This document shows positions 1 to 64,000 of a DNA stretch of 64,000 nucleotides, piece after piece (within the stretch, counting starts at the first letter, position 1; each line of letters starts with the position of its first letter). Source of the DNA: Aequorivita viscosa (GTDB lineage Bacteria; Bacteroidota; Bacteroidia; Flavobacteriales; Flavobacteriaceae); assembly GCF_900106795.1 (NCBI RefSeq), contig NZ_FNNS01000005.1, positions 62,001 to 126,000 of the forward strand, in the 5' to 3' direction. The translations under genes were made by a program, and so were the position numbers. The notes under the pieces were generated by a model. That model made no database searches, was not told the origin of the DNA, and was given only the letters and a program-made list of their open reading frames with translations.

Positions 1-743
1 CCAAGAAAAGAACCACCGCCTGTGTTTCTTCTCAAGTAGGGTGTAGTTTAGATTGTGCGTTTTGTGCGACGGCTAGATTGAAACGTATGCGAAACCTGAA
101 TCCAGATGAAATCTACGACCAAGTAGTTGCTATAGACCGTGAAAGTAGATTGTATCACGACAAACCGCTTTCCAATATCGTTTTTATGGGCATGGGCGAA
201 CCGTTGATGAATTATAAAAATGTACTGGAATCTATCGAGAAAATAACTTCGAATGAAGGATTGGGTATGTCGCCAAAACGAATTACAGTTTCAACTTCGG
301 GCGTTCCTAAAATGATAAAAAAATTGGCCGATGACGAAGTGAAGTTTCATTTAGCTGTTTCATTACATTCCGCCATTCAAGAAACAAGAGAGCAAATTAT
401 GCCTTTTGCCAAAAATTTTACCTTGCCAGATTTACGGGAAGCTTTAGAGTATTGGTACAGCAAAACAAATCGAAAAATTACGTACGAATATATTGTTTGG
501 AAAGATATTAACGACAAACGAGAAGATATTGATGCCCTTGTAGCTTTTTGCAAATACGTTCCTTGCAAAGTCAATTTAATCGAGTACAACCCAATAGACG
601 ATGGCAACTTTCAACAAGCCTCATCGGAAGCCACACAAAGCTATATAGACAGTCTAGAACGCAACAGAATCCCGGTTACTGTAAGACGCAGCCGCGGAAA
701 AGATATTGACGCTGCTTGTGGGCAATTGGCGAATAAGCAATAA
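1..743 (+). CDS. rlmN: RlmN, dual-specificity rRNA/tRNA adenine-C2 methyltransferase (5'-truncated by window)
   Basis: Radical-SAM enzyme that methylates C2 of A2503 in 23S rRNA and A37 in some tRNAs. The frame is open from base 3 and the start lies upstream; 246 residues are visible. The radical-SAM CxxxCxxC motif (GCSLDCAFC) is at visible residues 13-21. The cysteine in ACVSSQ (visible residue 7) and the one in AACGQL near the C-terminus match the two catalytic cysteines (C118 and C355 in E. coli). The family GMGEPL motif follows. All catalytic residues in the visible part are intact, so this is a functional gene cut only by the window edge. It ends at a bidirectional terminator shared with the convergent gene. 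Confidence 0.96.
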   Translation, partial: KKRTTACVSSQVGCSLDCAFCATARLKRMRNLNPDEIYDQVVAIDRESRLYHDKPLSNIVFMGMGEPLMNYKNVLESIEKITSNEGLGMSPKRITVSTSGVPKMIKKLADDEVKFHLAVSLHSAIQETREQIMPFAKNFTLPDLREALEYWYSKTNRKITYEYIVWKDINDKREDIDALVAFCKYVPCKVNLIEYNPIDDGNFQQASSEATQSYIDSLERNRIPVTVRRSRGKDIDAACGQLANKQ

Positions 744-747
744 CAAA

Positions 748-774
748 AAAAGAGCGACCATTGGCCGCTCTTTT
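748..774. terminator. Bidirectional intrinsic terminator between rlmN and the T9SS protein
   Basis: Perfect stem AAAAGAGCG / CGCTCTTTT (748-756 with 766-774). The A-run on the left and T-run on the right let it work on both strands. It sits between two convergent genes. Confidence 0.85.
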
Positions 775-794
775 CAAATAAGAGAAATTGTAAA

Positions 795-1604
795 TTAGTT
801 CTTTACAATTTTGAAGCTTTTTGTAGCTCCATCAATAGTTACAGTAGCAATATAAACAGAAGACTGTAAACCAGAAAGGTTAATAGCTTCTGTGTTGCTG
901 TCTAACTTCTGTGAAAGAACTTCTTGACCTAACATGTTGAATAGACTGATGTTTTGGATTGGAGTTTTAGATGATAGATTAAGTACATTGCTGTTTACAA
1001 AATATGAGAATCCTTCAAATTCATTTGATTCTACTGATAATGCATCAGCAGTAACCATTACGTCGTCGATAGATAGAAAATCCATATCAGAAACATCGTG
1101 ATGTCTGAATGCAACGTAAACTGTTTGACCTGCTAAGCTAGAAATGTCTAATGTTCTATCGTACTGTGTTCCAAGATCATCTGGATCGTCGTAAACTTCA
1201 GTGAACATAACTGGAGAAGCCTCTAAAACTGTAATGTCGTCGCTTGCCGCAACATAAACACTGTAGTTTTCGTTATCCCAAGATGCAGCAGCAGCTAAAA
1301 CTTTCCAAGAAAGTTCAATTGTACCAGAAGCAGCTGTTAAATCAATTGCTGGAGTCACCGCCCAATTGTCTGGAAATAACGGTGAACCTAGCCAAGATCT
1401 AGAAATAAGTGAAACTGGAGTTACAGGGTTTCCATCTTGATCATCAACGGTAAACTGGTCTCCCCAATTATTTCCATCCCCATCTTCATCATAAAGCTCC
1501 CATCCTGAAAGATCTTGAGCTTCAAAGTCTTCAAAATACACGCCTACTTGTGCATTCATTGCAAACGCAGCAAACATTGCTGCTACTAAAGTAATTTTTT
1601 TCAT
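795..1604 (-). CDS. Secreted choice-of-anchor J protein with T9SS type A sorting domain
   Basis: A 269-residue exported protein. The N-terminus is a short signal peptide (MKKITLVAAMFAAFAMNAQ, cleavage after about residue 18). Residues ~22-185 resemble the choice-of-anchor J / cleaved-adhesin (MAM-like) beta sandwich: FEDFEAQDLSGWELYDEDGDG, then DNWAVTPAIDL, then a later FLSIDDVMV. The region is rich in Asp, suggesting calcium binding. Residues ~205-269 look like a Por secretion C-terminal sorting domain (LFNMLGQEVLSQKL, later VYIATVTIDG and a Lys-rich end). Known biology of this domain predicts transport by the type IX system and attachment to or release from the cell surface. The ligand is unknown. 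It is a single gene with its own terminator. Confidence 0.85.
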   Translation of the reverse strand: MKKITLVAAMFAAFAMNAQVGVYFEDFEAQDLSGWELYDEDGDGNNWGDQFTVDDQDGNPVTPVSLISRSWLGSPLFPDNWAVTPAIDLTAASGTIELSWKVLAAAASWDNENYSVYVAASDDITVLEASPVMFTEVYDDPDDLGTQYDRTLDISSLAGQTVYVAFRHHDVSDMDFLSIDDVMVTADALSVESNEFEGFSYFVNSNVLNLSSKTPIQNISLFNMLGQEVLSQKLDSNTEAINLSGLQSSVYIATVTIDGATKSFKIVKN

Positions 1605-1777
1605 AGTTTAAGTTTTTAGAAAAGTTATTATTGGGTAAAAATACGACATTTCATTGGTTTCTACATAGCGTTTATGACAGTTTTAGGTATAAAAAGATTG
1701 TTTTGGCTTATTTTTATTGTAGGGAGAAGATAAAAAACCTAGCTTTTAAAATGTTCAGTCCTCTTTTGTTTTTTCCA

Positions 1778-1785
1778 TATCTTTG
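1778..1785 (+). promoter_or_regulatory. Bacteroidota -7 element TATCTTTG, probable leaderless start for the prenyl synthase
   Basis: TATCTTTG fits the TAnnTTTG consensus and ends only 7 bases before the ATG at 1793, so the expected transcription start falls at or next to the start codon. No good -33 TTG is seen at the usual spacing. Confidence 0.5.
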
Positions 1786-1792
1786 ACCTTTT

Positions 1793-2770
1793 ATGAAGAT
1801 AGTCTCACGCATCAAACTTCCCATTGAAAAAGAGATGGACCTTTTTGAGAAAAAATTCTCTGAGTCCATGTCTTCCAAGGTTTCGCTTCTCAATAGAATT
1901 ACGCATTATGTCGTAAATCGAAAAGGGAAACAGATGCGTCCCATGTTTGTATTTCTTATTGCAAAAATGACGGGCGATGGCCAAGTAAACGAACGCACCT
2001 ATCGCGGGGCATCGGTCATAGAACTTATTCATACCGCCACTTTGGTACACGATGATGTGGTAGACGATAGCGACCGCCGCCGTGGCTTCTTCTCATTAAA
2101 TGCACTTTGGAAAAATAAAATTGCCGTCCTGGTGGGCGATTATTTACTGTCTAAAGGGTTGTTGCTTTCGATTGATAATGGCGATTTTGACCTTTTGCGA
2201 ATCATCTCGGTAGCCGTTCGTGAAATGAGCGAAGGAGAACTGCTTCAGATTGAAAAAGCCAGAAGGTTAGATATTACCGAAGAAGTCTATTTTGAAATCA
2301 TCCGCCAAAAAACAGCCACCCTTATTGCTGCTTGCTGCGCTATGGGCGCACGTTCTGTCATGGCATCGGATGAAGAAGTGGAGAAAATGCGAAAATTTGG
2401 TGAGCTTATCGGTACCGCTTTTCAAATAAAAGATGATCTTTTCGATTATGGAAACGAGCACATCGGTAAGCCTACAGGAATTGATATTAAAGAACAGAAA
2501 ATGACACTTCCTTTAATATATGCCCTAAACAACGCTTCACCCAAAGAAAGCAAATGGCTCATAAACTCCGTAAAGAACCACAATAAGGACAAACAACGCG
2601 TAAAAGAGGTTATTGCCTTTGTGAAAGAAAACGGTGGTCTCGATTATGCAGTTGTAAAAATGAAGGAATACCAACAACAAGCCCTTCAACTACTAGAAAC
2701 CTATCCCGATTCTGAATATAAAGAATCCCTTATTTTAATGGTGAATTACGTTATTGCTAGGAAGAAGTAG
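1793..2770 (+). CDS. Trans-polyprenyl diphosphate synthase (octaprenyl/solanesyl type)
   Basis: Condenses isopentenyl diphosphate with allylic diphosphates to make the long prenyl chain of menaquinone. The length of 325 residues is normal for IspA/IspB-type all-trans synthases. The first aspartate-rich motif DDVVDD is at residues 87-92, followed by the conserved RRRG. The second, KDDLFDYGNE, is at 213-222, with GKPTG and DIKEQKMTLPLIYAL after it. The ATG at 1793 is preferred because the sequence from MKIVSRIK matches the family N-terminus. A chain length of C30-C40 cannot be read from the sequence. Confidence 0.92.
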   Translation: MKIVSRIKLPIEKEMDLFEKKFSESMSSKVSLLNRITHYVVNRKGKQMRPMFVFLIAKMTGDGQVNERTYRGASVIELIHTATLVHDDVVDDSDRRRGFFSLNALWKNKIAVLVGDYLLSKGLLLSIDNGDFDLLRIISVAVREMSEGELLQIEKARRLDITEEVYFEIIRQKTATLIAACCAMGARSVMASDEEVEKMRKFGELIGTAFQIKDDLFDYGNEHIGKPTGIDIKEQKMTLPLIYALNNASPKESKWLINSVKNHNKDKQRVKEVIAFVKENGGLDYAVVKMKEYQQQALQLLETYPDSEYKESLILMVNYVIARKK

Positions 2771-2835
2771 CAGTTTTCAGTAGCAGTTGTCTGTTTCAGA
2801 ATACCGAGAAAACTGAATACTGCCACTGAATACTG
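2771..2835. repeat. Palindromic ACTGAATACTG-type intergenic repeat
   Basis: The left arm at 2771-2787 (CAGTTTTCAGTAGCAGT) is the imperfect reverse complement of the right arm at 2819-2835 (ACTGCCACTGAATACTG). The same ACTGAATA unit recurs at 8720-8765 and just before the tRNA at ~28835. It appears to be a dispersed simple intergenic repeat family. Confidence 0.6.
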
Positions 2836-2915
2836 AACACTTTTTTTCCCCGACAGGCAACCTTTTTCAAAAACCAAGCGTCTATTAAATAAAGACCCAA
2901 ACAGCGAAGCGTATT

Positions 2916-3482
2916 TTGAAAATTATCAGCTTACATAAAAACTATTCAAAATTAATAGACAAGGCATCCAAAGGCGATCGTCGTGCACAGCGTCAGTTGT
3001 TTGAAATGTTTTCTCCCAAAATGCTCGGTGTTTGCCGACAATATTTAAAAAACAATGATTTAGCTGAAGAAGTCATGCTTTCAGGTTTTTTGAAAATGTT
3101 CACTCATTTAAAAGATTTTAAAGACGAAGGCAGTTTCGAAGGCTGGATACGAAGGATAATGGTTAATGAAAGCATTTCCCAACTTCGGAAGGATAAAAGT
3201 TTGAAGTTTGTTTCGGATGCAGTTATTGAAAACACCACAGAATATTCCACCCATATCGAAACGGAGCTTGAAGCAGCCGAAATCCAAAAGCTGATAGACT
3301 CCCTTCCCGATGGTTACAAAACTGTTTTCGTGCTATATGTGGTCGAAGGTTACAAACACAGTGAAATATCCGAATTGCTTCAAATAAGCGAAAGCACCTC
3401 GAAATCACAGCTTTTTAAAGCACGAAAAATGCTTCAGAATAAACTTAACAAACAAAATACTATAAGTTATGGCGCCCTTTAA
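2916..3482 (+). CDS. ECF-type sigma-70 family RNA polymerase sigma factor
   Basis: A 188-residue alternative sigma factor. Region 2 covers residues ~20-90 (RAQRQLFEMFSPKMLGVCRQ, later FEGWIRRIMVNESI). Region 4 covers ~125-175, with LPDGYKTVFVLYVVEGYKHS and the helix-turn-helix SEISELLQISESTSKSQL. No extended ECF domains are present. The start is TTG at 2916; no in-frame ATG upstream would fit. The next gene overlaps by 14 bases and encodes a single-pass membrane protein, so the pair looks like a sigma factor with a membrane-bound regulator. The signal it answers to is unknown. Confidence 0.88.
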   Translation: MKIISLHKNYSKLIDKASKGDRRAQRQLFEMFSPKMLGVCRQYLKNNDLAEEVMLSGFLKMFTHLKDFKDEGSFEGWIRRIMVNESISQLRKDKSLKFVSDAVIENTTEYSTHIETELEAAEIQKLIDSLPDGYKTVFVLYVVEGYKHSEISELLQISESTSKSQLFKARKMLQNKLNKQNTISYGAL

Positions 3483-4230
3483 TCTGGAAAAAAATATTCG
3501 CGAGAAAATGGAGAACAGGGAGCTAAAACCTTCTCCAGACGCGTGGAAAAAACTGCAAGCCCAGTTAGATGAAAATCAGCCTAAAAAGAAATCTCGTGGT
3601 TGGTATTACTTGGCTGCAAGTGTAGTTGGGATTCTAATAATATCAACCGTTTTCTTAAACCAAAACACGGTGGAAGTGGATACTAAAATTGTAAAAGAAA
3701 ACGTCCAAGGAAAGAGCAAAGAAAACGGCGAGATAATCGAAATGAATACTGAGGTTGTTTCAGAATTTTCAAATCCTTCAAAAGAGAAGAATCCTTCAGA
3801 AGGGTCCAAGACTGAAAAGCAACCGAAACAAACTACAAAAAACAGTAAGCCCATTCCACCTAAAAAGGAATCGGCAATTGATAAGAAATTAAAAAGATCT
3901 GAAGCATTGGCAAATTCCCCTATAGAAATAAATCCAATTCTTAAAGATGACGAAATTTTCAATACAAAGGTTGAGGAAGTAGTCGCTTCGGTACAATCAC
4001 TTCAGAATAAAAACGAAGAAGTTACAGCAGAAGAAGTGGAAGCACTGTTAAACAAAGCTCGTCGCGACATACAAACGCAGCGAATCCTCAACAATCCAAA
4101 AGTAGATGCCACCGCTTTATTACAGGAAGTTGAGTGGGAGCTTGAAAAAAGTTTCCGCGATAAGGTATTCGATGCTTTAGGCGAAGGTTTTCAGAAAATA
4201 CGAACTGCTATTTCGCAACGAAACGATTAA
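3469..4230 (+). CDS. Single-pass membrane protein, probable anti-sigma partner
   Basis: A 253-residue protein with a cytoplasmic N-terminal stretch of ~45 residues, one membrane segment at about 46-63 (YYLAASVVGILIISTVF), and a long charged, low-complexity outer part rich in Lys, Glu, Ser and Asn. A more ordered, probably helical end lies at ~170-253. The N-terminal PSPDAWKKLQAQLDE segment resembles the start of other Bacteroidota sigma-linked membrane proteins. It overlaps the sigma gene by 14 bases, indicating translational coupling. The anti-sigma role is inferred from position and topology; no recognised anti-sigma domain is evident. Confidence 0.6.
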   Translation: MAPFNLEKNIREKMENRELKPSPDAWKKLQAQLDENQPKKKSRGWYYLAASVVGILIISTVFLNQNTVEVDTKIVKENVQGKSKENGEIIEMNTEVVSEFSNPSKEKNPSEGSKTEKQPKQTTKNSKPIPPKKESAIDKKLKRSEALANSPIEINPILKDDEIFNTKVEEVVASVQSLQNKNEEVTAEEVEALLNKARRDIQTQRILNNPKVDATALLQEVEWELEKSFRDKVFDALGEGFQKIRTAISQRND

Positions 4231-4312
4231 CCCCACATCTCGACGGGCGCGCGGTCGAGATGATTTTTAAATACCCAATATTCATCATTAAATAGTCAAA
4301 AACAGGATACTT

Positions 4313-5395
4313 ATGAAATCAATAATTACGATAACTACAGCGCTTACATTGTGCGTACTCACCAGTTTTTATGCGCACGCCCAAGAAACTGAAAAACAAA
4401 CCAATGTAGAACAATCTTCGGTTTTGAAACAAACTATAATTCAAGAAGAAAAAGACGGGTTAAAAGCGGAAATAGAAAGCATTAATGCCCGCTTGGAAAA
4501 CAAGTCTATTTCTGGGGCAGAAGCAGCTGCTTTAAAAAAGAAAGCAGCAGAAAAACACGCTTTGAATATTGAAAACCGATTGGCAATAATCGACAATCAA
4601 ACTGCGCTAAACGAACGCAATGGTCAGGAAGGTGAAAATGGAGAAGAAGACAAAAGTGGAACGAGCGTTTCAATAAGCATTGGCAATGAAAACGCCGATA
4701 ACGAAAGGGTTTTTGGAGTGAGTATGAAAGGTAAAAAGAAAAAAGTTGTTTACGACAGACGCACAACTTCTGGAGCAAACATAGCTTTTGGATTAAACAA
4801 TGTAATAACCAAAGGAGAGTCATTTAACAAATCTGATTTTGAAGTAGGAGGAAGCCGCTTTTTTGAAATTGGCTGGTCGTGGAAAACCCGTGTTTTTGAA
4901 AACAGCAATTGGCTTCGGGTTAAGTACGGTTTGTCTTTTCAGTTTAACGGCATTAAACCTACAGACAACCGTTATTTTGTAGATACTGGAGAACAAACCG
5001 AACTCCAAACGCATCCATTAAAACTGAATAAATCAAAATTCAGGATGGATAATTTAGTAGTCCCATTGCATTTTGAGTTTGGCCCTTCAGAAAAAGTAGA
5101 ACGTGAAGATTATTTCCGCTACAAAACCCATAGCAAAATACGTGTTGGCCTAGGTGGTTATGCGGGCCTTAATTTGGGTGTGCGCCAAAAGTTGAAATAT
5201 GAAGAAGACGGAAATAAAATAAAACAAAAATTGAAGTCTGGTTACAATTCAAACAATGTTATATACGGACTAAGCGGTTATGTAGGATGGGGAATTACCT
5301 CTCTCTACGCCAAATACGACCTGAATACAATTTTTACTGATAACCCAGTGGACCAACGCAACATTTCCGTAGGTCTTCGCCTCGATTTTGATTAG
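4313..5395 (+). CDS. Outer-membrane beta-barrel protein with N-terminal coiled coil
   Basis: A 360-residue exported protein. The signal peptide runs to about residue 23 (ends AHA-QE). Residues ~35-90 are strongly helical and Ala/Glu/Lys-rich (AEIESINARLENKSISGAEA), probably a periplasmic coiled coil. From ~145 on, the sequence alternates polar and hydrophobic residues as in a barrel, with strand-like segments such as YFRYKTHSKIRVGLGGYAGL and the final ISVGLRLDFD, which ends in an aromatic plus Asp rather than a bare Phe. It lies 82 bases after the membrane partner gene, so it is likely the third gene of the sigma operon and may be its target or sensor. Function unknown. Confidence 0.65.
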   Translation: MKSIITITTALTLCVLTSFYAHAQETEKQTNVEQSSVLKQTIIQEEKDGLKAEIESINARLENKSISGAEAAALKKKAAEKHALNIENRLAIIDNQTALNERNGQEGENGEEDKSGTSVSISIGNENADNERVFGVSMKGKKKKVVYDRRTTSGANIAFGLNNVITKGESFNKSDFEVGGSRFFEIGWSWKTRVFENSNWLRVKYGLSFQFNGIKPTDNRYFVDTGEQTELQTHPLKLNKSKFRMDNLVVPLHFEFGPSEKVEREDYFRYKTHSKIRVGLGGYAGLNLGVRQKLKYEEDGNKIKQKLKSGYNSNNVIYGLSGYVGWGITSLYAKYDLNTIFTDNPVDQRNISVGLRLDFD

Positions 5396-5423
5396 CCAAA
5401 AATGATTCATTATTCGATGTTTC

Positions 5424-5455
5424 AACCTGCAAGGTTTCTAAAAACCTTGTAGGTT
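5424..5455. repeat. Short palindromic repeat (hairpin)
   Basis: AACCTGCAAGGTTT (5424-5437) pairs with AAACCTTGTAGGTT (5442-5455) with one mismatch and a 4-base loop. A T-rich tract follows, so it could end transcription of the barrel gene, although the stem looks more like a dispersed REP-type unit. Confidence 0.6.
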
Positions 5456-5571
5456 TTCGCATTAATAATAGCTTCAGGCTAAGGCTCCTTTCCCTATATA
5501 TCATTTTCAAACAAATTGAGAAATGCGTCATTTAGGGGAAGGTGGCAGCGGGAAATCAACTTAATTATAAG

Positions 5572-5739
5572 CTAGTGCTAAGTTAAGTCAAAAATATCGC
5601 ATAATCCAAGGCGTCTTTTGTGGCATCTTGTCGTTAAAAAATAATTCCGTAGCTAAGGCTATGCAATGATTTTTTGCCTAAAGCTGTCACAAAATTCACG
5701 ATTGCCTTTTGCGTAATTTCAACTTTAACTTAACACTAG
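5572..5739. mobile_element. MITE-like 168-bp imperfect palindrome
   Basis: The ends are terminal inverted repeats: CTAGTGCTAAGTTAAGT on the left, and on the right the reverse complement of CTAGTGTTAAGTTAAAGT. The symmetry continues inward almost without break: TTTTGTG / CACAAAA, then AAAAAATAATTCCGTAGCT / GGCTATGCAATGATTTTTT, meeting at 5655/5656. There is no coding capacity. Such a fold-back structure fits a non-autonomous transposable element or a large structured repeat. No clear target duplication is visible. Confidence 0.6.
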
Positions 5740-5814
5740 ATTTTTATTCCCGCTGACGGAAAGGGTGTCGCCAAATAGAGCACACGCGTATAACCCTGAA
5801 CTCATAACTAATTC

Positions 5815-5846
5815 TTGCAAGTTTCTTTTTTATATACCTATTTTTA
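5815..5846 (+). promoter_or_regulatory. Probable dnaG promoter
   Basis: TTG at 5815-5817, then 21 bases, then TATTTTTA at 5839-5846, one base off TAnnTTTG. The predicted start would leave a leader of ~35 bases before the dnaG ATG. Confidence 0.4.
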
Positions 5847-5889
5847 CCACTTGAAACCGAAACCGAAATCCACCAACTTTTAAGCAAGG

Positions 5890-7872
5890 ATGATCTCCAG
5901 AGCCACCATAGATAGCGTTTTTGAAACCGCCCGAGTAGAGGAGGTTATTGGTGATTTTGTGCAACTTAAGAAGTCTGGCAGCAATTTTAAGGGGCTCAGT
6001 CCTTTTACGGATGAACGTTCACCGAGTTTTATGGTTTCGCCCGTAAAACAAATCTGGAAAGATTTTAGTAGCGGAAAAGGCGGGAATGTTGTTTCCTTTT
6101 TAATGGAACACGAACATTTTACGTATCCAGAGGCCATTCGCTATCTCGCAAAGAAGTACGGAATTGAGATCGAAGAAACCGAACAGACCAGCGAACAAAA
6201 AGAAAGTGCCAACGAACGCGAAAGCATGTACTTGGTAACCGATTTTGCAAAAGATTATTTCCACAATACTTTATTAAAAACTGAGGAAGGAAAGGCGATA
6301 GGGCTTTCATATTTTAAAGAACGCGGGTTTACAGATGAAACCATTAAAAAATTCGAACTCGGTTATTCTCCCGATTCGTGGGATGCTTTTACAAGTCACG
6401 CGATTAAGAAGGGCTACAAGTTGGAATTTCTTGAAAAAACAGGTTTGTCGATTGTAAAAACCGATACTTCGACAGGCTCAGCAACCAAAATGTTCGACCG
6501 CTTTAAAGGAAGAGTGATGTTCCCCATCCGGAGCATGAGTGGCCGTACCCTTGGTTTCGGTGGAAGAATATTGACGTCCGATAAAAAGGCTGCAAAATAT
6601 CTAAACTCTCCTGAAAGTGATATCTATCATAAAAGCAAAGTCCTCTACGGAATCTTTCACGCGAAACAAAGCATTGCCAAAGAAGACAATTGCTATTTGG
6701 TTGAAGGTTACACCGATGTAATTCAGTTTCATCAAACAGGTATTCACAATGTGGTTTCATCTTCAGGCACCGCTTTGACTCCAGAACAGATTCGACTTGT
6801 CAATAGACTCACCAAAAACATCACTGTTCTTTTTGATGGCGATGCTGCTGGACTTAGAGCTTCTCTCCGCGGAATTGACCTTATTCTCGAACAGGGAATG
6901 AACGTAAAAATCTGTACATTTCCCGAAGGCGAAGATCCTGATAGTTTTTCCAAAAAAAATTCCTTGGAAGAACTCACGCTTTATTTAGAAGAAAACTCGA
7001 AAGATTTTATAACATTTAAAGCCTCACTACTTGCTGCCGACGCCAAAAATGACCCTATAAAGAAAGCTCAAACCATTCACGATATGGTTGCGAGCATAGC
7101 CAAAATTCCGGATGTTATTAAGCGAGAAGTTTACTTAAGGGAATGTTCGCGAATTATGGATATTTCGGAACAAGTGCTGTTCAATTCCATAGCCCAATTG
7201 CTTCGGAAAGACCAAAAAGAAGCGGCTAAAAAAGAGAAAAAAACCCAAGAGCCTTTTGAAGTAGTTTCTTCAGAAAAGAATAAGCCCAAAAAAGTTGATG
7301 TTCAGTTTGAATTGGAACAAAAGTTAATCGAACTCCTGGTGCTTTACGGAAGTATGGAGCAAGAGTTTGAAGAAATGGTCATCGATAAAAATGAAAAAGG
7401 AGAGTTAGACTTTAAGGCTGAAGTTTTTGAGTCGCGCGTTTTCGAGAAAATTTATTTGGATCTTCAAGACGATGAAATTGAGTTTACAAATCCTGAATTC
7501 AAGAATATTTATTCTGAAATCATTAATCGTTATGTGGAAAACCCTGAAGCGAAATCTGAGAATTTTGTAAACCAAATGGCACCAGAAATCGCAGCGGGCG
7601 TTACAAATATTTTAATGGAAGAAGAGCGATATGTCTTACATGATTGGGAGCGTATGCAAATTTTTGTAAAGGAAAAAGAAAAAACAATTGCCCAAGTAGT
7701 GAGTGAAACTATTCTTAGTCTTAGACGCTTCTTAGTGGCTAAAAAAATCGATGAACTTTCTGAAACAATGAAGAACGATCAGGATTTTGATAAAGAAGCA
7801 GGTTTGCAGGAAATTGTAGCCTACATCGGACTTAAAAAACTACTTTCAGATAAACTCAATCGCGTTCTTTAA
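5890..7872 (+). CDS. dnaG: DNA primase DnaG lacking the zinc ligands
   Basis: Synthesises RNA primers at the replication fork. The protein has 660 residues. The N-terminal CHC2 fold is recognisable (residues ~1-95), but every zinc ligand is replaced: the usual CPFH is SPFT (S37, T40), and the usual Cys pair in the CFGCGKGGN segment is D58 and S61 (KDFSSGKGGN). The flanking residues (PSFMVSP, GKGGN) are kept. The core and TOPRIM domain are intact, with YLVEGYTDV at ~268-276 and DGDAAG at ~316-321. The C-terminal part is the helicase-binding region. To my knowledge flavobacterial primases share this change, so it is probably a family trait and not damage. A single gene, convergent with nadE. 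Confidence 0.93.
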   Translation: MISRATIDSVFETARVEEVIGDFVQLKKSGSNFKGLSPFTDERSPSFMVSPVKQIWKDFSSGKGGNVVSFLMEHEHFTYPEAIRYLAKKYGIEIEETEQTSEQKESANERESMYLVTDFAKDYFHNTLLKTEEGKAIGLSYFKERGFTDETIKKFELGYSPDSWDAFTSHAIKKGYKLEFLEKTGLSIVKTDTSTGSATKMFDRFKGRVMFPIRSMSGRTLGFGGRILTSDKKAAKYLNSPESDIYHKSKVLYGIFHAKQSIAKEDNCYLVEGYTDVIQFHQTGIHNVVSSSGTALTPEQIRLVNRLTKNITVLFDGDAAGLRASLRGIDLILEQGMNVKICTFPEGEDPDSFSKKNSLEELTLYLEENSKDFITFKASLLAADAKNDPIKKAQTIHDMVASIAKIPDVIKREVYLRECSRIMDISEQVLFNSIAQLLRKDQKEAAKKEKKTQEPFEVVSSEKNKPKKVDVQFELEQKLIELLVLYGSMEQEFEEMVIDKNEKGELDFKAEVFESRVFEKIYLDLQDDEIEFTNPEFKNIYSEIINRYVENPEAKSENFVNQMAPEIAAGVTNILMEEERYVLHDWERMQIFVKEKEKTIAQVVSETILSLRRFLVAKKIDELSETMKNDQDFDKEAGLQEIVAYIGLKKLLSDKLNRVL

Positions 7873-7882
7873 TTCGCTTGCT

Positions 7883-8689
7883 TTAGTTTCCTTTAGGGGC
7901 TTTTCTTAAATCATCAGGAATTTCACAAATTGGAATCGGTTTCATTTTATGCTGATTGGCATTGTTAAGTCGCGTATAAATATCGAAAACTACTTTTCTT
8001 CGTCCTTCAAAATCTAAAATGCTATGTCCGCTCTCTTTCATTTTCATTGCCCATTCCAGTTCGTCGTAACTAGCTCCCAGTTGATCTTCATCGGTACGAC
8101 TATCGCCAAAAAGTCCGTCTGTGGGCTGTGCTTCTAAAATAGACTTCGGAACGCCTAAAACCCTTGCTATAACGTACACTTCACTTTTCATTAAATCGGC
8201 AATTGGACTGATGTCTACACCGCCATCTCCGTACTTTGTAAAAAAACCGACTCCAAAATCTTCTACTTTATTGCCAGTTCCTACAACCAAATAATGGTTT
8301 ACACCCGCAAGGAAATACAAGGCTGTCATTCGTAAACGTGCACGAGAATTTGCCAGGGATAGATTCAATATTCCTTCTTCGGCCGTTTGTGGAATTTGAG
8401 TATTAAATTCATCAAATACCGAGCTGAGGTCAAATTCGGTCTGCTTTACATTCGTATAATTGTTCATTAAAAACGAAATGTGTTCTCTCCCCCGTGTTAC
8501 TTGGCTTTCAGCTTGATGAATTGGCATTTCAACACAAAGCGTTGGCAGTCCTGTTTTAGCACAAAGCGCCGAAACAACGGCCGAATCAATTCCCCCACTT
8601 ATCCCCACAACAAAACCCTTTACTTTAGCGTTTTCGGCATACGATTTTAACCAGTTTACTATTAAATCAATTACTTTTTCTGCTTGCAT
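7883..8689 (-). CDS. nadE: NH3-dependent NAD+ synthetase
   Basis: Amidates nicotinic acid adenine dinucleotide to NAD+ with ATP. At 268 residues it is the short form without a glutaminase domain, so it uses ammonia. The PP-loop ATP-pyrophosphatase motif SGGIDS is at 31-36. The conserved GTGNKVED and the GFFTKYGDGGVDISPIADLMKSEV stretch that binds the deamido-NAD partner follow. It is divergent from gldB across a 208-bp region and convergent with dnaG, 10 bases away and with no terminator hairpin seen between them. Confidence 0.95.
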   Translation of the reverse strand: MQAEKVIDLIVNWLKSYAENAKVKGFVVGISGGIDSAVVSALCAKTGLPTLCVEMPIHQAESQVTRGREHISFLMNNYTNVKQTEFDLSSVFDEFNTQIPQTAEEGILNLSLANSRARLRMTALYFLAGVNHYLVVGTGNKVEDFGVGFFTKYGDGGVDISPIADLMKSEVYVIARVLGVPKSILEAQPTDGLFGDSRTDEDQLGASYDELEWAMKMKESGHSILDFEGRRKVVFDIYTRLNNANQHKMKPIPICEIPDDLRKAPKGN

Positions 8690-8719
8690 ATTTTTTGGTT
8701 ATTTGTTATTATTTTGTTA

Positions 8720-8766
8720 GTTACTGAATACTGAATACTGATTCACTGACTAACTGAATAACTGCT
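8720..8766. repeat. ACTGAATA-type tandem/palindromic repeat
   Basis: Several ACTGAATA/ACTGA units, partly mirrored by GTTAGTTACTG versus CTAACTGAATAACTG, in the nadE-gldB divergent region. It is the same unit as at 2771-2835. Confidence 0.55.
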
Positions 8767-8776
8767 CAACTCATTT

Positions 8777-8804
8777 TTGATATCAAAAGTAAAAAGTACC
8801 TTTG
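8777..8804 (+). promoter_or_regulatory. gldB-gldC promoter
   Basis: TTG at 8777-8779, a 17-base spacer, and TACCTTTG at 8797-8804, a full match to the Bacteroidota TAnnTTTG element. The predicted start leaves a leader of ~85 bases. Confidence 0.6.
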
Positions 8805-8897
8805 CGCGTCAATAGTGGTTAAAGATAAATTTAAAATTAAGGATAGGCAAAATCCAACAAAGAGATATTTTTTTGAAATAACGTCGCCGACAAATTT

Positions 8898-9917
8898 ATG
8901 AACAAAATGAAAACTTTCAATTTCGCTTTTCTACTTCGAAAAATACAGGAGCTGGCACCTATCCGTTTCGCTTTACTCTTGTTTTTAGTTGCGCTTGCTC
9001 TTTCGTGTAATGATCGAAACAGAGTCGAGAAAGAGATTGAGAAAATTCCTATGAATGTTGAAATAATTCGTTTTGACAAAGAATTTGCCGCCGCCACTCC
9101 TGCAGATCTTCCAAAGCTAAAAGCAGCATATCCTTTCTTTTTTCCAACGCAATATTCGGACAGTATTTGGATAGAAAAGTTAACCGACACGCTTCAAATT
9201 GAATTGGAAAATGAAGTTTTCAAAGTCTTTCCAGACAATGAAGAATTAGAAGATGTTTTGATCCCGCTATTTCAGCATATTAAGTATTACTTCCCGAAGT
9301 TTACTACGCCAAAAGTGATAACAACCACTTCCGATGTGGATTATCGAAGTAAAGTGATTGTTACCGATAGTTTGCTGGTTATTGCACTAGATACTTTTTT
9401 AGGGAGTGAACATCCGTTTTACTTGGGTATTGATAAGTATGTTGCTAAAGAAATGAAACCCTCTCAAATTGGGCCTTATGTAGCCGAAGCGTATGCTTTT
9501 CAATATGTGAAACCTCCGCGAAACGCAAATTTTATTAGTCAAATAATTTACTTTGGAAAACAGCTGTATCTAAAAGATTTGTGGATGCCCAATATATCAG
9601 ATGCTGAAAAAATAGGCTATACCGAAGACGAATATGCTTGGGCCGAAGAGAATGAACTCTATATGTGGCGCTATTTTGTTGAAAGCGAAATGCTATACAA
9701 TACCGACCCTAAACTCGGAGCCCGGTTTATTAGCCCAGCGCCATTTTCAAAGTTTTATCTCGAAATAGACAACGAATCGCCTGGTATGTTGGGGCGTTAT
9801 CTGGGGTGGAAAATTGTGCGCTCCTATATGGAAAATAATTCAGTAGAAGTTCAAAGACTAATGGTTCTTGACGCAGACGAAATTTTTAAAAATTCAAAAT
9901 ACAAACCTAAAAAGTAA
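8898..9917 (+). CDS. gldB: Gliding motility lipoprotein GldB
   Basis: One of the lipoproteins needed for gliding in Flavobacterium johnsoniae. The length of 339 residues is typical. Residues 1-36 form a signal peptide with a hydrophobic core (FALLLFLVALALS) and a lipobox Cys at residue 37, followed by NDRN. The rest is a soluble domain with no recognised catalytic motif. The second in-frame Met (residue 4) is an alternative start. The stop overlaps the gldC ATG by one base (TAATG), the usual gldB-gldC arrangement. It implies the organism glides or retains the gliding/T9SS machinery; the molecular role of GldB is not settled. Confidence 0.93.
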   Translation: MNKMKTFNFAFLLRKIQELAPIRFALLLFLVALALSCNDRNRVEKEIEKIPMNVEIIRFDKEFAAATPADLPKLKAAYPFFFPTQYSDSIWIEKLTDTLQIELENEVFKVFPDNEELEDVLIPLFQHIKYYFPKFTTPKVITTTSDVDYRSKVIVTDSLLVIALDTFLGSEHPFYLGIDKYVAKEMKPSQIGPYVAEAYAFQYVKPPRNANFISQIIYFGKQLYLKDLWMPNISDAEKIGYTEDEYAWAEENELYMWRYFVESEMLYNTDPKLGARFISPAPFSKFYLEIDNESPGMLGRYLGWKIVRSYMENNSVEVQRLMVLDADEIFKNSKYKPKK

Positions 9918-10258
9918 TGGAAACAAAACATACTTCCGAAATAAAACTCAATGTAGAACTTGATGAAAATAGAATTCCAAATGCAATTCGTTGGACTGCT
10001 CAAGATGGAGGGGTGACTGATGAAGCAACCAAAGCAGTAATGCTTTCTGTTTGGGATCACGCAAATCAAGAATCACTACGAATAGATCTTTGGACAAAAG
10101 ATATGCCGCTGGACGAGATGAAAGTATTTTTTCATCAAACTCTTACTGCAATGGCAGATACCTTTCAACGCGCTACAAATGATGATAAAATGAGCGATAC
10201 CATGCGCGATTTCTGCGATTATTTTGCGGAAAAATTGGAATTGAAAAAAGGAAAGTAA
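9917..10258 (+). CDS. gldC: Gliding motility protein GldC
   Basis: Small (113-residue) soluble protein without signal peptide or membrane segment. It begins METKHTSEIKLNVELDENRIPNAI and includes the family-type IRWTAQDGG. Known work places gldC beside gldB and shows that its loss reduces gliding without abolishing it. Its start overlaps the gldB stop, so the two are translated together. It is presumed cytoplasmic. The gene ends 20 bases from the convergent engB; no terminator hairpin is visible in the gap. Confidence 0.92.
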   Translation: METKHTSEIKLNVELDENRIPNAIRWTAQDGGVTDEATKAVMLSVWDHANQESLRIDLWTKDMPLDEMKVFFHQTLTAMADTFQRATNDDKMSDTMRDFCDYFAEKLELKKGK

Positions 10259-10278
10259 AGTAAGGGAGGTGCGAGGTT

Positions 10279-10884
10279 TTAAAAATCAACCATATTTGAA
10301 TTCAAGGATTCGATATAGTTTAAAACCTCATCCCGCCCTGTGTAATTGCTCGCTGAGGTAACAAAATGTTGTGGCATTTCTTCCCAAGTTTCGAGCATTT
10401 TAGCGGTATAAGCTTTTATATTTCGCTCTAATGCCATTGGTTTTAACTTATCGGCTTTGGTGAAAATAATATTGAACGGAATACCGTTTTCGCCCATCCA
10501 TTGCATAAATTCTAAGTCGATAGGTTGTGGTTCAAGACGGCAATCTACTAATACGAAAGCTAAAATCATTTGTTCCCGCTCTCGAAAATAATCGGTTATA
10601 AATTTTTGAAATGTCCTTTTAATGCTTTTTGAAACACGCGCATAACCATATCCTGGTAAATCTACTAAATACCAGTTTTTATTGACAAGAAAGTGATTTA
10701 TAAGCTGTGTTTTCCCTGGGCGTCCCGAAGTTTTTGCAAGGTTTTTACGATCCATCAACATATTGATAAGTGAGGATTTTCCCACGTTGCTGCGGCCAAT
10801 AAAAGCATATTCAGGCAAACGGTCTTTCGGGCATTTTTCGACCTTGCTGTTGCTCATTAAAAATTCTGCCGACTTTATCTGCAT
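10279..10884 (-). CDS. engB: Ribosome-biogenesis GTPase EngB (YihA/YsxC)
   Basis: GTPase required for late 50S assembly. From the ATG at 10884 it has 201 residues, normal for the family. G1 is GRSNVGKS at 30-37, followed by the G2 region with the conserved GRPGKTQ, then G3 DLPGYGYA and G4 TKAD. An in-frame non-ATG start 48 codons upstream was rejected because the added segment resembles nothing in the family and overlaps the hydrolase gene by 82 bases. It is preceded by the alpha/beta hydrolase on the same strand, and the two are probably cotranscribed. Confidence 0.94.
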   Translation of the reverse strand: MQIKSAEFLMSNSKVEKCPKDRLPEYAFIGRSNVGKSSLINMLMDRKNLAKTSGRPGKTQLINHFLVNKNWYLVDLPGYGYARVSKSIKRTFQKFITDYFREREQMILAFVLVDCRLEPQPIDLEFMQWMGENGIPFNIIFTKADKLKPMALERNIKAYTAKMLETWEEMPQHFVTSASNYTGRDEVLNYIESLNSNMVDF

Positions 10885-10946
10885 ACTGCTAGTTATGAGT
10901 TTAGAATTAAGAGTTTCGCTTTCAGAAAAATTGAGTTTTGTAGAAA

Positions 10947-11711
10947 CTAGAAACCTCTTTTTTCTAGCCAATAGTATAGTAACTCGTTGAATTTGTCTGG
11001 ATGTTCCATCATCGCCGCATGACCACATTTGTCAATCCATAAAAGCTCTGAGTCTGGTAAAAGTTCGTGAAATTCTACCGCAACTTCGGGTGGTGTAACG
11101 TTGTCATTCTTTCCCCAAATAATGCAGGTAGGAGTGTGCATTTTCGGTAAATCTTTCGCCATATTATGCCTGATGGCACTTTTTGCAATTGCAAGCGTTC
11201 TAATAAGTTTATTTCTGTCGTTTACACTCTCGTAAACTTCATCAACAATTTCTTTGGTGGCAACTGCAGGATCGTAGAAAACATTTTCTGCCTTTTTTTT
11301 GATGTATTCATAATCACCACGCTTCGGATAACTTTCACCCATAGCGCTTTCATAAAGACCTGAACTACCTGTAATTACAAGTGCTTTTATTTTTTCAGGA
11401 TATAACTTTGTGCAAAGCAACCCAATATGTCCTCCTAATGAATTTCCAAGCAAAATTACCTGGTCGTATCCCAAATGATCAATGAATTGTGAAACGTATT
11501 TCGCGAAATTTTTCACATTAGTTTTTAACAAGGACATCTTGTAGATGGGAAGCTCAGGGATGAGGATTTTGTAGCCTTTTTCTGGAAAAAAATTTGCTAC
11601 TCCATCAAAATTGCTCAATCCGCCCATAAGTCCGTGTAAGACAATGACGGGAGCGCCTTCGCCTATTTCTATATATGAAAATTTACCTTCTTTCTTTAAG
11701 TTCTCAGACAT
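10947..11711 (-). CDS. Alpha/beta hydrolase
   Basis: Serine hydrolase of the alpha/beta fold, 254 residues from the ATG at 11711. The oxyanion motif HGLMGG is at about residues 27-32, the nucleophile elbow GNSLGG carries the catalytic Ser, the acid is probably the Asp in WGKNDNVTPPE, and the catalytic His is in CGHAAMMEHP. There is no signal peptide, so it is cytoplasmic. The triad is complete, but the substrate cannot be read from the sequence. Upstream in-frame TTG gives five more residues and is less likely. A -7-like TACTTTTG lies on the minus strand at 11737-11744. Confidence 0.88.
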   Translation of the reverse strand: MSENLKKEGKFSYIEIGEGAPVIVLHGLMGGLSNFDGVANFFPEKGYKILIPELPIYKMSLLKTNVKNFAKYVSQFIDHLGYDQVILLGNSLGGHIGLLCTKLYPEKIKALVITGSSGLYESAMGESYPKRGDYEYIKKKAENVFYDPAVATKEIVDEVYESVNDRNKLIRTLAIAKSAIRHNMAKDLPKMHTPTCIIWGKNDNVTPPEVAVEFHELLPDSELLWIDKCGHAAMMEHPDKFNELLYYWLEKRGF

Positions 11712-11807
11712 TCTTGGTTGGTGCAATTAAGAAAAACAAAAGTAAACAAATTTATTTCATATGGTCTATTTAAAATTTGCCTTTGTTTTTACCCTCAAGA
11801 ATTCAGG

Positions 11808-11862
11808 GTGGTGAGTTGTGGTAAAACTTATCAACAAAGTGGTAGAATGTGGTAAAAAGTGG
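11808..11862 (+). promoter_or_regulatory. MraZ operator: five GTGG boxes at 10-bp phasing
   Basis: GTGG occurs at 11808, 11818, 11839, 11849 and 11859: intervals of 10, 21, 10 and 10 bases, all on one helical face. MraZ is known to bind direct repeats of a short GTGG/TGGG-like box with this spacing before its own gene. The boxes end just before the -7 element, so bound MraZ should block the -33 region. Confidence 0.75.
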
Positions 11863-11873
11863 GAAAAGTTATA

Positions 11874-11881
11874 TATATTTG
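11874..11881 (+). promoter_or_regulatory. Promoter of the dcw cluster
   Basis: TATATTTG is an exact TAnnTTTG match 33 bases before the mraZ ATG and 12 bases after the last GTGG box. The -33 region is occupied by the boxes and has no TTG. Confidence 0.55.
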
Positions 11882-11913
11882 AAGTTATAAAATGCAAAAG
11901 GCAGATTTTCACA

Positions 11914-12387
11914 ATGCTCAATCTAATAGGCACATACGAATGTAAAGCGGACGTAAAAGGTCGCGTTATGGTTCCTGCACCGTTAAAAAAGCAGCTGGCT
12001 CCCGTAATGGCCGACGGCTTTGTTGTGAAACGAGCCGTTTTTCAGCCTTGCCTAGAAATGTACCCAATGAAAGAGTGGGAGGCGCTAATGCTAAAAATGA
12101 CTGAGCTGAATCGTTTTAAAAGAAAAAACAACGATTTTATTAGAAGGTTTACAGCAGGGGTTAAGGTGGTTGAATTAGACGCTTCCGGGCGATTGTTGAT
12201 ACCAAAAGATTTGCTTTCGTTTGCTGGAATCAACAAGGAATTGGTGATTTCTTCAGCGATAAATATTGTGGAAATTTGGGATAAAGACAGATATGAACAG
12301 GCTATTGATGATGCGGCAGACGACTTTGCCGATTTAGCCGAAGAAGTAATGGGAGGAGGTTATAGCGATGGCGATGGAGTATCATAA
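11914..12387 (+). CDS. mraZ: Transcriptional regulator MraZ
   Basis: DNA-binding regulator of the division and cell wall cluster, 157 residues from the ATG at 11914. It has two tandem SpoVT/AbrB-like halves, each marked by the (D)xxGRxxxP pattern: DVKGRVMVPAPLKK and DASGRLLIPKDLL. A longer frame from 11818 was rejected because it would start inside the operator and upstream of the promoter. The C-terminus is acidic (DDAADDFADLAEE). It overlaps rsmH by 20 bases. With the operator just upstream it is expected to repress its own operon. Confidence 0.94.
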   Translation: MLNLIGTYECKADVKGRVMVPAPLKKQLAPVMADGFVVKRAVFQPCLEMYPMKEWEALMLKMTELNRFKRKNNDFIRRFTAGVKVVELDASGRLLIPKDLLSFAGINKELVISSAINIVEIWDKDRYEQAIDDAADDFADLAEEVMGGGYSDGDGVS

Positions 12388-13270
12388 TCCAGTTTTGTTG
12401 AAAGAAACCGTAGATGGTTTAAATATTAAGCCAGACGGGGTTTATGTAGATGTTACTTTTGGCGGAGGTGGGCATTCTCGCGAGATTTTAAAAAGATTAG
12501 GACCTGAGGGAAAGCTAATCGCTTTTGATCAAGATGAAGATGCTGTGGCAAATGCAATTGACGATTCTCGGTTTTTGTTGATAAGTCAGAATTTTAGATT
12601 GATGAAACGTTTTCTTCGTTTTTATGGATATAAAACTGTTGATGGCGTGCTTGGTGATTTTGGAGTGTCTTCGCATCAATTTGATGTTGCTGAAAGAGGT
12701 TTTTCCACTCGTTTTGAAGCAGATTTGGATATGCGAATGAATCGAGGCAGTAATTTTTCGGCATATACAGTGGTCAATCAATACGAAGAAGAGCAATTGC
12801 GAAATGTGTTGTCAAATTACGGTGAATTGCGAAATGCTGCGGCAATGGCTCGTGTTATCGTGGAAGCTAGAAAGGACGGAAAAATAAAAACCAGTGAGCA
12901 GTTAAAAAGTGTCCTCAAGCGGTTTTTACCAGGGCATAAAGAAAATAAAATTTTAGCTCAAATATACCAGGCAATTCGGATTGAAGTGAATCAAGAATTG
13001 GAGGCTTTAAAAGAGTTTTTGTTGCAAACCGATGAGGTTTTAGAGTCTGGTGGGAGAATAAGCTTGATAAGCTATCATTCTTTGGAAGATAGATTGGTGA
13101 AGCGCTACATTCGAAACGGTTTGTTTGAAGGAGAGCCGGAAAAAGATGTTTTTGGAAGATTTGAAGTTCCTTTTAAGGCTGTTGGAAAGTTTATAGCGCC
13201 TTCAAAAGAAGAAATTAAAATGAATAATCGCGCCCGAAGTGCAAAGCTTCGAATAGCCGAAAAAATATAA
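12368..13270 (+). CDS. rsmH: 16S rRNA (cytosine1402-N4)-methyltransferase RsmH
   Basis: SAM-dependent methyltransferase for m4C1402 in the 30S decoding centre. It has 300 residues with the SAM loop VDVTFGGGGHS near residue 28, the conserved DFGVSSHQFD and ERGFSTRFEADLDMRM segments, and the C-terminal NNRARSAKLRIAEK. The start at 12368 lies 8 bases after GGGAGGAGG (12351-12359), one of the few strong Shine-Dalgarno sequences in the window; the in-frame ATG at 12374 is the alternative. It overlaps the mraZ 3' end. Confidence 0.95.
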   Translation: MAMEYHNPVLLKETVDGLNIKPDGVYVDVTFGGGGHSREILKRLGPEGKLIAFDQDEDAVANAIDDSRFLLISQNFRLMKRFLRFYGYKTVDGVLGDFGVSSHQFDVAERGFSTRFEADLDMRMNRGSNFSAYTVVNQYEEEQLRNVLSNYGELRNAAAMARVIVEARKDGKIKTSEQLKSVLKRFLPGHKENKILAQIYQAIRIEVNQELEALKEFLLQTDEVLESGGRISLISYHSLEDRLVKRYIRNGLFEGEPEKDVFGRFEVPFKAVGKFIAPSKEEIKMNNRARSAKLRIAEKI

Positions 13271-13304
13271 ATAAGGAAATAAGGATTTGTAATTCTGCGA
13301 TAAG

Positions 13305-13649
13305 GTGAAAGATGGTTTTTACAATATAATAAAGGGAAAATTCTTGGTGAGCGACGATTCACTAAAGAATTGGCAGTTTATTGTTTTTCTTTCGTTTTTG
13401 GCCTTAGCAATGATTGGTAGCTCGCATACTGCCGATAGGAAAGTACATCAAATCTCGAAACTGAGTGCGCAAGTAAAAGAACTAAAAAGCGAATATGTAG
13501 ATGTTCGTATGCGCTTGATGCAGTCTAGAATGGAAAGCCGAATTATTAAAGCAATGGAAGGTCGAGGTTTAGAGCCTTCAACAACGCCACCTAAGAGAAT
13601 AAGAATAGTAGCAAAAAATAAAAATGAAGCGCAAATAGCAGCGAATTAA
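13305..13649 (+). CDS. ftsL: FtsL-like divisome protein
   Basis: Small bitopic membrane protein, 114 residues, starting at GTG. A cytoplasmic stretch of ~22 residues is followed by a membrane helix at about 23-40 (WQFIVFLSFLALAMIGSS) and a periplasmic coiled coil (HQISKLSAQVKELKSEYVDV). Placement between rsmH and the class B PBP gene is the classic ftsL position. Sequence similarity to FtsL proteins is always weak, so the call rests on topology, size and position. It would scaffold FtsQ and activate FtsI-FtsW. Confidence 0.82.
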   Translation: MKDGFYNIIKGKFLVSDDSLKNWQFIVFLSFLALAMIGSSHTADRKVHQISKLSAQVKELKSEYVDVRMRLMQSRMESRIIKAMEGRGLEPSTTPPKRIRIVAKNKNEAQIAAN

Positions 13650-13684
13650 ATTATTAAAACCCCCAAACCGATAATTGATTAGTA

Positions 13685-15685
13685 ATGGCGATTGAAGATA
13701 AAAATATAATGAACAGATTATACATCATTGCTGGATGTATGTTCATCTTCGCTCTAGCCATTAGCGTGAAGTTAGTGAATATTCAGGTTGTTGATGGTGA
13801 GAAGTATCGCGAACTCGCAAAGAAAAGCACGGTAAAAAACTTTGTTATTCCAGCCAGCCGCGGAAATATTTACGCCGATGACGGAAGTCTTTTGGCTACT
13901 TCAGTTCCCAAATACGATATCCGTTTTGATGCGGTTACGGTTTCTTCAGAAGATTTTAAAGAGAATTTAAATGGCTTGTGTGAAGGCTTGAGTCAAATGT
14001 TTGGCAAGCCGGTTTCATACTATCAAAATTTGCTTAGAAAGGCACGGGCAAATAAAAGCCGCTATTTGTTTATTGCAAAAAACTTAGGCTACTCAGATTA
14101 TATTAAAGTAAAAAATCTGCCACTTTTCCGTAAAGGGCCTTACAAAGGTGGCATCATTGTGGAGCAGCGTACAGTACGTGAACATCCTATAGGTGCAATT
14201 GCGCAACGAACTGTTGGAGGAGAATCCACTACTAAACCAGGGCATTACGCTGTTGGTTTAGAGGGAGCTTTTAATGATATGTTGACGGGAAAAGAAGGCC
14301 ATAGGTTAAAGCAGAAAATTGCTAAAAATCAATGGAAACCCGTTTATGACGATAACGAAATTGAACCACAGGACGGCTATGATATCGTTACTACAATCAA
14401 TGTTAATATTCAGGATATTGCACACCATGCGCTTTTAAAGCAATTAGAGTACTACCAGGCTGAGCACGGCTCTGTTATCGTAATGGAAGTTGCAACAGGC
14501 GAAATAAAAGCTATTTCAAACTTAGGCCGTACTTCTGGGGGCGGTTATTACGAAAAACTCAACTACGCAATAGGCGAATCTCACGAACCTGGATCCACTT
14601 TTAAAGTAATGGCGCTTATGGCTGCTTTGGAAGATAAGGTTGTTGATACCAGCACTGTTATCGATACTGAAAACGGAGTGAAAAGGTTTTATGGAAGAAA
14701 CATCCGTGATTCGCGTCGAGGTGGTTATGGAAAAATTTCTGCCGCTCGCGCTTTGGAAGTTTCATCAAACATTGGTTTGGCCTCTATTATTGATGATAAT
14801 TACGCTAAAAATCCAAATAAGTTCATCAATCGTTTAAAAAGCTGGAATCTCAATAAAAAAACAGGAGTTGCAATAGTAGGGGAAGGAACCCCGATGATTC
14901 CTGAACCTGGACATAGTAAGTGGAGTAAAAACGCCCTGCCTTCAATAGCTTATGGCTATAATTTAGAACTCACTCCACTACAAACCTTAACTTTTTACAA
15001 TGCCATTGCCAACAATGGTGTTATGGTGAAGCCAAGGTTTCTTAAAGAAGTTAGGGTCTGGAACGATAAAGTTACTACTTACGATACACAGATTATCAAT
15101 CCTAAAATTTGTTCAGATGCCACTTTAGGCGCTATTAAAGCGGTGTTGGAAAATACAGTAAAACGTGGTACAGGAAAATCGCTCTACTCTCCCGATTTCT
15201 CTATGGCAGGAAAAACTGGTACGGCAAGAACAGAATACTGGATGTCTGATTGGGATAGTAATCAACGCTACGTTTCTTCTTTTGCGGGCTTCTTTCCAGT
15301 AGAAAATCCAAAATTTTCTTGTATCGTAATAATTCATAAACCGAGTACGGGCAAGGGGTATTATGGTGCCGATGTGTCTGGCCCTGTTTTTAAACGAATT
15401 GCCCAAAAAATATTCACTGATTCGCCAAATGTGGATTCGGTAGATGAGATAGAGAAGGTAGATCCAATTATCGAAAAAGATTTTGAGAAGTACTATACTA
15501 AATTACAAAAGCCTGCCAAAACAATCCCGAATGTGACTGGAATGGCTGGGATGGACGCTATTTCACTGCTCGAAAATCTGGGTCTTAAAGTTCAGATAGT
15601 CGGAAATGGAACAGTTGTAAATCAATCTATAAAATCTGGCGAAAACTTAAAGAAGGGTCAGCAAATAACATTGAAACTATCGTGA
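13685..15685 (+). CDS. ftsI: Division transpeptidase FtsI (class B PBP with PASTA domain)
   Basis: Cross-links septal peptidoglycan. The protein has 666 residues: a membrane anchor at ~9-28, a dimerisation/pedestal region with RGNIYADDGSLLATSVPKYD, and a transpeptidase domain with the SxxK motif STFK at 304-307, SSN a little downstream and KTGT at 510-513. A single C-terminal PASTA domain covers ~603-666 (PNVTGMAGMDAISLLENLGL). All three active-site motifs are intact. PASTA on the division PBP is common in Bacteroidota. It overlaps murE by four bases (GTGA). Confidence 0.94.
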   Translation: MAIEDKNIMNRLYIIAGCMFIFALAISVKLVNIQVVDGEKYRELAKKSTVKNFVIPASRGNIYADDGSLLATSVPKYDIRFDAVTVSSEDFKENLNGLCEGLSQMFGKPVSYYQNLLRKARANKSRYLFIAKNLGYSDYIKVKNLPLFRKGPYKGGIIVEQRTVREHPIGAIAQRTVGGESTTKPGHYAVGLEGAFNDMLTGKEGHRLKQKIAKNQWKPVYDDNEIEPQDGYDIVTTINVNIQDIAHHALLKQLEYYQAEHGSVIVMEVATGEIKAISNLGRTSGGGYYEKLNYAIGESHEPGSTFKVMALMAALEDKVVDTSTVIDTENGVKRFYGRNIRDSRRGGYGKISAARALEVSSNIGLASIIDDNYAKNPNKFINRLKSWNLNKKTGVAIVGEGTPMIPEPGHSKWSKNALPSIAYGYNLELTPLQTLTFYNAIANNGVMVKPRFLKEVRVWNDKVTTYDTQIINPKICSDATLGAIKAVLENTVKRGTGKSLYSPDFSMAGKTGTARTEYWMSDWDSNQRYVSSFAGFFPVENPKFSCIVIIHKPSTGKGYYGADVSGPVFKRIAQKIFTDSPNVDSVDEIEKVDPIIEKDFEKYYTKLQKPAKTIPNVTGMAGMDAISLLENLGLKVQIVGNGTVVNQSIKSGENLKKGQQITLKLS

Positions 15686-17145
15686 TTGTATTAAAGGACA
15701 TATTGTATAAGGTAACCCTCGAAAAGGTCGTGGGCAATACTTCTGTGGCTATACATAACATAGAATTTGATTCGCGAAAAGTTTCTTTAAACGATGTTTT
15801 TGTAGCTATAAAAGGAACTGTGTCCGATGGGCACCAATTTATTGAAAAAGCAACAAATCAGGGTGCTTTGGCAATAGTGTGCGAAACCTTGCCGGAAAAG
15901 CTCATAAACGGAATAACATATATTCAGGTGGCCGATTCGCACAAAGCATTGGCTATAATTGCGGCGAATTATTACGAAAATCCGTCACAACAGTTAAAAC
16001 TTGTTGGTGTAACCGGTACAAACGGGAAAACTACAATTGCGTCGTTGCTGTATCAGCTCTTCAAAAAGGCAGGCGCCGAAGTTGGATTGATTTCAACAGT
16101 AAAAATAATGGTGGGCGATGTTGCGCACAAAACAATGCATACTACGCCTGATTCGCTTACAATAAATAAATATCTGCGCGAGATGGTTGATGCTGGAGTG
16201 GAGTTTTGCTTTATGGAAGTGAGTTCGCACGGAATCCATCAAAAACGGACAGAAGCATTGAGTTTTGAAGGTGGAATTTTCACTAACCTCTCTCACGATC
16301 ACTTAGATTATCACAAGGATTTTGCAGAATACCGCGATGTAAAGAAGTTGTTTTTCGACAATTTACCAAAAACAGCATTTGCATTAGTAAATGTCGATGA
16401 TAAAAACGGAGCCGTGATGCTCCAAAATACCAAGGCGAGAAAATACACGTATGCGCTAAAAGCCTACGCTGATTATAAAGCGAAGGTGTTAGAAAGTCAA
16501 TTTACAGGTCAGTTGTTAAAAATCAACAATCAAGAGCTGTGGGTGAGATTGATAGGAGGTTTCAATGCGTATAACCTATTGGCAATTTATGCAACGGCAG
16601 AACTTTTGGGATTAGAAACCCTAGAAATTCTTCAAATAATGAGCGTATTGGAAAGTGTTGATGGCAGATTTCAGTATCTGGTTTCAGAAAACAAAATTAC
16701 TGTAATTGTTGATTATGCCCACACACCTGATGCTTTAGAAAACGTATTAATAACTATTAATAGTATTCGAACCGGAAATGAAGAAGTGATTACCGTAGTT
16801 GGCTGCGGCGGAGATCGCGATCCACAGAAAAGACCAATTATGGCTAAGGTTGCTGCCGCTTTAAGCACAAAAGCTGTTTTTACAAGTGATAATCCTCGAA
16901 CAGAAGATCCTGAGAAAATTATAGCTGAAATGGAAGCAGGGGTACCAGCCGAGAATTATAAAAAAACAATATCTATCACCAATCGAAAAGAAGCGATTAA
17001 AGCTGCGTGCCAAATGGCGCAAGAAGGCGATATTATTTTAATCGCTGGAAAAGGACACGAAACATATCAAGAAATTAATGGAGAACGATTTGATTTCGAT
17101 GATTTTAAAATTGTAAATGAACTGTTAACCCTCCTAAACAAATAG
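15682..17145 (+). CDS. murE: UDP-MurNAc-L-Ala-D-Glu:meso-diaminopimelate ligase MurE
   Basis: Adds the third stem-peptide residue to the peptidoglycan precursor. The protein has 487 residues, with the Mur N-terminal domain ending near residue 100, the ATP loop TGTNGKTT at 111-118, and the C-terminal domain carrying DNPR at 403-406, the signature of mDAP-specific enzymes, so the wall is mDAP type. The central VSSHGIHQKRT segment carries the conserved Lys-carbamylation region. The GTG start overlaps the ftsI stop. No murF is found in the cluster. Confidence 0.95.
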   Translation: MIVLKDILYKVTLEKVVGNTSVAIHNIEFDSRKVSLNDVFVAIKGTVSDGHQFIEKATNQGALAIVCETLPEKLINGITYIQVADSHKALAIIAANYYENPSQQLKLVGVTGTNGKTTIASLLYQLFKKAGAEVGLISTVKIMVGDVAHKTMHTTPDSLTINKYLREMVDAGVEFCFMEVSSHGIHQKRTEALSFEGGIFTNLSHDHLDYHKDFAEYRDVKKLFFDNLPKTAFALVNVDDKNGAVMLQNTKARKYTYALKAYADYKAKVLESQFTGQLLKINNQELWVRLIGGFNAYNLLAIYATAELLGLETLEILQIMSVLESVDGRFQYLVSENKITVIVDYAHTPDALENVLITINSIRTGNEEVITVVGCGGDRDPQKRPIMAKVAAALSTKAVFTSDNPRTEDPEKIIAEMEAGVPAENYKKTISITNRKEAIKAACQMAQEGDIILIAGKGHETYQEINGERFDFDDFKIVNELLTLLNK

Positions 17146-17148
17146 CAA

Positions 17149-18381
17149 ATGCTGTACTACCTATTCAACTATTTGGATAAAACCTACGACTTGCCAGGAA
17201 CAGGACTGTTTGAGTTCATTACGTTCCGTGCTTCGTTGGCTGTTATCCTTTCTTTGTTTATTGCAACAGTTTATGGTAAAAAAATCATTGATTTTCTACG
17301 TAAAAAACAAATTGGCGAATCAGTTCGCGATCTAGGGCTTGAAGGTCAAAATGAAAAAGCGGGAACGCCAACAATGGGTGGGATAATTATAATTCTTGCT
17401 ACACTTGTTCCAGTGCTTCTTTTTGCTAAACTGGAAAATATTTATGTAATCCTGCTCATCGTTACCACTCTTTGGATGGGAGTAATTGGCTTTATAGACG
17501 ATTACATCAAAAAGTTTAAAAATGATAAGGAAGGTCTTCCTGGAAAGTTTAAAGTAATTGGTCAAATAGGTCTTGGGTTGTTTGTAGGCATTACAATGTA
17601 TGTCCATCCAGATATCGTGGTGCAGCGAACTATTGAAAATCCAGATGCTCAGACCGAGGTTATAACCCAACAGTCCGAAACATCATTCTATGTCAAGGAT
17701 AAGGCGATGTTAACAACCATCCCTTTTGTGAAAGAAAATGAATTTGATTATTCCGAACTCCTTAGTTGGATGGGCGGAAACTATAAAAGCTACGTGTGGA
17801 TTATTTTCATACCAATTGTAATTTTCATTATTACAGCTGTTTCAAACGGAGCAAACCTAACTGATGGAATTGATGGGTTGGCCGCTGGAACTTCGGCAAT
17901 TATCGCAGCTACACTCGCTCTGTTTGCGTGGGTTTCAGGAAACTTCATTTTCTCAGACTACTTAAACATAATGTTTATCCCAAATACGGGCGAAATGACC
18001 ATTTTCATAACTGCTTTCGTTGGTGCATTGATTGGATTTTTGTGGTATAATACCTATCCAGCACAAGTGTTTATGGGAGATACAGGTAGCTTAACTATCG
18101 GTGGGATCATTGCTGTAATTGCAATTGCTGTAAGAAAGGAATTATTAATTCCTATTCTATGCGGAATTTTTTTAATGGAAAACCTCTCGGTAGTATTGCA
18201 AGTGAGTTGGTTTAAATATACACGAAAGAAATTTGGAGAAGGAAGACGGATTTTCAGGATGTCGCCCCTACATCATCACTATCAAATTAAAGGTTTTCAC
18301 GAAAGTAAAATCGTTACCCGATTTTGGATTGTAGGAATTTTCTTGGCAATTATTACGATTGTAACACTGAAAATCAGATAG
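17149..18381 (+). CDS. mraY: Phospho-MurNAc-pentapeptide translocase MraY
   Basis: Transfers phospho-MurNAc-pentapeptide to undecaprenyl phosphate, giving lipid I. It is a 410-residue multi-pass membrane protein. The conserved GTPTMGG and FIDDYIK, the [12 protein letters not shown] loop and the late [10 protein letters not shown] are all present. It is longer than E. coli MraY (360) because of an insert at ~145-210, as in other Bacteroidota. It starts 3 bases after the murE stop. Just past its end the cluster is interrupted by the four-helix-bundle cassette. Confidence 0.95.
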
Positions 18382-18386
18382 CAAAT

Positions 18387-18824
18387 GATTTACGATATAC
18401 GATTTCGGATTTAAGATTATGAAGGAAGCGATTAAAAAAAGAATGTTACGATTTGCAGTTGATACAGGAAAGCTGTGTATGAGATTTCCCATATCAAGAG
18501 AATATAATGCCTATTGCTACCAACTAATACGATGTTCAAGTTCAGTAGGTGCAAATTACAGAGCAGCGTGTAGAGGAAAGTCCGATAAAGATTTTATAAA
18601 TAAATTAAAAATCGTGGAAGAGGAAGCAGATGAAAGTATGTATTTCTTAGAAATTTTAAAAGAAATAACTGACTCACATCACAATGAAATTGACAGATTG
18701 CACAAAGAAGCCAACGAACTGTTGTCAATTACTGTTGCTTCTATAAATACGGTGCGTAAAAGGATAAATTTAAAATGAGTTCCAATCGCAAATCGTCAAT
18801 CGTAAATCGTCAATCGAAAATCGT
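18387..18824. mobile_element. Inverted-repeat-flanked cassette carrying a four-helix-bundle gene
   Basis: The left flank 18387-18413 contains GATTTACGATATACGATTTC; the right flank 18784-18824 carries the inverted form, AATCGTCAATCGTAAATCG plus further ATCG units. Between them is the four-helix-bundle gene. The cassette separates mraY and murD, which are normally adjacent, and its right flank is translated as the start of murD. The same repeat family occurs without a gene at 58241-58300 and 60015-60083. Insertion is inferred; no transposase or target duplication is seen. Confidence 0.55.
18419..18778 (+). CDS. Four helix bundle protein (23S rRNA intervening-sequence protein family)
   Basis: A 119-residue helical protein of the family first found inside intervening sequences of 23S rRNA genes (Leptospira, Coxiella), now known as scattered chromosomal genes in Bacteroidota. 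The family core is visible: YCYQLIRCSSSVGANYRAAC followed by GKSDKDFINKLKIVEEEADE and YFLEILKE, and a final helix rich in Lys/Arg. The family is related in fold to the accessory protein Avd of diversity-generating retroelements; a nucleic-acid-binding role is plausible but unproven. It lies between inverted repeats inside the dcw cluster, and its stop overlaps the murD start (ATGA). Confidence 0.88.
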   Translation: MKEAIKKRMLRFAVDTGKLCMRFPISREYNAYCYQLIRCSSSVGANYRAACRGKSDKDFINKLKIVEEEADESMYFLEILKEITDSHHNEIDRLHKEANELLSITVASINTVRKRINLK

Positions 18825-20145
18825 TATTCTCGGTGGAGGTGAAAGTGGAGTAGGTACAGCCATATTGGCGAAACAAACGGGGTTTGAGGTGTTTGTGTCA
18901 GACTTCGGGAAAATAAAAGAAAAGTACAAACAAGTTCTTATAAATAATGAGATTGAATGGGAAGAAGAAGGTCATTCTGAAGAAAACATACTGCTAGCAG
19001 ATGTTGTGATGAAAAGCCCAGGAATTCCAGATAAGGCGCCAATAGTTCAAAAGTTGCTCGAAAAAGGTGTAAAAGTGATTTCCGAAATTGAATTTGCTGC
19101 AAAATATACCGATGCGACAATTGTGGGCATTACGGGTAGCAATGGAAAAACAACTACAGCGAGTTTGGTGTATGAAATTCTTAAAAACGGCGAGTTAAAC
19201 GTGGCTTTAGGTGGAAATATAGGAAAGAGTTTTGCTGAACAAGTGTCAGAATTACGATATGAAAACTTCGTGTTAGAGTTGAGCAGTTTTCAACTTGACG
19301 GAATTGAAAGTTTCGCACCACATATTGCGATTTTAACAAATTTGAGTCCAGATCATTTGGATAGATACGATTATAAATATGAAAATTATATCGCTTCAAA
19401 GTTCCGAATAGCAATGAATCAAACATCTCAAGATTACTTTATTTATGATGCAGATGATGTTGAAATAGACAAATGGCTTTCAAAAAACACCATAAAATCA
19501 CGCTTGCTTCCTTTCTCAATTAAAAAAGAATTGAGTCAAGGAGCTTTCAAAAAAAATAATGAAATAGTAATAAATATAGATAATAATAAATTTAATATGC
19601 CAATATCAGAAATAGCAATGCAGGGGGAACATAATGTGAAAAACGCAATGGCAGCCACAACGGTAGCTACCCTGTTGAAAATTAGAAAAGAAACAATTCG
19701 TCGTAGTCTTGAAGGATTTTCCGGGGTAGAGCATAGGTTGGAAAAAGTGCTGAAAATCAACAATGTGCTTTATATTAATGATTCTAAAGCAACAAATGTA
19801 AATGCAACGTTTTACGCTTTAGACAGTATGGAAAATCCTGCCATTTGGATTGTAGGTGGTGTTGATAAGGGTAATAATTACAGCGAACTTTTGCCGCTTG
19901 TAAATGAAAAAGTAAAGGCTATAATATGTTTAGGTGTCGATAATAAAAAAATTATCGAAGCATTTGGGAATATTGTTGATACCATTATGGAAACTACCTC
20001 TATGGAAGTAGCGGTTCGTACGGCGTATAAACTTGCGGAGCGAAATAACACTGTACTGCTCTCACCTGCTTGTGCTAGTTTTGATTTATTTGAAAATTAC
20101 GAAGATCGAGGAAGACAGTTTAAAAATGCTGTAAGAAACCTCTAA
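18775..20145 (+). CDS. murD: UDP-MurNAc-L-Ala:D-Glu ligase MurD with repeat-derived N-terminus
   Basis: Adds D-Glu to UDP-MurNAc-L-Ala. The protein has 456 residues. The usual family start is roughly (M)KIVILGGGESGVG; here KIVILGGG begins only at residue 15, preceded by MSSNRKSSIVNRQS, which is encoded by the AATCGTAAATC repeat at 18784-18824. The ATP loop TGSNGKTTT is at ~118-126, and the late NDSKATN motif and SPACASFDLFENYEDRG signature are intact. The ATG overlaps the stop of the four-helix-bundle gene, so translation is now coupled to it. GTT/ATC codons give no ATG at the ancestral position, making the upstream start the only reasonable one. Confidence 0.93.
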   Translation: MSSNRKSSIVNRQSKIVILGGGESGVGTAILAKQTGFEVFVSDFGKIKEKYKQVLINNEIEWEEEGHSEENILLADVVMKSPGIPDKAPIVQKLLEKGVKVISEIEFAAKYTDATIVGITGSNGKTTTASLVYEILKNGELNVALGGNIGKSFAEQVSELRYENFVLELSSFQLDGIESFAPHIAILTNLSPDHLDRYDYKYENYIASKFRIAMNQTSQDYFIYDADDVEIDKWLSKNTIKSRLLPFSIKKELSQGAFKKNNEIVINIDNNKFNMPISEIAMQGEHNVKNAMAATTVATLLKIRKETIRRSLEGFSGVEHRLEKVLKINNVLYINDSKATNVNATFYALDSMENPAIWIVGGVDKGNNYSELLPLVNEKVKAIICLGVDNKKIIEAFGNIVDTIMETTSMEVAVRTAYKLAERNNTVLLSPACASFDLFENYEDRGRQFKNAVRNL

Positions 20146-20175
20146 AAATATATAAAGCAATAGCGAACTGAAATC

Positions 20176-21366
20176 GTGAAAAACATTTTTCAATACATAC
20201 AAGGAGATAGAACAATCTGGGGGCTCGTCACTTTTTTGGCGTTGATTTCATTTGTCCCTGTATATAGTGCCAGTAGTAATTTGGCGTATTTATACGGTGA
20301 TGGGAGTACCTTGCCTTATTTATTGAAACATTTTGCGCACTTAGTCTTAGGTTTTGGAATTTTATACGGAGTTCATAAAATTCCGTATAACTACTTTCGA
20401 GGTCTGTCTATTATTGCGTTGCCAGTTGTAGGAATTCTCTTAATTATAACAATGGCAGAAGGTACAACAATCGGTGGAGCCAATGCGAGTCGTTGGATTC
20501 GCTTGCCTTTTGTAGGAATAACCATTCAGACTTCTACACTGGCAGGAGTAGCTTTGATGACTTATGTGGCGCGTTATCTGTCAAAAATAAAAGATAAAAC
20601 CGTAACTTTTAAAGAAACTATTTTACCGCTTTGGGCACCTGTTTTTATTATTCTGTCATTCATTCTACCAGCAAATCTTTCAACAGCTGCAATATTCTTT
20701 ACAATGGTTGTAATGTTGATGTTTATTGGTGGTTACCCGCTAAAATATTTAGGCGTTATATTAGGGGCAGGACTTGTTTTTCTAACGCTCTTCATTTTAA
20801 CGGCCAAAGCATTTCCGGGTACGTTCCCGAATCGTGTTGATACGTGGATAAGTAGAATCGATAATTTTACAGATAATAAGGATACAGATGCAGATTATCA
20901 AATAGAAAAAGCAAAAATAGCAATAGCTACAGGGGGAATTGCTGGCTTAGGGCCAGGAAAAAGTGTTCAGAAAAATTTCTTGCCACAATCATCTTCCGAT
21001 TTTATCTATGCCATAATTGTTGAAGAATTTGGACTTGTAGGAGGTTTGTCTTTAATGTTGGTTTACCTGTTACTGCTTTTCAGAATATTGGTCGTAGCTC
21101 ATAAATCATCATCAATTTTTGGTAAGCTATTGGTTATAGGTGTAGGTATTCCCATAATATTCCGAGCAATGATTAATATGGCCGTGGCAGTAGAACTTTT
21201 TCCCGTTACGGGACAAAACCTGCCACTCATAAGTAGTGGAGGGACATCTATTTGGATGACGTGTTTAGCTTTGGGAATGATATTGAGTGTAAGCGCCAAA
21301 CGAGAAATAGCACCAAAAGAAGAAGCAGAGGAAAACCCGTTAGATATTTTAAGCGAAGCAATGTAA
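20176..21366 (+). CDS. ftsW: Lipid II glycosyltransferase FtsW (SEDS family)
   Basis: Septal peptidoglycan polymerase working with FtsI. It has 396 residues and about ten membrane segments. The GTG start gives MKNIFQYIQGDRTIWGLVTF. The family segments GGANASRWIRLP, the loop ending GPGKSVQKNFLPQSSSDFIYA, and PVTGQNLPLISSGGTS are all intact. The position between murD and murG in the dcw cluster indicates FtsW rather than the elongation homologue RodA. Confidence 0.93.
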   Translation: MKNIFQYIQGDRTIWGLVTFLALISFVPVYSASSNLAYLYGDGSTLPYLLKHFAHLVLGFGILYGVHKIPYNYFRGLSIIALPVVGILLIITMAEGTTIGGANASRWIRLPFVGITIQTSTLAGVALMTYVARYLSKIKDKTVTFKETILPLWAPVFIILSFILPANLSTAAIFFTMVVMLMFIGGYPLKYLGVILGAGLVFLTLFILTAKAFPGTFPNRVDTWISRIDNFTDNKDTDADYQIEKAKIAIATGGIAGLGPGKSVQKNFLPQSSSDFIYAIIVEEFGLVGGLSLMLVYLLLLFRILVVAHKSSSIFGKLLVIGVGIPIIFRAMINMAVAVELFPVTGQNLPLISSGGTSIWMTCLALGMILSVSAKREIAPKEEAEENPLDILSEAM

Positions 21367-21401
21367 ATTTTGGCAAGGACGTACCAGCGTGCGGCCAAAA
21401 T
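21367..21401 (+). other. Hairpin in the ftsW-murG gap
   Basis: ATTTTGGC (21367-21374) and GCCAAAAT (21394-21401) form an 8-bp stem around a 19-base loop. No T-run follows, so it is not an intrinsic terminator. Role unknown. Confidence 0.35.
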
Positions 21402-21457
21402 CTAAATAACCATAACATCGGATTGTTGAAAGTCCGCAGGAAAATAAAATTAATTAA

Positions 21458-22549
21458 TTGAAACCGAAATTTATCATATCAGGAGGCGGAACGGGCGGTC
21501 ATATCTACCCAGCCATTGCTATTGCAGATAAGCTGAAAGCCAAATTCCCTGATGCTGAATTTTTGTTTGTTGGGGCGGAGGATAGGATGGAGATGGAAAA
21601 AGTACCACAAGCAGGTTATCCAATTAAAGGTCTTTGGATTTCTGGATTGCAGCGTAGTTTGTCTTTGCAGAATCTAGCGTTTCCATTAAAACTAATATCA
21701 AGCTTGAGTAAGTCGAATACTATATTAAAGAAGTTTAAACCAGATGTTGCAATTGGTACGGGCGGCTATGCAAGTGCGCCACTGTTGCGAATGGCTTCAC
21801 TTAAAAATATACCTTGTCTAATTCAAGAGCAGAATAGTTACGCAGGAATTACCAACAAATGGTTAAGCGGTAAAGTGCAAAGTATTTGTGTTGCCTATGA
21901 AGGCATGGATAAGTTTTTTCCTTCCGAAAAAATTAGATTTACCGGAAATCCAGTGCGTCAAGATCTGTTGGACATTTCGTCTAAGAAAGAAGAAGCCATC
22001 AAGTTTTTTAATTTAGATAAAAATAAAAAAATATTGCTTGTTTTAGGAGGGAGCCTCGGCGCAAAAAAGATAAATGAGTTAATTGAAAAATCCTTGACGT
22101 TATTTAAGCAACATAATTTACAGGTAATTTGGCAATGCGGAAAGTATTATGAAGACGCGTATAAGAACAAAGGTAACGAAAATGTAAAAGTGCTAGCGTT
22201 CCTAAACCGAATGGATCTAGCATATGCTGCGGCAGATTTCATTATTTCGAGAGCAGGGGCATTATCAGTCTCTGAACTTTGTATCGTTGGGAAGCCAGTA
22301 ATTTTTATTCCTTCGCCAAATGTTGCCGAAGATCATCAAACAAAAAATGCGCTGGCTGTTACGGATAGAGAAGCCGCAATTTTGATAAGGGAAAATGAAT
22401 TAGATGCTACTTTCGAATCAAAATTTTCTGAATTAATTTCTTCCGAAGAACATCAAAAAGTGCTTTCGGAGAATATAACGAAAATGGCTAAACCCAACGC
22501 CACAAATGATATTGTAGAAGAAATTGAAAAATTAATGAATTTAAACTAA
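21458..22549 (+). CDS. murG: Undecaprenyl-PP-MurNAc-pentapeptide GlcNAc transferase MurG
   Basis: Converts lipid I to lipid II on the inner face of the membrane. It has 363 residues and a GT-B fold. The glycine loop [10 protein letters not shown] is at 9-18, the acceptor-side [10 protein letters not shown] and [12 protein letters not shown] follow, and the donor site has [12 protein letters not shown] and [14 protein letters not shown]. The start is TTG at 21458; no ATG fits the conserved N-terminus. Confidence 0.95.
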
Positions 22550-22604
22550 TGACTTTAGTGCCTTTTGAAGCCCTGAGTTAGTGAACATTTAAACAAGTAA
22601 TAAA

Positions 22605-23960
22605 TTGAACAGTCTTAACAACATACAAACACTTTATTTCGTCGGAATTGGCGGCATTGGAATGAGTGCGCTTGCTCGCTATTTTAAAATGCAAGGCAAG
22701 ACTGTTTACGGTTACGATAGAGCTCCTTCAGATTTAACAGATGAATTGATTTCAGAAGGAATTCCAGTAATTTTTGTTGATTCGGTTTCTGAAATTCCGG
22801 CAAATATTATTGCAGATAAAAACACTTTGGTAGTTTACACCCCAGCGGTACCGAAACAAAATTTAATTCTTAATTATTTCTATTTAGAAGGATTCACGTT
22901 AATAAAACGTGCTGAACTTTTAGGAGAAATTTCAAAAAACACATTGTGCCTTGCCGTTGCAGGTACTCACGGAAAAACAACTACATCGGCAATATTAGCG
23001 CATCTTTTGGTGGAGTGCAATATGCCAATAACTGCATTCTTAGGAGGAATTGCAGAGAATTATAATTCAAATTTTATTTTCAAGGGTGGCGAAATAACGG
23101 TGGTTGAAGCAGACGAATTTGATCGCTCATTTTTACATTTAAGACCAGATATTGCTTGTGTTACCACTATGGATGCAGACCATTTGGATATCTATGGAAA
23201 TGAAGCAGAACTGGAAAATGCGTTTCGAACATTTGTCCGATTTGTAGGCAACGAAGAAAACGTAATTATAAAAAAGGGACTGCCTTTGGTTGGAATGACC
23301 GTTGGCGTAGAGAGTTTTGCCGATTACCAAGCTCAAAACCTGAGGGTAGAAGAAGGTGCATATCACTTCGATTTAAAAACTCCAACAACAACTTTTACAA
23401 ACTTGGTTTTTTATCTTCCAGGACGTCACAATCTATCAAACGCTATTATGGCTATTGGTATGGCAATGTTGGCTGGTGCTCCTAAAGAATGTATACCAAA
23501 AGCATTGGCTGGTTTTACAGGTGTTAAGCGACGGTTTTCATATAAAATTAGAAAGGAAAACCTTGTATTAATAGATGATTATGCACATCACCCTACAGAA
23601 CTCGATGCACTTTTTCAAGCAGTAGATGAAATGTATCCAGATGATAGAAAACAAATTGTATTTCAACCACATCTTTTTAGTAGGACATTGGATTTTGCAG
23701 AAGCATTTGCAGAGAGCCTATCTCAATTTGACGAAGTAGTGCTTTTAGATATTTATCCAGCAAGAGAAGAGCCAATTGAAGGGGTTACGTCGCAATGGTT
23801 GTTAGATCAAATTAAATCGGATAAAAAACGATTGGTTTTTAAAGTAGCGTTGCCAGAAATATTACTGAAATCTACGTGCAGAATAAAATTGATTGTTGGT
23901 GCAGGCGACATTGGGGCTGAAGTGAAACGTATAACCAAAATATTAGACTATGAAACGTAG
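22605..23960 (+). CDS. murC: UDP-N-acetylmuramate:L-alanine ligase MurC
   Basis: Adds the first stem-peptide residue. The protein has 451 residues. The Rossmann motif GIGGIGMSALARYF is near residue 14, the ATP loop GTHGKTTT at 120-127, then VEADEFDRSFLHL and the C-terminal DDYAHHPTE segment. The start is TTG at 22605. It overlaps ftsQ by 11 bases. Together with murD, murE and murG the cluster encodes most of the cytoplasmic precursor pathway; murA, murB, murF and ddl must be elsewhere. Confidence 0.95.
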   Translation: MNSLNNIQTLYFVGIGGIGMSALARYFKMQGKTVYGYDRAPSDLTDELISEGIPVIFVDSVSEIPANIIADKNTLVVYTPAVPKQNLILNYFYLEGFTLIKRAELLGEISKNTLCLAVAGTHGKTTTSAILAHLLVECNMPITAFLGGIAENYNSNFIFKGGEITVVEADEFDRSFLHLRPDIACVTTMDADHLDIYGNEAELENAFRTFVRFVGNEENVIIKKGLPLVGMTVGVESFADYQAQNLRVEEGAYHFDLKTPTTTFTNLVFYLPGRHNLSNAIMAIGMAMLAGAPKECIPKALAGFTGVKRRFSYKIRKENLVLIDDYAHHPTELDALFQAVDEMYPDDRKQIVFQPHLFSRTLDFAEAFAESLSQFDEVVLLDIYPAREEPIEGVTSQWLLDQIKSDKKRLVFKVALPEILLKSTCRIKLIVGAGDIGAEVKRITKILDYET

Positions 23961-24690
23961 TATTGAAATACTAAAATTTGTGGTATTATTAGGGTTATTA
24001 ATATTTCTTTTTAGCTTTAGTAATAAGCGAAATGAGAAACGAAAACTATCTAAAGTAGAAGTAGAATTTGTGGATACTAAAACCCCATTTATAACCCACA
24101 ATACAGTTAATAAATTGTTGATACAAAATAAACTGGACGTAAAGGAGGTAGGCAAAGAAACTTTAGTTTTGAAAGAAATGGAAAACCGTTTGCGCGAAAA
24201 CCCTATGGTTCGTGACGCTGAGGTGTTTATATCCATAAATGGTGTCTTGGGCGCTAGGATTGAACAAAGAGATCCTATTGGACGTGTAGCTAGTTCAAAC
24301 ACTGGTCTTTCTTATTATTTAGATACCGATGGAAAAAAGATGCCTCTATCAGAAGTCTATTCGGCCCGTGTTCCTTTAATTACTGGAGTTGCTGAAAGTA
24401 ATTACGATGAAATAACACCATTTCTTATAAAACTACGCGAAGACGATTTTATGCAACGCTTAGTGGTAGGTATAAATCGAAGAAGTAACGGAGAGATTGA
24501 ATTGGAACTCAGAAAAAGCGATATTAATGTGTTGTTTGGAAAACCACAGTTTATTGAAAAAAAATTCCAAAATTTTAAAGCATTTTATAAAAAAACAAAA
24601 CAAGATAGCACTCTTTATGAGTATGAAAAGGTTAATCTGAAATTTAATAATCAGGTAATAGCCACAAAAAAGGAAGACCATGGAAAATGA
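23950..24690 (+). CDS. ftsQ: Cell division protein FtsQ
   Basis: Bitopic divisome protein of 246 residues with a short cytoplasmic tail, a membrane helix at about 8-24 (ILKFVVLLGLLIFLFSF) and a periplasmic part. The POTRA-like region contains FVDTKTPFITHNTVNKLL and NPMVRDAEVFISINGVLGARI, with a beta domain after it. FtsQ sequences diverge widely; the call rests on topology, the NPMVRDAEV stretch and position between murC and ftsA. It overlaps its neighbours by 11 bases on each side. Confidence 0.9.
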   Translation: MKRSIEILKFVVLLGLLIFLFSFSNKRNEKRKLSKVEVEFVDTKTPFITHNTVNKLLIQNKLDVKEVGKETLVLKEMENRLRENPMVRDAEVFISINGVLGARIEQRDPIGRVASSNTGLSYYLDTDGKKMPLSEVYSARVPLITGVAESNYDEITPFLIKLREDDFMQRLVVGINRRSNGEIELELRKSDINVLFGKPQFIEKKFQNFKAFYKKTKQDSTLYEYEKVNLKFNNQVIATKKEDHGK

Positions 24691-26035
24691 TAATATTGCG
24701 GTAGGGCTAGACATAGGAACAACCAAAATTGTGGCTATGATCGGGCGGAAGAACGAATATGGCAAAATGGAAGTTTTGGGTATCGGGAAAGCTAAAAGTC
24801 TTGGTGTTCACCGAGGAGTTGTGAATAACATAACCCAAACCATTCAGTCCATTCAACAAGCAGTACAAGATGCAGAAGCGGCTTCTGGAATGAAGATTAA
24901 AGATGTGGTGGTTGGAATTGCCGGCCAACACATTCGAAGCCTTCAGCACAGCGATTATATTACCCGTTCCGATGGAGAAGAAGTTATTAGAGAAGCTGAT
25001 ATCGACGATTTATGCAACCAAGTGCATAAACTTGTAATGTTACCTGGTGAAGAAATTTTACACGTGTTACCTCAAGAATTCAAGGTAGATGGACAGGGCG
25101 AAGTAAAAGAACCCATAGGAATGTATGGCGCTCGATTAGAAGCCAATTTCCACGTTGTTGTTGGTCAAGTTGCCTCAATTAGAAATGTAGGAAGATGTAT
25201 AAAAAGTGCAGATTTAACTCTTTCTGAAATTACGTTAGAACCTTTAGCATCGGCTAGAGCGGTGCTTAGTCAAGAAGAAAAAGAAGCAGGCGTAGCGTTG
25301 ATTGATATCGGTGGCGGCACAACCGATTTGGCAATTTTCAAGGATGGTATTATTAGACATACTGCGGTTATTCCTTTCGGTGGAAACGTAATTACCGAAG
25401 ACATTAAAGAAGGATGCTCAATCATTGAAAAACAAGCGGAATTATTAAAAATTAAATTCGGTTCTGCTTGGCCTGGAGAAAATAAGGATAACGAAATTGT
25501 TTCAATTCCAGGATTAAGAGGAAGAGAACCAAAAGAAATTAGTTTAAAAAACCTATCAAAAATCATCCATGCCCGTGTGATAGAAATTATCGAACAGGCA
25601 TATATGGAAATTAAAAACTACGGGCACGAAGAGCAAAAGAAGAAATTAATTGCAGGTATTGTACTTACTGGAGGCGGAGCGCAACTTCAACATATAAAAC
25701 AATTGGTTGAATACATTACAGGAATGGACACCCGAATAGGGTATCCAAACGAGCATTTGGCTGGCGATAGCGACGCCGAAACTACTAGTCCAATGTATGC
25801 TACCGCCGTAGGATTGGTGCTCAATAGTTTGGAAAGTAGAAGTAAATCTTCCTTAATGACAAAACTGTCGCCAGATAAAGCGAAAGAGGAACAGAAGGAA
25901 GAAGTAGCGCCAGATGTAAACGAAGTTGAACAACCCCAAGAAGAAATGAAAAAACGTGATGAACCAAAAAAGGGAAAAAGGTTTTTTGATAAATGGGCCG
26001 AAAAATTCAAGGAGTTCTTGGATGATGCCGAATAG
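24680..26035 (+). CDS. ftsA: Cell division protein FtsA
   Basis: Actin-like ATPase that tethers FtsZ to the membrane. It has 451 residues. The phosphate 1 motif VGLDIGTTKIVAMIG is near residue 8, phosphate 2 ALIDIGGGTTDLAIF near 210, and the adenosine motif GIVLTGGGAQL near 325. The last ~50 residues are a charged linker (KEEQKEEVAPDVNEVEQPQE) ending in a predicted amphipathic membrane-targeting helix (KRFFDKWAEKFKEFLDDAE). It overlaps ftsQ and is followed by ftsZ after 55 bases. Confidence 0.95.
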   Translation: MENDNIAVGLDIGTTKIVAMIGRKNEYGKMEVLGIGKAKSLGVHRGVVNNITQTIQSIQQAVQDAEAASGMKIKDVVVGIAGQHIRSLQHSDYITRSDGEEVIREADIDDLCNQVHKLVMLPGEEILHVLPQEFKVDGQGEVKEPIGMYGARLEANFHVVVGQVASIRNVGRCIKSADLTLSEITLEPLASARAVLSQEEKEAGVALIDIGGGTTDLAIFKDGIIRHTAVIPFGGNVITEDIKEGCSIIEKQAELLKIKFGSAWPGENKDNEIVSIPGLRGREPKEISLKNLSKIIHARVIEIIEQAYMEIKNYGHEEQKKKLIAGIVLTGGGAQLQHIKQLVEYITGMDTRIGYPNEHLAGDSDAETTSPMYATAVGLVLNSLESRSKSSLMTKLSPDKAKEEQKEEVAPDVNEVEQPQEEMKKRDEPKKGKRFFDKWAEKFKEFLDDAE

Positions 26036-26090
26036 AATTAGAAGCAAGCAATAAGAATATAAGTAAATAACAGGAATAAAATAAATAGAT

Positions 26091-28064
26091 ATGAGCAGCA
26101 TAACAGAATTTGACAACATTTCATTCGATCTGCCCAAAAACCAATCAAACGTCATTAAGGTGATTGGTGTTGGGGGCGGTGGTAGTAACGCCATTAACCA
26201 TATGTTCAGACAGGGCATAAAGGGAGTTGATTTCGTAATCTGTAATACCGATGCACAGGCACTGGAAAACAGTCCAGTTCCAGTTAAAATTCAACTGGGT
26301 GTTTCCTTAACAGAAGGTATGGGAGCAGGAGCTAATCCTAAGGTAGGTGAGCAATCAGCAATGGAAAGCCTTGAAGAAATTCGAAATATGCTCACTTCTA
26401 ATACCAAAATGATATTTATAACCGCCGGAATGGGTGGTGGAACGGGAACGGGTGCAGCACCTATTATCGCAAAAATGGCAAAGGATATGGATATTCTCAC
26501 AGTGGGAATTATTACTATCCCGTTCCAATTTGAAGGTAAAACCAGAAATGAACAAGCATTGATTGGAGTAGATAAACTCCGACAAAATGTAGATTCGTTG
26601 GTGATTATCAACAACAATAAATTAAGAGATGTTTATGGAAATCTAGGATTTAAAGCTGGATTTTCAAAAGCCGATGAGGTTTTAGCCACAGCTGCTCGTG
26701 GTATTGCTGAGGTTATTACGCATCACTATACTCAAAACATTGACCTTCGCGATGCTAAAACTGTACTTTCTAATAGCGGTACAGCTATTATGGGTAGCTC
26801 AACAGCTTCAGGAGCAAATAGAGCGAAAGAGGCTATCAGTAAAGCATTAGATTCTCCATTGTTAAATGACAATAAAATTAGGGGAGCCAAAAACGTATTG
26901 TTGCTTATCGTTTCGGGATCAGACGAAATTACAATCGACGAAATTGGTGAAATCAACGATTACATTCAAGATGAAGCCGGCAATAGTGCGAACATCATTA
27001 TGGGTGTAGGGGAAGAGGAAAGTTTAGAAGGCTCTATCTCAATAACAGTAATTGCAACGGGTTTTAATGTTGAACAACAAAATGAAATTGTAAATACTGA
27101 ATCAAAAAAAATCATCCACACCTTAGAAGATGAACAACGGGCTGAACAAAACCTTGAGCCAAAAGCAACTGGCGGAACAGTTCGTATTCCTGTAAAACCT
27201 GTCGAGCCACAACCAAAACCTCAAGCGCCAATTATTAAGCACACCCTTTTTGATGACGTTGAAGAAGTAGAGCAAACACCACCTTTTGAAGGATATATTG
27301 AAACATCCGAATTACTTAAAAATATAAATGTTTCTTATGAAGAGATAGAAGCTAAAAAAATCGAAGAGTTTAACCAAGTTGAAATAAACAAGGTAAACGT
27401 AAACGAATTTGTAATTCTAGAAGCGCCTAAAAAACAAGAACAAAACAGTAATAGTTCAAAAGAAGTTGCCTATGAAGAGGAAGCCGAAGATGAAACTTTA
27501 ATGTTCGATATGCCAATTAATCAAAGTACTAAAAAAGCTTTTGAGTCGGATAAAAAGGAAGAATTTAAACGATTTGACCTTGATGAAATTGAGGTTCATA
27601 ATCATGTAGAGGTCGTTCCGGTTACAGAAGTTTCAAACGATGGCATTAAAAGATACAGCTTAGACGATTACCAAGAGGTCGAAGACCAAATGAATGCTGC
27701 AAAGCCTTCAGGTAAGCCGCCGGTTCCAGAAGATGAGGAGGTTAAATTTGTGAGAAGAACTGTTTCAGAGCCAACTCCAGAGGTAGATTCAAAAGAAGAA
27801 GATCCAATGAATACTCCAATTTCTCAACTTCTTCGAGACCGCACAGAAGAACGAAGACGAAAACTGAAAGAGTTTAATTATAAGTTTAAAAACAGTACAT
27901 CGCGTATTGATGAAATTGAAAGACAACCAGCCTACAAGCGTATGGGGATTGACTTAAATGAAACCAAGAGTGAATCGAATATCTCACGAACTTCGGTAAA
28001 TACCGATGACGACGGAATTGAATTGCGTAGAAATAATTCTTTTCTTCACGACAATGTAGACTAA
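26091..28064 (+). CDS. ftsZ: Cell division GTPase FtsZ with long C-terminal tail
   Basis: Tubulin homologue that forms the division ring. The GTPase and activation domains occupy residues ~1-330; the GTP signature GGGTGTG is at 115-121, with the T7-loop stretch YTQNIDLRDAKTVL further on. The protein is 657 residues against ~380 in E. coli. The extra ~300 residues are an acidic, low-complexity linker and a conserved-looking terminal block (NTPISQLLRDRTEERRRKLKEF, then AYKRMGIDL), the likely site for FtsA and other partners. Long FtsZ tails are usual in this family. Last gene of the cluster. Confidence 0.95.
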   Translation: MSSITEFDNISFDLPKNQSNVIKVIGVGGGGSNAINHMFRQGIKGVDFVICNTDAQALENSPVPVKIQLGVSLTEGMGAGANPKVGEQSAMESLEEIRNMLTSNTKMIFITAGMGGGTGTGAAPIIAKMAKDMDILTVGIITIPFQFEGKTRNEQALIGVDKLRQNVDSLVIINNNKLRDVYGNLGFKAGFSKADEVLATAARGIAEVITHHYTQNIDLRDAKTVLSNSGTAIMGSSTASGANRAKEAISKALDSPLLNDNKIRGAKNVLLLIVSGSDEITIDEIGEINDYIQDEAGNSANIIMGVGEEESLEGSISITVIATGFNVEQQNEIVNTESKKIIHTLEDEQRAEQNLEPKATGGTVRIPVKPVEPQPKPQAPIIKHTLFDDVEEVEQTPPFEGYIETSELLKNINVSYEEIEAKKIEEFNQVEINKVNVNEFVILEAPKKQEQNSNSSKEVAYEEEAEDETLMFDMPINQSTKKAFESDKKEEFKRFDLDEIEVHNHVEVVPVTEVSNDGIKRYSLDDYQEVEDQMNAAKPSGKPPVPEDEEVKFVRRTVSEPTPEVDSKEEDPMNTPISQLLRDRTEERRRKLKEFNYKFKNSTSRIDEIERQPAYKRMGIDLNETKSESNISRTSVNTDDDGIELRRNNSFLHDNVD

Positions 28065-28091
28065 CTCAAATTAGCTAAACTTAAAACCACC

Positions 28092-28126
28092 AACCGCTTC
28101 AGAGTCAAATTTGAAGCGGTTTTTTT
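28092..28126 (+). terminator. Intrinsic terminator of the dcw cluster
   Basis: Stem AACCGCTTCA (28092-28101) / TGAAGCGGTT (28112-28121) with a T-run to 28126. Further on, TGCTGAA (28152-28158) and TTCAGCA (28200-28206) form a second, weaker inverted repeat. Confidence 0.88.
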
Positions 28127-28314
28127 AAGAATTTTTTCTAGTTTTATAACCTGCTGAAAGACGAATGGTTCAAGGCGAGATTTCACAAGGTAAATTTCCT
28201 TCAGCAAAAAACTATACAAATATACTTTCTAGTGTTATTCAGAAACATATTCTAAAATAACTGTTTCGGTTTTACCGTTTATTGAGTATCTTCGCACTCT
28301 ATTAAAACGAAGGA

Positions 28315-28764
28315 ATGAGCTTACAAGACAAGGTTATGGAAGCGATTAAGGTCGCGATGAAAACGAAAGACACTCAGTCTCTAGAGGCTTTACGTTCAGT
28401 GAAAGCGGCATTACTTTTAGCGCAGACAGAAACAGGGTCAAAACAAGAATTGGCCGAAGCTGAAGAGTTAAAATTGCTCCAGAAGCAAGTGAAACAACGT
28501 AAAGATAGTGCTTCCATTTATTTAGATCAAGGCCGTCCAGATTTAGCGGAACCGGAATTAGCACAAGCTAAGGTAATTGAGCAATTTTTACCACAGCAAC
28601 TCAGTGAAGCAGAAATAACCAAGGTGGTCGATGGTATAATAGCTGAAACAGGAGCTACATCAATGGCAGATATGGGAAAAGTAATGGGACTGGCTAGTGC
28701 AAAACTTGCTGGAAGAGCTGATGGAAAAACCATTTCGACAAAAGTAAAATCAAGGCTTTCGTAA
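28315..28764 (+). CDS. GatB/YqeY domain protein
   Basis: A 149-residue cytoplasmic protein matching the YqeY family, which shares a helical domain with the tail of the GatB amidotransferase subunit. Typical pieces are LRSVKAALLLAQTETGS, KQVKQRKDSASIYLDQGRPD, FLPQQLSEAEI and the final MGKVMGLASAKLAGRADGK. The domain binds tRNA in GatB; the function of the free protein is not established. A poor TATCTTCG element lies upstream. It is not linked to gatB here. Confidence 0.9.
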   Translation: MSLQDKVMEAIKVAMKTKDTQSLEALRSVKAALLLAQTETGSKQELAEAEELKLLQKQVKQRKDSASIYLDQGRPDLAEPELAQAKVIEQFLPQQLSEAEITKVVDGIIAETGATSMADMGKVMGLASAKLAGRADGKTISTKVKSRLS

Positions 28765-28845
28765 TTATTGTATAAAGGATTATAAGTTTAGTGAGTAATT
28801 ATTCGAAATCAAATTTATAAAAATTATTTTTGAACACTGAATACT

Positions 28846-28919
28846 GGCCGCGTGGCGCAACTGAATAGCGCATCAGATTTCGGCTCTGAGGGTTGGGGGT
28901 TTGAATCCCTTCGCGGTCA
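28846..28919 (+). tRNA. tRNA-Arg (anticodon TCG)
   Basis: A 74-base cloverleaf. Acceptor GGCCGCG / CGCGGTC (one G-U), D stem GCGC / GCGC, anticodon stem TCAGA / TCTGA with loop TTTCGGC giving TCG, T stem GGGGG / CCCTT (two G-U) with loop TTTGAAT, discriminator A. CCA is not encoded. The D loop reads AACTGAATA, so the usual GG pair is GA. Confidence 0.93.
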
Positions 28920-28924
28920 CTAAT

Positions 28925-28951
28925 CAAAAGCCTGCTTTTTGCAGGCTTTTG
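28925..28951 (+). terminator. Terminator after tRNA-Arg
   Basis: An 11-bp perfect stem CAAAAGCCTGC / GCAGGCTTTTG with a TTTTT loop, starting 6 bases after the tRNA and followed by TGTTTT. Confidence 0.85.
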
Positions 28952-29072
28952 TGTTTTAACGCCATAATAGTCGTTTGGTTACTGTATCGTTATGTTGTTT
29001 TTTTAGAATGTTTTCAAAATATTACAAATATTAGCGCATTCATCCTTATCTTTAGGGAATTAGAAAAATGCC

Positions 29073-29768
29073 GTGGAAGAAAACAATCACTTTTCCATAA
29101 AAAACTGGAATGAAGACGACCGTCCTCGCGAGAAGATGTTGCAAAAAGGACGTATTGCCTTAAGCGATGCCGAGCTCATTGCTATTTTAATTGGTTCGGG
29201 TAGCCGCAATGAGAGTGCTGTTGCTTTAAGTCAGCGTATTCTTGCCTCTGCAAACAATAATTTAAGCGAATTAGGTAAGCGTTCGATTGCCGATTTAATG
29301 CAATTTAAAGGTATAGGTGAAGCCAAAGCCATAACAATTGTAGCAGCAATGGAACTAGGTCGCCGCCGTAGAGGAGGCGAAGCTCTTGAACGTAGGAAAA
29401 TTACTTCAAGCAATTCAGTTTTTGAGTATTTCCAGCCATTAATTGGTGAACTCCCGCATGAGGAGTTTTGGATACTTTACCTTAACAACTCAAACAAGGT
29501 TATTAAAAGCGGACAGTTAAGTAAGGGCGGTATTACTGGCACGCTCGTAGATGTGCGGTTGGTTTTTAAAGAAGCCTTACAAATTGGAGCTGTTGGAATT
29601 ATTCTAGCGCACAATCACCCATCTGGTACGCTCAAACCTAGTCACGCAGATATTCAATTAACTAAAAAATTGAAAATTGCCGGCGATGGTTTAGATATAA
29701 AGGTTCTGGATCATATTATAGTTACTGAAAAAGCGTACTTTAGCTTTGCCGATGAAAACATGTTGTAA
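29073..29768 (+). CDS. radC: RadC family JAB-domain protein
   Basis: A 231-residue RadC-type protein. The N-terminal helix-hairpin-helix-like part includes LSDAELIAILIGSG and LMQFKGIGEAKAITIVAAME. The JAB/MPN domain carries the metal motif HNHPSG at 180-185 with the downstream Asp of KPSHAD, so the metallopeptidase-like site is complete. Despite the name, a role in DNA repair is doubtful. The start is GTG at 29073; a nearby ATG at 29068 is out of frame. It is chromosomal and outside any visible mobile element. Confidence 0.93.
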   Translation: MEENNHFSIKNWNEDDRPREKMLQKGRIALSDAELIAILIGSGSRNESAVALSQRILASANNNLSELGKRSIADLMQFKGIGEAKAITIVAAMELGRRRRGGEALERRKITSSNSVFEYFQPLIGELPHEEFWILYLNNSNKVIKSGQLSKGGITGTLVDVRLVFKEALQIGAVGIILAHNHPSGTLKPSHADIQLTKKLKIAGDGLDIKVLDHIIVTEKAYFSFADENML

Positions 29769-29774
29769 GCAACT

Positions 29775-31070
29775 ATGCTACTAATACACATAGACAAAAT
29801 AACCCCACGAATTTCCTATATTTTTAAGCACATCTGCCTTAGGATTTTAGGAATTAATACTACGTTTACAACGGCCTTAGAAGAGTTTATCTCGCACACT
29901 GGCCCTAAAATTTCGTACGGTAAAAAGCCCATGGGTAATGAGCTTTTTTTTCAAAGTTATGGTCTTTTAGAGCAACAAGGTTTCGAAAGTTTTGATGTAA
30001 GCGTTAAAAAGTGGGAGGACACTTATGGCTTTTTTTCGGTCTCTAATGCAAGCGCACTTCCTTTCGATATATTTGCCGCAAGCTTTTATATGATTAGCCG
30101 ATATGAAGAATACCTACCTCACGTAAAAGACGAAAAGGGACGTTTCATGGCTTCTGAAAGTCTTGCCTTTCAAGCTGGATTTCTACATCAACCTGTTGTC
30201 GATATTTGGGCATACAAGTTTAAATTGAAACTTATCGAAGTATTTCCTGACCTTATATTTCCTCATAAAAAAATGACTGTTCATCCAGTGGTTGTGGCAA
30301 ACCAACCTTTTGTTTATAAGTACAAAGGCTTGTTGCGCTCGGCTGTGGGTTATGCCGACGACCTTTTTAGAGGACAATTTAGAAGGCTAATGGAACGCAC
30401 TCAAGTAATTTTTGGATTTAAACGAGATCCGGCAGATACTTTTAAATGGTTAGTTAATAACGCACGCCATAGTAATTTTAAATTTACTGTATTTTTTCTA
30501 CTCGGAAACGCTACTCAATTTCAGAAAGGAATGAATACACATCGGCAACAGTTTAAGCTTCTTTTAAAATATGTTTCGGATTATAAAGAGGTTGGACTTG
30601 TTTTTTCATACGAAGTACTTTCGCAATATGAAAAGCTGAAAGCCGAAAGAAGACGAATGGAAAGTATCACCAATCGGTCACTGAAAAGTTCAATTAATGC
30701 CGAATTCTTGGTTAATCTACCAGACATTTATCGAAATTTGGTAGAACTTCAGGTAAAACGAGATTTTACAATGGTTTTTCGCGATACGGTTGGTTTTCGT
30801 GCGGGTACTTGTACTCCGTTTTTATTTTACGATTTAGATTATGAAATCAAGACGCCATTAGTTATACATCCTGCCACTATGACAACAGATGCATTTCAAA
30901 AGAGATATGCGGCCGATATTGAAAAAACTGTAAATGGGTTTTTATCAGAAGTTGATAAAGTGAATGGAACCTTCACATTAATTTTTTCGAATAACGATTT
31001 CTCCTCAACAGAAGAAAACAAAGTCTGGCGCAGTATTCTTTCAGAAAAACTACCACTTTATGCCAAGTAA
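29775..31070 (+). CDS. Polysaccharide deacetylase-like protein with lost catalytic motifs
   Basis: A 431-residue protein matching the flavobacterial NodB-like family with an N-terminal DUF7033-type region. The family frame is clear: LPFDIFAASFYMISRYEEYLP, the later FKFTVFFLLGNATQF, and VGFRAGTCTPFLFYDLDYEI. However, the segments that should hold the metal and catalytic residues differ. The T/S-x-D-x-D strand reads VVVANQ, the HPSY-type histidine strand reads VFSYE, and the SRQH-type strand reads SINAE. I compare these with family members from memory. If right, it is a pseudoenzyme or binds rather than cuts. No signal peptide. It overlaps the next gene by 11 bases. Confidence 0.72.
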   Translation: MLLIHIDKITPRISYIFKHICLRILGINTTFTTALEEFISHTGPKISYGKKPMGNELFFQSYGLLEQQGFESFDVSVKKWEDTYGFFSVSNASALPFDIFAASFYMISRYEEYLPHVKDEKGRFMASESLAFQAGFLHQPVVDIWAYKFKLKLIEVFPDLIFPHKKMTVHPVVVANQPFVYKYKGLLRSAVGYADDLFRGQFRRLMERTQVIFGFKRDPADTFKWLVNNARHSNFKFTVFFLLGNATQFQKGMNTHRQQFKLLLKYVSDYKEVGLVFSYEVLSQYEKLKAERRRMESITNRSLKSSINAEFLVNLPDIYRNLVELQVKRDFTMVFRDTVGFRAGTCTPFLFYDLDYEIKTPLVIHPATMTTDAFQKRYAADIEKTVNGFLSEVDKVNGTFTLIFSNNDFSSTEENKVWRSILSEKLPLYAK

Positions 31071-31749
31071 TCTTATTACCGATGTGTTTTTTGATCTCGA
31101 TCATACCCTTTGGGATTTTGATAGAAATTCTGCACTAGCTTTTGAAAGAGTTTTTAGAAAACATAAAATTCAACTAGAATTGTCCAACTTCATTCGCGAA
31201 TACGAGCCGATTAATGAAGTTTACTGGAAAAAATACAGAGAAGAATTAATTTCTAAGCAGGAACTTCGACGAGGGAGATTACTGGATACTTTTCAGATTT
31301 TTAAAATGGAACTCCCTCTTGCTACTATCGATTTTATGGCGAATAGCTACATTGAAGAACTTCCCGTGAATAATGAATTGTTTTCAGGAACCATCGAAAT
31401 TTTGGATTATCTCTATCCAAAATACAAGCTACATATAATTACAAATGGGTTTAATGAGGTGCAACATTTAAAACTTGCAAATAGTGGAATAAACAAGTAC
31501 TTTAAAACTGTTACAACTTCTGAAGAAGTAGGGGTAAAGAAGCCAAACCCTATCATTTTTGAAGCTGCAATGACGAAGGCGTCCGTTAGTCCAAACCGAA
31601 GTATTATGATTGGTGATAATTTGGAAGCAGATATAGAAGGCGCTAGAAATTCTGGGATGCAAACTTTATTTTTTAATTATAAGAATTTACAAATTAATAC
31701 ACCCAGCCTAACGGTTACTGAGTTGATGCAAATAAAAAATTGTTTGTAG
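31060..31749 (+). CDS. YjjG-like HAD pyrimidine nucleotidase
   Basis: HAD-superfamily phosphatase of 229 residues. Motif I is FDLDHTLWDF with the nucleophile D12 and acid D14. The cap region is helical. Motif II is IITNGF, motif III includes KKPNPIIFEAAM, and motif IV GDNLEADIEGARNSGM. The WDF after motif I and overall length fit the YjjG family, which hydrolyses dUMP, dTMP and modified pyrimidine nucleotides. It overlaps the deacetylase-like gene by 11 bases and is probably cotranscribed; I see no metabolic link. Confidence 0.88.
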   Translation: MPSNLITDVFFDLDHTLWDFDRNSALAFERVFRKHKIQLELSNFIREYEPINEVYWKKYREELISKQELRRGRLLDTFQIFKMELPLATIDFMANSYIEELPVNNELFSGTIEILDYLYPKYKLHIITNGFNEVQHLKLANSGINKYFKTVTTSEEVGVKKPNPIIFEAAMTKASVSPNRSIMIGDNLEADIEGARNSGMQTLFFNYKNLQINTPSLTVTELMQIKNCL

Positions 31750-31835
31750 TGGAATAAATCAAGACCACATCTTCGAAAATAAGTGGTTTCAAAAACAGTA
31801 TCTTTACAACTGATAATAAATAGGATTATTCAGAT

Positions 31836-32606
31836 ATGAAACAATTTAGAATTATAATTTTCACTTTTTTGATAGGCTTTTCTGCTCTTTCACAGAATAT
31901 CGATTTCAGTAGCTATAGCTATGTAATAGTACCCGATAAATTTGAGTTTTTGAACGCTCCCGATCAATTTCAGCTTAATTCTATGTCGTTATTCTATTTA
32001 AAGAAAAGTGGGTTTAATGCTTTTTTGGCTAAGGACACGCCTAACGCCAATCGTTGTGACGGGCTTTATGCGAATGTTGAAGAACTTAAAACGTTATTTG
32101 GAACCAAGCTTCAAGTGGTTTTACTTGATTGTGATGGAAATGAAGTTTACAGAAGTGACGAAGGAAAAAGCAAATATAAAGAATTCGAAAAAACCTATCA
32201 AGACGCACTTAGAAAGGCTTTTGAAAGTGTAGAAAAGCTTGGGGTTTCGCAAAGTGAAATGGTTCAAACTTATGCTGCTAATTCTAGCGATTCTACCAAT
32301 ACATTACCTGCCGAATCTAAACTTTCTGAAATCAATGGAGTCCCTTTCCCATCTTCAAAGTTTTCAAACTATGTAAATGAAGGAAAATCATATTTGCTTA
32401 GAAAGACAGCTGAAGGTTATTCTTTATATAAAGAAGATTCAAGTTCAGAAGATGGACTTAAATTAGTAGGGAAGATAGTTGTTATGGAAAAAGTAGTGAA
32501 GTATATAGATGTTTCAGGCAATGTTGCCGACGCGGATTTTGACCAATCTGGAAATCTTATCATTAAGACTCGCGAGTCAACAATAACTTACGATTTCGTT
32601 GATTAA
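31836..32606 (+). CDS. Secreted protein of unknown function
   Basis: A 256-residue protein with a signal peptide to about residue 19 (IIIFTFLIGFSALSQ). The mature part starts IDFSSYSYVIVPDKFEFLNA and QFQLNSMSLFYLKKSGFNAF, an alpha/beta pattern suggesting a small domain that detects or anchors at the envelope. LQVVLLDCDGNEVYRSDEG and a helical segment follow. The last third (residues ~165-256) looks like a beta-rich domain. No lipobox, membrane helix or T9SS tail is seen, so it is likely periplasmic. I do not recognise the family. It has its own TATCTTTA-like promoter element and ends tail to tail with rarA. Confidence 0.75.
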   Translation: MKQFRIIIFTFLIGFSALSQNIDFSSYSYVIVPDKFEFLNAPDQFQLNSMSLFYLKKSGFNAFLAKDTPNANRCDGLYANVEELKTLFGTKLQVVLLDCDGNEVYRSDEGKSKYKEFEKTYQDALRKAFESVEKLGVSQSEMVQTYAANSSDSTNTLPAESKLSEINGVPFPSSKFSNYVNEGKSYLLRKTAEGYSLYKEDSSSEDGLKLVGKIVVMEKVVKYIDVSGNVADADFDQSGNLIIKTRESTITYDFVD

Positions 32607-33901
32607 AAGTCGTATTTGTTTTTCCAAAGTTGTTTCAGGTGATTTTTTAATGCGTTTTCTTTTGGATTGTTTCCTGGTTTATAGAAGGTAGTTCCCTTTA
32701 TTTCTTCTGGTAAAAATTCGTGTGGAACAAAATTGCGTTCATAATTGTGAGCATATTCATATTCCTTACCGTAGCCTAATTGCTTCATAAGCTTTGTAGG
32801 AGCGTTTCTTATAGATAAAGGAACTGAGAGGTCGCCAGTTTGCCTAACTAACTGTTGCGCTTCGCCTATTGCTTTATAGGATGCATTGCTTTTATGCGAT
32901 GTTGCTAAGTATATTGCACATTGACTTAAACTGATTCGAGCTTCTGGGTATCCAATTGTGTTTACCGCCTGAAAAGTACTATTGGCGAGGAGAAGTGCAT
33001 TTGGATTTGCGTTCCCGATGTCTTCTGAGGCTAAAATAACCAACCTGCGTGCGATAAACTTTATGTCTTCACCGCCTTCAATCATTCGGGCAAGCCAATA
33101 CACAGCGGCATTCGGATCACTGCCACGAATTGATTTTATGAAAGCCGAAATAATATCATAATGTTGCTCACCGGTCTTGTCATATAGCACAGTATTTTTC
33201 TGTGCTTTTTGCATAACCAGATTGTTTGTAATAATTATCTGCTCATCTTTTCCATCAAAGCTATCAGATGATTCTGAAAGAATAACGAGTTCTAAAATAT
33301 TCAGTAATTTTCGAGCGTCACCTCCCGACAGTCGTATAAGCGCTTCGGTTTCTTTTAAGGTTACGTTTTTAGTTGATAAAATGGTGTCTTCTCGCAATGC
33401 TCTTTTTAATAGCGCTTCCATATCCTCACGACTAAATGATTCCAACACATAGACCTGACAACGGGATAGAAGTGCAGGAATTACCTCGAAACTTGGGTTT
33501 TCAGTCGTAGCACCTATAAGGGTAACCCAACCTTTTTCTACCGCTCCTAGCAGTGAGTCTTGTTGGGATTTACTAAATCTATGAATTTCGTCTATAAATA
33601 AAATGGGACTTTTGGTTGAAAATAGAGTTTCACTTTTCTTAGCTTTTTCTATTACTTCGCGTACAGCAGCCACACCGCTATCTACTGCGCTTAATGAATA
33701 GAATGGCCTACCACTTTGGTTTGCTATAATATTTGATAAAGTTGTTTTTCCTGTTCCTGGAGGCCCCCACAAAATCATTGAAGGCAGCATACCTGTTTTT
33801 AATTGAGCGGTTAAAGAGCCTTTTGGGCCTACTAAATGTTGTTGGCTTAAATATTCGTCTAATGACTTTGGTCGGATTCGTTCTGCGAGTGGTGTATTCA
33901 T
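32603..33901 (-). CDS. rarA: Replication-associated recombination protein RarA (MgsA)
   Basis: AAA+ ATPase related to clamp loaders that acts at stalled forks. It has 432 residues with Walker A GPPGTGKT at 46-53, Walker [10 protein letters not shown], sensor 1 [11 protein letters not shown], the arginine finger region LLSRCQVY, and the C-terminal tetramerisation part ([28 protein letters not shown]). Its stop overlaps the convergent secreted-protein gene by 4 bases. A minus-strand -7 element TAATTTTG (33914-33907) lies only 5 bases before the ATG, suggesting a leaderless message. Confidence 0.95.
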
Positions 33902-33906
33902 AGTGC

Positions 33907-33914
33907 CAAAATTA
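33907..33914 (-). promoter_or_regulatory. -7 element TAATTTTG of rarA, probably leaderless
   Basis: An exact TAnnTTTG match on the minus strand, 5 bases before the rarA ATG. No clear -33 TTG is seen. Confidence 0.45.
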
Positions 33915-34059
33915 CAACTTTAAAAGTTTGACGCTTCTCTTGGTTTAAGAAATTGGTTTTATCTACTTATATGAAGTTATCAATATTAACAGTTAAGACT
34001 GATTCTCTGCCAATTTATCATAAATTTGATTTTGGGTTTGTTTTTGCTTTAAAAATGTT

Positions 34060-34815
34060 ATGACTGATAGAAATCGATTGTATTTTAGTCCTGAGGTAAT
34101 TGGGTATCCTTTGCTTTTTGTATTGCTGCTTTGGATTGTATTCTGGATAGAATCTCGGTTTGGAGTTAATTTCAATACACTTGGAATCTATCCGCGTACG
34201 TTTAAAGGATTGATAGGTGTTGTTTCTGGTCCCTTTATTCACGGAACTTTAAAACATATTTTCAATAATTCGGTACCGCTCTTTGTGCTAAGTACTGCCT
34301 TGTTTTATTTTTATAGGAATATTAGGTGGAAAGTATTGTTCTTAGGATTGTTATTAACAGGAATCGCAACTTGGACAATTGGTCGCCCTTCGTTACATAT
34401 TGGAGCGAGTGGAGTAGTGTATATGCTTGTCGCTTTTTTGTTTTTTAAAGGAATTTTTTCTAAACAATTTCAATTGACTGCCTTGGCTCTTATCGTTGTG
34501 TTTTTATACGGCGGATTGTTGTGGTATGTTTTTCCGGTCGATCCAAAAATTTCTTGGGAAGGTCACCTCTCAGGGTTTTTTGTAGGACTTCTTTTTGCTT
34601 TCTTATTTAAAGGAATTCCACTTGAGAACAAAAAATATGAATGGGAAAAAGAAGATTTTGATCCCGATAAAGACCCATTTATAAGTCAGTTTGATGAAAA
34701 TGGAAATTTTGTGGGTCAGTCTAAAGAAGTGGAACCAGAAGTTCTTGAATCTCCTGAATTACCTCAAATTGAAATTATTTATACTATTAAAAAGAAGCCA
34801 GAGTCTAAAGATTAA
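34060..34815 (+). CDS. Rhomboid family intramembrane serine protease
   Basis: Cleaves substrates within the membrane. It has 251 residues with about six membrane helices in residues ~15-195. The catalytic Ser is S117 in HIGASG and the His is H169 in WEGHLSG; H66 and N69/N70 in HIFNNS match the oxyanion region. The dyad is complete. The cytoplasmic tail (~200-251) is acidic and ends in a KKKP stretch. No membrane substrate can be inferred. It is convergent with rlmB, overlapping by 4 bases. Confidence 0.92.
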   Translation: MTDRNRLYFSPEVIGYPLLFVLLLWIVFWIESRFGVNFNTLGIYPRTFKGLIGVVSGPFIHGTLKHIFNNSVPLFVLSTALFYFYRNIRWKVLFLGLLLTGIATWTIGRPSLHIGASGVVYMLVAFLFFKGIFSKQFQLTALALIVVFLYGGLLWYVFPVDPKISWEGHLSGFFVGLLFAFLFKGIPLENKKYEWEKEDFDPDKDPFISQFDENGNFVGQSKEVEPEVLESPELPQIEIIYTIKKKPESKD

Positions 34816-35552
34816 ATTGTTCGTTGTCTAACTACTTCATATAAAAAGGCACCACAAGCTACAGAAACATTAAGCGAATTTATTTCTCCCAAAAGTGGTA
34901 ACGATGCTTTTTCATCTACCAAATTGAGGACAGAGTGGGAGATTCCTTTTCCTTCCGATCCCATTATGATAACTAACGGTTTATCCAATTGTGTTGAGTA
35001 AATAGTATTCTTTGTTTTTTCCGTAGCGGCTAATGTAGTAATGCCTGAACCTTGAAGATAGAAAATAGCATCTTTAATGTGATCTACCTTACAGATTGGG
35101 ATCTTGAAAATTGCCCCTGCCGAAGTTTTTACAGTATCGCCTGAAATAGGTGCTCCTCCAGATTTTTGAATAATTACTGCATCAACACCTGTACATTCAG
35201 CGGTTCTTAAGATTGCTCCAAAATTTCGGACATCTGTAATTTGGTCCAGTATTAAGAATAGTGGCGTTTTAGTTCCAGCGAGAGATTTTTCAACCACTGA
35301 TTCTAAAGAATGAAATGGTACCGGAGAAGTTAGTGCTACAATGCCTTGATGATTTCCTCGCGTTAAACGATTCATTTTTTCCATAGGAACTGAACTTACT
35401 GAGATATTCTTTTTGCCTAATTCAGCTAAAATAGCATCAATTTTATCGCTACTTATTCCTTTTTGAACATATACTTTATCAAAGTTGATGTTTGACGCTA
35501 ATGCTTCCTGAATTGGATAGATTCCGAAAATGGTGTTTTCTTTTGAACTCAT
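34812..35552 (-). CDS. rlmB: 23S rRNA (guanosine2251-2'-O)-methyltransferase RlmB
   Basis: SPOUT-fold (TrmH family) enzyme that methylates G2251 in the ribosomal P loop. It has 246 residues: an N-terminal substrate-binding domain (IFGIYPIQEAL), then the knotted catalytic domain with the motifs LDQITDVRNFGAILRTAEC (motif 1), IMGSEGKGIS (motif 2) and LPLLGEINSLNVSVACGAFLYE (motif 3). All key residues are present. The TrmH-type specificity for G2251 is inferred from the N-terminal domain and length. Confidence 0.9.
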   Translation of the reverse strand: MSSKENTIFGIYPIQEALASNINFDKVYVQKGISSDKIDAILAELGKKNISVSSVPMEKMNRLTRGNHQGIVALTSPVPFHSLESVVEKSLAGTKTPLFLILDQITDVRNFGAILRTAECTGVDAVIIQKSGGAPISGDTVKTSAGAIFKIPICKVDHIKDAIFYLQGSGITTLAATEKTKNTIYSTQLDKPLVIIMGSEGKGISHSVLNLVDEKASLPLLGEINSLNVSVACGAFLYEVVRQRTI

Positions 35553-35606
35553 ATTATTTGTGAGGGTATTGCCCTTTTATTATGGGCTAAAGTTAAATAT
35601 ATTTCA

Positions 35607-35641
35607 ATAAAAAAGCACCTCTTGATTACCAAGAGGTGCTT
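35607..35641 (-). terminator. Terminator of the SusC-SusD operon
   Basis: A 12-bp perfect stem (35613-35624 with 35630-35641; AAGCACCTCTTG) and 5-base loop. Read on the minus strand it ends in a T-run, downstream of the lipoprotein gene. Confidence 0.88.
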
Positions 35642-35668
35642 GATTGTTTATAACTAAGAGGTTTACTT

Positions 35669-36109
35669 TTAGTTTTTCAGTCCGATCATTATCGTACCTC
35701 CAGAAACTACATCTTCTCCTCCTTGAATAGAAAGCATAAAGAAAGTTCTGTCAGAAGTTAATGAATTGTCAACTCCAGTTACAGTTAAAGTTCCCAAACG
35801 CTCGTTAGCAGGGATAGTAACGGTAGCATCATATCGGTAATTGTTTTCTGCAGTAGGAGTGTTCTCTTCCGGATTGGTAACAGGAACAGTAACTACTGAA
35901 AAAGTTCTTTCGAATGATTTTACATCTGAAGCAAACACGTCCACAGTTGTTGATTTCTCTCCGTCTTGTGGTATACTGTTAATGTTCTGTGTTTTCTTTG
36001 TAAATCCAGCTACAGTATCACGATCTGTATCGTAATCGTCATAACTTTCACATGAAACTGCAACTAGTGCAATTGTCAGGATAAGTGTTAGAAATTTTAA
36101 TTTTTTCAT
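35669..36109 (-). CDS. Small outer-membrane lipoprotein of the SusC-SusD operon
   Basis: A 146-residue lipoprotein. The signal peptide ends at a lipobox with Cys20 (LVAVSC-ESYDDYD). The acidic residues right after the Cys fit the export signal that sends lipoproteins to the cell surface. The remainder is beta-rich, Thr/Asp/Asn-rich (DATVTIPANERLGTLTVTGV) and resembles one Calx-beta- or Ig-like domain. It lies 22 bases after susD and is probably its third operon partner, perhaps a ligand-binding surface protein like SusE or SusF although much shorter. Function unproven. Confidence 0.7.
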   Translation of the reverse strand: MKKLKFLTLILTIALVAVSCESYDDYDTDRDTVAGFTKKTQNINSIPQDGEKSTTVDVFASDVKSFERTFSVVTVPVTNPEENTPTAENNYRYDATVTIPANERLGTLTVTGVDNSLTSDRTFFMLSIQGGEDVVSGGTIMIGLKN

Positions 36110-36131
36110 TTTTAATGGATTTTAAGATTTA

Positions 36132-37571
36132 TTAATAACCTCCTGGGTTTTGATCTAAATTCGGGTTCACGTCTCTTGCGCTTTGTGCAATAGGTAACTG
36201 GAATTTGAAATTACCAGCAGGAAGTGTTTGAACGTCTGAAGGTGTTCCTGATCCGTCAGCTAAATCACCTTGTCCATCACGCTGTATAGCTACTCCCCAA
36301 CGCTTTAGGTCAAAGAATCTTTGGTATTCAAATGCGAACTCTAATCTTCTTTCTTGACGAATAGCATCTCTTAGGGCAGTTCCAGTTTCACCGCTTGGAG
36401 GAGTTGTATATCTTTTAGTTCTAACTACATCAAGAGCAGTTCTTGCAGCCGTTTCATTTCCTAGTGCATAGTATGCTTCAGCTTTGTTTAAATAAGATTC
36501 AGCTGCACGGAATATTTTGATGTCAACCATACCATTGGTCTGACCAGGTCGTCCAAATAGTTTTTTGATGGCGTTGAACTGTAAACCATCTTGGTTGTTA
36601 GCTGCTTCCATAGTGTAAGCTTCTTTTCTGATATCGTCATCAGAGAATGAATCGTAGAAGCTCTTAGAGATTACATACTCAGGAATAAGGTTTGATAAAC
36701 CACCTTGACTCCATGTTACACCAATGTTTACTCCTAAAACTGGAACATCATTCGGGATGTAAAATAAAACACCATCTTGAGTAGTGTCTTCCCAAACTCC
36801 AACAACATTATCTCTTGAAGCAACAGATGCGCTTACTTTGTTTGCTGCATCAATAGCTTTCTGCCACTCACCCATATACAAGTAAACTCTCGATAGAAGT
36901 GTGTTTACAGCGTCTTTGTTCATTCTACCAGCTGGGTTTGCATCATTAATTTCTGCTGCAGCTTCTGTTAAGTCGGTTACAATTTTATTGTATGTTTCAG
37001 CAACAGTTTCTCTAGCAGGAAGGATAGTTGGGTCAGCTTCCATTACGTATGCTGCACCTAAACTTCCATTAGCATCACCAGATTGCGTTGGTATTTTTCC
37101 GAAGAAAGAAACAACATTAAAATGAGCTAGTGCACGTAGAGCTTTCGCTTCGGCAACTACATTTGCTTTGTTTTCACCTTCAAAGTCACCTGCATTACCT
37201 AATAAAAGGTTCGCTCTGTAAATGGTTCTGTAGGCTGCTAAATACATACCGTACATTGGCCCATCTGCTGCGCCATATTGCCAGTTGTGCAATGTTCTTC
37301 TTGTTCCTCTACCTCTTTGAGCAAAGACAACGTTGTCAGACAATACATCTGGAGCGTCTAACATACCTCCAGTGTCACTACCGCCGTAAAAAGCACCGCT
37401 AGTTAGTCCGGAATAAACCCCTCTAATGGCATTTTCAAAATCCTGAGCGGTTGCGTAAGCGTTTTCGGTTCCAAAGGAATCGAAAGGTACTTGGTTCAGT
37501 TCATCGTCGCAGGAAGCAAATATCCCAACGATTAAAGCTAAAACAGTTATTTTAGAAATTATATTTTTCAT
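36132..37571 (-). CDS. SusD/RagB family outer-membrane lipoprotein
   Basis: Surface lid of a SusC transporter that binds nutrient. It has 479 residues from the ATG at 37571 (a TTG three codons upstream is possible). The signal peptide ends at lipobox Cys21 (GIFASC-DDELNQVP). The TPR-rich family pattern is visible: ALRALAHFNVVSFFGKIP, MNKDAVNTLLSRVYLYMGEW, and the C-terminal ERRLEFAFEYQRFFDLKRWG. It is 18 bases downstream of susC. The substrate cannot be told; no glycosidase, protease or sulfatase lies nearby. Confidence 0.94.
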   Translation of the reverse strand: MKNIISKITVLALIVGIFASCDDELNQVPFDSFGTENAYATAQDFENAIRGVYSGLTSGAFYGGSDTGGMLDAPDVLSDNVVFAQRGRGTRRTLHNWQYGAADGPMYGMYLAAYRTIYRANLLLGNAGDFEGENKANVVAEAKALRALAHFNVVSFFGKIPTQSGDANGSLGAAYVMEADPTILPARETVAETYNKIVTDLTEAAAEINDANPAGRMNKDAVNTLLSRVYLYMGEWQKAIDAANKVSASVASRDNVVGVWEDTTQDGVLFYIPNDVPVLGVNIGVTWSQGGLSNLIPEYVISKSFYDSFSDDDIRKEAYTMEAANNQDGLQFNAIKKLFGRPGQTNGMVDIKIFRAAESYLNKAEAYYALGNETAARTALDVVRTKRYTTPPSGETGTALRDAIRQERRLEFAFEYQRFFDLKRWGVAIQRDGQGDLADGSGTPSDVQTLPAGNFKFQLPIAQSARDVNPNLDQNPGGY

Positions 37572-37589
37572 TTGTATCAATTTTTTTAA

Positions 37590-40500
37590 TTAGAAACTTA
37601 CATCCAATCCTACCTGGATAGACTTGGTGTTCGGGTAGCTATAAAGTGTTGCCTCACCTGGTGCAACTGAGTCACCGAAAGCGATAGTCTCACCTGAAGA
37701 TAAACCAACCTCTGGATCCCCCCAGAATTTTGTGAATGTCAATAAGTTTTGACCTTGTACATACAATCTAAGTGAGTTGATTGGAGTTTTCTCTAAAGTT
37801 TCGCTTGAGAATGAATAAGAAAGGGTAATGTTTCTCATTCTGATGTAATCACCTTTCTCTAGGAATCTGTCTGAGTTGCTCATTACGCTATCATCTCCTG
37901 TAGCGTAGATAGGGCTAGGAAGTACTCCTGTGTCACCTGGTTGTTTCCAATAGTTGAAAGCTCCAACCGACTGGTTGTCTGCGATGTTAATACCATCAGA
38001 TTCTCTCTGTGAACGTACGAAGTTGTTAATGTAGTTTCCTGCTTTGAATACGAAATCTGTACGTAGTCCGAAACCTTTGTAAGTAATGTTAGAGAAGAAT
38101 CCACCTTCCATATCTGCTATTGTAGATTTTCCTTGGAAAACACGGTTTTCCATATCTGGCATTTGGTCAGCGAAATAGATGTTACCGTCGCCACCATAGA
38201 ACTGAGCTCTACCAGTTGCTGGATCAACACCTGCGTAACGAATGTAGAAGTGTTCGTTAATCTTTTTACCTTCTTCCCAACGAATTCCAAATGTATCTGG
38301 TGCGTCGATTGGATTGCCTTCTGGTAACGATTTAATTTTGTGGTCTAGGAAGATAATGTTTCCACCTAATGTCCAAGATAAATCTTCTCCTCTTAGTACA
38401 TCTCCTTGTAACGATATTTCAAGTCCTTTGTTTTCAATGTCACCAAGGTTACCAGCGATAGAACCTACTCCAGATTCAGCTGATTTAGGAATGTTGAACA
38501 ATAAATCGGTAGTATTTCTGATGAAGTAATCACCAACCATACGTACTCTCTTGTTAAACATATTCAATTCCATACCAATGTTGGTAGTTGTAGTTGTTTC
38601 CCAGCTTAATTCCGGGTTAGCAACCTGAGTTGGAATAGTACTAGATCCGCCTGGGTATGATCCGAAACCTACAGTACCTTGAGATGCATAACGGCTCAAT
38701 CCATTTCTGTTACCAACAGAACCGTAAGAAGCTCTAAGCTTTAAGTCATTAACGAAATCTGCGTTAAAGAAAGATTCTTTAGCGATGTTCCATCCAATAC
38801 TACCACTATAGAAGGTACCAAACTGAACATCCTTACCGAAATTAGAAGAACCGTCACGACGTACAGAACCTTGTAATAAGTAACGCTCTTGGAAATCGTA
38901 GTCTGCAAAAACACCGTAGGAAACAAGGGTGATTCTGTTTCTACGAGTCCAACCGTCTGTTACCTCAGCAGCATTTTCTTGAGTTGTTAATAACGCCGAA
39001 GGGAATCCGATGCTTCTTACAAGAGCACCATTGTATTCGTTCATGTTATATTCGTATAGACCAAGAACGTTTACGTTATGCTTGTCGTTTTGGTAGTTGT
39101 AGTTAATACGATTACTTAACGTTAAATCCAAACGGTGTGTTTGAACATCCATTTTGTTACCTGGTTTGTCTGGATCTCCAATAAGACCATCTAAGATTCC
39201 TCCTGGTTTCATATAACTTTCTTCTCTGGCAGCAGACCAGTTAACAGCTACGTTGAAGTTGTAACTCCAGTTTTTGCTGAATTTAACCAATGCGTCAACG
39301 CTACCAAGGGTTGTATTGTCTACAATGTTTGAAGGCTCAGATAAAAGAGCACCTCTTACTGGGAAACCACTGTGAGTTGGGTTGTAAATTGGATTACCGT
39401 TTTCATCTAATAAACGGTCACCGTTTTCGTCAAGTCTGAATTCAGGCTCGTAACCGTTGTAATCTAACATTGCACGGAATGGGTTCTGTGCGTTATTTCT
39501 ATCTCTTGGCTCATCACTAGTTGAACGAGAGTAACCTACGTTTACTCCTAATGTTAACCATTCTTTAGCATCAACATTAACGTTTAATCTAGTTCCTAAT
39601 CTTTCGAAACCGTCAATTTGGTCGATAATACCAGTGTTTCTGTCATTAGAAACAGAGAAGTAATAATCCATTTTTTCAGCACCACCAGAAATAGCAACAC
39701 TGTTGCTTTGGATGATACCATCTTTTAACATTAAATCTTGCCAGTCAACTTCGTGATCTAATAAGAACTGACGTTCTGGCGAATTTGGTGCTGTAGTAAC
39801 TCCAGGAAGTGACGAAGCAGCAGTAACACCTAAGGCGTACATTTCAGCTTCATATTGCATTTTCTGAGTAGCATCCATCATTGAGAAGTTAGGCTTGATT
39901 CTGGAAGTAACTCCATATCTTGAGCTGTATCTAATTACGGCATCTTTGTTACGGTTACCACCTTTTGTTGTGATAACAACAACTCCGTTAGATCCTCTAG
40001 AACCGTAACGAGCTGTCATCGCAGCATCCTTTAAAATTGTAATGTTTTCGATATCCTCGTTAGGGATGCTAGCCAAATCCTGTTCGCGGATAGGCGCGCC
40101 ATCAACAATATATAACGGGGAAGAAGCACCAGCAACTAAAGATCCTGTTCCACGAATTCTAACAAACGCACCCTGACCCGGTTTACCGTTGGCGGCAGTT
40201 ACCTGAACACCAGCAGCCTTACCTTGTAGCATATTGTCAATGCTAGTAGTTGGTGCCATTTGAGACAACTCTGCGGCAGAAATCGAAACTACTGCTGAAG
40301 TTTGTACCGTTTGGTTTCTTGAGGAATATCCCGTTACAACAACAGTCTCTAACGTTGAACCTGGGTTCAAGGTAATGTCAATGCTGTTCTGGGCACCTAC
40401 TTTTACTTCCTGAGTGTCAAACCCTACATAACTAAAGGTAAGTGTCTGTCCCACGTTGGCGGTAATGGAATAATTTCCATCAAAATCCGACTGTGTTCCA

Positions 40501-40652
40501 GTACTAGTTCCTTTGATAATAACGTTTGCACCAGGCAATGGCAGACCTGTGTCGTCCGTCACCGTACCTGTGATAGTTTTCTGCTGTGCGAAGGTAAGTT
40601 GCACAACTAACGCTAATAACAGCGTCATAATTCCACTAAACTTTGTTTTCAT
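37590..40652 (-). CDS. SusC/RagA family TonB-linked outer-membrane transporter
   Basis: Large TonB-dependent barrel for uptake of oligomers, 1020 residues from the ATG at 40652. The signal peptide runs to ~22 (LLLALVVQLTFA-QQ). A carboxypeptidase-like regulatory domain covers ~25-105 (ITGTVTDDTGLPLPGANVII, then DFDGNYSI), then a TonB box-like TVVVTGY, and the plug with MLQGKAAGVQV and YIVDGAPI at ~115-230. The barrel follows and ends in QVGLDVSF, a proper terminal Phe. An upstream in-frame TTG start was rejected because it would place residues before the signal peptide. Confidence 0.95.
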   Translation of the reverse strand: MKTKFSGIMTLLLALVVQLTFAQQKTITGTVTDDTGLPLPGANVIIKGTSTGTQSDFDGNYSITANVGQTLTFSYVGFDTQEVKVGAQNSIDITLNPGSTLETVVVTGYSSRNQTVQTSAVVSISAAELSQMAPTTSIDNMLQGKAAGVQVTAANGKPGQGAFVRIRGTGSLVAGASSPLYIVDGAPIREQDLASIPNEDIENITILKDAAMTARYGSRGSNGVVVITTKGGNRNKDAVIRYSSRYGVTSRIKPNFSMMDATQKMQYEAEMYALGVTAASSLPGVTTAPNSPERQFLLDHEVDWQDLMLKDGIIQSNSVAISGGAEKMDYYFSVSNDRNTGIIDQIDGFERLGTRLNVNVDAKEWLTLGVNVGYSRSTSDEPRDRNNAQNPFRAMLDYNGYEPEFRLDENGDRLLDENGNPIYNPTHSGFPVRGALLSEPSNIVDNTTLGSVDALVKFSKNWSYNFNVAVNWSAAREESYMKPGGILDGLIGDPDKPGNKMDVQTHRLDLTLSNRINYNYQNDKHNVNVLGLYEYNMNEYNGALVRSIGFPSALLTTQENAAEVTDGWTRRNRITLVSYGVFADYDFQERYLLQGSVRRDGSSNFGKDVQFGTFYSGSIGWNIAKESFFNADFVNDLKLRASYGSVGNRNGLSRYASQGTVGFGSYPGGSSTIPTQVANPELSWETTTTTNIGMELNMFNKRVRMVGDYFIRNTTDLLFNIPKSAESGVGSIAGNLGDIENKGLEISLQGDVLRGEDLSWTLGGNIIFLDHKIKSLPEGNPIDAPDTFGIRWEEGKKINEHFYIRYAGVDPATGRAQFYGGDGNIYFADQMPDMENRVFQGKSTIADMEGGFFSNITYKGFGLRTDFVFKAGNYINNFVRSQRESDGINIADNQSVGAFNYWKQPGDTGVLPSPIYATGDDSVMSNSDRFLEKGDYIRMRNITLSYSFSSETLEKTPINSLRLYVQGQNLLTFTKFWGDPEVGLSSGETIAFGDSVAPGEATLYSYPNTKSIQVGLDVSF

Positions 40653-40980
40653 TTTATATATTTTTGAATTAGCCAACGGCAAAAATCCTAATAAAAAGTT
40701 AATTACACAAGTATTTCTGTTCAAATTTTCTCTTTCGCGTCAGAATTAAAAATAAGCTGATTATTAGCTACTTGTAAAAACATCGTAAACCTTTACTTAA
40801 CTCATAGAGGACTCGGGTTTTGAACATTTTAATAAACTAGAGGATTATATGGTCTATTTCGATAATCTGCGGGTGTATCTACTAACTAGTTGGAATATAG
40901 TGCCGTATAGTATCAATTGAATCTATTGTTTCAGTGAAGTTTTTAGTCCTTGTTGGTTCTTCTTGGATGTGGTTTATTGA
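40653..40980. other. 328-bp gap with the susC promoter
   Basis: No gene. A minus-strand TTG (40710-40708), 20-base spacer and GATTTTTG (40687-40680; one base off TAnnTTTG) are a plausible susC promoter, about 20 bases before its ATG. The remainder (~40740-40980), after the Omp85-like stop, shows nothing recognisable and no clear terminator. Confidence 0.4.
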
Positions 40981-42678
40981 TCAGAACCGGGATGAAAGAC
41001 TTATGTGTATTTTTATGTTTGATACGTTAAGATTTTGCTCTTCTGTACTGCCGGTTGCTGCTATAAATCTAAATAATCCTGCTTTTGTAGTTATTCCTAA
41101 GCCGAGTCCGAAGCTATAAAGCTTTTGTTTGAGGTCTAGGGTTTCGTTTTCAAAATATCCTATATCTATAATTGAGTGTGCAAACATTGTTTTGTTAAAC
41201 TGATATCTATATTCAGTATTGATAACTGAAAATAGTGATGCGTCTATGCTGTTTTCATCAAAACCCCGAATGCTGTTTATTCCTCCAAAACGAAAAAGTT
41301 CGTTTACTAAGTAGGTGTCGCTGAAAAGTGCGTTGGTGGTTGTTTGTGTGAAAATGGAATTTTTTAAATTTAGTTTGAAGATGTTGCTTAGGCTCACTTC
41401 GGCTTGTTGCTGTCTTTCTGAATTGCCATTTCGTACTCTCGACCCAGCTCCAATGTCTAGAGATAATTTCGTTTTTATCGGAAACATTGAATGGTTTTGA
41501 TATTTGAGATACGAAATTCCGCCAATTATAAATGACGACTTAAAATCTTCAATGGGGATTCCAGCCATCGTCTGGTCAAGTAAATTGCTTGAATCGAAGC
41601 TTCTATACCCTACATAGCTCTGAGAAGCTGGATTTATTTGATACGTTGTTCGCAATTGTTGTTCTGTGGTTACAAAACTTGAGTCGCGTTTAAAAATCTT
41701 TAATTCTCCGCTGAGTCCAAAAGGTGTTCTGAACAAGTAGGGGAGGGTGACTTTTGTTCTGAACTGTATTTGCTCTTTACCGTCAGCCCTGTAATTTAAA
41801 AGAAATTGTTCCCCGAAATGGAGGTTGTTGTTGAGTTCTAGGTTTAAATATCCGTTGAATTCTAATTTTTGTGTTTCTTCATCGGTTGCAAAGCCTAAAA
41901 TTCCATCAAATTGGTTGTTGTTTTGTTTTTCCAAGTAAAAATATACGATTGTGGAGTCCTTTCTGAAAAGTGCTTCAGGTGGTTTGGTCGCCGAGACAAA
42001 ACCAAGACTATTTAAGTTTTCACTTTGTTCAACTAGTTTTTTTTTATTGAAGATTTTTCCTTTTTTAATTCCAGCGTAATATTTTAAATACGATCTAGGG
42101 AATCTTTCGTAGCCTTTTATTGCAATCGAGTCAATTGTTCGTTGGTTGCCATTGTTTAAATATAGTGTCGCAGTTAATTCGTTATTTTCATCCTTTTCAA
42201 ATTTCGTTGCCTTAATTCGCGCAAAAGCATTTCCTTGTTGGTTTCGTATTGCTGTTAATTTCCGCATTGCGCTTGGAAATGATGTTATGGGGATTGTAAA
42301 GTAATTTCCTTCCACTTCTGTAGCCACTTGTTTTAATTCCCGCTGGCTAAAATCTTGTTCAGAATAATATATTCGTAGGTATTTGTATTTTTTCCCTAAA
42401 TAGAAATTTGCTGTATAGGCGGTGTCATTTTTAATATTAATTTGTTTCAGCTCGGTGTCTATATAACCTATTTGTTGTAGGGTTTTGTGTATGGTGTCTA
42501 TTTTATTTAGTACGGCCTCTTTATTAGCGTAGCTTTTTTTGATTTTAAGAGAGTCTTTAAGCCCGCGCGAAATTGCATTTTCGGCTTGTAATTTAAGAGT
42601 GTATTCTTGAGCTTGTATTTCACTGAAATAACTGCTGTATATAGTGAGGAGTATAAAAAGAAGTTTTGAGTATTTCAA
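40981..42678 (-). CDS. Omp85/BamA-superfamily outer-membrane protein
   Basis: A 565-residue protein with a signal peptide to about residue 23 (LLTIYSSYFSEIQAQ). The periplasmic part (~25-255) has POTRA-like units: IDTIHKTLQQIGYIDTEL and IDSIAIKGYERFPRSYLK, with KKLVEQSENLNSLGFVSA after it. The remainder is a 16-strand-type barrel: GILGFATDEETQKLEFNGYL, and LFRFGGINSIRGFDENSID, which matches the conserved RGF-containing lid-lock motif of Omp85 proteins. It ends ...IHISLSSRF with a terminal Phe. It is shorter than BamA and has no bam or tps partner beside it. It could be a TamA- or TpsB-like transporter; substrate unknown. Confidence 0.8.
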   Translation of the reverse strand: MKYSKLLFILLTIYSSYFSEIQAQEYTLKLQAENAISRGLKDSLKIKKSYANKEAVLNKIDTIHKTLQQIGYIDTELKQINIKNDTAYTANFYLGKKYKYLRIYYSEQDFSQRELKQVATEVEGNYFTIPITSFPSAMRKLTAIRNQQGNAFARIKATKFEKDENNELTATLYLNNGNQRTIDSIAIKGYERFPRSYLKYYAGIKKGKIFNKKKLVEQSENLNSLGFVSATKPPEALFRKDSTIVYFYLEKQNNNQFDGILGFATDEETQKLEFNGYLNLELNNNLHFGEQFLLNYRADGKEQIQFRTKVTLPYLFRTPFGLSGELKIFKRDSSFVTTEQQLRTTYQINPASQSYVGYRSFDSSNLLDQTMAGIPIEDFKSSFIIGGISYLKYQNHSMFPIKTKLSLDIGAGSRVRNGNSERQQQAEVSLSNIFKLNLKNSIFTQTTTNALFSDTYLVNELFRFGGINSIRGFDENSIDASLFSVINTEYRYQFNKTMFAHSIIDIGYFENETLDLKQKLYSFGLGLGITTKAGLFRFIAATGSTEEQNLNVSNIKIHISLSSRF

Positions 42679-42995
42679 TTTAGTTTTTTGAGTTCTTTAA
42701 TTCTTCGTTTATTGTTTTTCTGAAATCGTAGCGTATATGTTAATAAGTATTTTTGGATTGCTGCAGCTGTGTGAACTAATAAATATTGCCTTGATTTTGG
42801 TGTGGTCTTTAATTTTAGCTTTGATTGCTTCAAATCTAACGTATCAAGACTCTAAATCATATTCAAAATAAAAAAATAATTAAAGTATGTTGAAAATTAA
42901 TGAAGTATGGTTTGATTAATAAAAAAATATCTCTACATTTGCAACCCCTAAAAATAGGGGTGTTTTATTTTAAACAGTAATAATACATATTTTAT
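42679..42995. other. 317-bp divergent region before rpsL
   Basis: Very AT-rich, with no ORF. It holds the rpsL promoter and leader at 42911-42995. The part up to ~42900 contains upstream sequence of the Omp85-like gene, with no clear promoter seen for it. Confidence 0.6.
42911..42941 (+). promoter_or_regulatory. Promoter of the str operon (rpsL)
   Basis: TTTG at 42911-42914, 19-base spacer, and TACATTTG at 42934-42941: the best promoter match in the window. CCCCTA / TAGGGG (42945-42950 with 42955-42960) forms a hairpin at the expected mRNA 5' end, followed by TGTTTTATTT. Confidence 0.8.
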
Positions 42996-43370
42996 ATGCC
43001 AACAATTTCACAATTAGTACGTAAAGGAAGGACCAGAATAACCAAGAAGAGTAAATCGGTTGCTTTGGATTCGTGCCCACAACGTCGTGGTGTTTGTACG
43101 CGTGTATATACTACTACGCCTAAAAAACCTAACTCTGCAATGCGTAAAGTTGCAAGGGTGAGGCTTACAAATGGTAAAGAAGTAAACGCATACATCCCGG
43201 GCGAAGGTCACAATCTCCAAGAGCACTCGATAGTATTGGTTAGAGGTGGAAGGGTAAAAGATTTGCCAGGAGTTAGGTATCACATTGTTCGTGGAGCATT
43301 AGACACCGCTGGTGTTGCAGGCCGCACGCAACGTAGATCTAAGTACGGAGCAAAACGCCCTAAAAAGTAG
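42996..43370 (+). CDS. rpsL: 30S ribosomal protein S12
   Basis: Decoding-centre protein, 124 residues. K43 (TPKKPNSA) and K88 ([11 protein letters not shown]) match the lysines whose change gives streptomycin resistance, so the protein is wild-type at these sites; D89 is the usual methylthiolation site. First gene of the str operon, driven by the promoter at 42911-42941. A 92-base gap follows to rpsG. Confidence 0.98.
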
Positions 43371-43462
43371 AAACGCAAAGCTTGTGTTTTAAGAAAAATG
43401 AAAACGGGTTAAGCGTTAAATACTTTAAAGAAAATTAGCGTTTACCATTAACAAAACAACAA

Positions 43463-43939
43463 ATGAGAAAAAAACAGGCCAAAAAAAGACCTCTTTTGCC
43501 AGATCCAAGGTTTAACGACCAGTTGGTTACGCGTTTCGTAAACAACATGATGTGGGACGGAAAAAAGAGTGTGGCTTTCAAAGTTTTCTATGATGCAATG
43601 GACATTGTAGAAGAAAAAAAGCAAGACGACGAAAAAACAGCATTGGAATTATGGAAAGAAGCTTTATCTAACGTTATGCCTCACGTAGAAGTACGTAGCC
43701 GTAGAGTTGGTGGAGCAACATTTCAAATACCTATGCAGATTCGTCCAGACCGCAAAATTGCAACTGCAATGAAGTGGTTAATTACTTATTCTAGAAAAAG
43801 AAACGAGAAGTCTATGGCTGCAAAACTTGCGGCGGAAGTTCTCGCTGCTTCTAAAGAAGAAGGTGCTGCGGTAAAGAAACGCTTAGATACACACAAAATG
43901 GCAGAAGCTAATAAAGCATTCTCACATTTCAGATTCTAA
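43463..43939 (+). CDS. rpsG: 30S ribosomal protein S7
   Basis: Nucleates the 3' major domain of 16S rRNA and lines the E site. It has 158 residues, opening [20 protein letters not shown] and containing [20 protein letters not shown]. The C-terminus is normal ([15 protein letters not shown]). The fusA gene starts 3 bases after its stop, so the two are tightly coupled. Confidence 0.98.
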
Positions 43940-43942
43940 ACA

Positions 43943-46072
43943 ATGGGAAGAGACTTAACTTATACAAGAAATATCGGAATTGCCGCGCATATTGACGCCG
44001 GTAAAACTACAACTACAGAACGAATACTATTTTATACTGGTGTAAACCATAAAATGGGGGAAACTCACGAAGGTTCAGCAACTATGGACTGGATGGAGCA
44101 AGAGCAAGAGCGTGGTATTACAATTACCTCTGCTGCTACTACTTGTAAGTGGAAGTTTCCAATGGAAAACGGAGAGCCGTTGCCAGAAACAAAAGAATAT
44201 CACTTTAATATTATTGACACTCCGGGTCACGTTGATTTTACCGTAGAGGTGAATCGTTCATTACGTGTGCTTGACGGATTGGTGTTTTTATTTAGTGCGG
44301 TTGATGGTGTTGAGCCACAATCTGAAACTAACTGGAGGTTAGCTGATAATTACAAGGTGCCTCGTATTGGTTTCGTAAACAAAATGGATCGTAACGGATC
44401 TAACTTCCTTGCGGTTTGCGAGCAAGTTAAAGAAATGTTAGGTTCTAATGCGGTGCCTATTGTTTTGCCTTTAGGTGAAGAAGCAGACTTTAAAGGTATT
44501 GTTGATCTTGTGAAAAACCGTGCTATTGTTTGGCACGAGGATTCGTTTGGATCTACTTTTGACGTAGTGCCGATTCCTGAAGATATGAAAGAGGAAGTGC
44601 GTCTGTATCGCGGTAAGCTTATTGAAGAAGTTGCTGCTTATGACGAAGAACTTCTTGAGAAATATATGGAAGACGAAGAGTCTATTACTGAAGAAGAAGT
44701 GCACGCTGCGCTTCGTGCTGCCGTAATGGATATGAGTATTATTCCAATGATTTGCGGGTCTTCTTTTAAAAACAAAGGAGTTCAGTTTTTAATTGATGGT
44801 GTTTGTCGTTACCTTCCTTCTCCAATGGATAAAGACGGAATCGTAGGGGTGAATCCTGATACTGAAAAAGAAGAATTGCGTAAGCCAAGTGTGGATGAAC
44901 CGTTTGCCGCGCTTGCGTTTAAGATTGCAACCGATCCATTTGTTGGTCGTTTGGCTTTCTTCCGTACATACTCTGGTCATTTGGATGCAGGTTCTTATGT
45001 TTTAAATAACCGTACAGGGAATAAAGAACGTATATCACGTATATACCAAATGCACGCTAACAAGCAAAATGCAATTGACTTTATTGAAGCTGGAGATATT
45101 GGTGCTGCTGTAGGTTTTAAAGATATTAAAACTGGTGATACCCTTACCGCTGAAAAACATCCTATCATTTTAGAGAGCATGGACTTCCCTGACCCAGTAA
45201 TTGGTGTTGCGGTCGAGCCAAAAACTAAAGCTGATGTCGATAAATTAGGTATGGCTTTATCAAAGCTTGCCGAAGAAGATCCAACATTCCAAGTACGTAC
45301 AGACGAAGCATCTGGACAAACTATTATATCTGGAATGGGCGAGCTTCACTTAGATGTTCTTATCGACCGTTTGCGTCGTGAGTTTAAAGTAGAAGTTAGC
45401 CAAGGTCAGCCACAAGTTGAGTACAAAGAAGCTGTTACAAAAGCTGCAGATCACAGAGAAGTTTACAAAAAACAATCTGGTGGTCGTGGTAAATTTGCTG
45501 ACATTGTCTTTACTCTTGAGCCGGCTGAAGAAGGTAAATTAGGATTGGAATTCGTAAACGCGGTTAAAGGTGGTAACGTACCAAAAGAATTTATTCCTTC
45601 TGTAGAAAAAGGATTCAAAGCTGCTATGGTTAATGGACCGCTCGCAGGTTTTGAGGTTGATAGTATGAAAGTTACTTTAAAAGATGGTTCGTTCCACCCT
45701 GTGGATTCTGATGCTTTATCTTTTGAATTAGCTGCAAAAATTGGTTTCAAAGAAGTTGCTAAGAAAGCCGGAGCTGTAATTCTTGAACCTATAATGAAAC
45801 TTGAGGTGCTTACACCTGAAGAGAATATGGGTGATATAGTAGGTGACCTTAACCGTCGTCGTGGAACAATCTCTAGTATGAGTGACCGTGCCGGTGCGAA
45901 AGTTGTTAAAGCCGAAGTGCCACTTTCTGAAATGTTCGGATATGTAACTACATTAAGAACGTTGTCATCAGGTCGTGCTACTTCAACAATGGAATTTTCA
46001 CATTATGCTCAAACTCCTTCAAATATTTCTGAAGAGGTTATAGCAGCAGCAAAAGGAACCGCTAACGTATAA
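43943..46072 (+). CDS. fusA: Elongation factor G
   Basis: Translocation GTPase, 709 residues. G1 AHIDAGKT is at 15-22, followed by the switch 1 [10 protein letters not shown]3 DTPGHVDF and G4 NKMDRNG. Domain II and IV segments are typical, including [15 protein letters not shown]. As in many Bacteroidota the str operon has no tuf after fusA; rpsJ follows directly 11 bases on. Confidence 0.98.
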
Positions 46073-46083
46073 TAATTTCAGCA

Positions 46084-46389
46084 ATGAGTCAAAAAATAAG
46101 AATTAAACTAAAATCTTACGATCACAATTTGGTGGACAAATCTGCTGAGAAAATCGTTAAGACTGTAAAGAGTACTGGAGCCGTTGTTACAGGTCCAATC
46201 CCTTTGCCAACACATAAAAAAATCTTTACTGTATTGCGTTCTCCGCACGTTAACAAGAAGAGTAGAGAACAATTTCAATTAAGTTCGTACAAGAGACTAT
46301 TGGATATCTACAGTTCTTCCTCAAAAACAATTGACGCTCTAATGAAGTTAGAGTTGCCAAGTGGGGTAGAGGTAGAGATAAAAGTGTGA
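46084..46389 (+). CDS. rpsJ: 30S ribosomal protein S10
   Basis: Head protein of the 30S subunit and NusE partner in antitermination, 101 residues. Typical [21 protein letters not shown] and the [19 protein letters not shown] end are seen. It sits at the end of the str group and is separated from rplC by 219 bases that contain hairpins and a terminator-like stem, so S10 is probably transcribed with fusA rather than with the S10-operon genes. Confidence 0.97.
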
Positions 46390-46392
46390 TAA

Positions 46393-46456
46393 TTCCCGTG
46401 AAGGCGGGAATCTCATGTTCTGAAATTCGAATCATGAGAGTCCTGCCTTCGCAGGA
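46393..46456. repeat. Three-hairpin palindromic unit in the rpsJ-rplC gap
   Basis: Three adjacent stems: TTCCCG / CGGGAA (46393-46410), CTCATG / CATGAG (46412-46438), and TCCTGC / GCAGGA (46441-46456). Stems 1 and 3 each have a short purine- or pyrimidine-rich loop. It resembles dispersed flavobacterial REP-like units ("cgggaatctcatgagagtcctgc" type). Confidence 0.6.
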
Positions 46457-46511
46457 GTGTAAAATGTCCTAAGCTCGTAAGCAAAGGAAAAACGGTAAAC
46501 AAAGTAATATT

Positions 46512-46544
46512 CGGGATCGGAATTATTTTGATCCCGTTTCTTTT
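46512..46544 (+). terminator. Terminator-like hairpin before rplC
   Basis: Stem CGGGATC (46512-46518) / GATCCCG (46530-46536), 11-base loop, followed by TTTCTTTT. It may end str transcription or attenuate entry into the S10 operon. Confidence 0.6.
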
Positions 46545-46608
46545 AAAAGGAAAATCGCGATGTATCGCATTTCAAAATAAATTAATAATAATCAATAAAT
46601 AATTAAAT

Positions 46609-47220
46609 ATGTCTGGGTTAATTGGAAGAAAGATAGGGATGACCAGCATCTTTGACGAGAACGGGAAGAATATTCCTTGTACCGTTATTGAAGCAGGACC
46701 CTGTGTTGTCACCCAAGTCAGAACCAAAGAGGTTGACGGGTACAACGCTCTTCAACTTGGTTTCGATGACAAGAAGACTGTTACTAAAGCTGCTGAAGGG
46801 CATGCTAAAAAAGCAGGAACCGTTGCAAAACGCAAAGTCGCCGAATTCAAGAATTTTGAAGAGAAATACAAATTAGGTGACACAATCACTGTGGAGCATT
46901 TTATTGAAGGTGAATTCGTGGATATCGCGGGTACATCTAAAGGTAAAGGTTTTCAGGGAGTTGTTAAACGTCACGGTTTTGGCGGTGTAGGCCAAGCCAC
47001 ACACGGTCAGCACAACCGTTTACGCGCACCAGGTTCTATTGGAGCTGCATCATATCCTGCGAGAGTTTTCAAAGGAATGAAAATGGCCGGCCAAATGGGG
47101 AACGAAAGAGTGAAAATTGATAATTTAAAAGTTTTGAAAGTAGTTCCTGAAAAGAATCTACTTGTGGTAAAAGGAGCTATTCCTGGCCATAAAAACTCTT
47201 ATGTAACGATCGAGAAATAA
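46609..47220 (+). CDS. rplC: 50S ribosomal protein L3
   Basis: Early 50S assembly protein reaching the peptidyl transferase centre, 203 residues. [20 protein letters not shown] is the typical start; [20 protein letters not shown] is the conserved loop with the Gln that is methylated in some bacteria. First gene of the S10 run. Its stop overlaps the rplD start by one base. Confidence 0.98.
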
Positions 47221-47849
47221 TGAAGGTAGCTGTATTAGATATAAACGGAAAAGACACAGGTAGAAAAGTTGAACTTTCTGCTGATGTGTTCGGAATAGAG
47301 CCTAATAACCATGCGGTGTATCTTGATGTAAAGCAATATCTTGCCAATCAAAGACAAGGTACGCATAAGTCAAAAGAACGCGCTGAAATAGCTGGGTCTA
47401 CTAGAAAAATAAAGAAACAAAAAGGAACTGGTACTGCTCGAGCGGGTAGTATTAAATCAGGTATTTTTAAAGGTGGTGGTAGAATGTTTGGACCACGCCC
47501 AAGAAACTATTCTTTTAAACTTAACAAGAACTTAAAGCGTTTGGCACGTAAATCGGCACTTTCGATGAAGGCTAACGAAAATGCAATTGTTGTGGTTGAA
47601 GACATCAATTTCGATGCTCCAAAAACAAAGAATTTCACCGCAGTTTTAAAAGGATTGGGTCTTGATGGCAAAAAATCTTTATTTGTGTTGGGAGACTTAA
47701 ATAATAATGTATATTTGTCCTCTCGCAATTTGAAAGGTACTGAAGTTGTAACAAACTCACATCTAAGTACTTGTAAAATTATGAATGCAAACAGTGTAGT
47801 GCTGTTTGAAGGTTCTTTGGAAGGAATTGAAACAAACTTAAGTAAATAG
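47220..47849 (+). CDS. rplD: 50S ribosomal protein L4
   Basis: Exit-tunnel protein, 209 residues. The long loop carries [23 protein letters not shown], which lines the tunnel. In E. coli L4 represses its own operon; no matching leader structure is evident here. Confidence 0.98.
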
Positions 47850-47856
47850 AAACGAG

Positions 47857-48147
47857 ATGAACATCTTAATTAAACCTATAATTACGGAAAAAGCCACCAA
47901 AATAGCCGAAGATGATAATGTCTTCACTTTCGAGGTGCACCCGAAGGCGAATAAGGTAGAAATCAAGAAAGCGGTCGAGGCTGCCTACGGAGTTTCTATT
48001 GAAAAAGTTCGCACAATAAATATCCGCCCTAATAGGAAAACCCGTTATACAAAAACAGGTGTCCAGACTGGTAAAACGAATGCTTGGAAAAAAGCAATCG
48101 TACAGGTGGCGGAAGGTGATACAATAGATTTTTACAGTAACATCTAA
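47857..48147 (+). CDS. rplW: 50S ribosomal protein L23
   Basis: Docking site for trigger factor and SRP at the tunnel exit, 96 residues. Begins MNILIKPIITEKATKIAEDD, with the loop NIRPNRKTRYTKTGVQTGK, shorter than in E. coli. Confidence 0.97.
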   Translation: MNILIKPIITEKATKIAEDDNVFTFEVHPKANKVEIKKAVEAAYGVSIEKVRTINIRPNRKTRYTKTGVQTGKTNAWKKAIVQVAEGDTIDFYSNI

Positions 48148-48173
48148 GGTAACTTAGAGCTAATTAGACAAGA

Positions 48174-48998
48174 ATGTCAGTAAGAAAATTAAAGCCAGTC
48201 ACCCCAGGTCAGCGTTTTAGGGTTGTAAATGGTTTTGACGCCATTACAACCGATAAGCCGGAGAAATCACTGATTGCTCCGATGAAAAAATCTGGTGGTA
48301 GAAACAGTCAAGGTAAAATGACTATCCGAAATGTCGGAGGAGGTCATAAAAGAAGATATCGAATTATCGATTTTAAACGTGACAAGTCAGGTGTTCCTGC
48401 AACTGTCGCAAGTATTGAATACGATCCAAACCGTACGGCGTTTATCGCGCTTTTAAACTATCAAGATGGTGAAAAGCGATATGTAATTGCGCAAAGCGGA
48501 CTACAAGTTGGGCAAAATATCGTTTCTGGAGATTCAGTTGCTCCAGAAATTGGAAACGCAATGCCACTTTCGGCAATCCCTTTAGGTACAATTATTTCCT
48601 GTATAGAACTTCGTCCTGGGCAAGGAGCTGTAATGGCTCGTAGCGCTGGTGCTTTTGCACAATTAATGGCTCGAGACGGAAAATTTGCAACGGTTAAGTT
48701 GCCGTCAGGAGAAACTAGATTGGTTTTGGCCAACTGTTTGGCTACTGTGGGAGCGGTTTCAAATCATGACCATCAATTGTTGGTTTCTGGTAAAGCCGGA
48801 CGTAGCAGATGGTTAGGTAGAAGACCAAGAACAAGACCAGTAGCAATGAACCCTGTGGATCACCCAATGGGAGGTGGTGAAGGCCGTGCATCTGGAGGTC
48901 ACCCACGTTCTAGAAATGGAGTTCCAGCTAAAGGCTATAGAACTCGTACAAGAACGAAATCAAGTAATAAATATATCTTAGAACGTAGAAAGAAGTAA
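48174..48998 (+). CDS. rplB: 50S ribosomal protein L2
   Basis: Largest S10-operon ribosomal protein, needed for subunit joining and peptidyl transfer, 274 residues. [14 protein letters not shown] holds the conserved His near the peptidyl transferase centre. The C-terminal tail is Arg/Lys-rich. Confidence 0.98.
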
Positions 48999-49001
48999 GT
49001 T

Positions 49002-49280
49002 ATGGCAAGATCGTTAAAAAAAGGACCGTACGTTCATTATAAATTAGACCGTAAAGTTGAGCAAAATATTCAGGATAATAAGAAGACCGTTATCAAAACT
49101 TGGTCACGTGCTTCAATGATTACTCCAGATTTTGTTGGTCAGACCATCGCTGTTCACAACGGGCGTCAATTTGTTCCTGTGTATGTAACAGAGAACATGG
49201 TTGGACATAAACTAGGAGAATTTTCACCTACAAGATCATTCCGTGGTCACGCAGGTGCTAAAAACAAAGGTAAAAAATAA
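49002..49280 (+). CDS. rpsS: 30S ribosomal protein S19
   Basis: 30S head protein that contacts S13, 92 residues, starting [18 protein letters not shown] and containing [20 protein letters not shown]. It is separated from rplB by 3 bases and from rplV by 6. Confidence 0.98.
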
Positions 49281-49286
49281 TAGGCC

Positions 49287-49697
49287 ATGGGAGTTCGAAA
49301 AAGAGAAAGAGCAGAGCAAATCAAGGAAGCTAAGAAAAATATTTACTTGGCTAAATTGAATAATTGCCCCACTTCACCAAGAAAAATGCGTTTAATGGCA
49401 GACTTGGTACGTGGTGAGAAAATTGATAAAGCCCTTAATATATTGAAGTTTAGTTCAAAAGAATCTTCTCGTAAATTAGAGAAGTTACTTTTGTCAGCTA
49501 TTAACAACTGGCAGCAAAAGAACGAAGATGCTTCAATAGAAGATGCAGATCTTTTTGTTAAGGAAATCCGAGTGGATGGTGGTACAATGTTGAAAAGACT
49601 TCGTCCAGCACCGCAAGGCCGTGCACACAGAATTAGAAAACGCTCCAACCACGTAACACTGGTATTGGCAGCTAACGATAACACACAAAGCAAATAA
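49287..49697 (+). CDS. rplV: 50S ribosomal protein L22
   Basis: Tunnel protein, 136 residues. The beta-hairpin that reaches the tunnel ([20 protein letters not shown]) is intact, with no insertion or deletion of the kind that gives macrolide resistance. The N-terminus has an extra ~20 charged residues ([19 protein letters not shown]) compared with E. coli. Confidence 0.97.
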
Positions 49698-49701
49698 TTA
49701 A

Positions 49702-50427
49702 ATGGGACAGAAGACAAATCCAATCGGGAATCGCTTAGGTATCATTAGAGGTTGGGAATCCAACTGGTACGGAGGCAACGACTACGGCGATAAATTAGCC
49801 GAAGACGACAAGATCAGGAAGTATATCCACGCTCGTTTAAGTAAAGCTAGTGTGAGTAGAGTAATTATTGAGCGTACGCTTAAGCTTGTAACCGTTACTA
49901 TAACCACAGCTCGTCCCGGTATCATTATCGGTAAAGGAGGTCAGGAAGTAGACAAGCTAAAAGAAGAGCTTAAAAAAATTACAGATAAAGAAGTACAGAT
50001 CAACATCCATGAGATTAAAAGACCTGAACTTGATGCCTTTTTGGTAGCTGCGAGTATTGCACGCCAAATTGAAAGTCGTATTTCATACCGACGTGCAATT
50101 AAAATGGCAATCGCGGCAACAATGCGAATGAATGCAGAGGGTATTAAAGTTCAAATCTCTGGCCGTTTGAATGGTGCTGAAATGGCACGTTCAGAATCTT
50201 ACAAAGAGGGTCGTATTCCTTTATCAACTTTTAGAGCCGATATTGACTACGCTTTAGTTGAGGCACACACTACTTATGGTAGATTGGGTGTTAAAGTATG
50301 GATTATGAAAGGCGAAGTATATGGAAAGAGAGAGCTTTCCCCACTAGTTGGTTTATCTACTGGCAAGAAAAGTGGTGGTAAAGGGGCTCAAGGACGCGGT
50401 GGCAATAAAGCACGTCGCAGAAAGTAA
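49702..50427 (+). CDS. rpsC: 30S ribosomal protein S3
   Basis: mRNA entry-site protein with helicase activity, 241 residues. The KH domain carries [20 protein letters not shown]; the C-terminal domain has [12 protein letters not shown] and a Gly/Lys/Arg-rich tail ([17 protein letters not shown]). Confidence 0.98.
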
Positions 50428-50445
50428 TTTTTTAAATAGAAAAAA

Positions 50446-50865
50446 ATGTTACAACCTAAAAGAACAAAATACCGTAAACATCAAAAGGGCCGTATGAAGG
50501 GTAATGCCGGACGAGGCAACCAACTTGCGTATGGAACCTTCGGTATTAAATCGTTGGAATCAGAATTTCTTACAGCAAGACAAATTGAGGCTGCCCGTAT
50601 TGCTGCTACTCGTTTTATGAAAAGAGAAGGGTCTATCTGGATTATGATATTCCCAGATAAACCAATTACCAAAAAACCTCTTGAAGTACGTATGGGTAAA
50701 GGTAAAGGTGCTGTTGAATATTATGCAGCTGTTGTGAAACCAGGAAGAGTGCTATTTGAAATTAGTGGTGTTTCGGTTGAAGTAGCTAAAGAAGCTTTAC
50801 GCCTTGCAGCACAAAAGCTTCCGGTTAAAACTAAATTTATAATGTCTCGGGATTTCCAAGCATAA
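50446..50865 (+). CDS. rplP: 50S ribosomal protein L16
   Basis: A-site tRNA contact in the 50S, 139 residues. Starts [19 protein letters not shown]; contains [20 protein letters not shown] and the [16 protein letters not shown] loop. Confidence 0.98.
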
Positions 50866-50875
50866 TTATTGACAC

Positions 50876-51067
50876 ATGAAACAATCAGAGATAAAAGACG
50901 CATCGACGGCTGAACTTCAGGAAGCATTGGTTGATTCCAGAAAGGCCTACGTAGACCTTAAAATGGCTCACACCATTTCACCTTTGGAAAATCCAATCCA
51001 ACTTAGAACCCATAAAAGGGCGATAGCGCGAATAGCTACCGAATTAACTAAAAGAGAAGTGCAATAA
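50876..51067 (+). CDS. rpmC: 50S ribosomal protein L29
   Basis: Small helical protein near the tunnel exit, 63 residues. MKQSEIKDASTAELQEALVD and the late ENPIQLRTHKRAIARIATEL match the family. Confidence 0.96.
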   Translation: MKQSEIKDASTAELQEALVDSRKAYVDLKMAHTISPLENPIQLRTHKRAIARIATELTKREVQ

Positions 51068-51082
51068 CTGTACAGCTGAAAG

Positions 51083-51346
51083 ATGGAAGAAATTAAAAGA
51101 AATCTAAGAAAAGAACGTATAGGGGTAGTAACCAGTAACAAAATGGATAAGTCTATTGTTGTTGCAGAGGTGAAAAAAATTAAACACCCTATGTACGGAA
51201 AGTTCGTGACCAAAACTAAAAAGTATGTGGCACACGACGAGACAAACAACTGCAACGAAGGTGATAAAGTAAGGATTATGGAAACTCGTCCTTTAAGTAA
51301 AACCAAAAGTTGGAGATTAGTAGAAATAATTGAAAGAGCGAAGTAA
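51083..51346 (+). CDS. rpsQ: 30S ribosomal protein S17
   Basis: OB-fold protein that binds the 5' domain of 16S rRNA early, 87 residues. [20 protein letters not shown] and [19 protein letters not shown] are typical. rplN begins 2 bases after its stop. Confidence 0.97.
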
Positions 51347-51348
51347 TT

Positions 51349-51717
51349 ATGTTACAACAAGAATCAAGACTCAAAGTCGCAGATAATACCGGTGCAAAAG
51401 AAGTGCTTTGTATTCGTGTATTAGGCGGAACAAAAAGAAGATACGCTTCTATTGGTGATAAGATTGTAGTTTCTGTTAAAGAATCAACACCTAATGGAAA
51501 TGTAAAGAAAGGAGCCGTTTCTACTGCAGTAGTAGTACGTACCAAGAAGGAAGTAAGAAGACCAGACGGTTCTTACATCCGTTTTGACGACAATGCGTGT
51601 GTGCTTTTAGGACCTCAAGGGGAAATGAAAGGAACTCGCGTTTTCGGACCAGTAGCAAGAGAGCTTCGCGACAAGCAATTTATGAAAATAGTATCATTGG
51701 CACCAGAGGTGCTTTAA
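51349..51717 (+). CDS. rplN: 50S ribosomal protein L14
   Basis: Subunit-bridge protein, 122 residues, starting [20 protein letters not shown]. It contains the conserved [17 protein letters not shown] and [20 protein letters not shown] segments. rplX follows after a single base. Confidence 0.98.
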
Positions 51718-51718
51718 T

Positions 51719-52045
51719 ATGAAAACTAAAATGACAAAGCTTAAAATAAAATCAGGAGATACAGTAGTAGTTACTGCCGGAGATCACAAAGGATCAGAAG
51801 GTAAGGTAATGAAGGTGTTCCTTGACAAAAACAAAGCAATCGTAGAGGGAGTAAATTTGGTTTCTAAACACGAGAAACCAAGTGCAAGTAATCCACAAGG
51901 TGGAATTACAAAAAAAGAAGCTCCAATCCATATTTCAAACCTTTCGTTGATTGATCCAAAATCTGGAAAAGCAACTCGTGTAGGTTATAAAATGGAAAAT
52001 GGTAAGAAAGTACGGTTTTCAAAACAATCGAATCAAGCAATATAG
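51719..52045 (+). CDS. rplX: 50S ribosomal protein L24
   Basis: Assembly initiator at the tunnel exit, 108 residues. The KOW motif reads [20 protein letters not shown]. The internal Met5 (51731; [10 protein letters not shown]) agrees better with related proteins and may be the true start; the upstream ATG is kept because it directly follows rplN. Confidence 0.95.
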
Positions 52046-52047
52046 TT

Positions 52048-52599
52048 ATGGCATATTCACCAAGACTTAAAGAAGAGTACAAGAGCAGAGTGATTAATGC
52101 ACTTACTGACGAATTTGGATACAAAAACGTCATGCAAGTACCGAAAATGAAGAGTATTGTTGTTTCCCGCGGCGTGGGGGCGGCAGTAGCTGATAAGAAA
52201 CTTATTGACTATTCGGTTGATGAGTTTACTAAGATAACTGGGCAAAAAGCAGTACCAACTAACTCTAAAAAAGACGTTGCAAACTTCAAACTTCGTAAAG
52301 GAATGCCAATTGGTGTGAAAGTTACGTTGAGAGGTGACCGTATGTACGAATTTTTAGATAGATTAATTACTTCTGCTTTGCCAAGGGTACGTGACTTTAA
52401 CGGAATTAAAGCAACTGGTTTTGACGGAAGAGGTAATTACTCTTTAGGTATTACTGAGCAAATTATCTTTCCAGAAATCGATATCGATAAAGTGAAGAAA
52501 ATTGAAGGTATGAACATCACCTTTATTACCTCTGCACAAACCGATAAAGAAGCAAAATCATTATTGCAAGAATTGGGATTACCCTTTAAAAAGAACTAA
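52048..52599 (+). CDS. rplE: 50S ribosomal protein L5
   Basis: 5S rRNA-binding protein of the central protuberance, 183 residues. Starts [36 protein letters not shown] and [11 protein letters not shown] are family signatures. Confidence 0.98.
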
Positions 52600-52602
52600 G
52601 AG

Positions 52603-52872
52603 ATGGCTAAAGAATCAATGAAAGCCCGTGAGGTGAAGAGACAAAAAATGGTAGCTAAGTATGCTGCTAAACGTAAAGCTTTAAAAGAAGCTGGCGATTG
52701 GGAAGGTCTACAAAAATTACCTAAAAATGCTTCACCAGTAAGGCTACACAATCGTTGCAAGCTTACCGGAAGACCGAGAGGATATATGAGAACCTTTGGA
52801 ATTTCCCGTGTAACTTTCCGCGAAATGGCCAATCAAGGCCTTATACCAGGTGTAAGAAAAGCATCTTGGTAA
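52603..52872 (+). CDS. rpsN: 30S ribosomal protein S14 (zinc-free form)
   Basis: 30S head protein, 89 residues: the longer, zinc-independent type. [20 protein letters not shown] opens it. The usual C-x2-C pairs are absent; only the single Cys of [20 protein letters not shown] is present. The end [21 protein letters not shown] is typical. An unusual 120-bp gap follows. Confidence 0.97.
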
Positions 52873-52992
52873 AGACGCGAAGCATTGCGTCTCCACAGTG
52901 GTAGCATAACGTCTCCACAAAATGAAGAATATAAACTGGTTGAAGGTTTGTTCCGAACGTCGGACGAAAACCACTTCCGCAATTATTAATAA
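52873..52992. repeat. 120-bp gap with repeat hairpins between rpsN and rpsH
   Basis: AGACGC / GCGTCT (52873-52878 with 52887-52892) forms a hairpin; the second GTCTCCAC occurs at ~52911. It resembles the widespread "gagacgc..gcgtctc" intergenic repeat. A small CCGA / TCGG pair lies near 52958. Other gaps in this operon are 1-20 bases. Confidence 0.5.
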
Positions 52993-53394
52993 ATGAATAC
53001 AGATCCAATTTCAGATTATCTAACTCGCGTTAGAAATGCTGCTAAAGCTGGCCATCGCGTTGTAGAGATTCCAGCATCAAACCTCAAGAAAGAGATTACA
53101 AAAATCCTTTTCGACCAAGGCTTTATTTTAAGCTACAAATTTGATGACGAAAGTACCCCACAGGGTATCATCAAAATTGCGTTGAAATACGATAAGGTTT
53201 CTAAGGAACCAGTAATCAAAAAAATTCAAAGAATAAGTAAACCAGGTTTACGTAAATATGCAGGCTCTGCCGATCTTCCTCGTGTGCTTAATGGTCTTGG
53301 TATTGCAATTGTCTCAACTTCTTCGGGAGTTATGACTGGCAAACAAGCTAAAGCGCAAAATGTTGGAGGCGAAGTTTTATGTTACGTTTACTAA
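52993..53394 (+). CDS. rpsH: 30S ribosomal protein S8
   Basis: Central-domain 16S rRNA binder and, in E. coli, repressor of the spc operon; 133 residues. MNTDPISDYLTRVRNAAKAG opens it; the RNA-binding STSSGVMTGKQAKAQNVGGE stretch is near the end. It follows the repeat-containing gap. Confidence 0.98.
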   Translation: MNTDPISDYLTRVRNAAKAGHRVVEIPASNLKKEITKILFDQGFILSYKFDDESTPQGIIKIALKYDKVSKEPVIKKIQRISKPGLRKYAGSADLPRVLNGLGIAIVSTSSGVMTGKQAKAQNVGGEVLCYVY

Positions 53395-53409
53395 AAAAAA
53401 GACAAAGAA

Positions 53410-53952
53410 ATGTCAAGAATAGGTAAAAGCCCGGTAGTAATCCCACAAGGAGTTACAGTTGATATTAAAGACAACGTAATTACCGTAAAAGGAAAGTTAG
53501 GTGAGTTATCTCAGGAATATGCTGATATAACTGTGAAAGTAGAAGATGGACACGTATTGCTGGAACGTCCTTCAGATTCTAAAGACCACACAGCAAAGCA
53601 TGGTCTTTATAGATCCTTAATCAATAATATGGTTGAAGGTGTTAGCAAAGGATGGTCTAAAAACTTGGAATTGGTTGGTGTGGGTTACCGCGCGAGTACG
53701 CAAGGACAAAAATTGGATTTGGCTCTAGGCTTCTCTCACAACATCGTTTTGGACATCGCTCCAGAAGTGAAAGTTGAAACCGTATCAGATAAAGGTAAGA
53801 ACCCAATAGTTAAATTGACTTCTCACGACAAACAGTTGGTAGGACAAGTAGCTGCAAAAATCCGTAGCTTCCGTAAACCAGAACCTTACAAAGGAAAAGG
53901 TATCAAATTCGTTGGAGAACAATTAAGAAGAAAAGCAGGAAAATCTGCATAA
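53410..53952 (+). CDS. rplF: 50S ribosomal protein L6
   Basis: Two-domain protein near the factor-binding site, 180 residues. MSRIGKSPVVIPQGVTVDIK at the start and PEPYKGKGIKFVGEQLRRKA at the end are typical. Confidence 0.98.
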   Translation: MSRIGKSPVVIPQGVTVDIKDNVITVKGKLGELSQEYADITVKVEDGHVLLERPSDSKDHTAKHGLYRSLINNMVEGVSKGWSKNLELVGVGYRASTQGQKLDLALGFSHNIVLDIAPEVKVETVSDKGKNPIVKLTSHDKQLVGQVAAKIRSFRKPEPYKGKGIKFVGEQLRRKAGKSA

Positions 53953-53980
53953 TATTTTTTGGAAATTAAATTTAAGACAA

Positions 53981-54018
53981 TATGTCTAAAATCTAAATCT
54001 AAAATCTAATATCTAAAA
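53981..54018. repeat. AAATCTAAAATC tandem repeat between rplF and rplR
   Basis: Four or more copies of a 6-7 base TAAATC/TAAAATC unit just before the rplR ATG, in a 68-base gap. It is related in sequence to the AATCGTAAATC repeats elsewhere in the window but lacks the CG. Confidence 0.55.
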
Positions 54019-54020
54019 AA

Positions 54021-54377
54021 ATGGCATTATCAAAGTACGAAAGAAGAGCTCGCCTGCGAATGAGAATAAGAAAAACTGTTGAGGGGACCGAAAGTCGCCC
54101 GCGTTTAGCTGTTTTCAGAAGCAATAAAGAAATATACGCTCAAATTATTGACGATGTAAACGGAAATACAATTACCGCTGCATCTTCAAGAGATAAAGAT
54201 ATTGACGCCTCAAATGTAAATAAAATTGAGGCTGCAAAAATGGTAGGGAAATTAATCGCAGAAAAAGCTGTAAAAGCTGGTGTTGAAACCATTGCTTTCG
54301 ACAGAGGCGGTTACCTATATCACGGAAGAGTAAAATCATTAGCTGAAGGTGCACGTGAAGGTGGCCTTAAATTCTAA
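54021..54377 (+). CDS. rplR: 50S ribosomal protein L18
   Basis: 5S rRNA-binding protein, 118 residues. [20 protein letters not shown] and [20 protein letters not shown] match the family; the end is [18 protein letters not shown]. Translation starts right after the TAAATC repeats. Confidence 0.97.
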
Positions 54378-54385
54378 GCAGTATT

Positions 54386-54910
54386 ATGTATCAAAATTAT
54401 AAAAACGTAGAATTAGTAAAACCAGGAGGACTTGATTTAAAAGACCGTTTGGTTGGTGTACAACGTGTAACTAAAGTTACCAAAGGTGGTAGAGCTTTTG
54501 GGTTTTCAGCTATTGTAGTTGTTGGTGACGAGAAAGGAGTGGTAGGGCAAGGCCTTGGTAAATCTAAGGATGTTGCTAGTGCTATAGCAAAAGCTATTGA
54601 GGACGCTAAGAAAAACTTGGTTCGAATTCCATTAAACGACGTAACACTTCCACACGAACAAAAAGGTAAGTATGCCGGGGCTCGTGTTAACCTTATACCT
54701 GCTGCACCTGGTACTGGTGTAATTGCTGGAGGGGCTGTAAGAGCGGTGTTGGAGTCTCTAGGAGTTCACGATGTATTGTCAAAATCACAAGGATCGTCTA
54801 ACCCACATAACGTGGTAAAGGCTACCTTTGATGCTCTTTTGCAAATGCGAAGCGCACAGACAATTGCCGATCAACGAGGAATTTCATTGAATAAAGTTTT
54901 CAACGGTTAA
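54386..54910 (+). CDS. rpsE: 30S ribosomal protein S5
   Basis: Fidelity protein at the mRNA channel, 174 residues. The N-terminal dsRNA-like domain has [20 protein letters not shown]; the C-terminal domain contains [20 protein letters not shown]. The spectinomycin-site loop is wild-type in appearance (VTKGGRAF). Confidence 0.98.
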
Positions 54911-54922
54911 TAATAAATTGAG

Positions 54923-55102
54923 ATGGCAAAAATTAAAGTAACAAAGGTTAAAAGTGCAATTAATCGCCCCAAAAACCAAAAGCAAATTTTGGAAGCGTTG
55001 GGTCTTAGTAAAATTGGACAAACCGTAGAACACGATGATTCACCAAGCATTCTTGGTATGGTCAATAAAGTTAATCACTTGGTTTCTGTTGAAACCGTAT
55101 AA
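54923..55102 (+). CDS. rpmD: 50S ribosomal protein L30
   Basis: A 59-residue protein found by reading the gap between rpsE and rplO. It begins MAKIKVTKVKSAINRPKNQK and continues LEALGLSKIGQTVEHD, matching L30. ATG at 54923, TAA at 55100-55102. The spacing of 12 and 11 bases to its neighbours fits the operon. Confidence 0.95.
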   Translation: MAKIKVTKVKSAINRPKNQKQILEALGLSKIGQTVEHDDSPSILGMVNKVNHLVSVETV

Positions 55103-55113
55103 GGACACGAAAA

Positions 55114-55566
55114 ATGAATTTAAGTAACTTACAACCCGCCGCAGGATCGGCGAAAAACAAAGGCAAGCGAGTAGGTCGCGGACAAGGTTCCGGTAAAGGT
55201 GGTACTGCCACCCGAGGACACAAAGGTGCAAAATCACGCTCTGGATATTCCAAAAAACTTGGATTTGAAGGAGGACAAATGCCCCTTCAACGTCGTGTGC
55301 CTAAATTTGGTTTCACAAACATTAACCGTAAGGAGTATAAAGGTATAAACATTGACACGTTGCAACAACTAGTTGACGACGGAAAAATTAAAGATACCGT
55401 AGACTTTGAAACTATATTTGGTTTGGGTCTTGCCGGCAAGAATGAAATGGTTAAGATTTTAGGAAGAGGAGAACTAAAGGCAAAACTTAAAGTATCAGCA
55501 CACAAATTTACTGCGTCAGCTAAGAAAGCTATAGAAGCTGCTGGTGGGGAAGTAGTAACATTGTAA
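55114..55566 (+). CDS. rplO: 50S ribosomal protein L15
   Basis: Late assembly protein, 150 residues. MNLSNLQPAAGSAKNKGKRV, the Gly/Lys-rich GRGQGSGKGGTATRGHKGAK stretch and the end AKKAIEAAGGEVVTL are typical. secY follows after 11 bases. Confidence 0.97.
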   Translation: MNLSNLQPAAGSAKNKGKRVGRGQGSGKGGTATRGHKGAKSRSGYSKKLGFEGGQMPLQRRVPKFGFTNINRKEYKGINIDTLQQLVDDGKIKDTVDFETIFGLGLAGKNEMVKILGRGELKAKLKVSAHKFTASAKKAIEAAGGEVVTL

Positions 55567-55577
55567 TAAGGATAAGG

Positions 55578-56921
55578 ATGAAATTTATCGATACCTTAAA
55601 AAATGTTTGGAAAATAGAGGAGTTGCGTAATCGCATCTTACTTACCTTAGGAATGCTATTAGTGTACCGTTTTGGTGCGCAGGTAGTGCTTCCTGGGATT
55701 GATGCAGATATGCTAAAGCAATTTGCAGGTAATTTTGAAGGTGGTGGATTAGGTAGTTTATTAAACGCATTTACAGGAGGGGCTTTTGCCAATGCTTCTG
55801 TTTTTGCTTTGGGTATTATGCCATATATTTCTGCTTCTATTGTAGTACAGTTAATGCAAATTGCTGTACCGTACCTACAGAAATTACAGAAAGAAGGTGA
55901 AAGTGGACGTAAAAAAATCAATCAAATTACTCGTTGGTTAACAATTGGTATTTGTTTGGTTCAAGCACCAAGTTATCTTGCAGGGCTTCCAGCAATGGGA
56001 GTACCAGCTGAAGCTTTCGTAATGGGTCAAAGTGTAATGTTCTATGTTTCTTCGGTTATTATATTAGTTACAGGAACTATCTTTGCAATGTGGTTAGGAG
56101 AAAAAATCACGGATAAAGGTATCGGAAACGGAATATCCATCCTAATTATGGTGGGGATTATCGCAAGGCTGCCTCAATCATTCGCTCAGGAATTTGTTTC
56201 TAGAGTAAGTGATTCAAACGGTGGCTTAATTATGGTGCTTATTGAATTGGCAATATGGTTTATTATTATTTTACTATCAGTTATGTTAGTAATGGCTGTT
56301 CGTAAAATACCAGTTCAATACGCTAGAAGAACCGCTAGTGGTGGTTATGAAAAAAATATCTTTGGTGCACGTCAATTTATTCCTTTAAAGCTGAACGCTT
56401 CTGGGGTAATGCCAATTATCTTTGCTCAAGCAATTATGTTTGTGCCTTCTGCTGTAGCAAGTCTTTCAGAAAGCGATTTCGCCCAAGGAGTACAAGCTAC
56501 ATTTAGTGATATTTTTGGACTTTGGTATAACGTAGTATTTGCATTGTTGATTATTATATTCACATATTTCTATACTGCAATCACAGTACCTACCAATAAA
56601 ATGGCAGACGATCTTAAGCGTAGTGGCGGATTTATTCCGGGAATTAAACCGGGAAGCCAAACAGGGGAATATCTAGACAAAATTATGTCTCAGATAACGC
56701 TTCCAGGGTCTATATTCTTAGCCTTAATTGCTATATTTCCTGCCTTTGTGGTAAAATTGATGGACGTTCAACAGGGATGGGCATTATTTTACGGTGGTAC
56801 ATCACTACTTATTATGGTAGGTGTTGCTATTGACACAATGCAGCAAGTAAACTCCTATTTGTTAAATCGTCATTATGATGGTTTAATGAAGAGTGGTAAG
56901 AATAGAAAAGCTGTAGCATAA
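55578..56921 (+). CDS. secY: Preprotein translocase subunit SecY
   Basis: Protein-conducting channel, 447 residues, with ten membrane helices. The plug and pore region has LNAFTGGAFANASVFALGIM and YISASIVVQLMQIAVPYL. RRTASGGYEKNIFGARQFIP and LKLNASGVMPIIFAQAIMF are family signatures. Unlike many bacteria, no map or adk lies between secY and infA; the gap of 99 bases shows only AT-rich sequence. Confidence 0.97.
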   Translation: MKFIDTLKNVWKIEELRNRILLTLGMLLVYRFGAQVVLPGIDADMLKQFAGNFEGGGLGSLLNAFTGGAFANASVFALGIMPYISASIVVQLMQIAVPYLQKLQKEGESGRKKINQITRWLTIGICLVQAPSYLAGLPAMGVPAEAFVMGQSVMFYVSSVIILVTGTIFAMWLGEKITDKGIGNGISILIMVGIIARLPQSFAQEFVSRVSDSNGGLIMVLIELAIWFIIILLSVMLVMAVRKIPVQYARRTASGGYEKNIFGARQFIPLKLNASGVMPIIFAQAIMFVPSAVASLSESDFAQGVQATFSDIFGLWYNVVFALLIIIFTYFYTAITVPTNKMADDLKRSGGFIPGIKPGSQTGEYLDKIMSQITLPGSIFLALIAIFPAFVVKLMDVQQGWALFYGGTSLLIMVGVAIDTMQQVNSYLLNRHYDGLMKSGKNRKAVA

Positions 56922-57020
56922 ATTAAGCAAAAGTGTTTATTGACTTTAGGTAAGATTTGCTTATATTAAAGTTGATAACAAACGCAAATAGAAATAAACT
57001 TTTAAAGTTAAATACTAAAA

Positions 57021-57236
57021 ATGGCTAAACAGAACGCAATTGAACAAGATGGGAGCATCGTTGAAGCACTTTCAAATGCAATGTTCCGTGTGGAATTGGA
57101 AAACGGTCACGTGGTGACTGCGCACATATCTGGTAAGATGCGTATGCACTATATAAAATTGTTGCCGGGCGATAAGGTAAAGCTCGAAATGAGTCCGTAC
57201 GACTTAACCAAGGCAAGAATTACCTATAGATACTAA
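57021..57236 (+). CDS. infA: Translation initiation factor IF-1
   Basis: 71-residue S1-fold factor that blocks the A site during initiation. [20 protein letters not shown] and [20 protein letters not shown] match the family. The 92-base gap to rpmJ contains AACGGACCTTGCGGTT, a small hairpin with ACGG and CGGT. Confidence 0.97.
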
Positions 57237-57328
57237 CACAACGGACCTTGCGGTTCATTAACAAAAAACAAAAGGGAATTGGAACCTATATTTCTAATCC
57301 CTTCTTTTGACAATTAAAAATTAGAGAG

Positions 57329-57445
57329 ATGAAAGTAAGAGCATCCGTAAAAAAGAGAAGTGCCGACTGCAAAATTGTTCGCAGAAAAGGCAGATTATAT
57401 GTAATTAACAAAAAGAACCCAAAGTTCAAACAAAGACAAGGATAA
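57329..57445 (+). CDS. rpmJ: 50S ribosomal protein L36 (zinc-free form)
   Basis: A 38-residue protein found by reading the gap between infA and rps[21 protein letters not shown]..., ending NPKFKQRQG. Zinc-binding L36 has three Cys and one His; here only one Cys (residue 14) remains and the others are Ser, Asn and Phe/Lys, so it cannot hold zinc in the usual way. rpsM starts 3 bases later. Confidence 0.95.
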
Positions 57446-57448
57446 GTT

Positions 57449-57823
57449 ATGGCAAGAATCGCAGGTGTAGATATCCCGAAGCACAAAAGGGGTGTAATCG
57501 CGTTAACGTATATCTTCGGAATCGGTAGAAGCCGTGCCCAAGATATTCTGAAAAAAGCCGAAGTTGACGAAGACAAAAAAGTAAACGAATGGAATGATGA
57601 TGAAATCAGTGCCATTCGTGAAGCGGTAGGGTCTTTCAAAATTGAAGGTGAATTACGTAGTGAAGTTCAATTAAGCATCAAACGCTTAATGGATATTGGT
57701 TGTTACAGAGGTATTCGACACAGATCGGGTCTTCCATTGAGAGGACAACGTACAAAGAATAACTCTCGTACTAGAAAAGGAAGACGTAAAACAGTCGCTA
57801 ACAAGAAAAAAGTGACTAAATAA
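57449..57823 (+). CDS. rpsM: 30S ribosomal protein S13
   Basis: Head protein bridging to the 50S and P-site tRNA, 124 residues. [20 protein letters not shown], the [20 protein letters not shown] signature and the basic [18 protein letters not shown] tail are present. Confidence 0.98.
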
Positions 57824-57834
57824 AACCTAAGGTA

Positions 57835-58236
57835 ATGGCAAAGACAAGTCAAAAAACTACAAAATCAGTTAAAAAACGTAAGGTTAATGTTGAATCAGTT
57901 GGCGAAGCACATATTACAGCTTCTTTCAACAACATTATCGTATCGTTGACAAATAAGAACGGAGATGTTATCTCTTGGTCTTCGGCCGGTAAAATGGGCT
58001 TCCGTGGATCTAAGAAAAACACTCCTTATGCAGCTCAATTGGCATCAGAAGAATGTGCTAAAGTTGCTCACGATGCAGGATTGCGCAAAGTAAAGGTATA
58101 TGTTAAAGGTCCAGGTAACGGTAGAGAATCTGCCATTCGATCTATCCACAATTCGGGTATCGAAGTTACCGAAATCATCGACGTAACCCCAATGCCGCAT
58201 AACGGCTGTCGTCCTCCAAAAAGACGAAGAGTTTAA
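57835..58236 (+). CDS. rpsK: 30S ribosomal protein S11
   Basis: 30S platform protein, 133 residues. It contains [38 protein letters not shown] and the end [16 protein letters not shown] long repeat-filled gap follows before rpsD. Confidence 0.98.
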
Positions 58237-58240
58237 CCAA

Positions 58241-58300
58241 GTACGATTTTTAGATGTACGATTTAAGATTGCAAAATCTAAAATCGTACATCGTAAATCA
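58241..58300. repeat. AATCGTACATCG palindrome between rpsK and rpsD
   Basis: Left arm TACGATTTTTAGATGTACGATTTAAGATT and its inverted right arm AATCTAAAATCGTACATCGTAAATC, centred on GCAA near 58273. It shares the GATTTACGAT / ATCGTAAATC core with the flanks of the dcw cassette. Further on, ACCTTAATTTAG and ACCTTAAATTAG (58356 and 58380) form a short direct repeat before rpsD. Confidence 0.65.
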
Positions 58301-58394
58301 AAAATTTATTAATAAGTATCAACTGAAGATCTATAAAAACTAGAGGATAGCATAAGACCTTAATTTAGTTTCTCTTCAAAACCTTAAATTAGAA

Positions 58395-59000
58395 ATGGCA
58401 AGATATACTGGTCCAAAAACTAAAATCGCTCGTAAATTCGGCGAAGCAATCTTCGGAGACGACAAATCTTTCGAAAAAAGAAATTACCCTCCAGGACAAC
58501 ACGGTAACACCCGTCGTCGTGGAAAGAAATCTGAGTACGCAATTCAACTTGCTGAAAAGCAAAAAACAAAATATACTTACGGTATTTTAGAGCGTCAGTT
58601 CAGAAACATGTTTAAGAAAGCAAACGCTGCTCCTGGAATTACAGGTCAAGTATTGCTTCAAATGTGTGAATCACGCTTAGACAACGTGGTGTATAGAATG
58701 GGGATTTCTCCAACTCGTTCTGGTGCTAGACAATTGGTTTCACACTGTCATATTACCGTAAATGGTAATAAAGTAAACATTCCTTCTTATCAGTTAAAAG
58801 CTGGTGACGTTGTGGGTGTAAGAGAAAAATCAAAGTCTCTTGTAGCAATTAACGACTCATTGGCTAATGCCAATCGCGTTTACGAATGGATTACCTGGAA
58901 TGGCGAGAAAAAGGAAGGGACTTTTGTTTCTGTTCCTGAGCGTATCCAGATTCCAGAAAACATCAACGAACAATTGATCGTTGAATTATATTCTAAATAA
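58395..59000 (+). CDS. rpsD: 30S ribosomal protein S4 (zinc-free form)
   Basis: Primary 16S rRNA binder and NusA-like factor, 201 residues. [20 protein letters not shown]: the zinc-type C-x12-C-type knot of some S4 proteins is absent. The [20 protein letters not shown] segment and the S4 RNA-binding domain ([20 protein letters not shown]) are typical. It follows a 158-base gap with repeats. Confidence 0.98.
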
Positions 59001-59021
59001 TAAAAACACAGAAAGTCAATT

Positions 59022-60014
59022 ATGGCAATATTTAGTTTTCAGAAGCCTGATAAAGTTATAATGGTAACTTCAACCGATTTCGAAGGAAAGTTTGAATTCC
59101 GTCCTTTGGAACCTGGTTATGGACTTACTATTGGTAACGCATTAAGACGCGTACTGCTTTCCTCATTGGAAGGATTCGCCATTACTTCGGTTCGAATCGA
59201 AAGTGTGGATCACGAATTTTCTACAATCGCAGGAGTAGTAGAAGATGTTACCGAAATTATATTGAACCTAAAGCAAGTTCGTTTCAAAAGACAGATTGAT
59301 GAAGTAGATAACGAAACAGTTACTATTTCTATTTCAGGAAAAGAACAGCTGAAAGCTGGAGATTTCCAGAAATTCATTTCAGGATTCCAAGTATTGAACC
59401 CAGATTTGGTTATCTGTAATATGGACCCTAAAGTGAACCTTAACTTCGAAATTACTATCGAAAAAGGTCGCGGATATGTTCCTGCTGAAGAAAACAAGAA
59501 AGCAAATGCACCTCTTGGAACTATCTTTATGGACTCAATATATACGCCAATCAAAAACGTGAAGTACAGTATTGAGAACTTCCGTGTTGAACAGAAAACC
59601 GATTATGAAAAATTAGTTTTCGAAATTCAATCTGATGGTTCTATTCATCCTAAAGATGCTTTAACTGAAGCAGCGAAAACCTTAATTCACCACTTTATGT
59701 TGTTCAGCGATGAGCGAATAACTTTAGAAGCTGATGAAATTGCACAAACTGAAACGTATGACGAGGAATCACTTCACATGCGTCAGTTATTGAAAACAAA
59801 ATTAGTAGATATGGATCTTTCGGTTCGTGCGCTAAACTGTTTAAAAGCTGCAGAGGTTGATACCTTGGGTGACCTTGTATCTTACAACAAAAACGACTTG
59901 ATGAAATTCAGAAACTTTGGTAAAAAATCACTTACAGAGCTTGAAGAGCTAGTAAGCGTTAAAGGCCTTGACTTCGGGATGGATCTTGCAAAGTATAAAT
60001 TAGATAAAGACTAG
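59022..60014 (+). CDS. rpoA: RNA polymerase subunit alpha
   Basis: 330 residues. The N-terminal assembly domain includes [20 protein letters not shown]; the C-terminal domain (~255-325) holds [20 protein letters not shown] and [17 protein letters not shown], able to bind UP elements and activators. It lies between rpsD and rplQ, the standard position in the alpha operon. Confidence 0.98.
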
Positions 60015-60083
60015 AGGATTTTAGATTTTGGATTTACGATTTTAAATTTCTGAAATCGTAAATCTGAAATCGTAATTCTGAAA
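60015..60083. repeat. GATTTACGATTTT palindrome between rpoA and rplQ
   Basis: GGATTTACGATTTT on the left is mirrored by AAATCGTAAATCTGAAATCG on the right, around TAAATTTCTG. It starts directly after the rpoA stop. Same repeat family as at 58241-58300 and the dcw cassette flanks. Confidence 0.65.
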
Positions 60084-60155
60084 TTAATTTAACCCATCAT
60101 ATTTTGCTCTCGGCCGCAGCCGATTTGGTAGCAAGATGATGAAATCAAAAATGTC

Positions 60156-60647
60156 ATGAGACACGGAAAAAAAAACAATCACTTAGGAAGAAAAACAGCC
60201 CATAGACACTCAATGTTAGCTAATATGGCGAGTTCTTTAATTGAGCATAAAAGAATCAACACCACTGTTGCAAAGGCAAAAGCCTTAAAGCAATTTGTTG
60301 AGCCATTAATAACTAAGTCTAAAGGAGACACTACCCAAAATCGTCGTTTAGTTATGGCTAAACTACGTCAGAAAGATGCCGTAGTAGAGCTTTTTAGAAC
60401 AGTAGCGCCAAAAGTTGGTGACCGTCCTGGAGGTTATACTCGTATTATTAAGTTGGGTAATAGACTAGGTGATAACGCTGATATGGCTATGATAGAACTT
60501 GTAGATTTTAACGAAATTTACAACGCTGGAAAAGCTACCAAGAAGAAATCTACTCGTAGAGGCCGTCGTGGAAGTGGTGCAGGAAGTGAAGCAGCAAAAG
60601 CGGCTCCTGCAGCAAGCACTAAAGAGGCAAATAAAGAAGAAGAATAA
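60156..60647 (+). CDS. rplQ: 50S ribosomal protein L17
   Basis: 163 residues; the core (~1-120) has [40 protein letters not shown] and the [14 protein letters not shown] strand. A ~40-residue low-complexity tail rich in Lys, Gly, Ala and Ser ([19 protein letters not shown]) follows, longer than in E. coli. End of the ribosomal run. Confidence 0.96.
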
Positions 60648-60672
60648 ATGAAATTAGTTTCATTATGTTACA

Positions 60673-60705
60673 AAGGGATAAGCGTTTTCGTTTATCCCTT
60701 TTTTT
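60673..60705 (+). terminator. Terminator after rplQ
   Basis: Stem AAGGGATAA (60673-60681) / TTATCCCTT (60692-60700) with a T-run. It ends the ribosomal transcript. Confidence 0.85.
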
Positions 60706-60709
60706 ATAC

Positions 60710-60717
60710 TATTTTTG
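60710..60717 (+). promoter_or_regulatory. Probable carA promoter -7 element
   Basis: TATTTTTG is an exact TAnnTTTG match 104 bases before the carA ATG, directly after the rplQ terminator. No convincing -33 TTG is seen. Confidence 0.4.
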
Positions 60718-60821
60718 CAAATAATTTTGAAATACTGGATGCTTGGTGATGGATGTTTTTAACCTGAAACTTGATACCAGCCTGTTCGTCAAAAGGCAGG
60801 AAATCTGAAACCCTTCAAATA

Positions 60822-61943
60822 ATGAAATACGAAACACGTAAAAAAGCATTTATCCTATTGGCAGATGGCACCATTTTTTATGGAAAAGCTGTTGGCAACA
60901 AAGAAGGTTCGGCCTTTGGAGAAGTTTGTTTTAACACCGGAATGACCGGGTACGAAGAGATTTTTACAGATCCTTCATACCACGGACAAATTATGGTTGC
61001 AACTTCGGCTCACATTGGAAATTATGGAATTAGTCACGAAGAAATTGAATCTGAAGGAATAAAAATTTCTGGTTTAGTAGTTCGAAATTTCAGCTACCAT
61101 TATTCTCGCCCTGCAGCAGATGGTTCCTTAGAAGAATTCTTAGATAAGAATAATTTATTAGCTATTAGCGATGTAGATACAAGAGCTCTGGTAATTTACA
61201 TTCGCGAAAACGGAGCTATGAACGCTGTTATTTCTACCGAGGTCGATAACATTCAAGAACTAAAAAAACAATTAGCAGATTTCCCTAAAATGGACGGTCT
61301 TGAACTGGCTTCCAAAGTGTCGACCACAGAACCCTATTTCTATGGAAATGAAAATGCAAAATATAAAATCTCTGCCCTTGATTTGGGTATAAAGAAGAAT
61401 ATACTTCGTCGTCTTGCCGAGCGCGATTGCTACGTTAAGGTTTTTCCTTATAATTCAAGTTTTTCAGACTTAAAATCGTTTAATCCAGACGGTTATTTTA
61501 TTTCAAACGGACCTGGAGACCCACAACCTTTAAAAGGGGCGATCGAAGTTGTTAAAACTATTTTAAATAAAGAGTTACCAATGTTTGGAATTTGCTTGGG
61601 TCACCAAATGTTGGCTTTAGCAAATGGTATTTCTACTTATAAAATGCACAACGGACATCGCGGAATTAACCACCCTGTAATGAATTTATTGACCGGAAAA
61701 GGTGAAATCACATCTCAAAATCACGGTTTTGCTATCAATAGAGAAGAGGCTGAAGCCAATCCAGATATTGAAATAACACATATCCATTTAAATGACAATA
61801 CTGCGGCGGGTATTCGAATGAAAAACAAACCTGCTTTCTCAGTTCAGTATCACCCTGAAGCTAGTCCAGGACCGCACGATGCGTCCTATTTATTCGACCA
61901 GTTCATAGATAATATTGAAAAATATAAAACACAAACTGTATAA
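60822..61943 (+). CDS. carA: Carbamoyl-phosphate synthase small subunit
   Basis: Glutaminase subunit supplying ammonia to CarB for arginine and pyrimidine synthesis; 373 residues from the ATG at 60822. The N-terminal domain includes GEVCFNTGMTGYEEIFTDPS. The class I glutamine amidotransferase triad is complete: C258 in GICLGHQ, H344 and E346 in QYHPEASPGPHD. An upstream ATG adding 17 residues was rejected. carB is not in the window; the gene sits alone between rplQ and eno. Confidence 0.96.
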   Translation: MKYETRKKAFILLADGTIFYGKAVGNKEGSAFGEVCFNTGMTGYEEIFTDPSYHGQIMVATSAHIGNYGISHEEIESEGIKISGLVVRNFSYHYSRPAADGSLEEFLDKNNLLAISDVDTRALVIYIRENGAMNAVISTEVDNIQELKKQLADFPKMDGLELASKVSTTEPYFYGNENAKYKISALDLGIKKNILRRLAERDCYVKVFPYNSSFSDLKSFNPDGYFISNGPGDPQPLKGAIEVVKTILNKELPMFGICLGHQMLALANGISTYKMHNGHRGINHPVMNLLTGKGEITSQNHGFAINREEAEANPDIEITHIHLNDNTAAGIRMKNKPAFSVQYHPEASPGPHDASYLFDQFIDNIEKYKTQTV

Positions 61944-61952
61944 TATTTCTTG

Positions 61953-61985
61953 ACCCCAAAGGTTTTCAAAATCTTTGGGGTTTTT
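61953..61985 (+). terminator. Terminator after carA
   Basis: Stem ACCCCAAAG (61953-61961) / CTTTGGGGT (61973-61981) with a short T-run, before eno. Confidence 0.85.
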
Positions 61986-61997
61986 AACTAACTATAA

Positions 61998-63302
<1,305 letters not shown>

Positions 63303-63478
63303 TTTTTAAGTGAATTTGAAGACCTTATATTTCCTAAGAAATCCCAGGTTTTTAATTAGAATTTACCAACAATAGATTTAAGTATTTTTTAACCTAAGAT
63401 ACTCCCAAAACGTTAAAATAATCGCTCGTTATTTTGTAATTTAGCGATTCTGAATAATACAAAAACAAATTATAATAT

Positions 63479-64000
63479 ATGGCTAAGATAGCGACCCTCG
63501 AATTGGACGGTAAAAAGTATGAACTCCCTGTTGTGGAAGGTACCGAGAATGAATTAGGTATTGATATAAAGAATTTGCGTCTTGATACCAAAGGCGTAGT
63601 GACTTTAGATCCTGGATATAAAAATACAGGTGCTTGTGAGAGTGCAATTACATTCCTAAATGGCGAAAAGGGCGTGCTTCGTTATAGAGGATATTCCATC
63701 GAAGAATTAGCCGAAAAAGCCAACTTTCTTGAAGTTTGTTATTTATTGATTTTTGGCGAATTGCCAACTACCGACCAAATCAAGAAATTTCATAATGACA
63801 TAAGAGCTCAATCTCAGGTTGATGAGGATGTTAAAAAGATTTTAGATGGGTTTCCAAAGTCTGCACATCCAATGGGAGTTTTATCTTCCCTTACATCTGC
63901 CTTGGTAGCTTTCAATCCTTCGTCGGTCAATGTTGATAGTGAGGAAGATATGTACAAAGCCATTGTGAAAATTCTAGCTAAGTTTCCAGTTTTGGCCGCT
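63479..64000 (+). CDS. gltA: Citrate synthase (3'-truncated by window)
   Basis: First enzyme of the citric acid cycle. 174 codons are visible; the frame runs off the window. It begins MAKIATLELDGKKYELPVVE and has the type II N-terminal domain absent from short enzymes. LDPGYKNTGACESAITFLNG, RYRGYSIEELAEKANFLEV and the helix PMGVLSSLTSALVAFNP match hexameric, NADH-sensitive citrate synthases. The active-site His and Asp lie beyond the window. It follows eno after 176 bases with only a weak -7-like TAATTTAG. Confidence 0.95.
   Translation, partial: MAKIATLELDGKKYELPVVEGTENELGIDIKNLRLDTKGVVTLDPGYKNTGACESAITFLNGEKGVLRYRGYSIEELAEKANFLEVCYLLIFGELPTTDQIKKFHNDIRAQSQVDEDVKKILDGFPKSAHPMGVLSSLTSALVAFNPSSVNVDSEEDMYKAIVKILAKFPVLAA

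Follow-up and report, generated by a model that had tools for sequence, protein, structure and literature searches.

Between mraY and murD in the genome of Aequorivita viscosa lies a short insertion, in which one gene of the IVP (S23p, four-helix-bundle) family is framed by two inverted arrays of tandem heptads. Comparison with related and distant genomes shows that such a gene and its arrays form one insertable unit that moves as a whole, and that what recurs is a pair of tandem arrays, of period 7 or at times 8, which face each other in inverted sense across the IVP gene and are built from a repeat unit specific to each locus. Taken as a whole, the best explanation, to which we give about an even chance of being right, is a compact mobile element in which the IVP protein attaches to the paired arrays of the mRNA that encodes it, renders the insertion tolerable, and probably aids movement.

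The window, a stretch of 64,000 nucleotides, holds this cassette on its plus strand. The upstream neighbour is mraY (17149..18381, +; TIGR00445, 314.9 bits), whose stop codon (18379-18381, +) is the left edge of the insertion by comparison with empty sites. Five bases separate this stop codon from the 5' array (18387..18418; Tandem Repeats Finder, period 7, 4.6 copies), which is followed by the IVP gene (18419..18778, +) and by the 3' array (18784..18824; Tandem Repeats Finder, period 7, 5.9 copies), the inverse of the 5' array. The stop codon of the IVP gene overlaps the start codon of the downstream murD (18775..20145, +; TIGR01087, 417.9 bits) as ATGA, and the first MurD residues are encoded by the 3' array, read in frame, with the TIGR01087 match running from residue 15. 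Judged by eye from start codons, MurD in the window starts within the 3' array (18775-18822), with about 14 extra array-encoded residues relative to empty-site genomes, in which the murD frame opens at a GTG right behind mraY.

The IVP protein scores above cut-off for both PF05635 (23S_rRNA_IVP; 54.8 bits versus 33.8) and TIGR02436 (four helix bundle protein; 78.7 bits versus 24), which, together with the TIGR matches of its neighbours and the period-7 arrays, bears out the earlier note's description of a 119-residue IVP-family gene between mraY and murD with inverted flanking repeats. No other Pfam family matches the protein at E 0.001, and as this is the sole frame of the cassette, no transposase is encoded. 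A sequence search for solved structures at E 0.01 gave a single relative, PDB 2rld (E 3.7e-11), an entry with five chains. Residue 49 (18563-18565) is Ala, whereas among 17 aligned members of the family at least 90% have Glu there (NIAEG motif). Rfam gave 0 matches within window positions 17000-21000, and the cassette lies outside a 23S rRNA gene, unlike an intervening sequence.

Rather than a single fixed palindrome, the motif seen in the window is an array of degenerate heptads. A 17-base two-unit pattern, allowing at most 1 mismatch, has 13 matches in the genome, 3 of them inside the window cassette, and its reversed control has 0. Inverted arrays of the same unit do occur twice without a gene in the ribosomal operon, as had been claimed, at rpsK-rpsD (about 58237..58310) and at rpoA-rplQ (about 60015..60083). 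Folded as RNA, these hairpins reach z -8.6 (58237-58312) and z -7.1 (60015-60085), and 0 of 200 shuffles were equally stable. PF05635 has 10 matches in the genome, 9 of them above cut-off. Neither ATCGTAAATC nor its complement was found at the other nine IVP loci, several of which are framed by inverted period-7 arrays of other units such as GTTGGAA, CAACCGA, and ATTCGTA; a fixed AATCGTAAATC palindrome as the IVP signal is thereby ruled out. The same genome has more AATCGTA-type arrays without an IVP gene (L360, L365-L368, L371, and L372); L372 is a hairpin between same-strand genes, and the rest either stand singly or are interspersed with heptads of other kinds. Gene-less hairpins are best explained as shorter relatives of the element. 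Their orientation, as a measure of insertion bias, was compared across the window and 400 kb of further sequence, which together gave only nine candidates, 5 of them in 258 same-strand gaps, 3 in 48 convergent gaps, and 1 in 50 divergent gaps; some are probably terminators.

The association of IVP genes with arrays was measured on 92 IVP genes out of 129 distinct matches, all full length and with 150-base flanks free of N. Overall, 118 IVP loci were used (L001-L038 and L069-L148), the weakest and partial places being left out, and as they include orthologous sites, or one site in several genomes, not all are independent. For each period, the score was the self-identity of the best 28-base window within 150 bases on each side, with a threshold of 18/28 on both sides, and 305 genes in a 400-kb sample of two same-genus genomes served as controls. 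Period 7 was found on both sides of 49/92 IVP genes versus 7/305 controls and period 8 around 7/92 versus 2/305; periods 4-6 and 9-13 gave 0 or 1 each of 92, and the multiples 14 and 15 gave 24 and 3. The controls include two IVP genes, one of them period-7 positive, and two other positive controls adjoin these genes; with the IVP genes removed, the period-7 comparison is 49/92 versus 6/303 (Fisher P 3.6e-30).

The two arms of a locus also match each other. The upstream flank aligned to the reverse complement of its own downstream flank with a local score of at least 20 in 51/92 cases, as against 16/920 with arms of other loci and 4/303 in controls, while a direct rather than inverted match of equal score was seen in 14/92, mostly at long or clustered arrays. 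A combined rule assigns 59 of the 92 genes to period 7 and 9 to period 8; the 24 genes that lack a clear array count against the best explanation. Repeats and four-helix-bundle genes are thus associated by both the period and the inverted-match statistics, and of the earlier proposal that IVP genes go with palindromes, the part that stands is an association with period-7 or period-8 arrays of any unit, the part that falls being the AATCGTAAATC palindromes.

Such arrays might instead be ordinary slippage repeats of intercistronic gaps, among which IVP genes sit by chance, and heptad-type arrays are indeed found without an IVP gene (25 of period 7, 5 of period 8, and 15 of period 6 in the 400 kb of the two same-genus genomes). 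This reading is strongly disfavoured by arms that match inversely within a locus and not between loci. As control genes rarely have such arrays, and as the arrays travel with the gene and the pairing spans phyla, as set out below, we consider it very improbable that gene and array have no functional link.

A period fixed by protein clade was also considered, and the tendency is only mild. On the protein tree, period 8 needs 7 changes (shuffled mean 8.7, 9/500 as low) and period 7 needs 21 (shuffled mean 27.2, 6/500 as low). The 24-row clade that holds the window IVP has 16 loci of period 7, 8 unclear, and 0 of period 8.

The family and its arrays are widely distributed. IVP genes occur in 16/20 genomes of the nearest relatives, the A. 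viscosa genome included, with 5-15 matches in each of 11 other same-genus genomes, and in 157/198 genomes sampled from the phylum of the window. In this phylum sample, with 30 of 33 matches used, 6/30 loci have period 7 on both sides and 4/30 period 8, the other tested periods giving 0, and inverted arm matches were found in 10/30 versus 6/300 permuted pairs. Loci on cyanobacterial plasmids have period 7 on both sides in 5/14 cases and on at least one side in 12/14, and period 8 on both sides in 1/14. A sample of many phyla comprised 76 usable loci of 80 matches listed out of 592 confirmed candidates, one archaeal bin being dropped, with loci from Proteobacteria, Planctomycetes, Acidobacteria, Chloroflexi, Clostridia, Patescibacteria, Bacteroidota, and others. 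Among these matches listed, period 7 was present on both sides in 25/76 and on at least one side in 51/76, period 8 on both sides in 4/76, period 9 in 1/76, and other tested periods in 0, and the arms matched inversely in 34/76 versus 8/760. In 14 of these loci no Rfam family matched, and therefore no rRNA is found there.

Within the genus, individual sites are filled in some genomes and empty in others. The mraY-murD junction was readable in 27 of 28 same-genus genomes (in G009 a contig end cuts it): 15 are empty, with murD within a few bases of the mraY stop codon, 5 are filled, one of them (G002) with an internal deletion, and 7 have other short inserts. These empty sites support the suggestion that the cassette is an insertion splitting the dcw cluster, and the gene is not shared by all close relatives at a repeat-free site. 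The filled state requires at least 3 changes on the mraY tree, with empty close relatives present, which fits clean loss or regain alike. At ffh-folD, an IVP gene or its remains, some broken, are found in 15/28 same-genus genomes, and none is found in 13. Two ffh-folD loci (L226 and L242) have an upstream array of period 6 (CAGTCT, many copies), whereas their relatives have period 7.

The rpoA-rplQ gap was compared by eye in 26 of the 28 genomes, G007 and G030 being left out for want of an rpsD match: 7 are empty, 12 have an ATTTACG-type hairpin, 6 have a TGAGATT-type hairpin at the same place, and 1 has another. Two unrelated heptad families at one place (window 60015-60083; L199-L224) may reflect independent insertions or whole turnover of both arms. 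When 16 of the 19 hairpins were aligned, one of them shortened, the covariation score on the window stem was 0.230 versus 0.155 for shuffled alignments, with 0/500 as high, and 80% of cells were paired versus at most 46% when the stem was slid; homogenisation of the repeats could yield the same covariation.

Movement is seen in copies at unrelated sites. Among 143 IVP genes, the two members of each of the 8 pairs more than 95% alike share their site, and 5 pairs at 80-95% and 17 at 65-80% identity sit at different sites. Three cyanobacterial plasmid copies (L255, L258, and L262) mark the ends of the unit, as their DNA homology runs only from array outer end to array outer end (416-419 bases, 78-82% identical), with unrelated flanks. 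Array similarity between different-site copies falls with protein identity, from 34.6 (80-95%) to 20.8 (65-80%) and 13.8 (50-65%), more distant pairs giving 12.7-13.0, and therefore the arrays move together with the gene and diverge rapidly afterwards. The site of L258 is empty on six sibling plasmids, two of which were read (L267 and L268, with flanks 97.6-99.3% identical to those of L258). When empty it reads AAAAAGTAATTAACAAATAA; when filled it has GTAAT at both ends, a clean 5-bp duplication. At the very same place, plasmid L273 has a gene-less hairpin and plasmid L269 a copy without its 3' part. The mobile unit postulated in the earlier note is therefore upheld insofar as gene and repeats move together, between unrelated sites and relative to empty siblings; its repeats are heptad arrays and not a single palindrome.

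Target duplication was considered as a rule and gave one clean case among the plasmid sites read and none at mraY-murD, which counts against the best explanation. The L262 insertion and a second site in L271 lie where neighbouring genes are a few bases apart or overlap at their stop and start codons, both of which are left intact, with imperfect duplications; L255 and L256 have no clear duplication, the L253 junction is blurred by divergence, and the left flank of L259 differs. A Y1 transposase or reverse transcriptase required in trans is not supported by the distribution of Y1_Tnp and RVT_1, the sole two families searched: across 20 genomes, Y1_Tnp (PF01797) is absent from 7 that bear IVP genes, two of these 7 being less than 90% complete, and RVT_1 has matches in 5/20 and none in the A. 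viscosa genome. That neither family supplies a candidate enzyme also weighs against the best explanation.

These data bear on a second reading, in which the arrays are terminal repeats of a DNA-level element for a trans-acting transposase, while the IVP gene, as an accessory or a passenger, would have no binding role at them. The inverted ends, the gene-less relative at the site of L258, and the one clean direct repeat are what such an element would show. Against this, the element contains no gene but the IVP gene, whose pairing with such arrays extends across phyla, the two families searched yield no shared enzyme, and array units vary widely, unlike ends read by one transposase, all of which leads us to regard this reading as improbable.

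The element is placed in a characteristic way. In the phylum of the window, both neighbours are in the direction of the IVP gene in 117/120 determined cases (122 genes), as compared with 141/266 controls, and partial or decayed copies show this in 20/23. Relative to the upstream stop codon, the 5' array begins at a median distance of 0.5 nt, with quartiles of -4 and 6. An upstream stop was present for 122 of 129 genes, 96 of these with a scorable array, and 72 of the arrays start within -5 to +20. This sense bias and the start at the stop codon could reflect targeting or the survival of harmless insertions. As a universal rule the sense bias is not supported outside this phylum, with 44/70 many-phyla loci (among the matches listed) and 10/14 cyanobacterial plasmid loci having both neighbours in the IVP direction, and this weaker bias counts against the best explanation. 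These counts rest on neighbours called as longest ORFs, which performs badly at high GC content because of long antisense frames.

The window IVP protein is under purifying selection. Four intact mraY-murD IVP proteins differ by dN 0.06-0.12, and dN/dS is 0.02-0.07 in the 5/6 pairs with computable dS, with synonymous sites near saturation; mraY itself has dN/dS 0.02-0.03 in 3/6 pairs. From the low ratio at near-saturated synonymous sites, it follows that the window copy is old and its protein matters. Constraint is weaker on the ten fuller IVP copies at ffh-folD, with a median pN/pS of 0.305. A purely selfish gene would not be expected to show strong selection on a copy that has long occupied one site, and this counts against the best explanation.

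Such constraint is an argument for a domesticated operon regulator, an old and vertically kept host gene whose product would bind the arrays for feedback or downstream control and whose movement is rare and incidental. Protein clades specific to one site and the presence of IVP genes, some broken, at ffh-folD in many genomes of the genus also agree with such a regulator. On the other hand, mraY-murD is empty in close relatives and changes state at least three times on the mraY tree, near-identical copies occupy unrelated sites, and several copies are broken. Weighing these together, we think a domesticated regulator unlikely, and retain the mobile element with an array-binding IVP protein as the preferred reading.

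In this preferred reading, an element of about 0.4 kb, made of a 5' heptad array, one IVP gene, and an inverted 3' heptad array, would insert between genes as a unit, in the phylum of the window nearly always in the sense orientation between same-strand genes and from the upstream stop codon. An insertion so placed would let both neighbours survive, and the IVP gene would be cotranscribed. The arrays could pair in mRNA, which would place the IVP frame in a hairpin loop, the plan of a 23S rRNA intervening sequence. For the window cassette as RNA, the arms pair in the predicted fold, but the whole fold barely exceeds shuffles in stability (z -1.9, with 5/100 shuffles as stable), which counts against this reading; the gene-less hairpins are far more stable. 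We infer that the arrays pair in the cell. The IVP protein, which is presumably pentameric as its solved relatives are, would most likely bind these paired arrays in its own transcript and so permit expression of the downstream gene. If so, the insertion would be tolerable and thereby hard to lose, and the protein probably also helps the element move. If it does mobilise or tame the element, the protein would serve mobility or addiction while having no known catalytic domain.

A broader reading is offered tentatively, and we lean against it. IVP genes may be the missing protein partner of bacterial heptanucleotide repeats, in a cross-phylum mobile element that inserts at operon stop/start junctions and whose sole gene encodes a non-enzymatic pentameric helix bundle reading repeat period and pairing, not sequence; rRNA intervening sequences, and perhaps the Avd subunit of diversity-generating retroelements, would be derived from it.

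REP/RAYT systems combine dispersed palindromic repeats with a gene framed by inverted copies, the gene being a Y1 (HUH) transposase. The likeness to the window cassette lies in the dispersed palindromic repeats and the gene within inverted copies; the window gene, however, encodes a helix bundle and not Y1_Tnp, a family missing from 7 IVP-bearing genomes, and the heptads are of many units. The period-7 tandem repeats in the intergenic DNA of the window are of the heptanucleotide (STRR-like) kind, and the cyanobacterial STRRs are further heptanucleotide tandem repeats. Other examples are GGGAATC of Xanthomonas and GGGGA(T/C)T of Nostoc (PMC4692102) and TAACTGA heptads in Beggiatoaceae, cyanobacteria, and Bacteroidetes (PMC4679880). 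The known repeats resemble the arrays described here in being intergenic and of period 7, often in inverted pairs in Xanthomonas and in ribosomal protein operons in Beggiatoaceae, but a linked gene or mobile element was generally not found (PMC4692102), whereas here an IVP gene lies between the arms. For its heptads PMC4679880 suggests only an unknown repeat-binding protein, and both papers note the overrepresentation of heptameric repeats in bacteria without an explained origin (PMC4692102, PMC4679880).

A close parallel is the intervening sequence in the 23S rRNA of Coxiella, for which the literature describes an S23p frame with tandem heptamers (GACAGAT) upstream of it and, citing earlier work, already proposes mobility served by the frame, S23p/IVP proteins being described there as without known function (PMC4990558). 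In that account, as in the window, one S23p/IVP gene lies between inverted repeats able to close a stem, in about 0.43 kb, with heptamers before the frame (PMC4990558). The differences are that the window cassette sits in a protein-coding operon and not in rRNA, that its heptads form both arms, and that purifying selection acts on its protein; the Coxiella frame, by contrast, is considered in that paper to be unexpressed (PMC4990558). PF05635 is said to resemble Avd of diversity-generating retroelements, and Avd and the window IVP belong to one protein superfamily (PMC10053308). The A. viscosa genome has no RVT_1 match. No paper linking IVP genes with heptad arrays was found in the open-licence literature, and the words S23 and intervening are absent from the text of Rehm et al., as are S23, four-helix and intervening sequence from that of a second paper. 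The present data tie heptameric repeats and S23p/IVP proteins together across phyla. With a concrete unit, sites with and without the insertion, and an intact protein under selection, both the origin of the repeats and the function of IVP proteins become testable.

Several loci have further features. One same-genus genome has four PF05635 matches in 4.5 kb (G011:C11:116371-120859), possibly through repeated insertion at one place. In Ramlibacter and Xanthomonas, an IVP gene lies right upstream of carB, encoding the large subunit of carbamoyl-phosphate synthase; carB was confirmed at L279 and L284, and L287 and L303 resemble this layout by eye. This is either a recurrent site or one old insertion. 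On cyanobacterial plasmids, as annotated, the IVP gene lies between cas6 and cas4 at L257 and L259 and between cas10 and a cmr3-type gene at L261.
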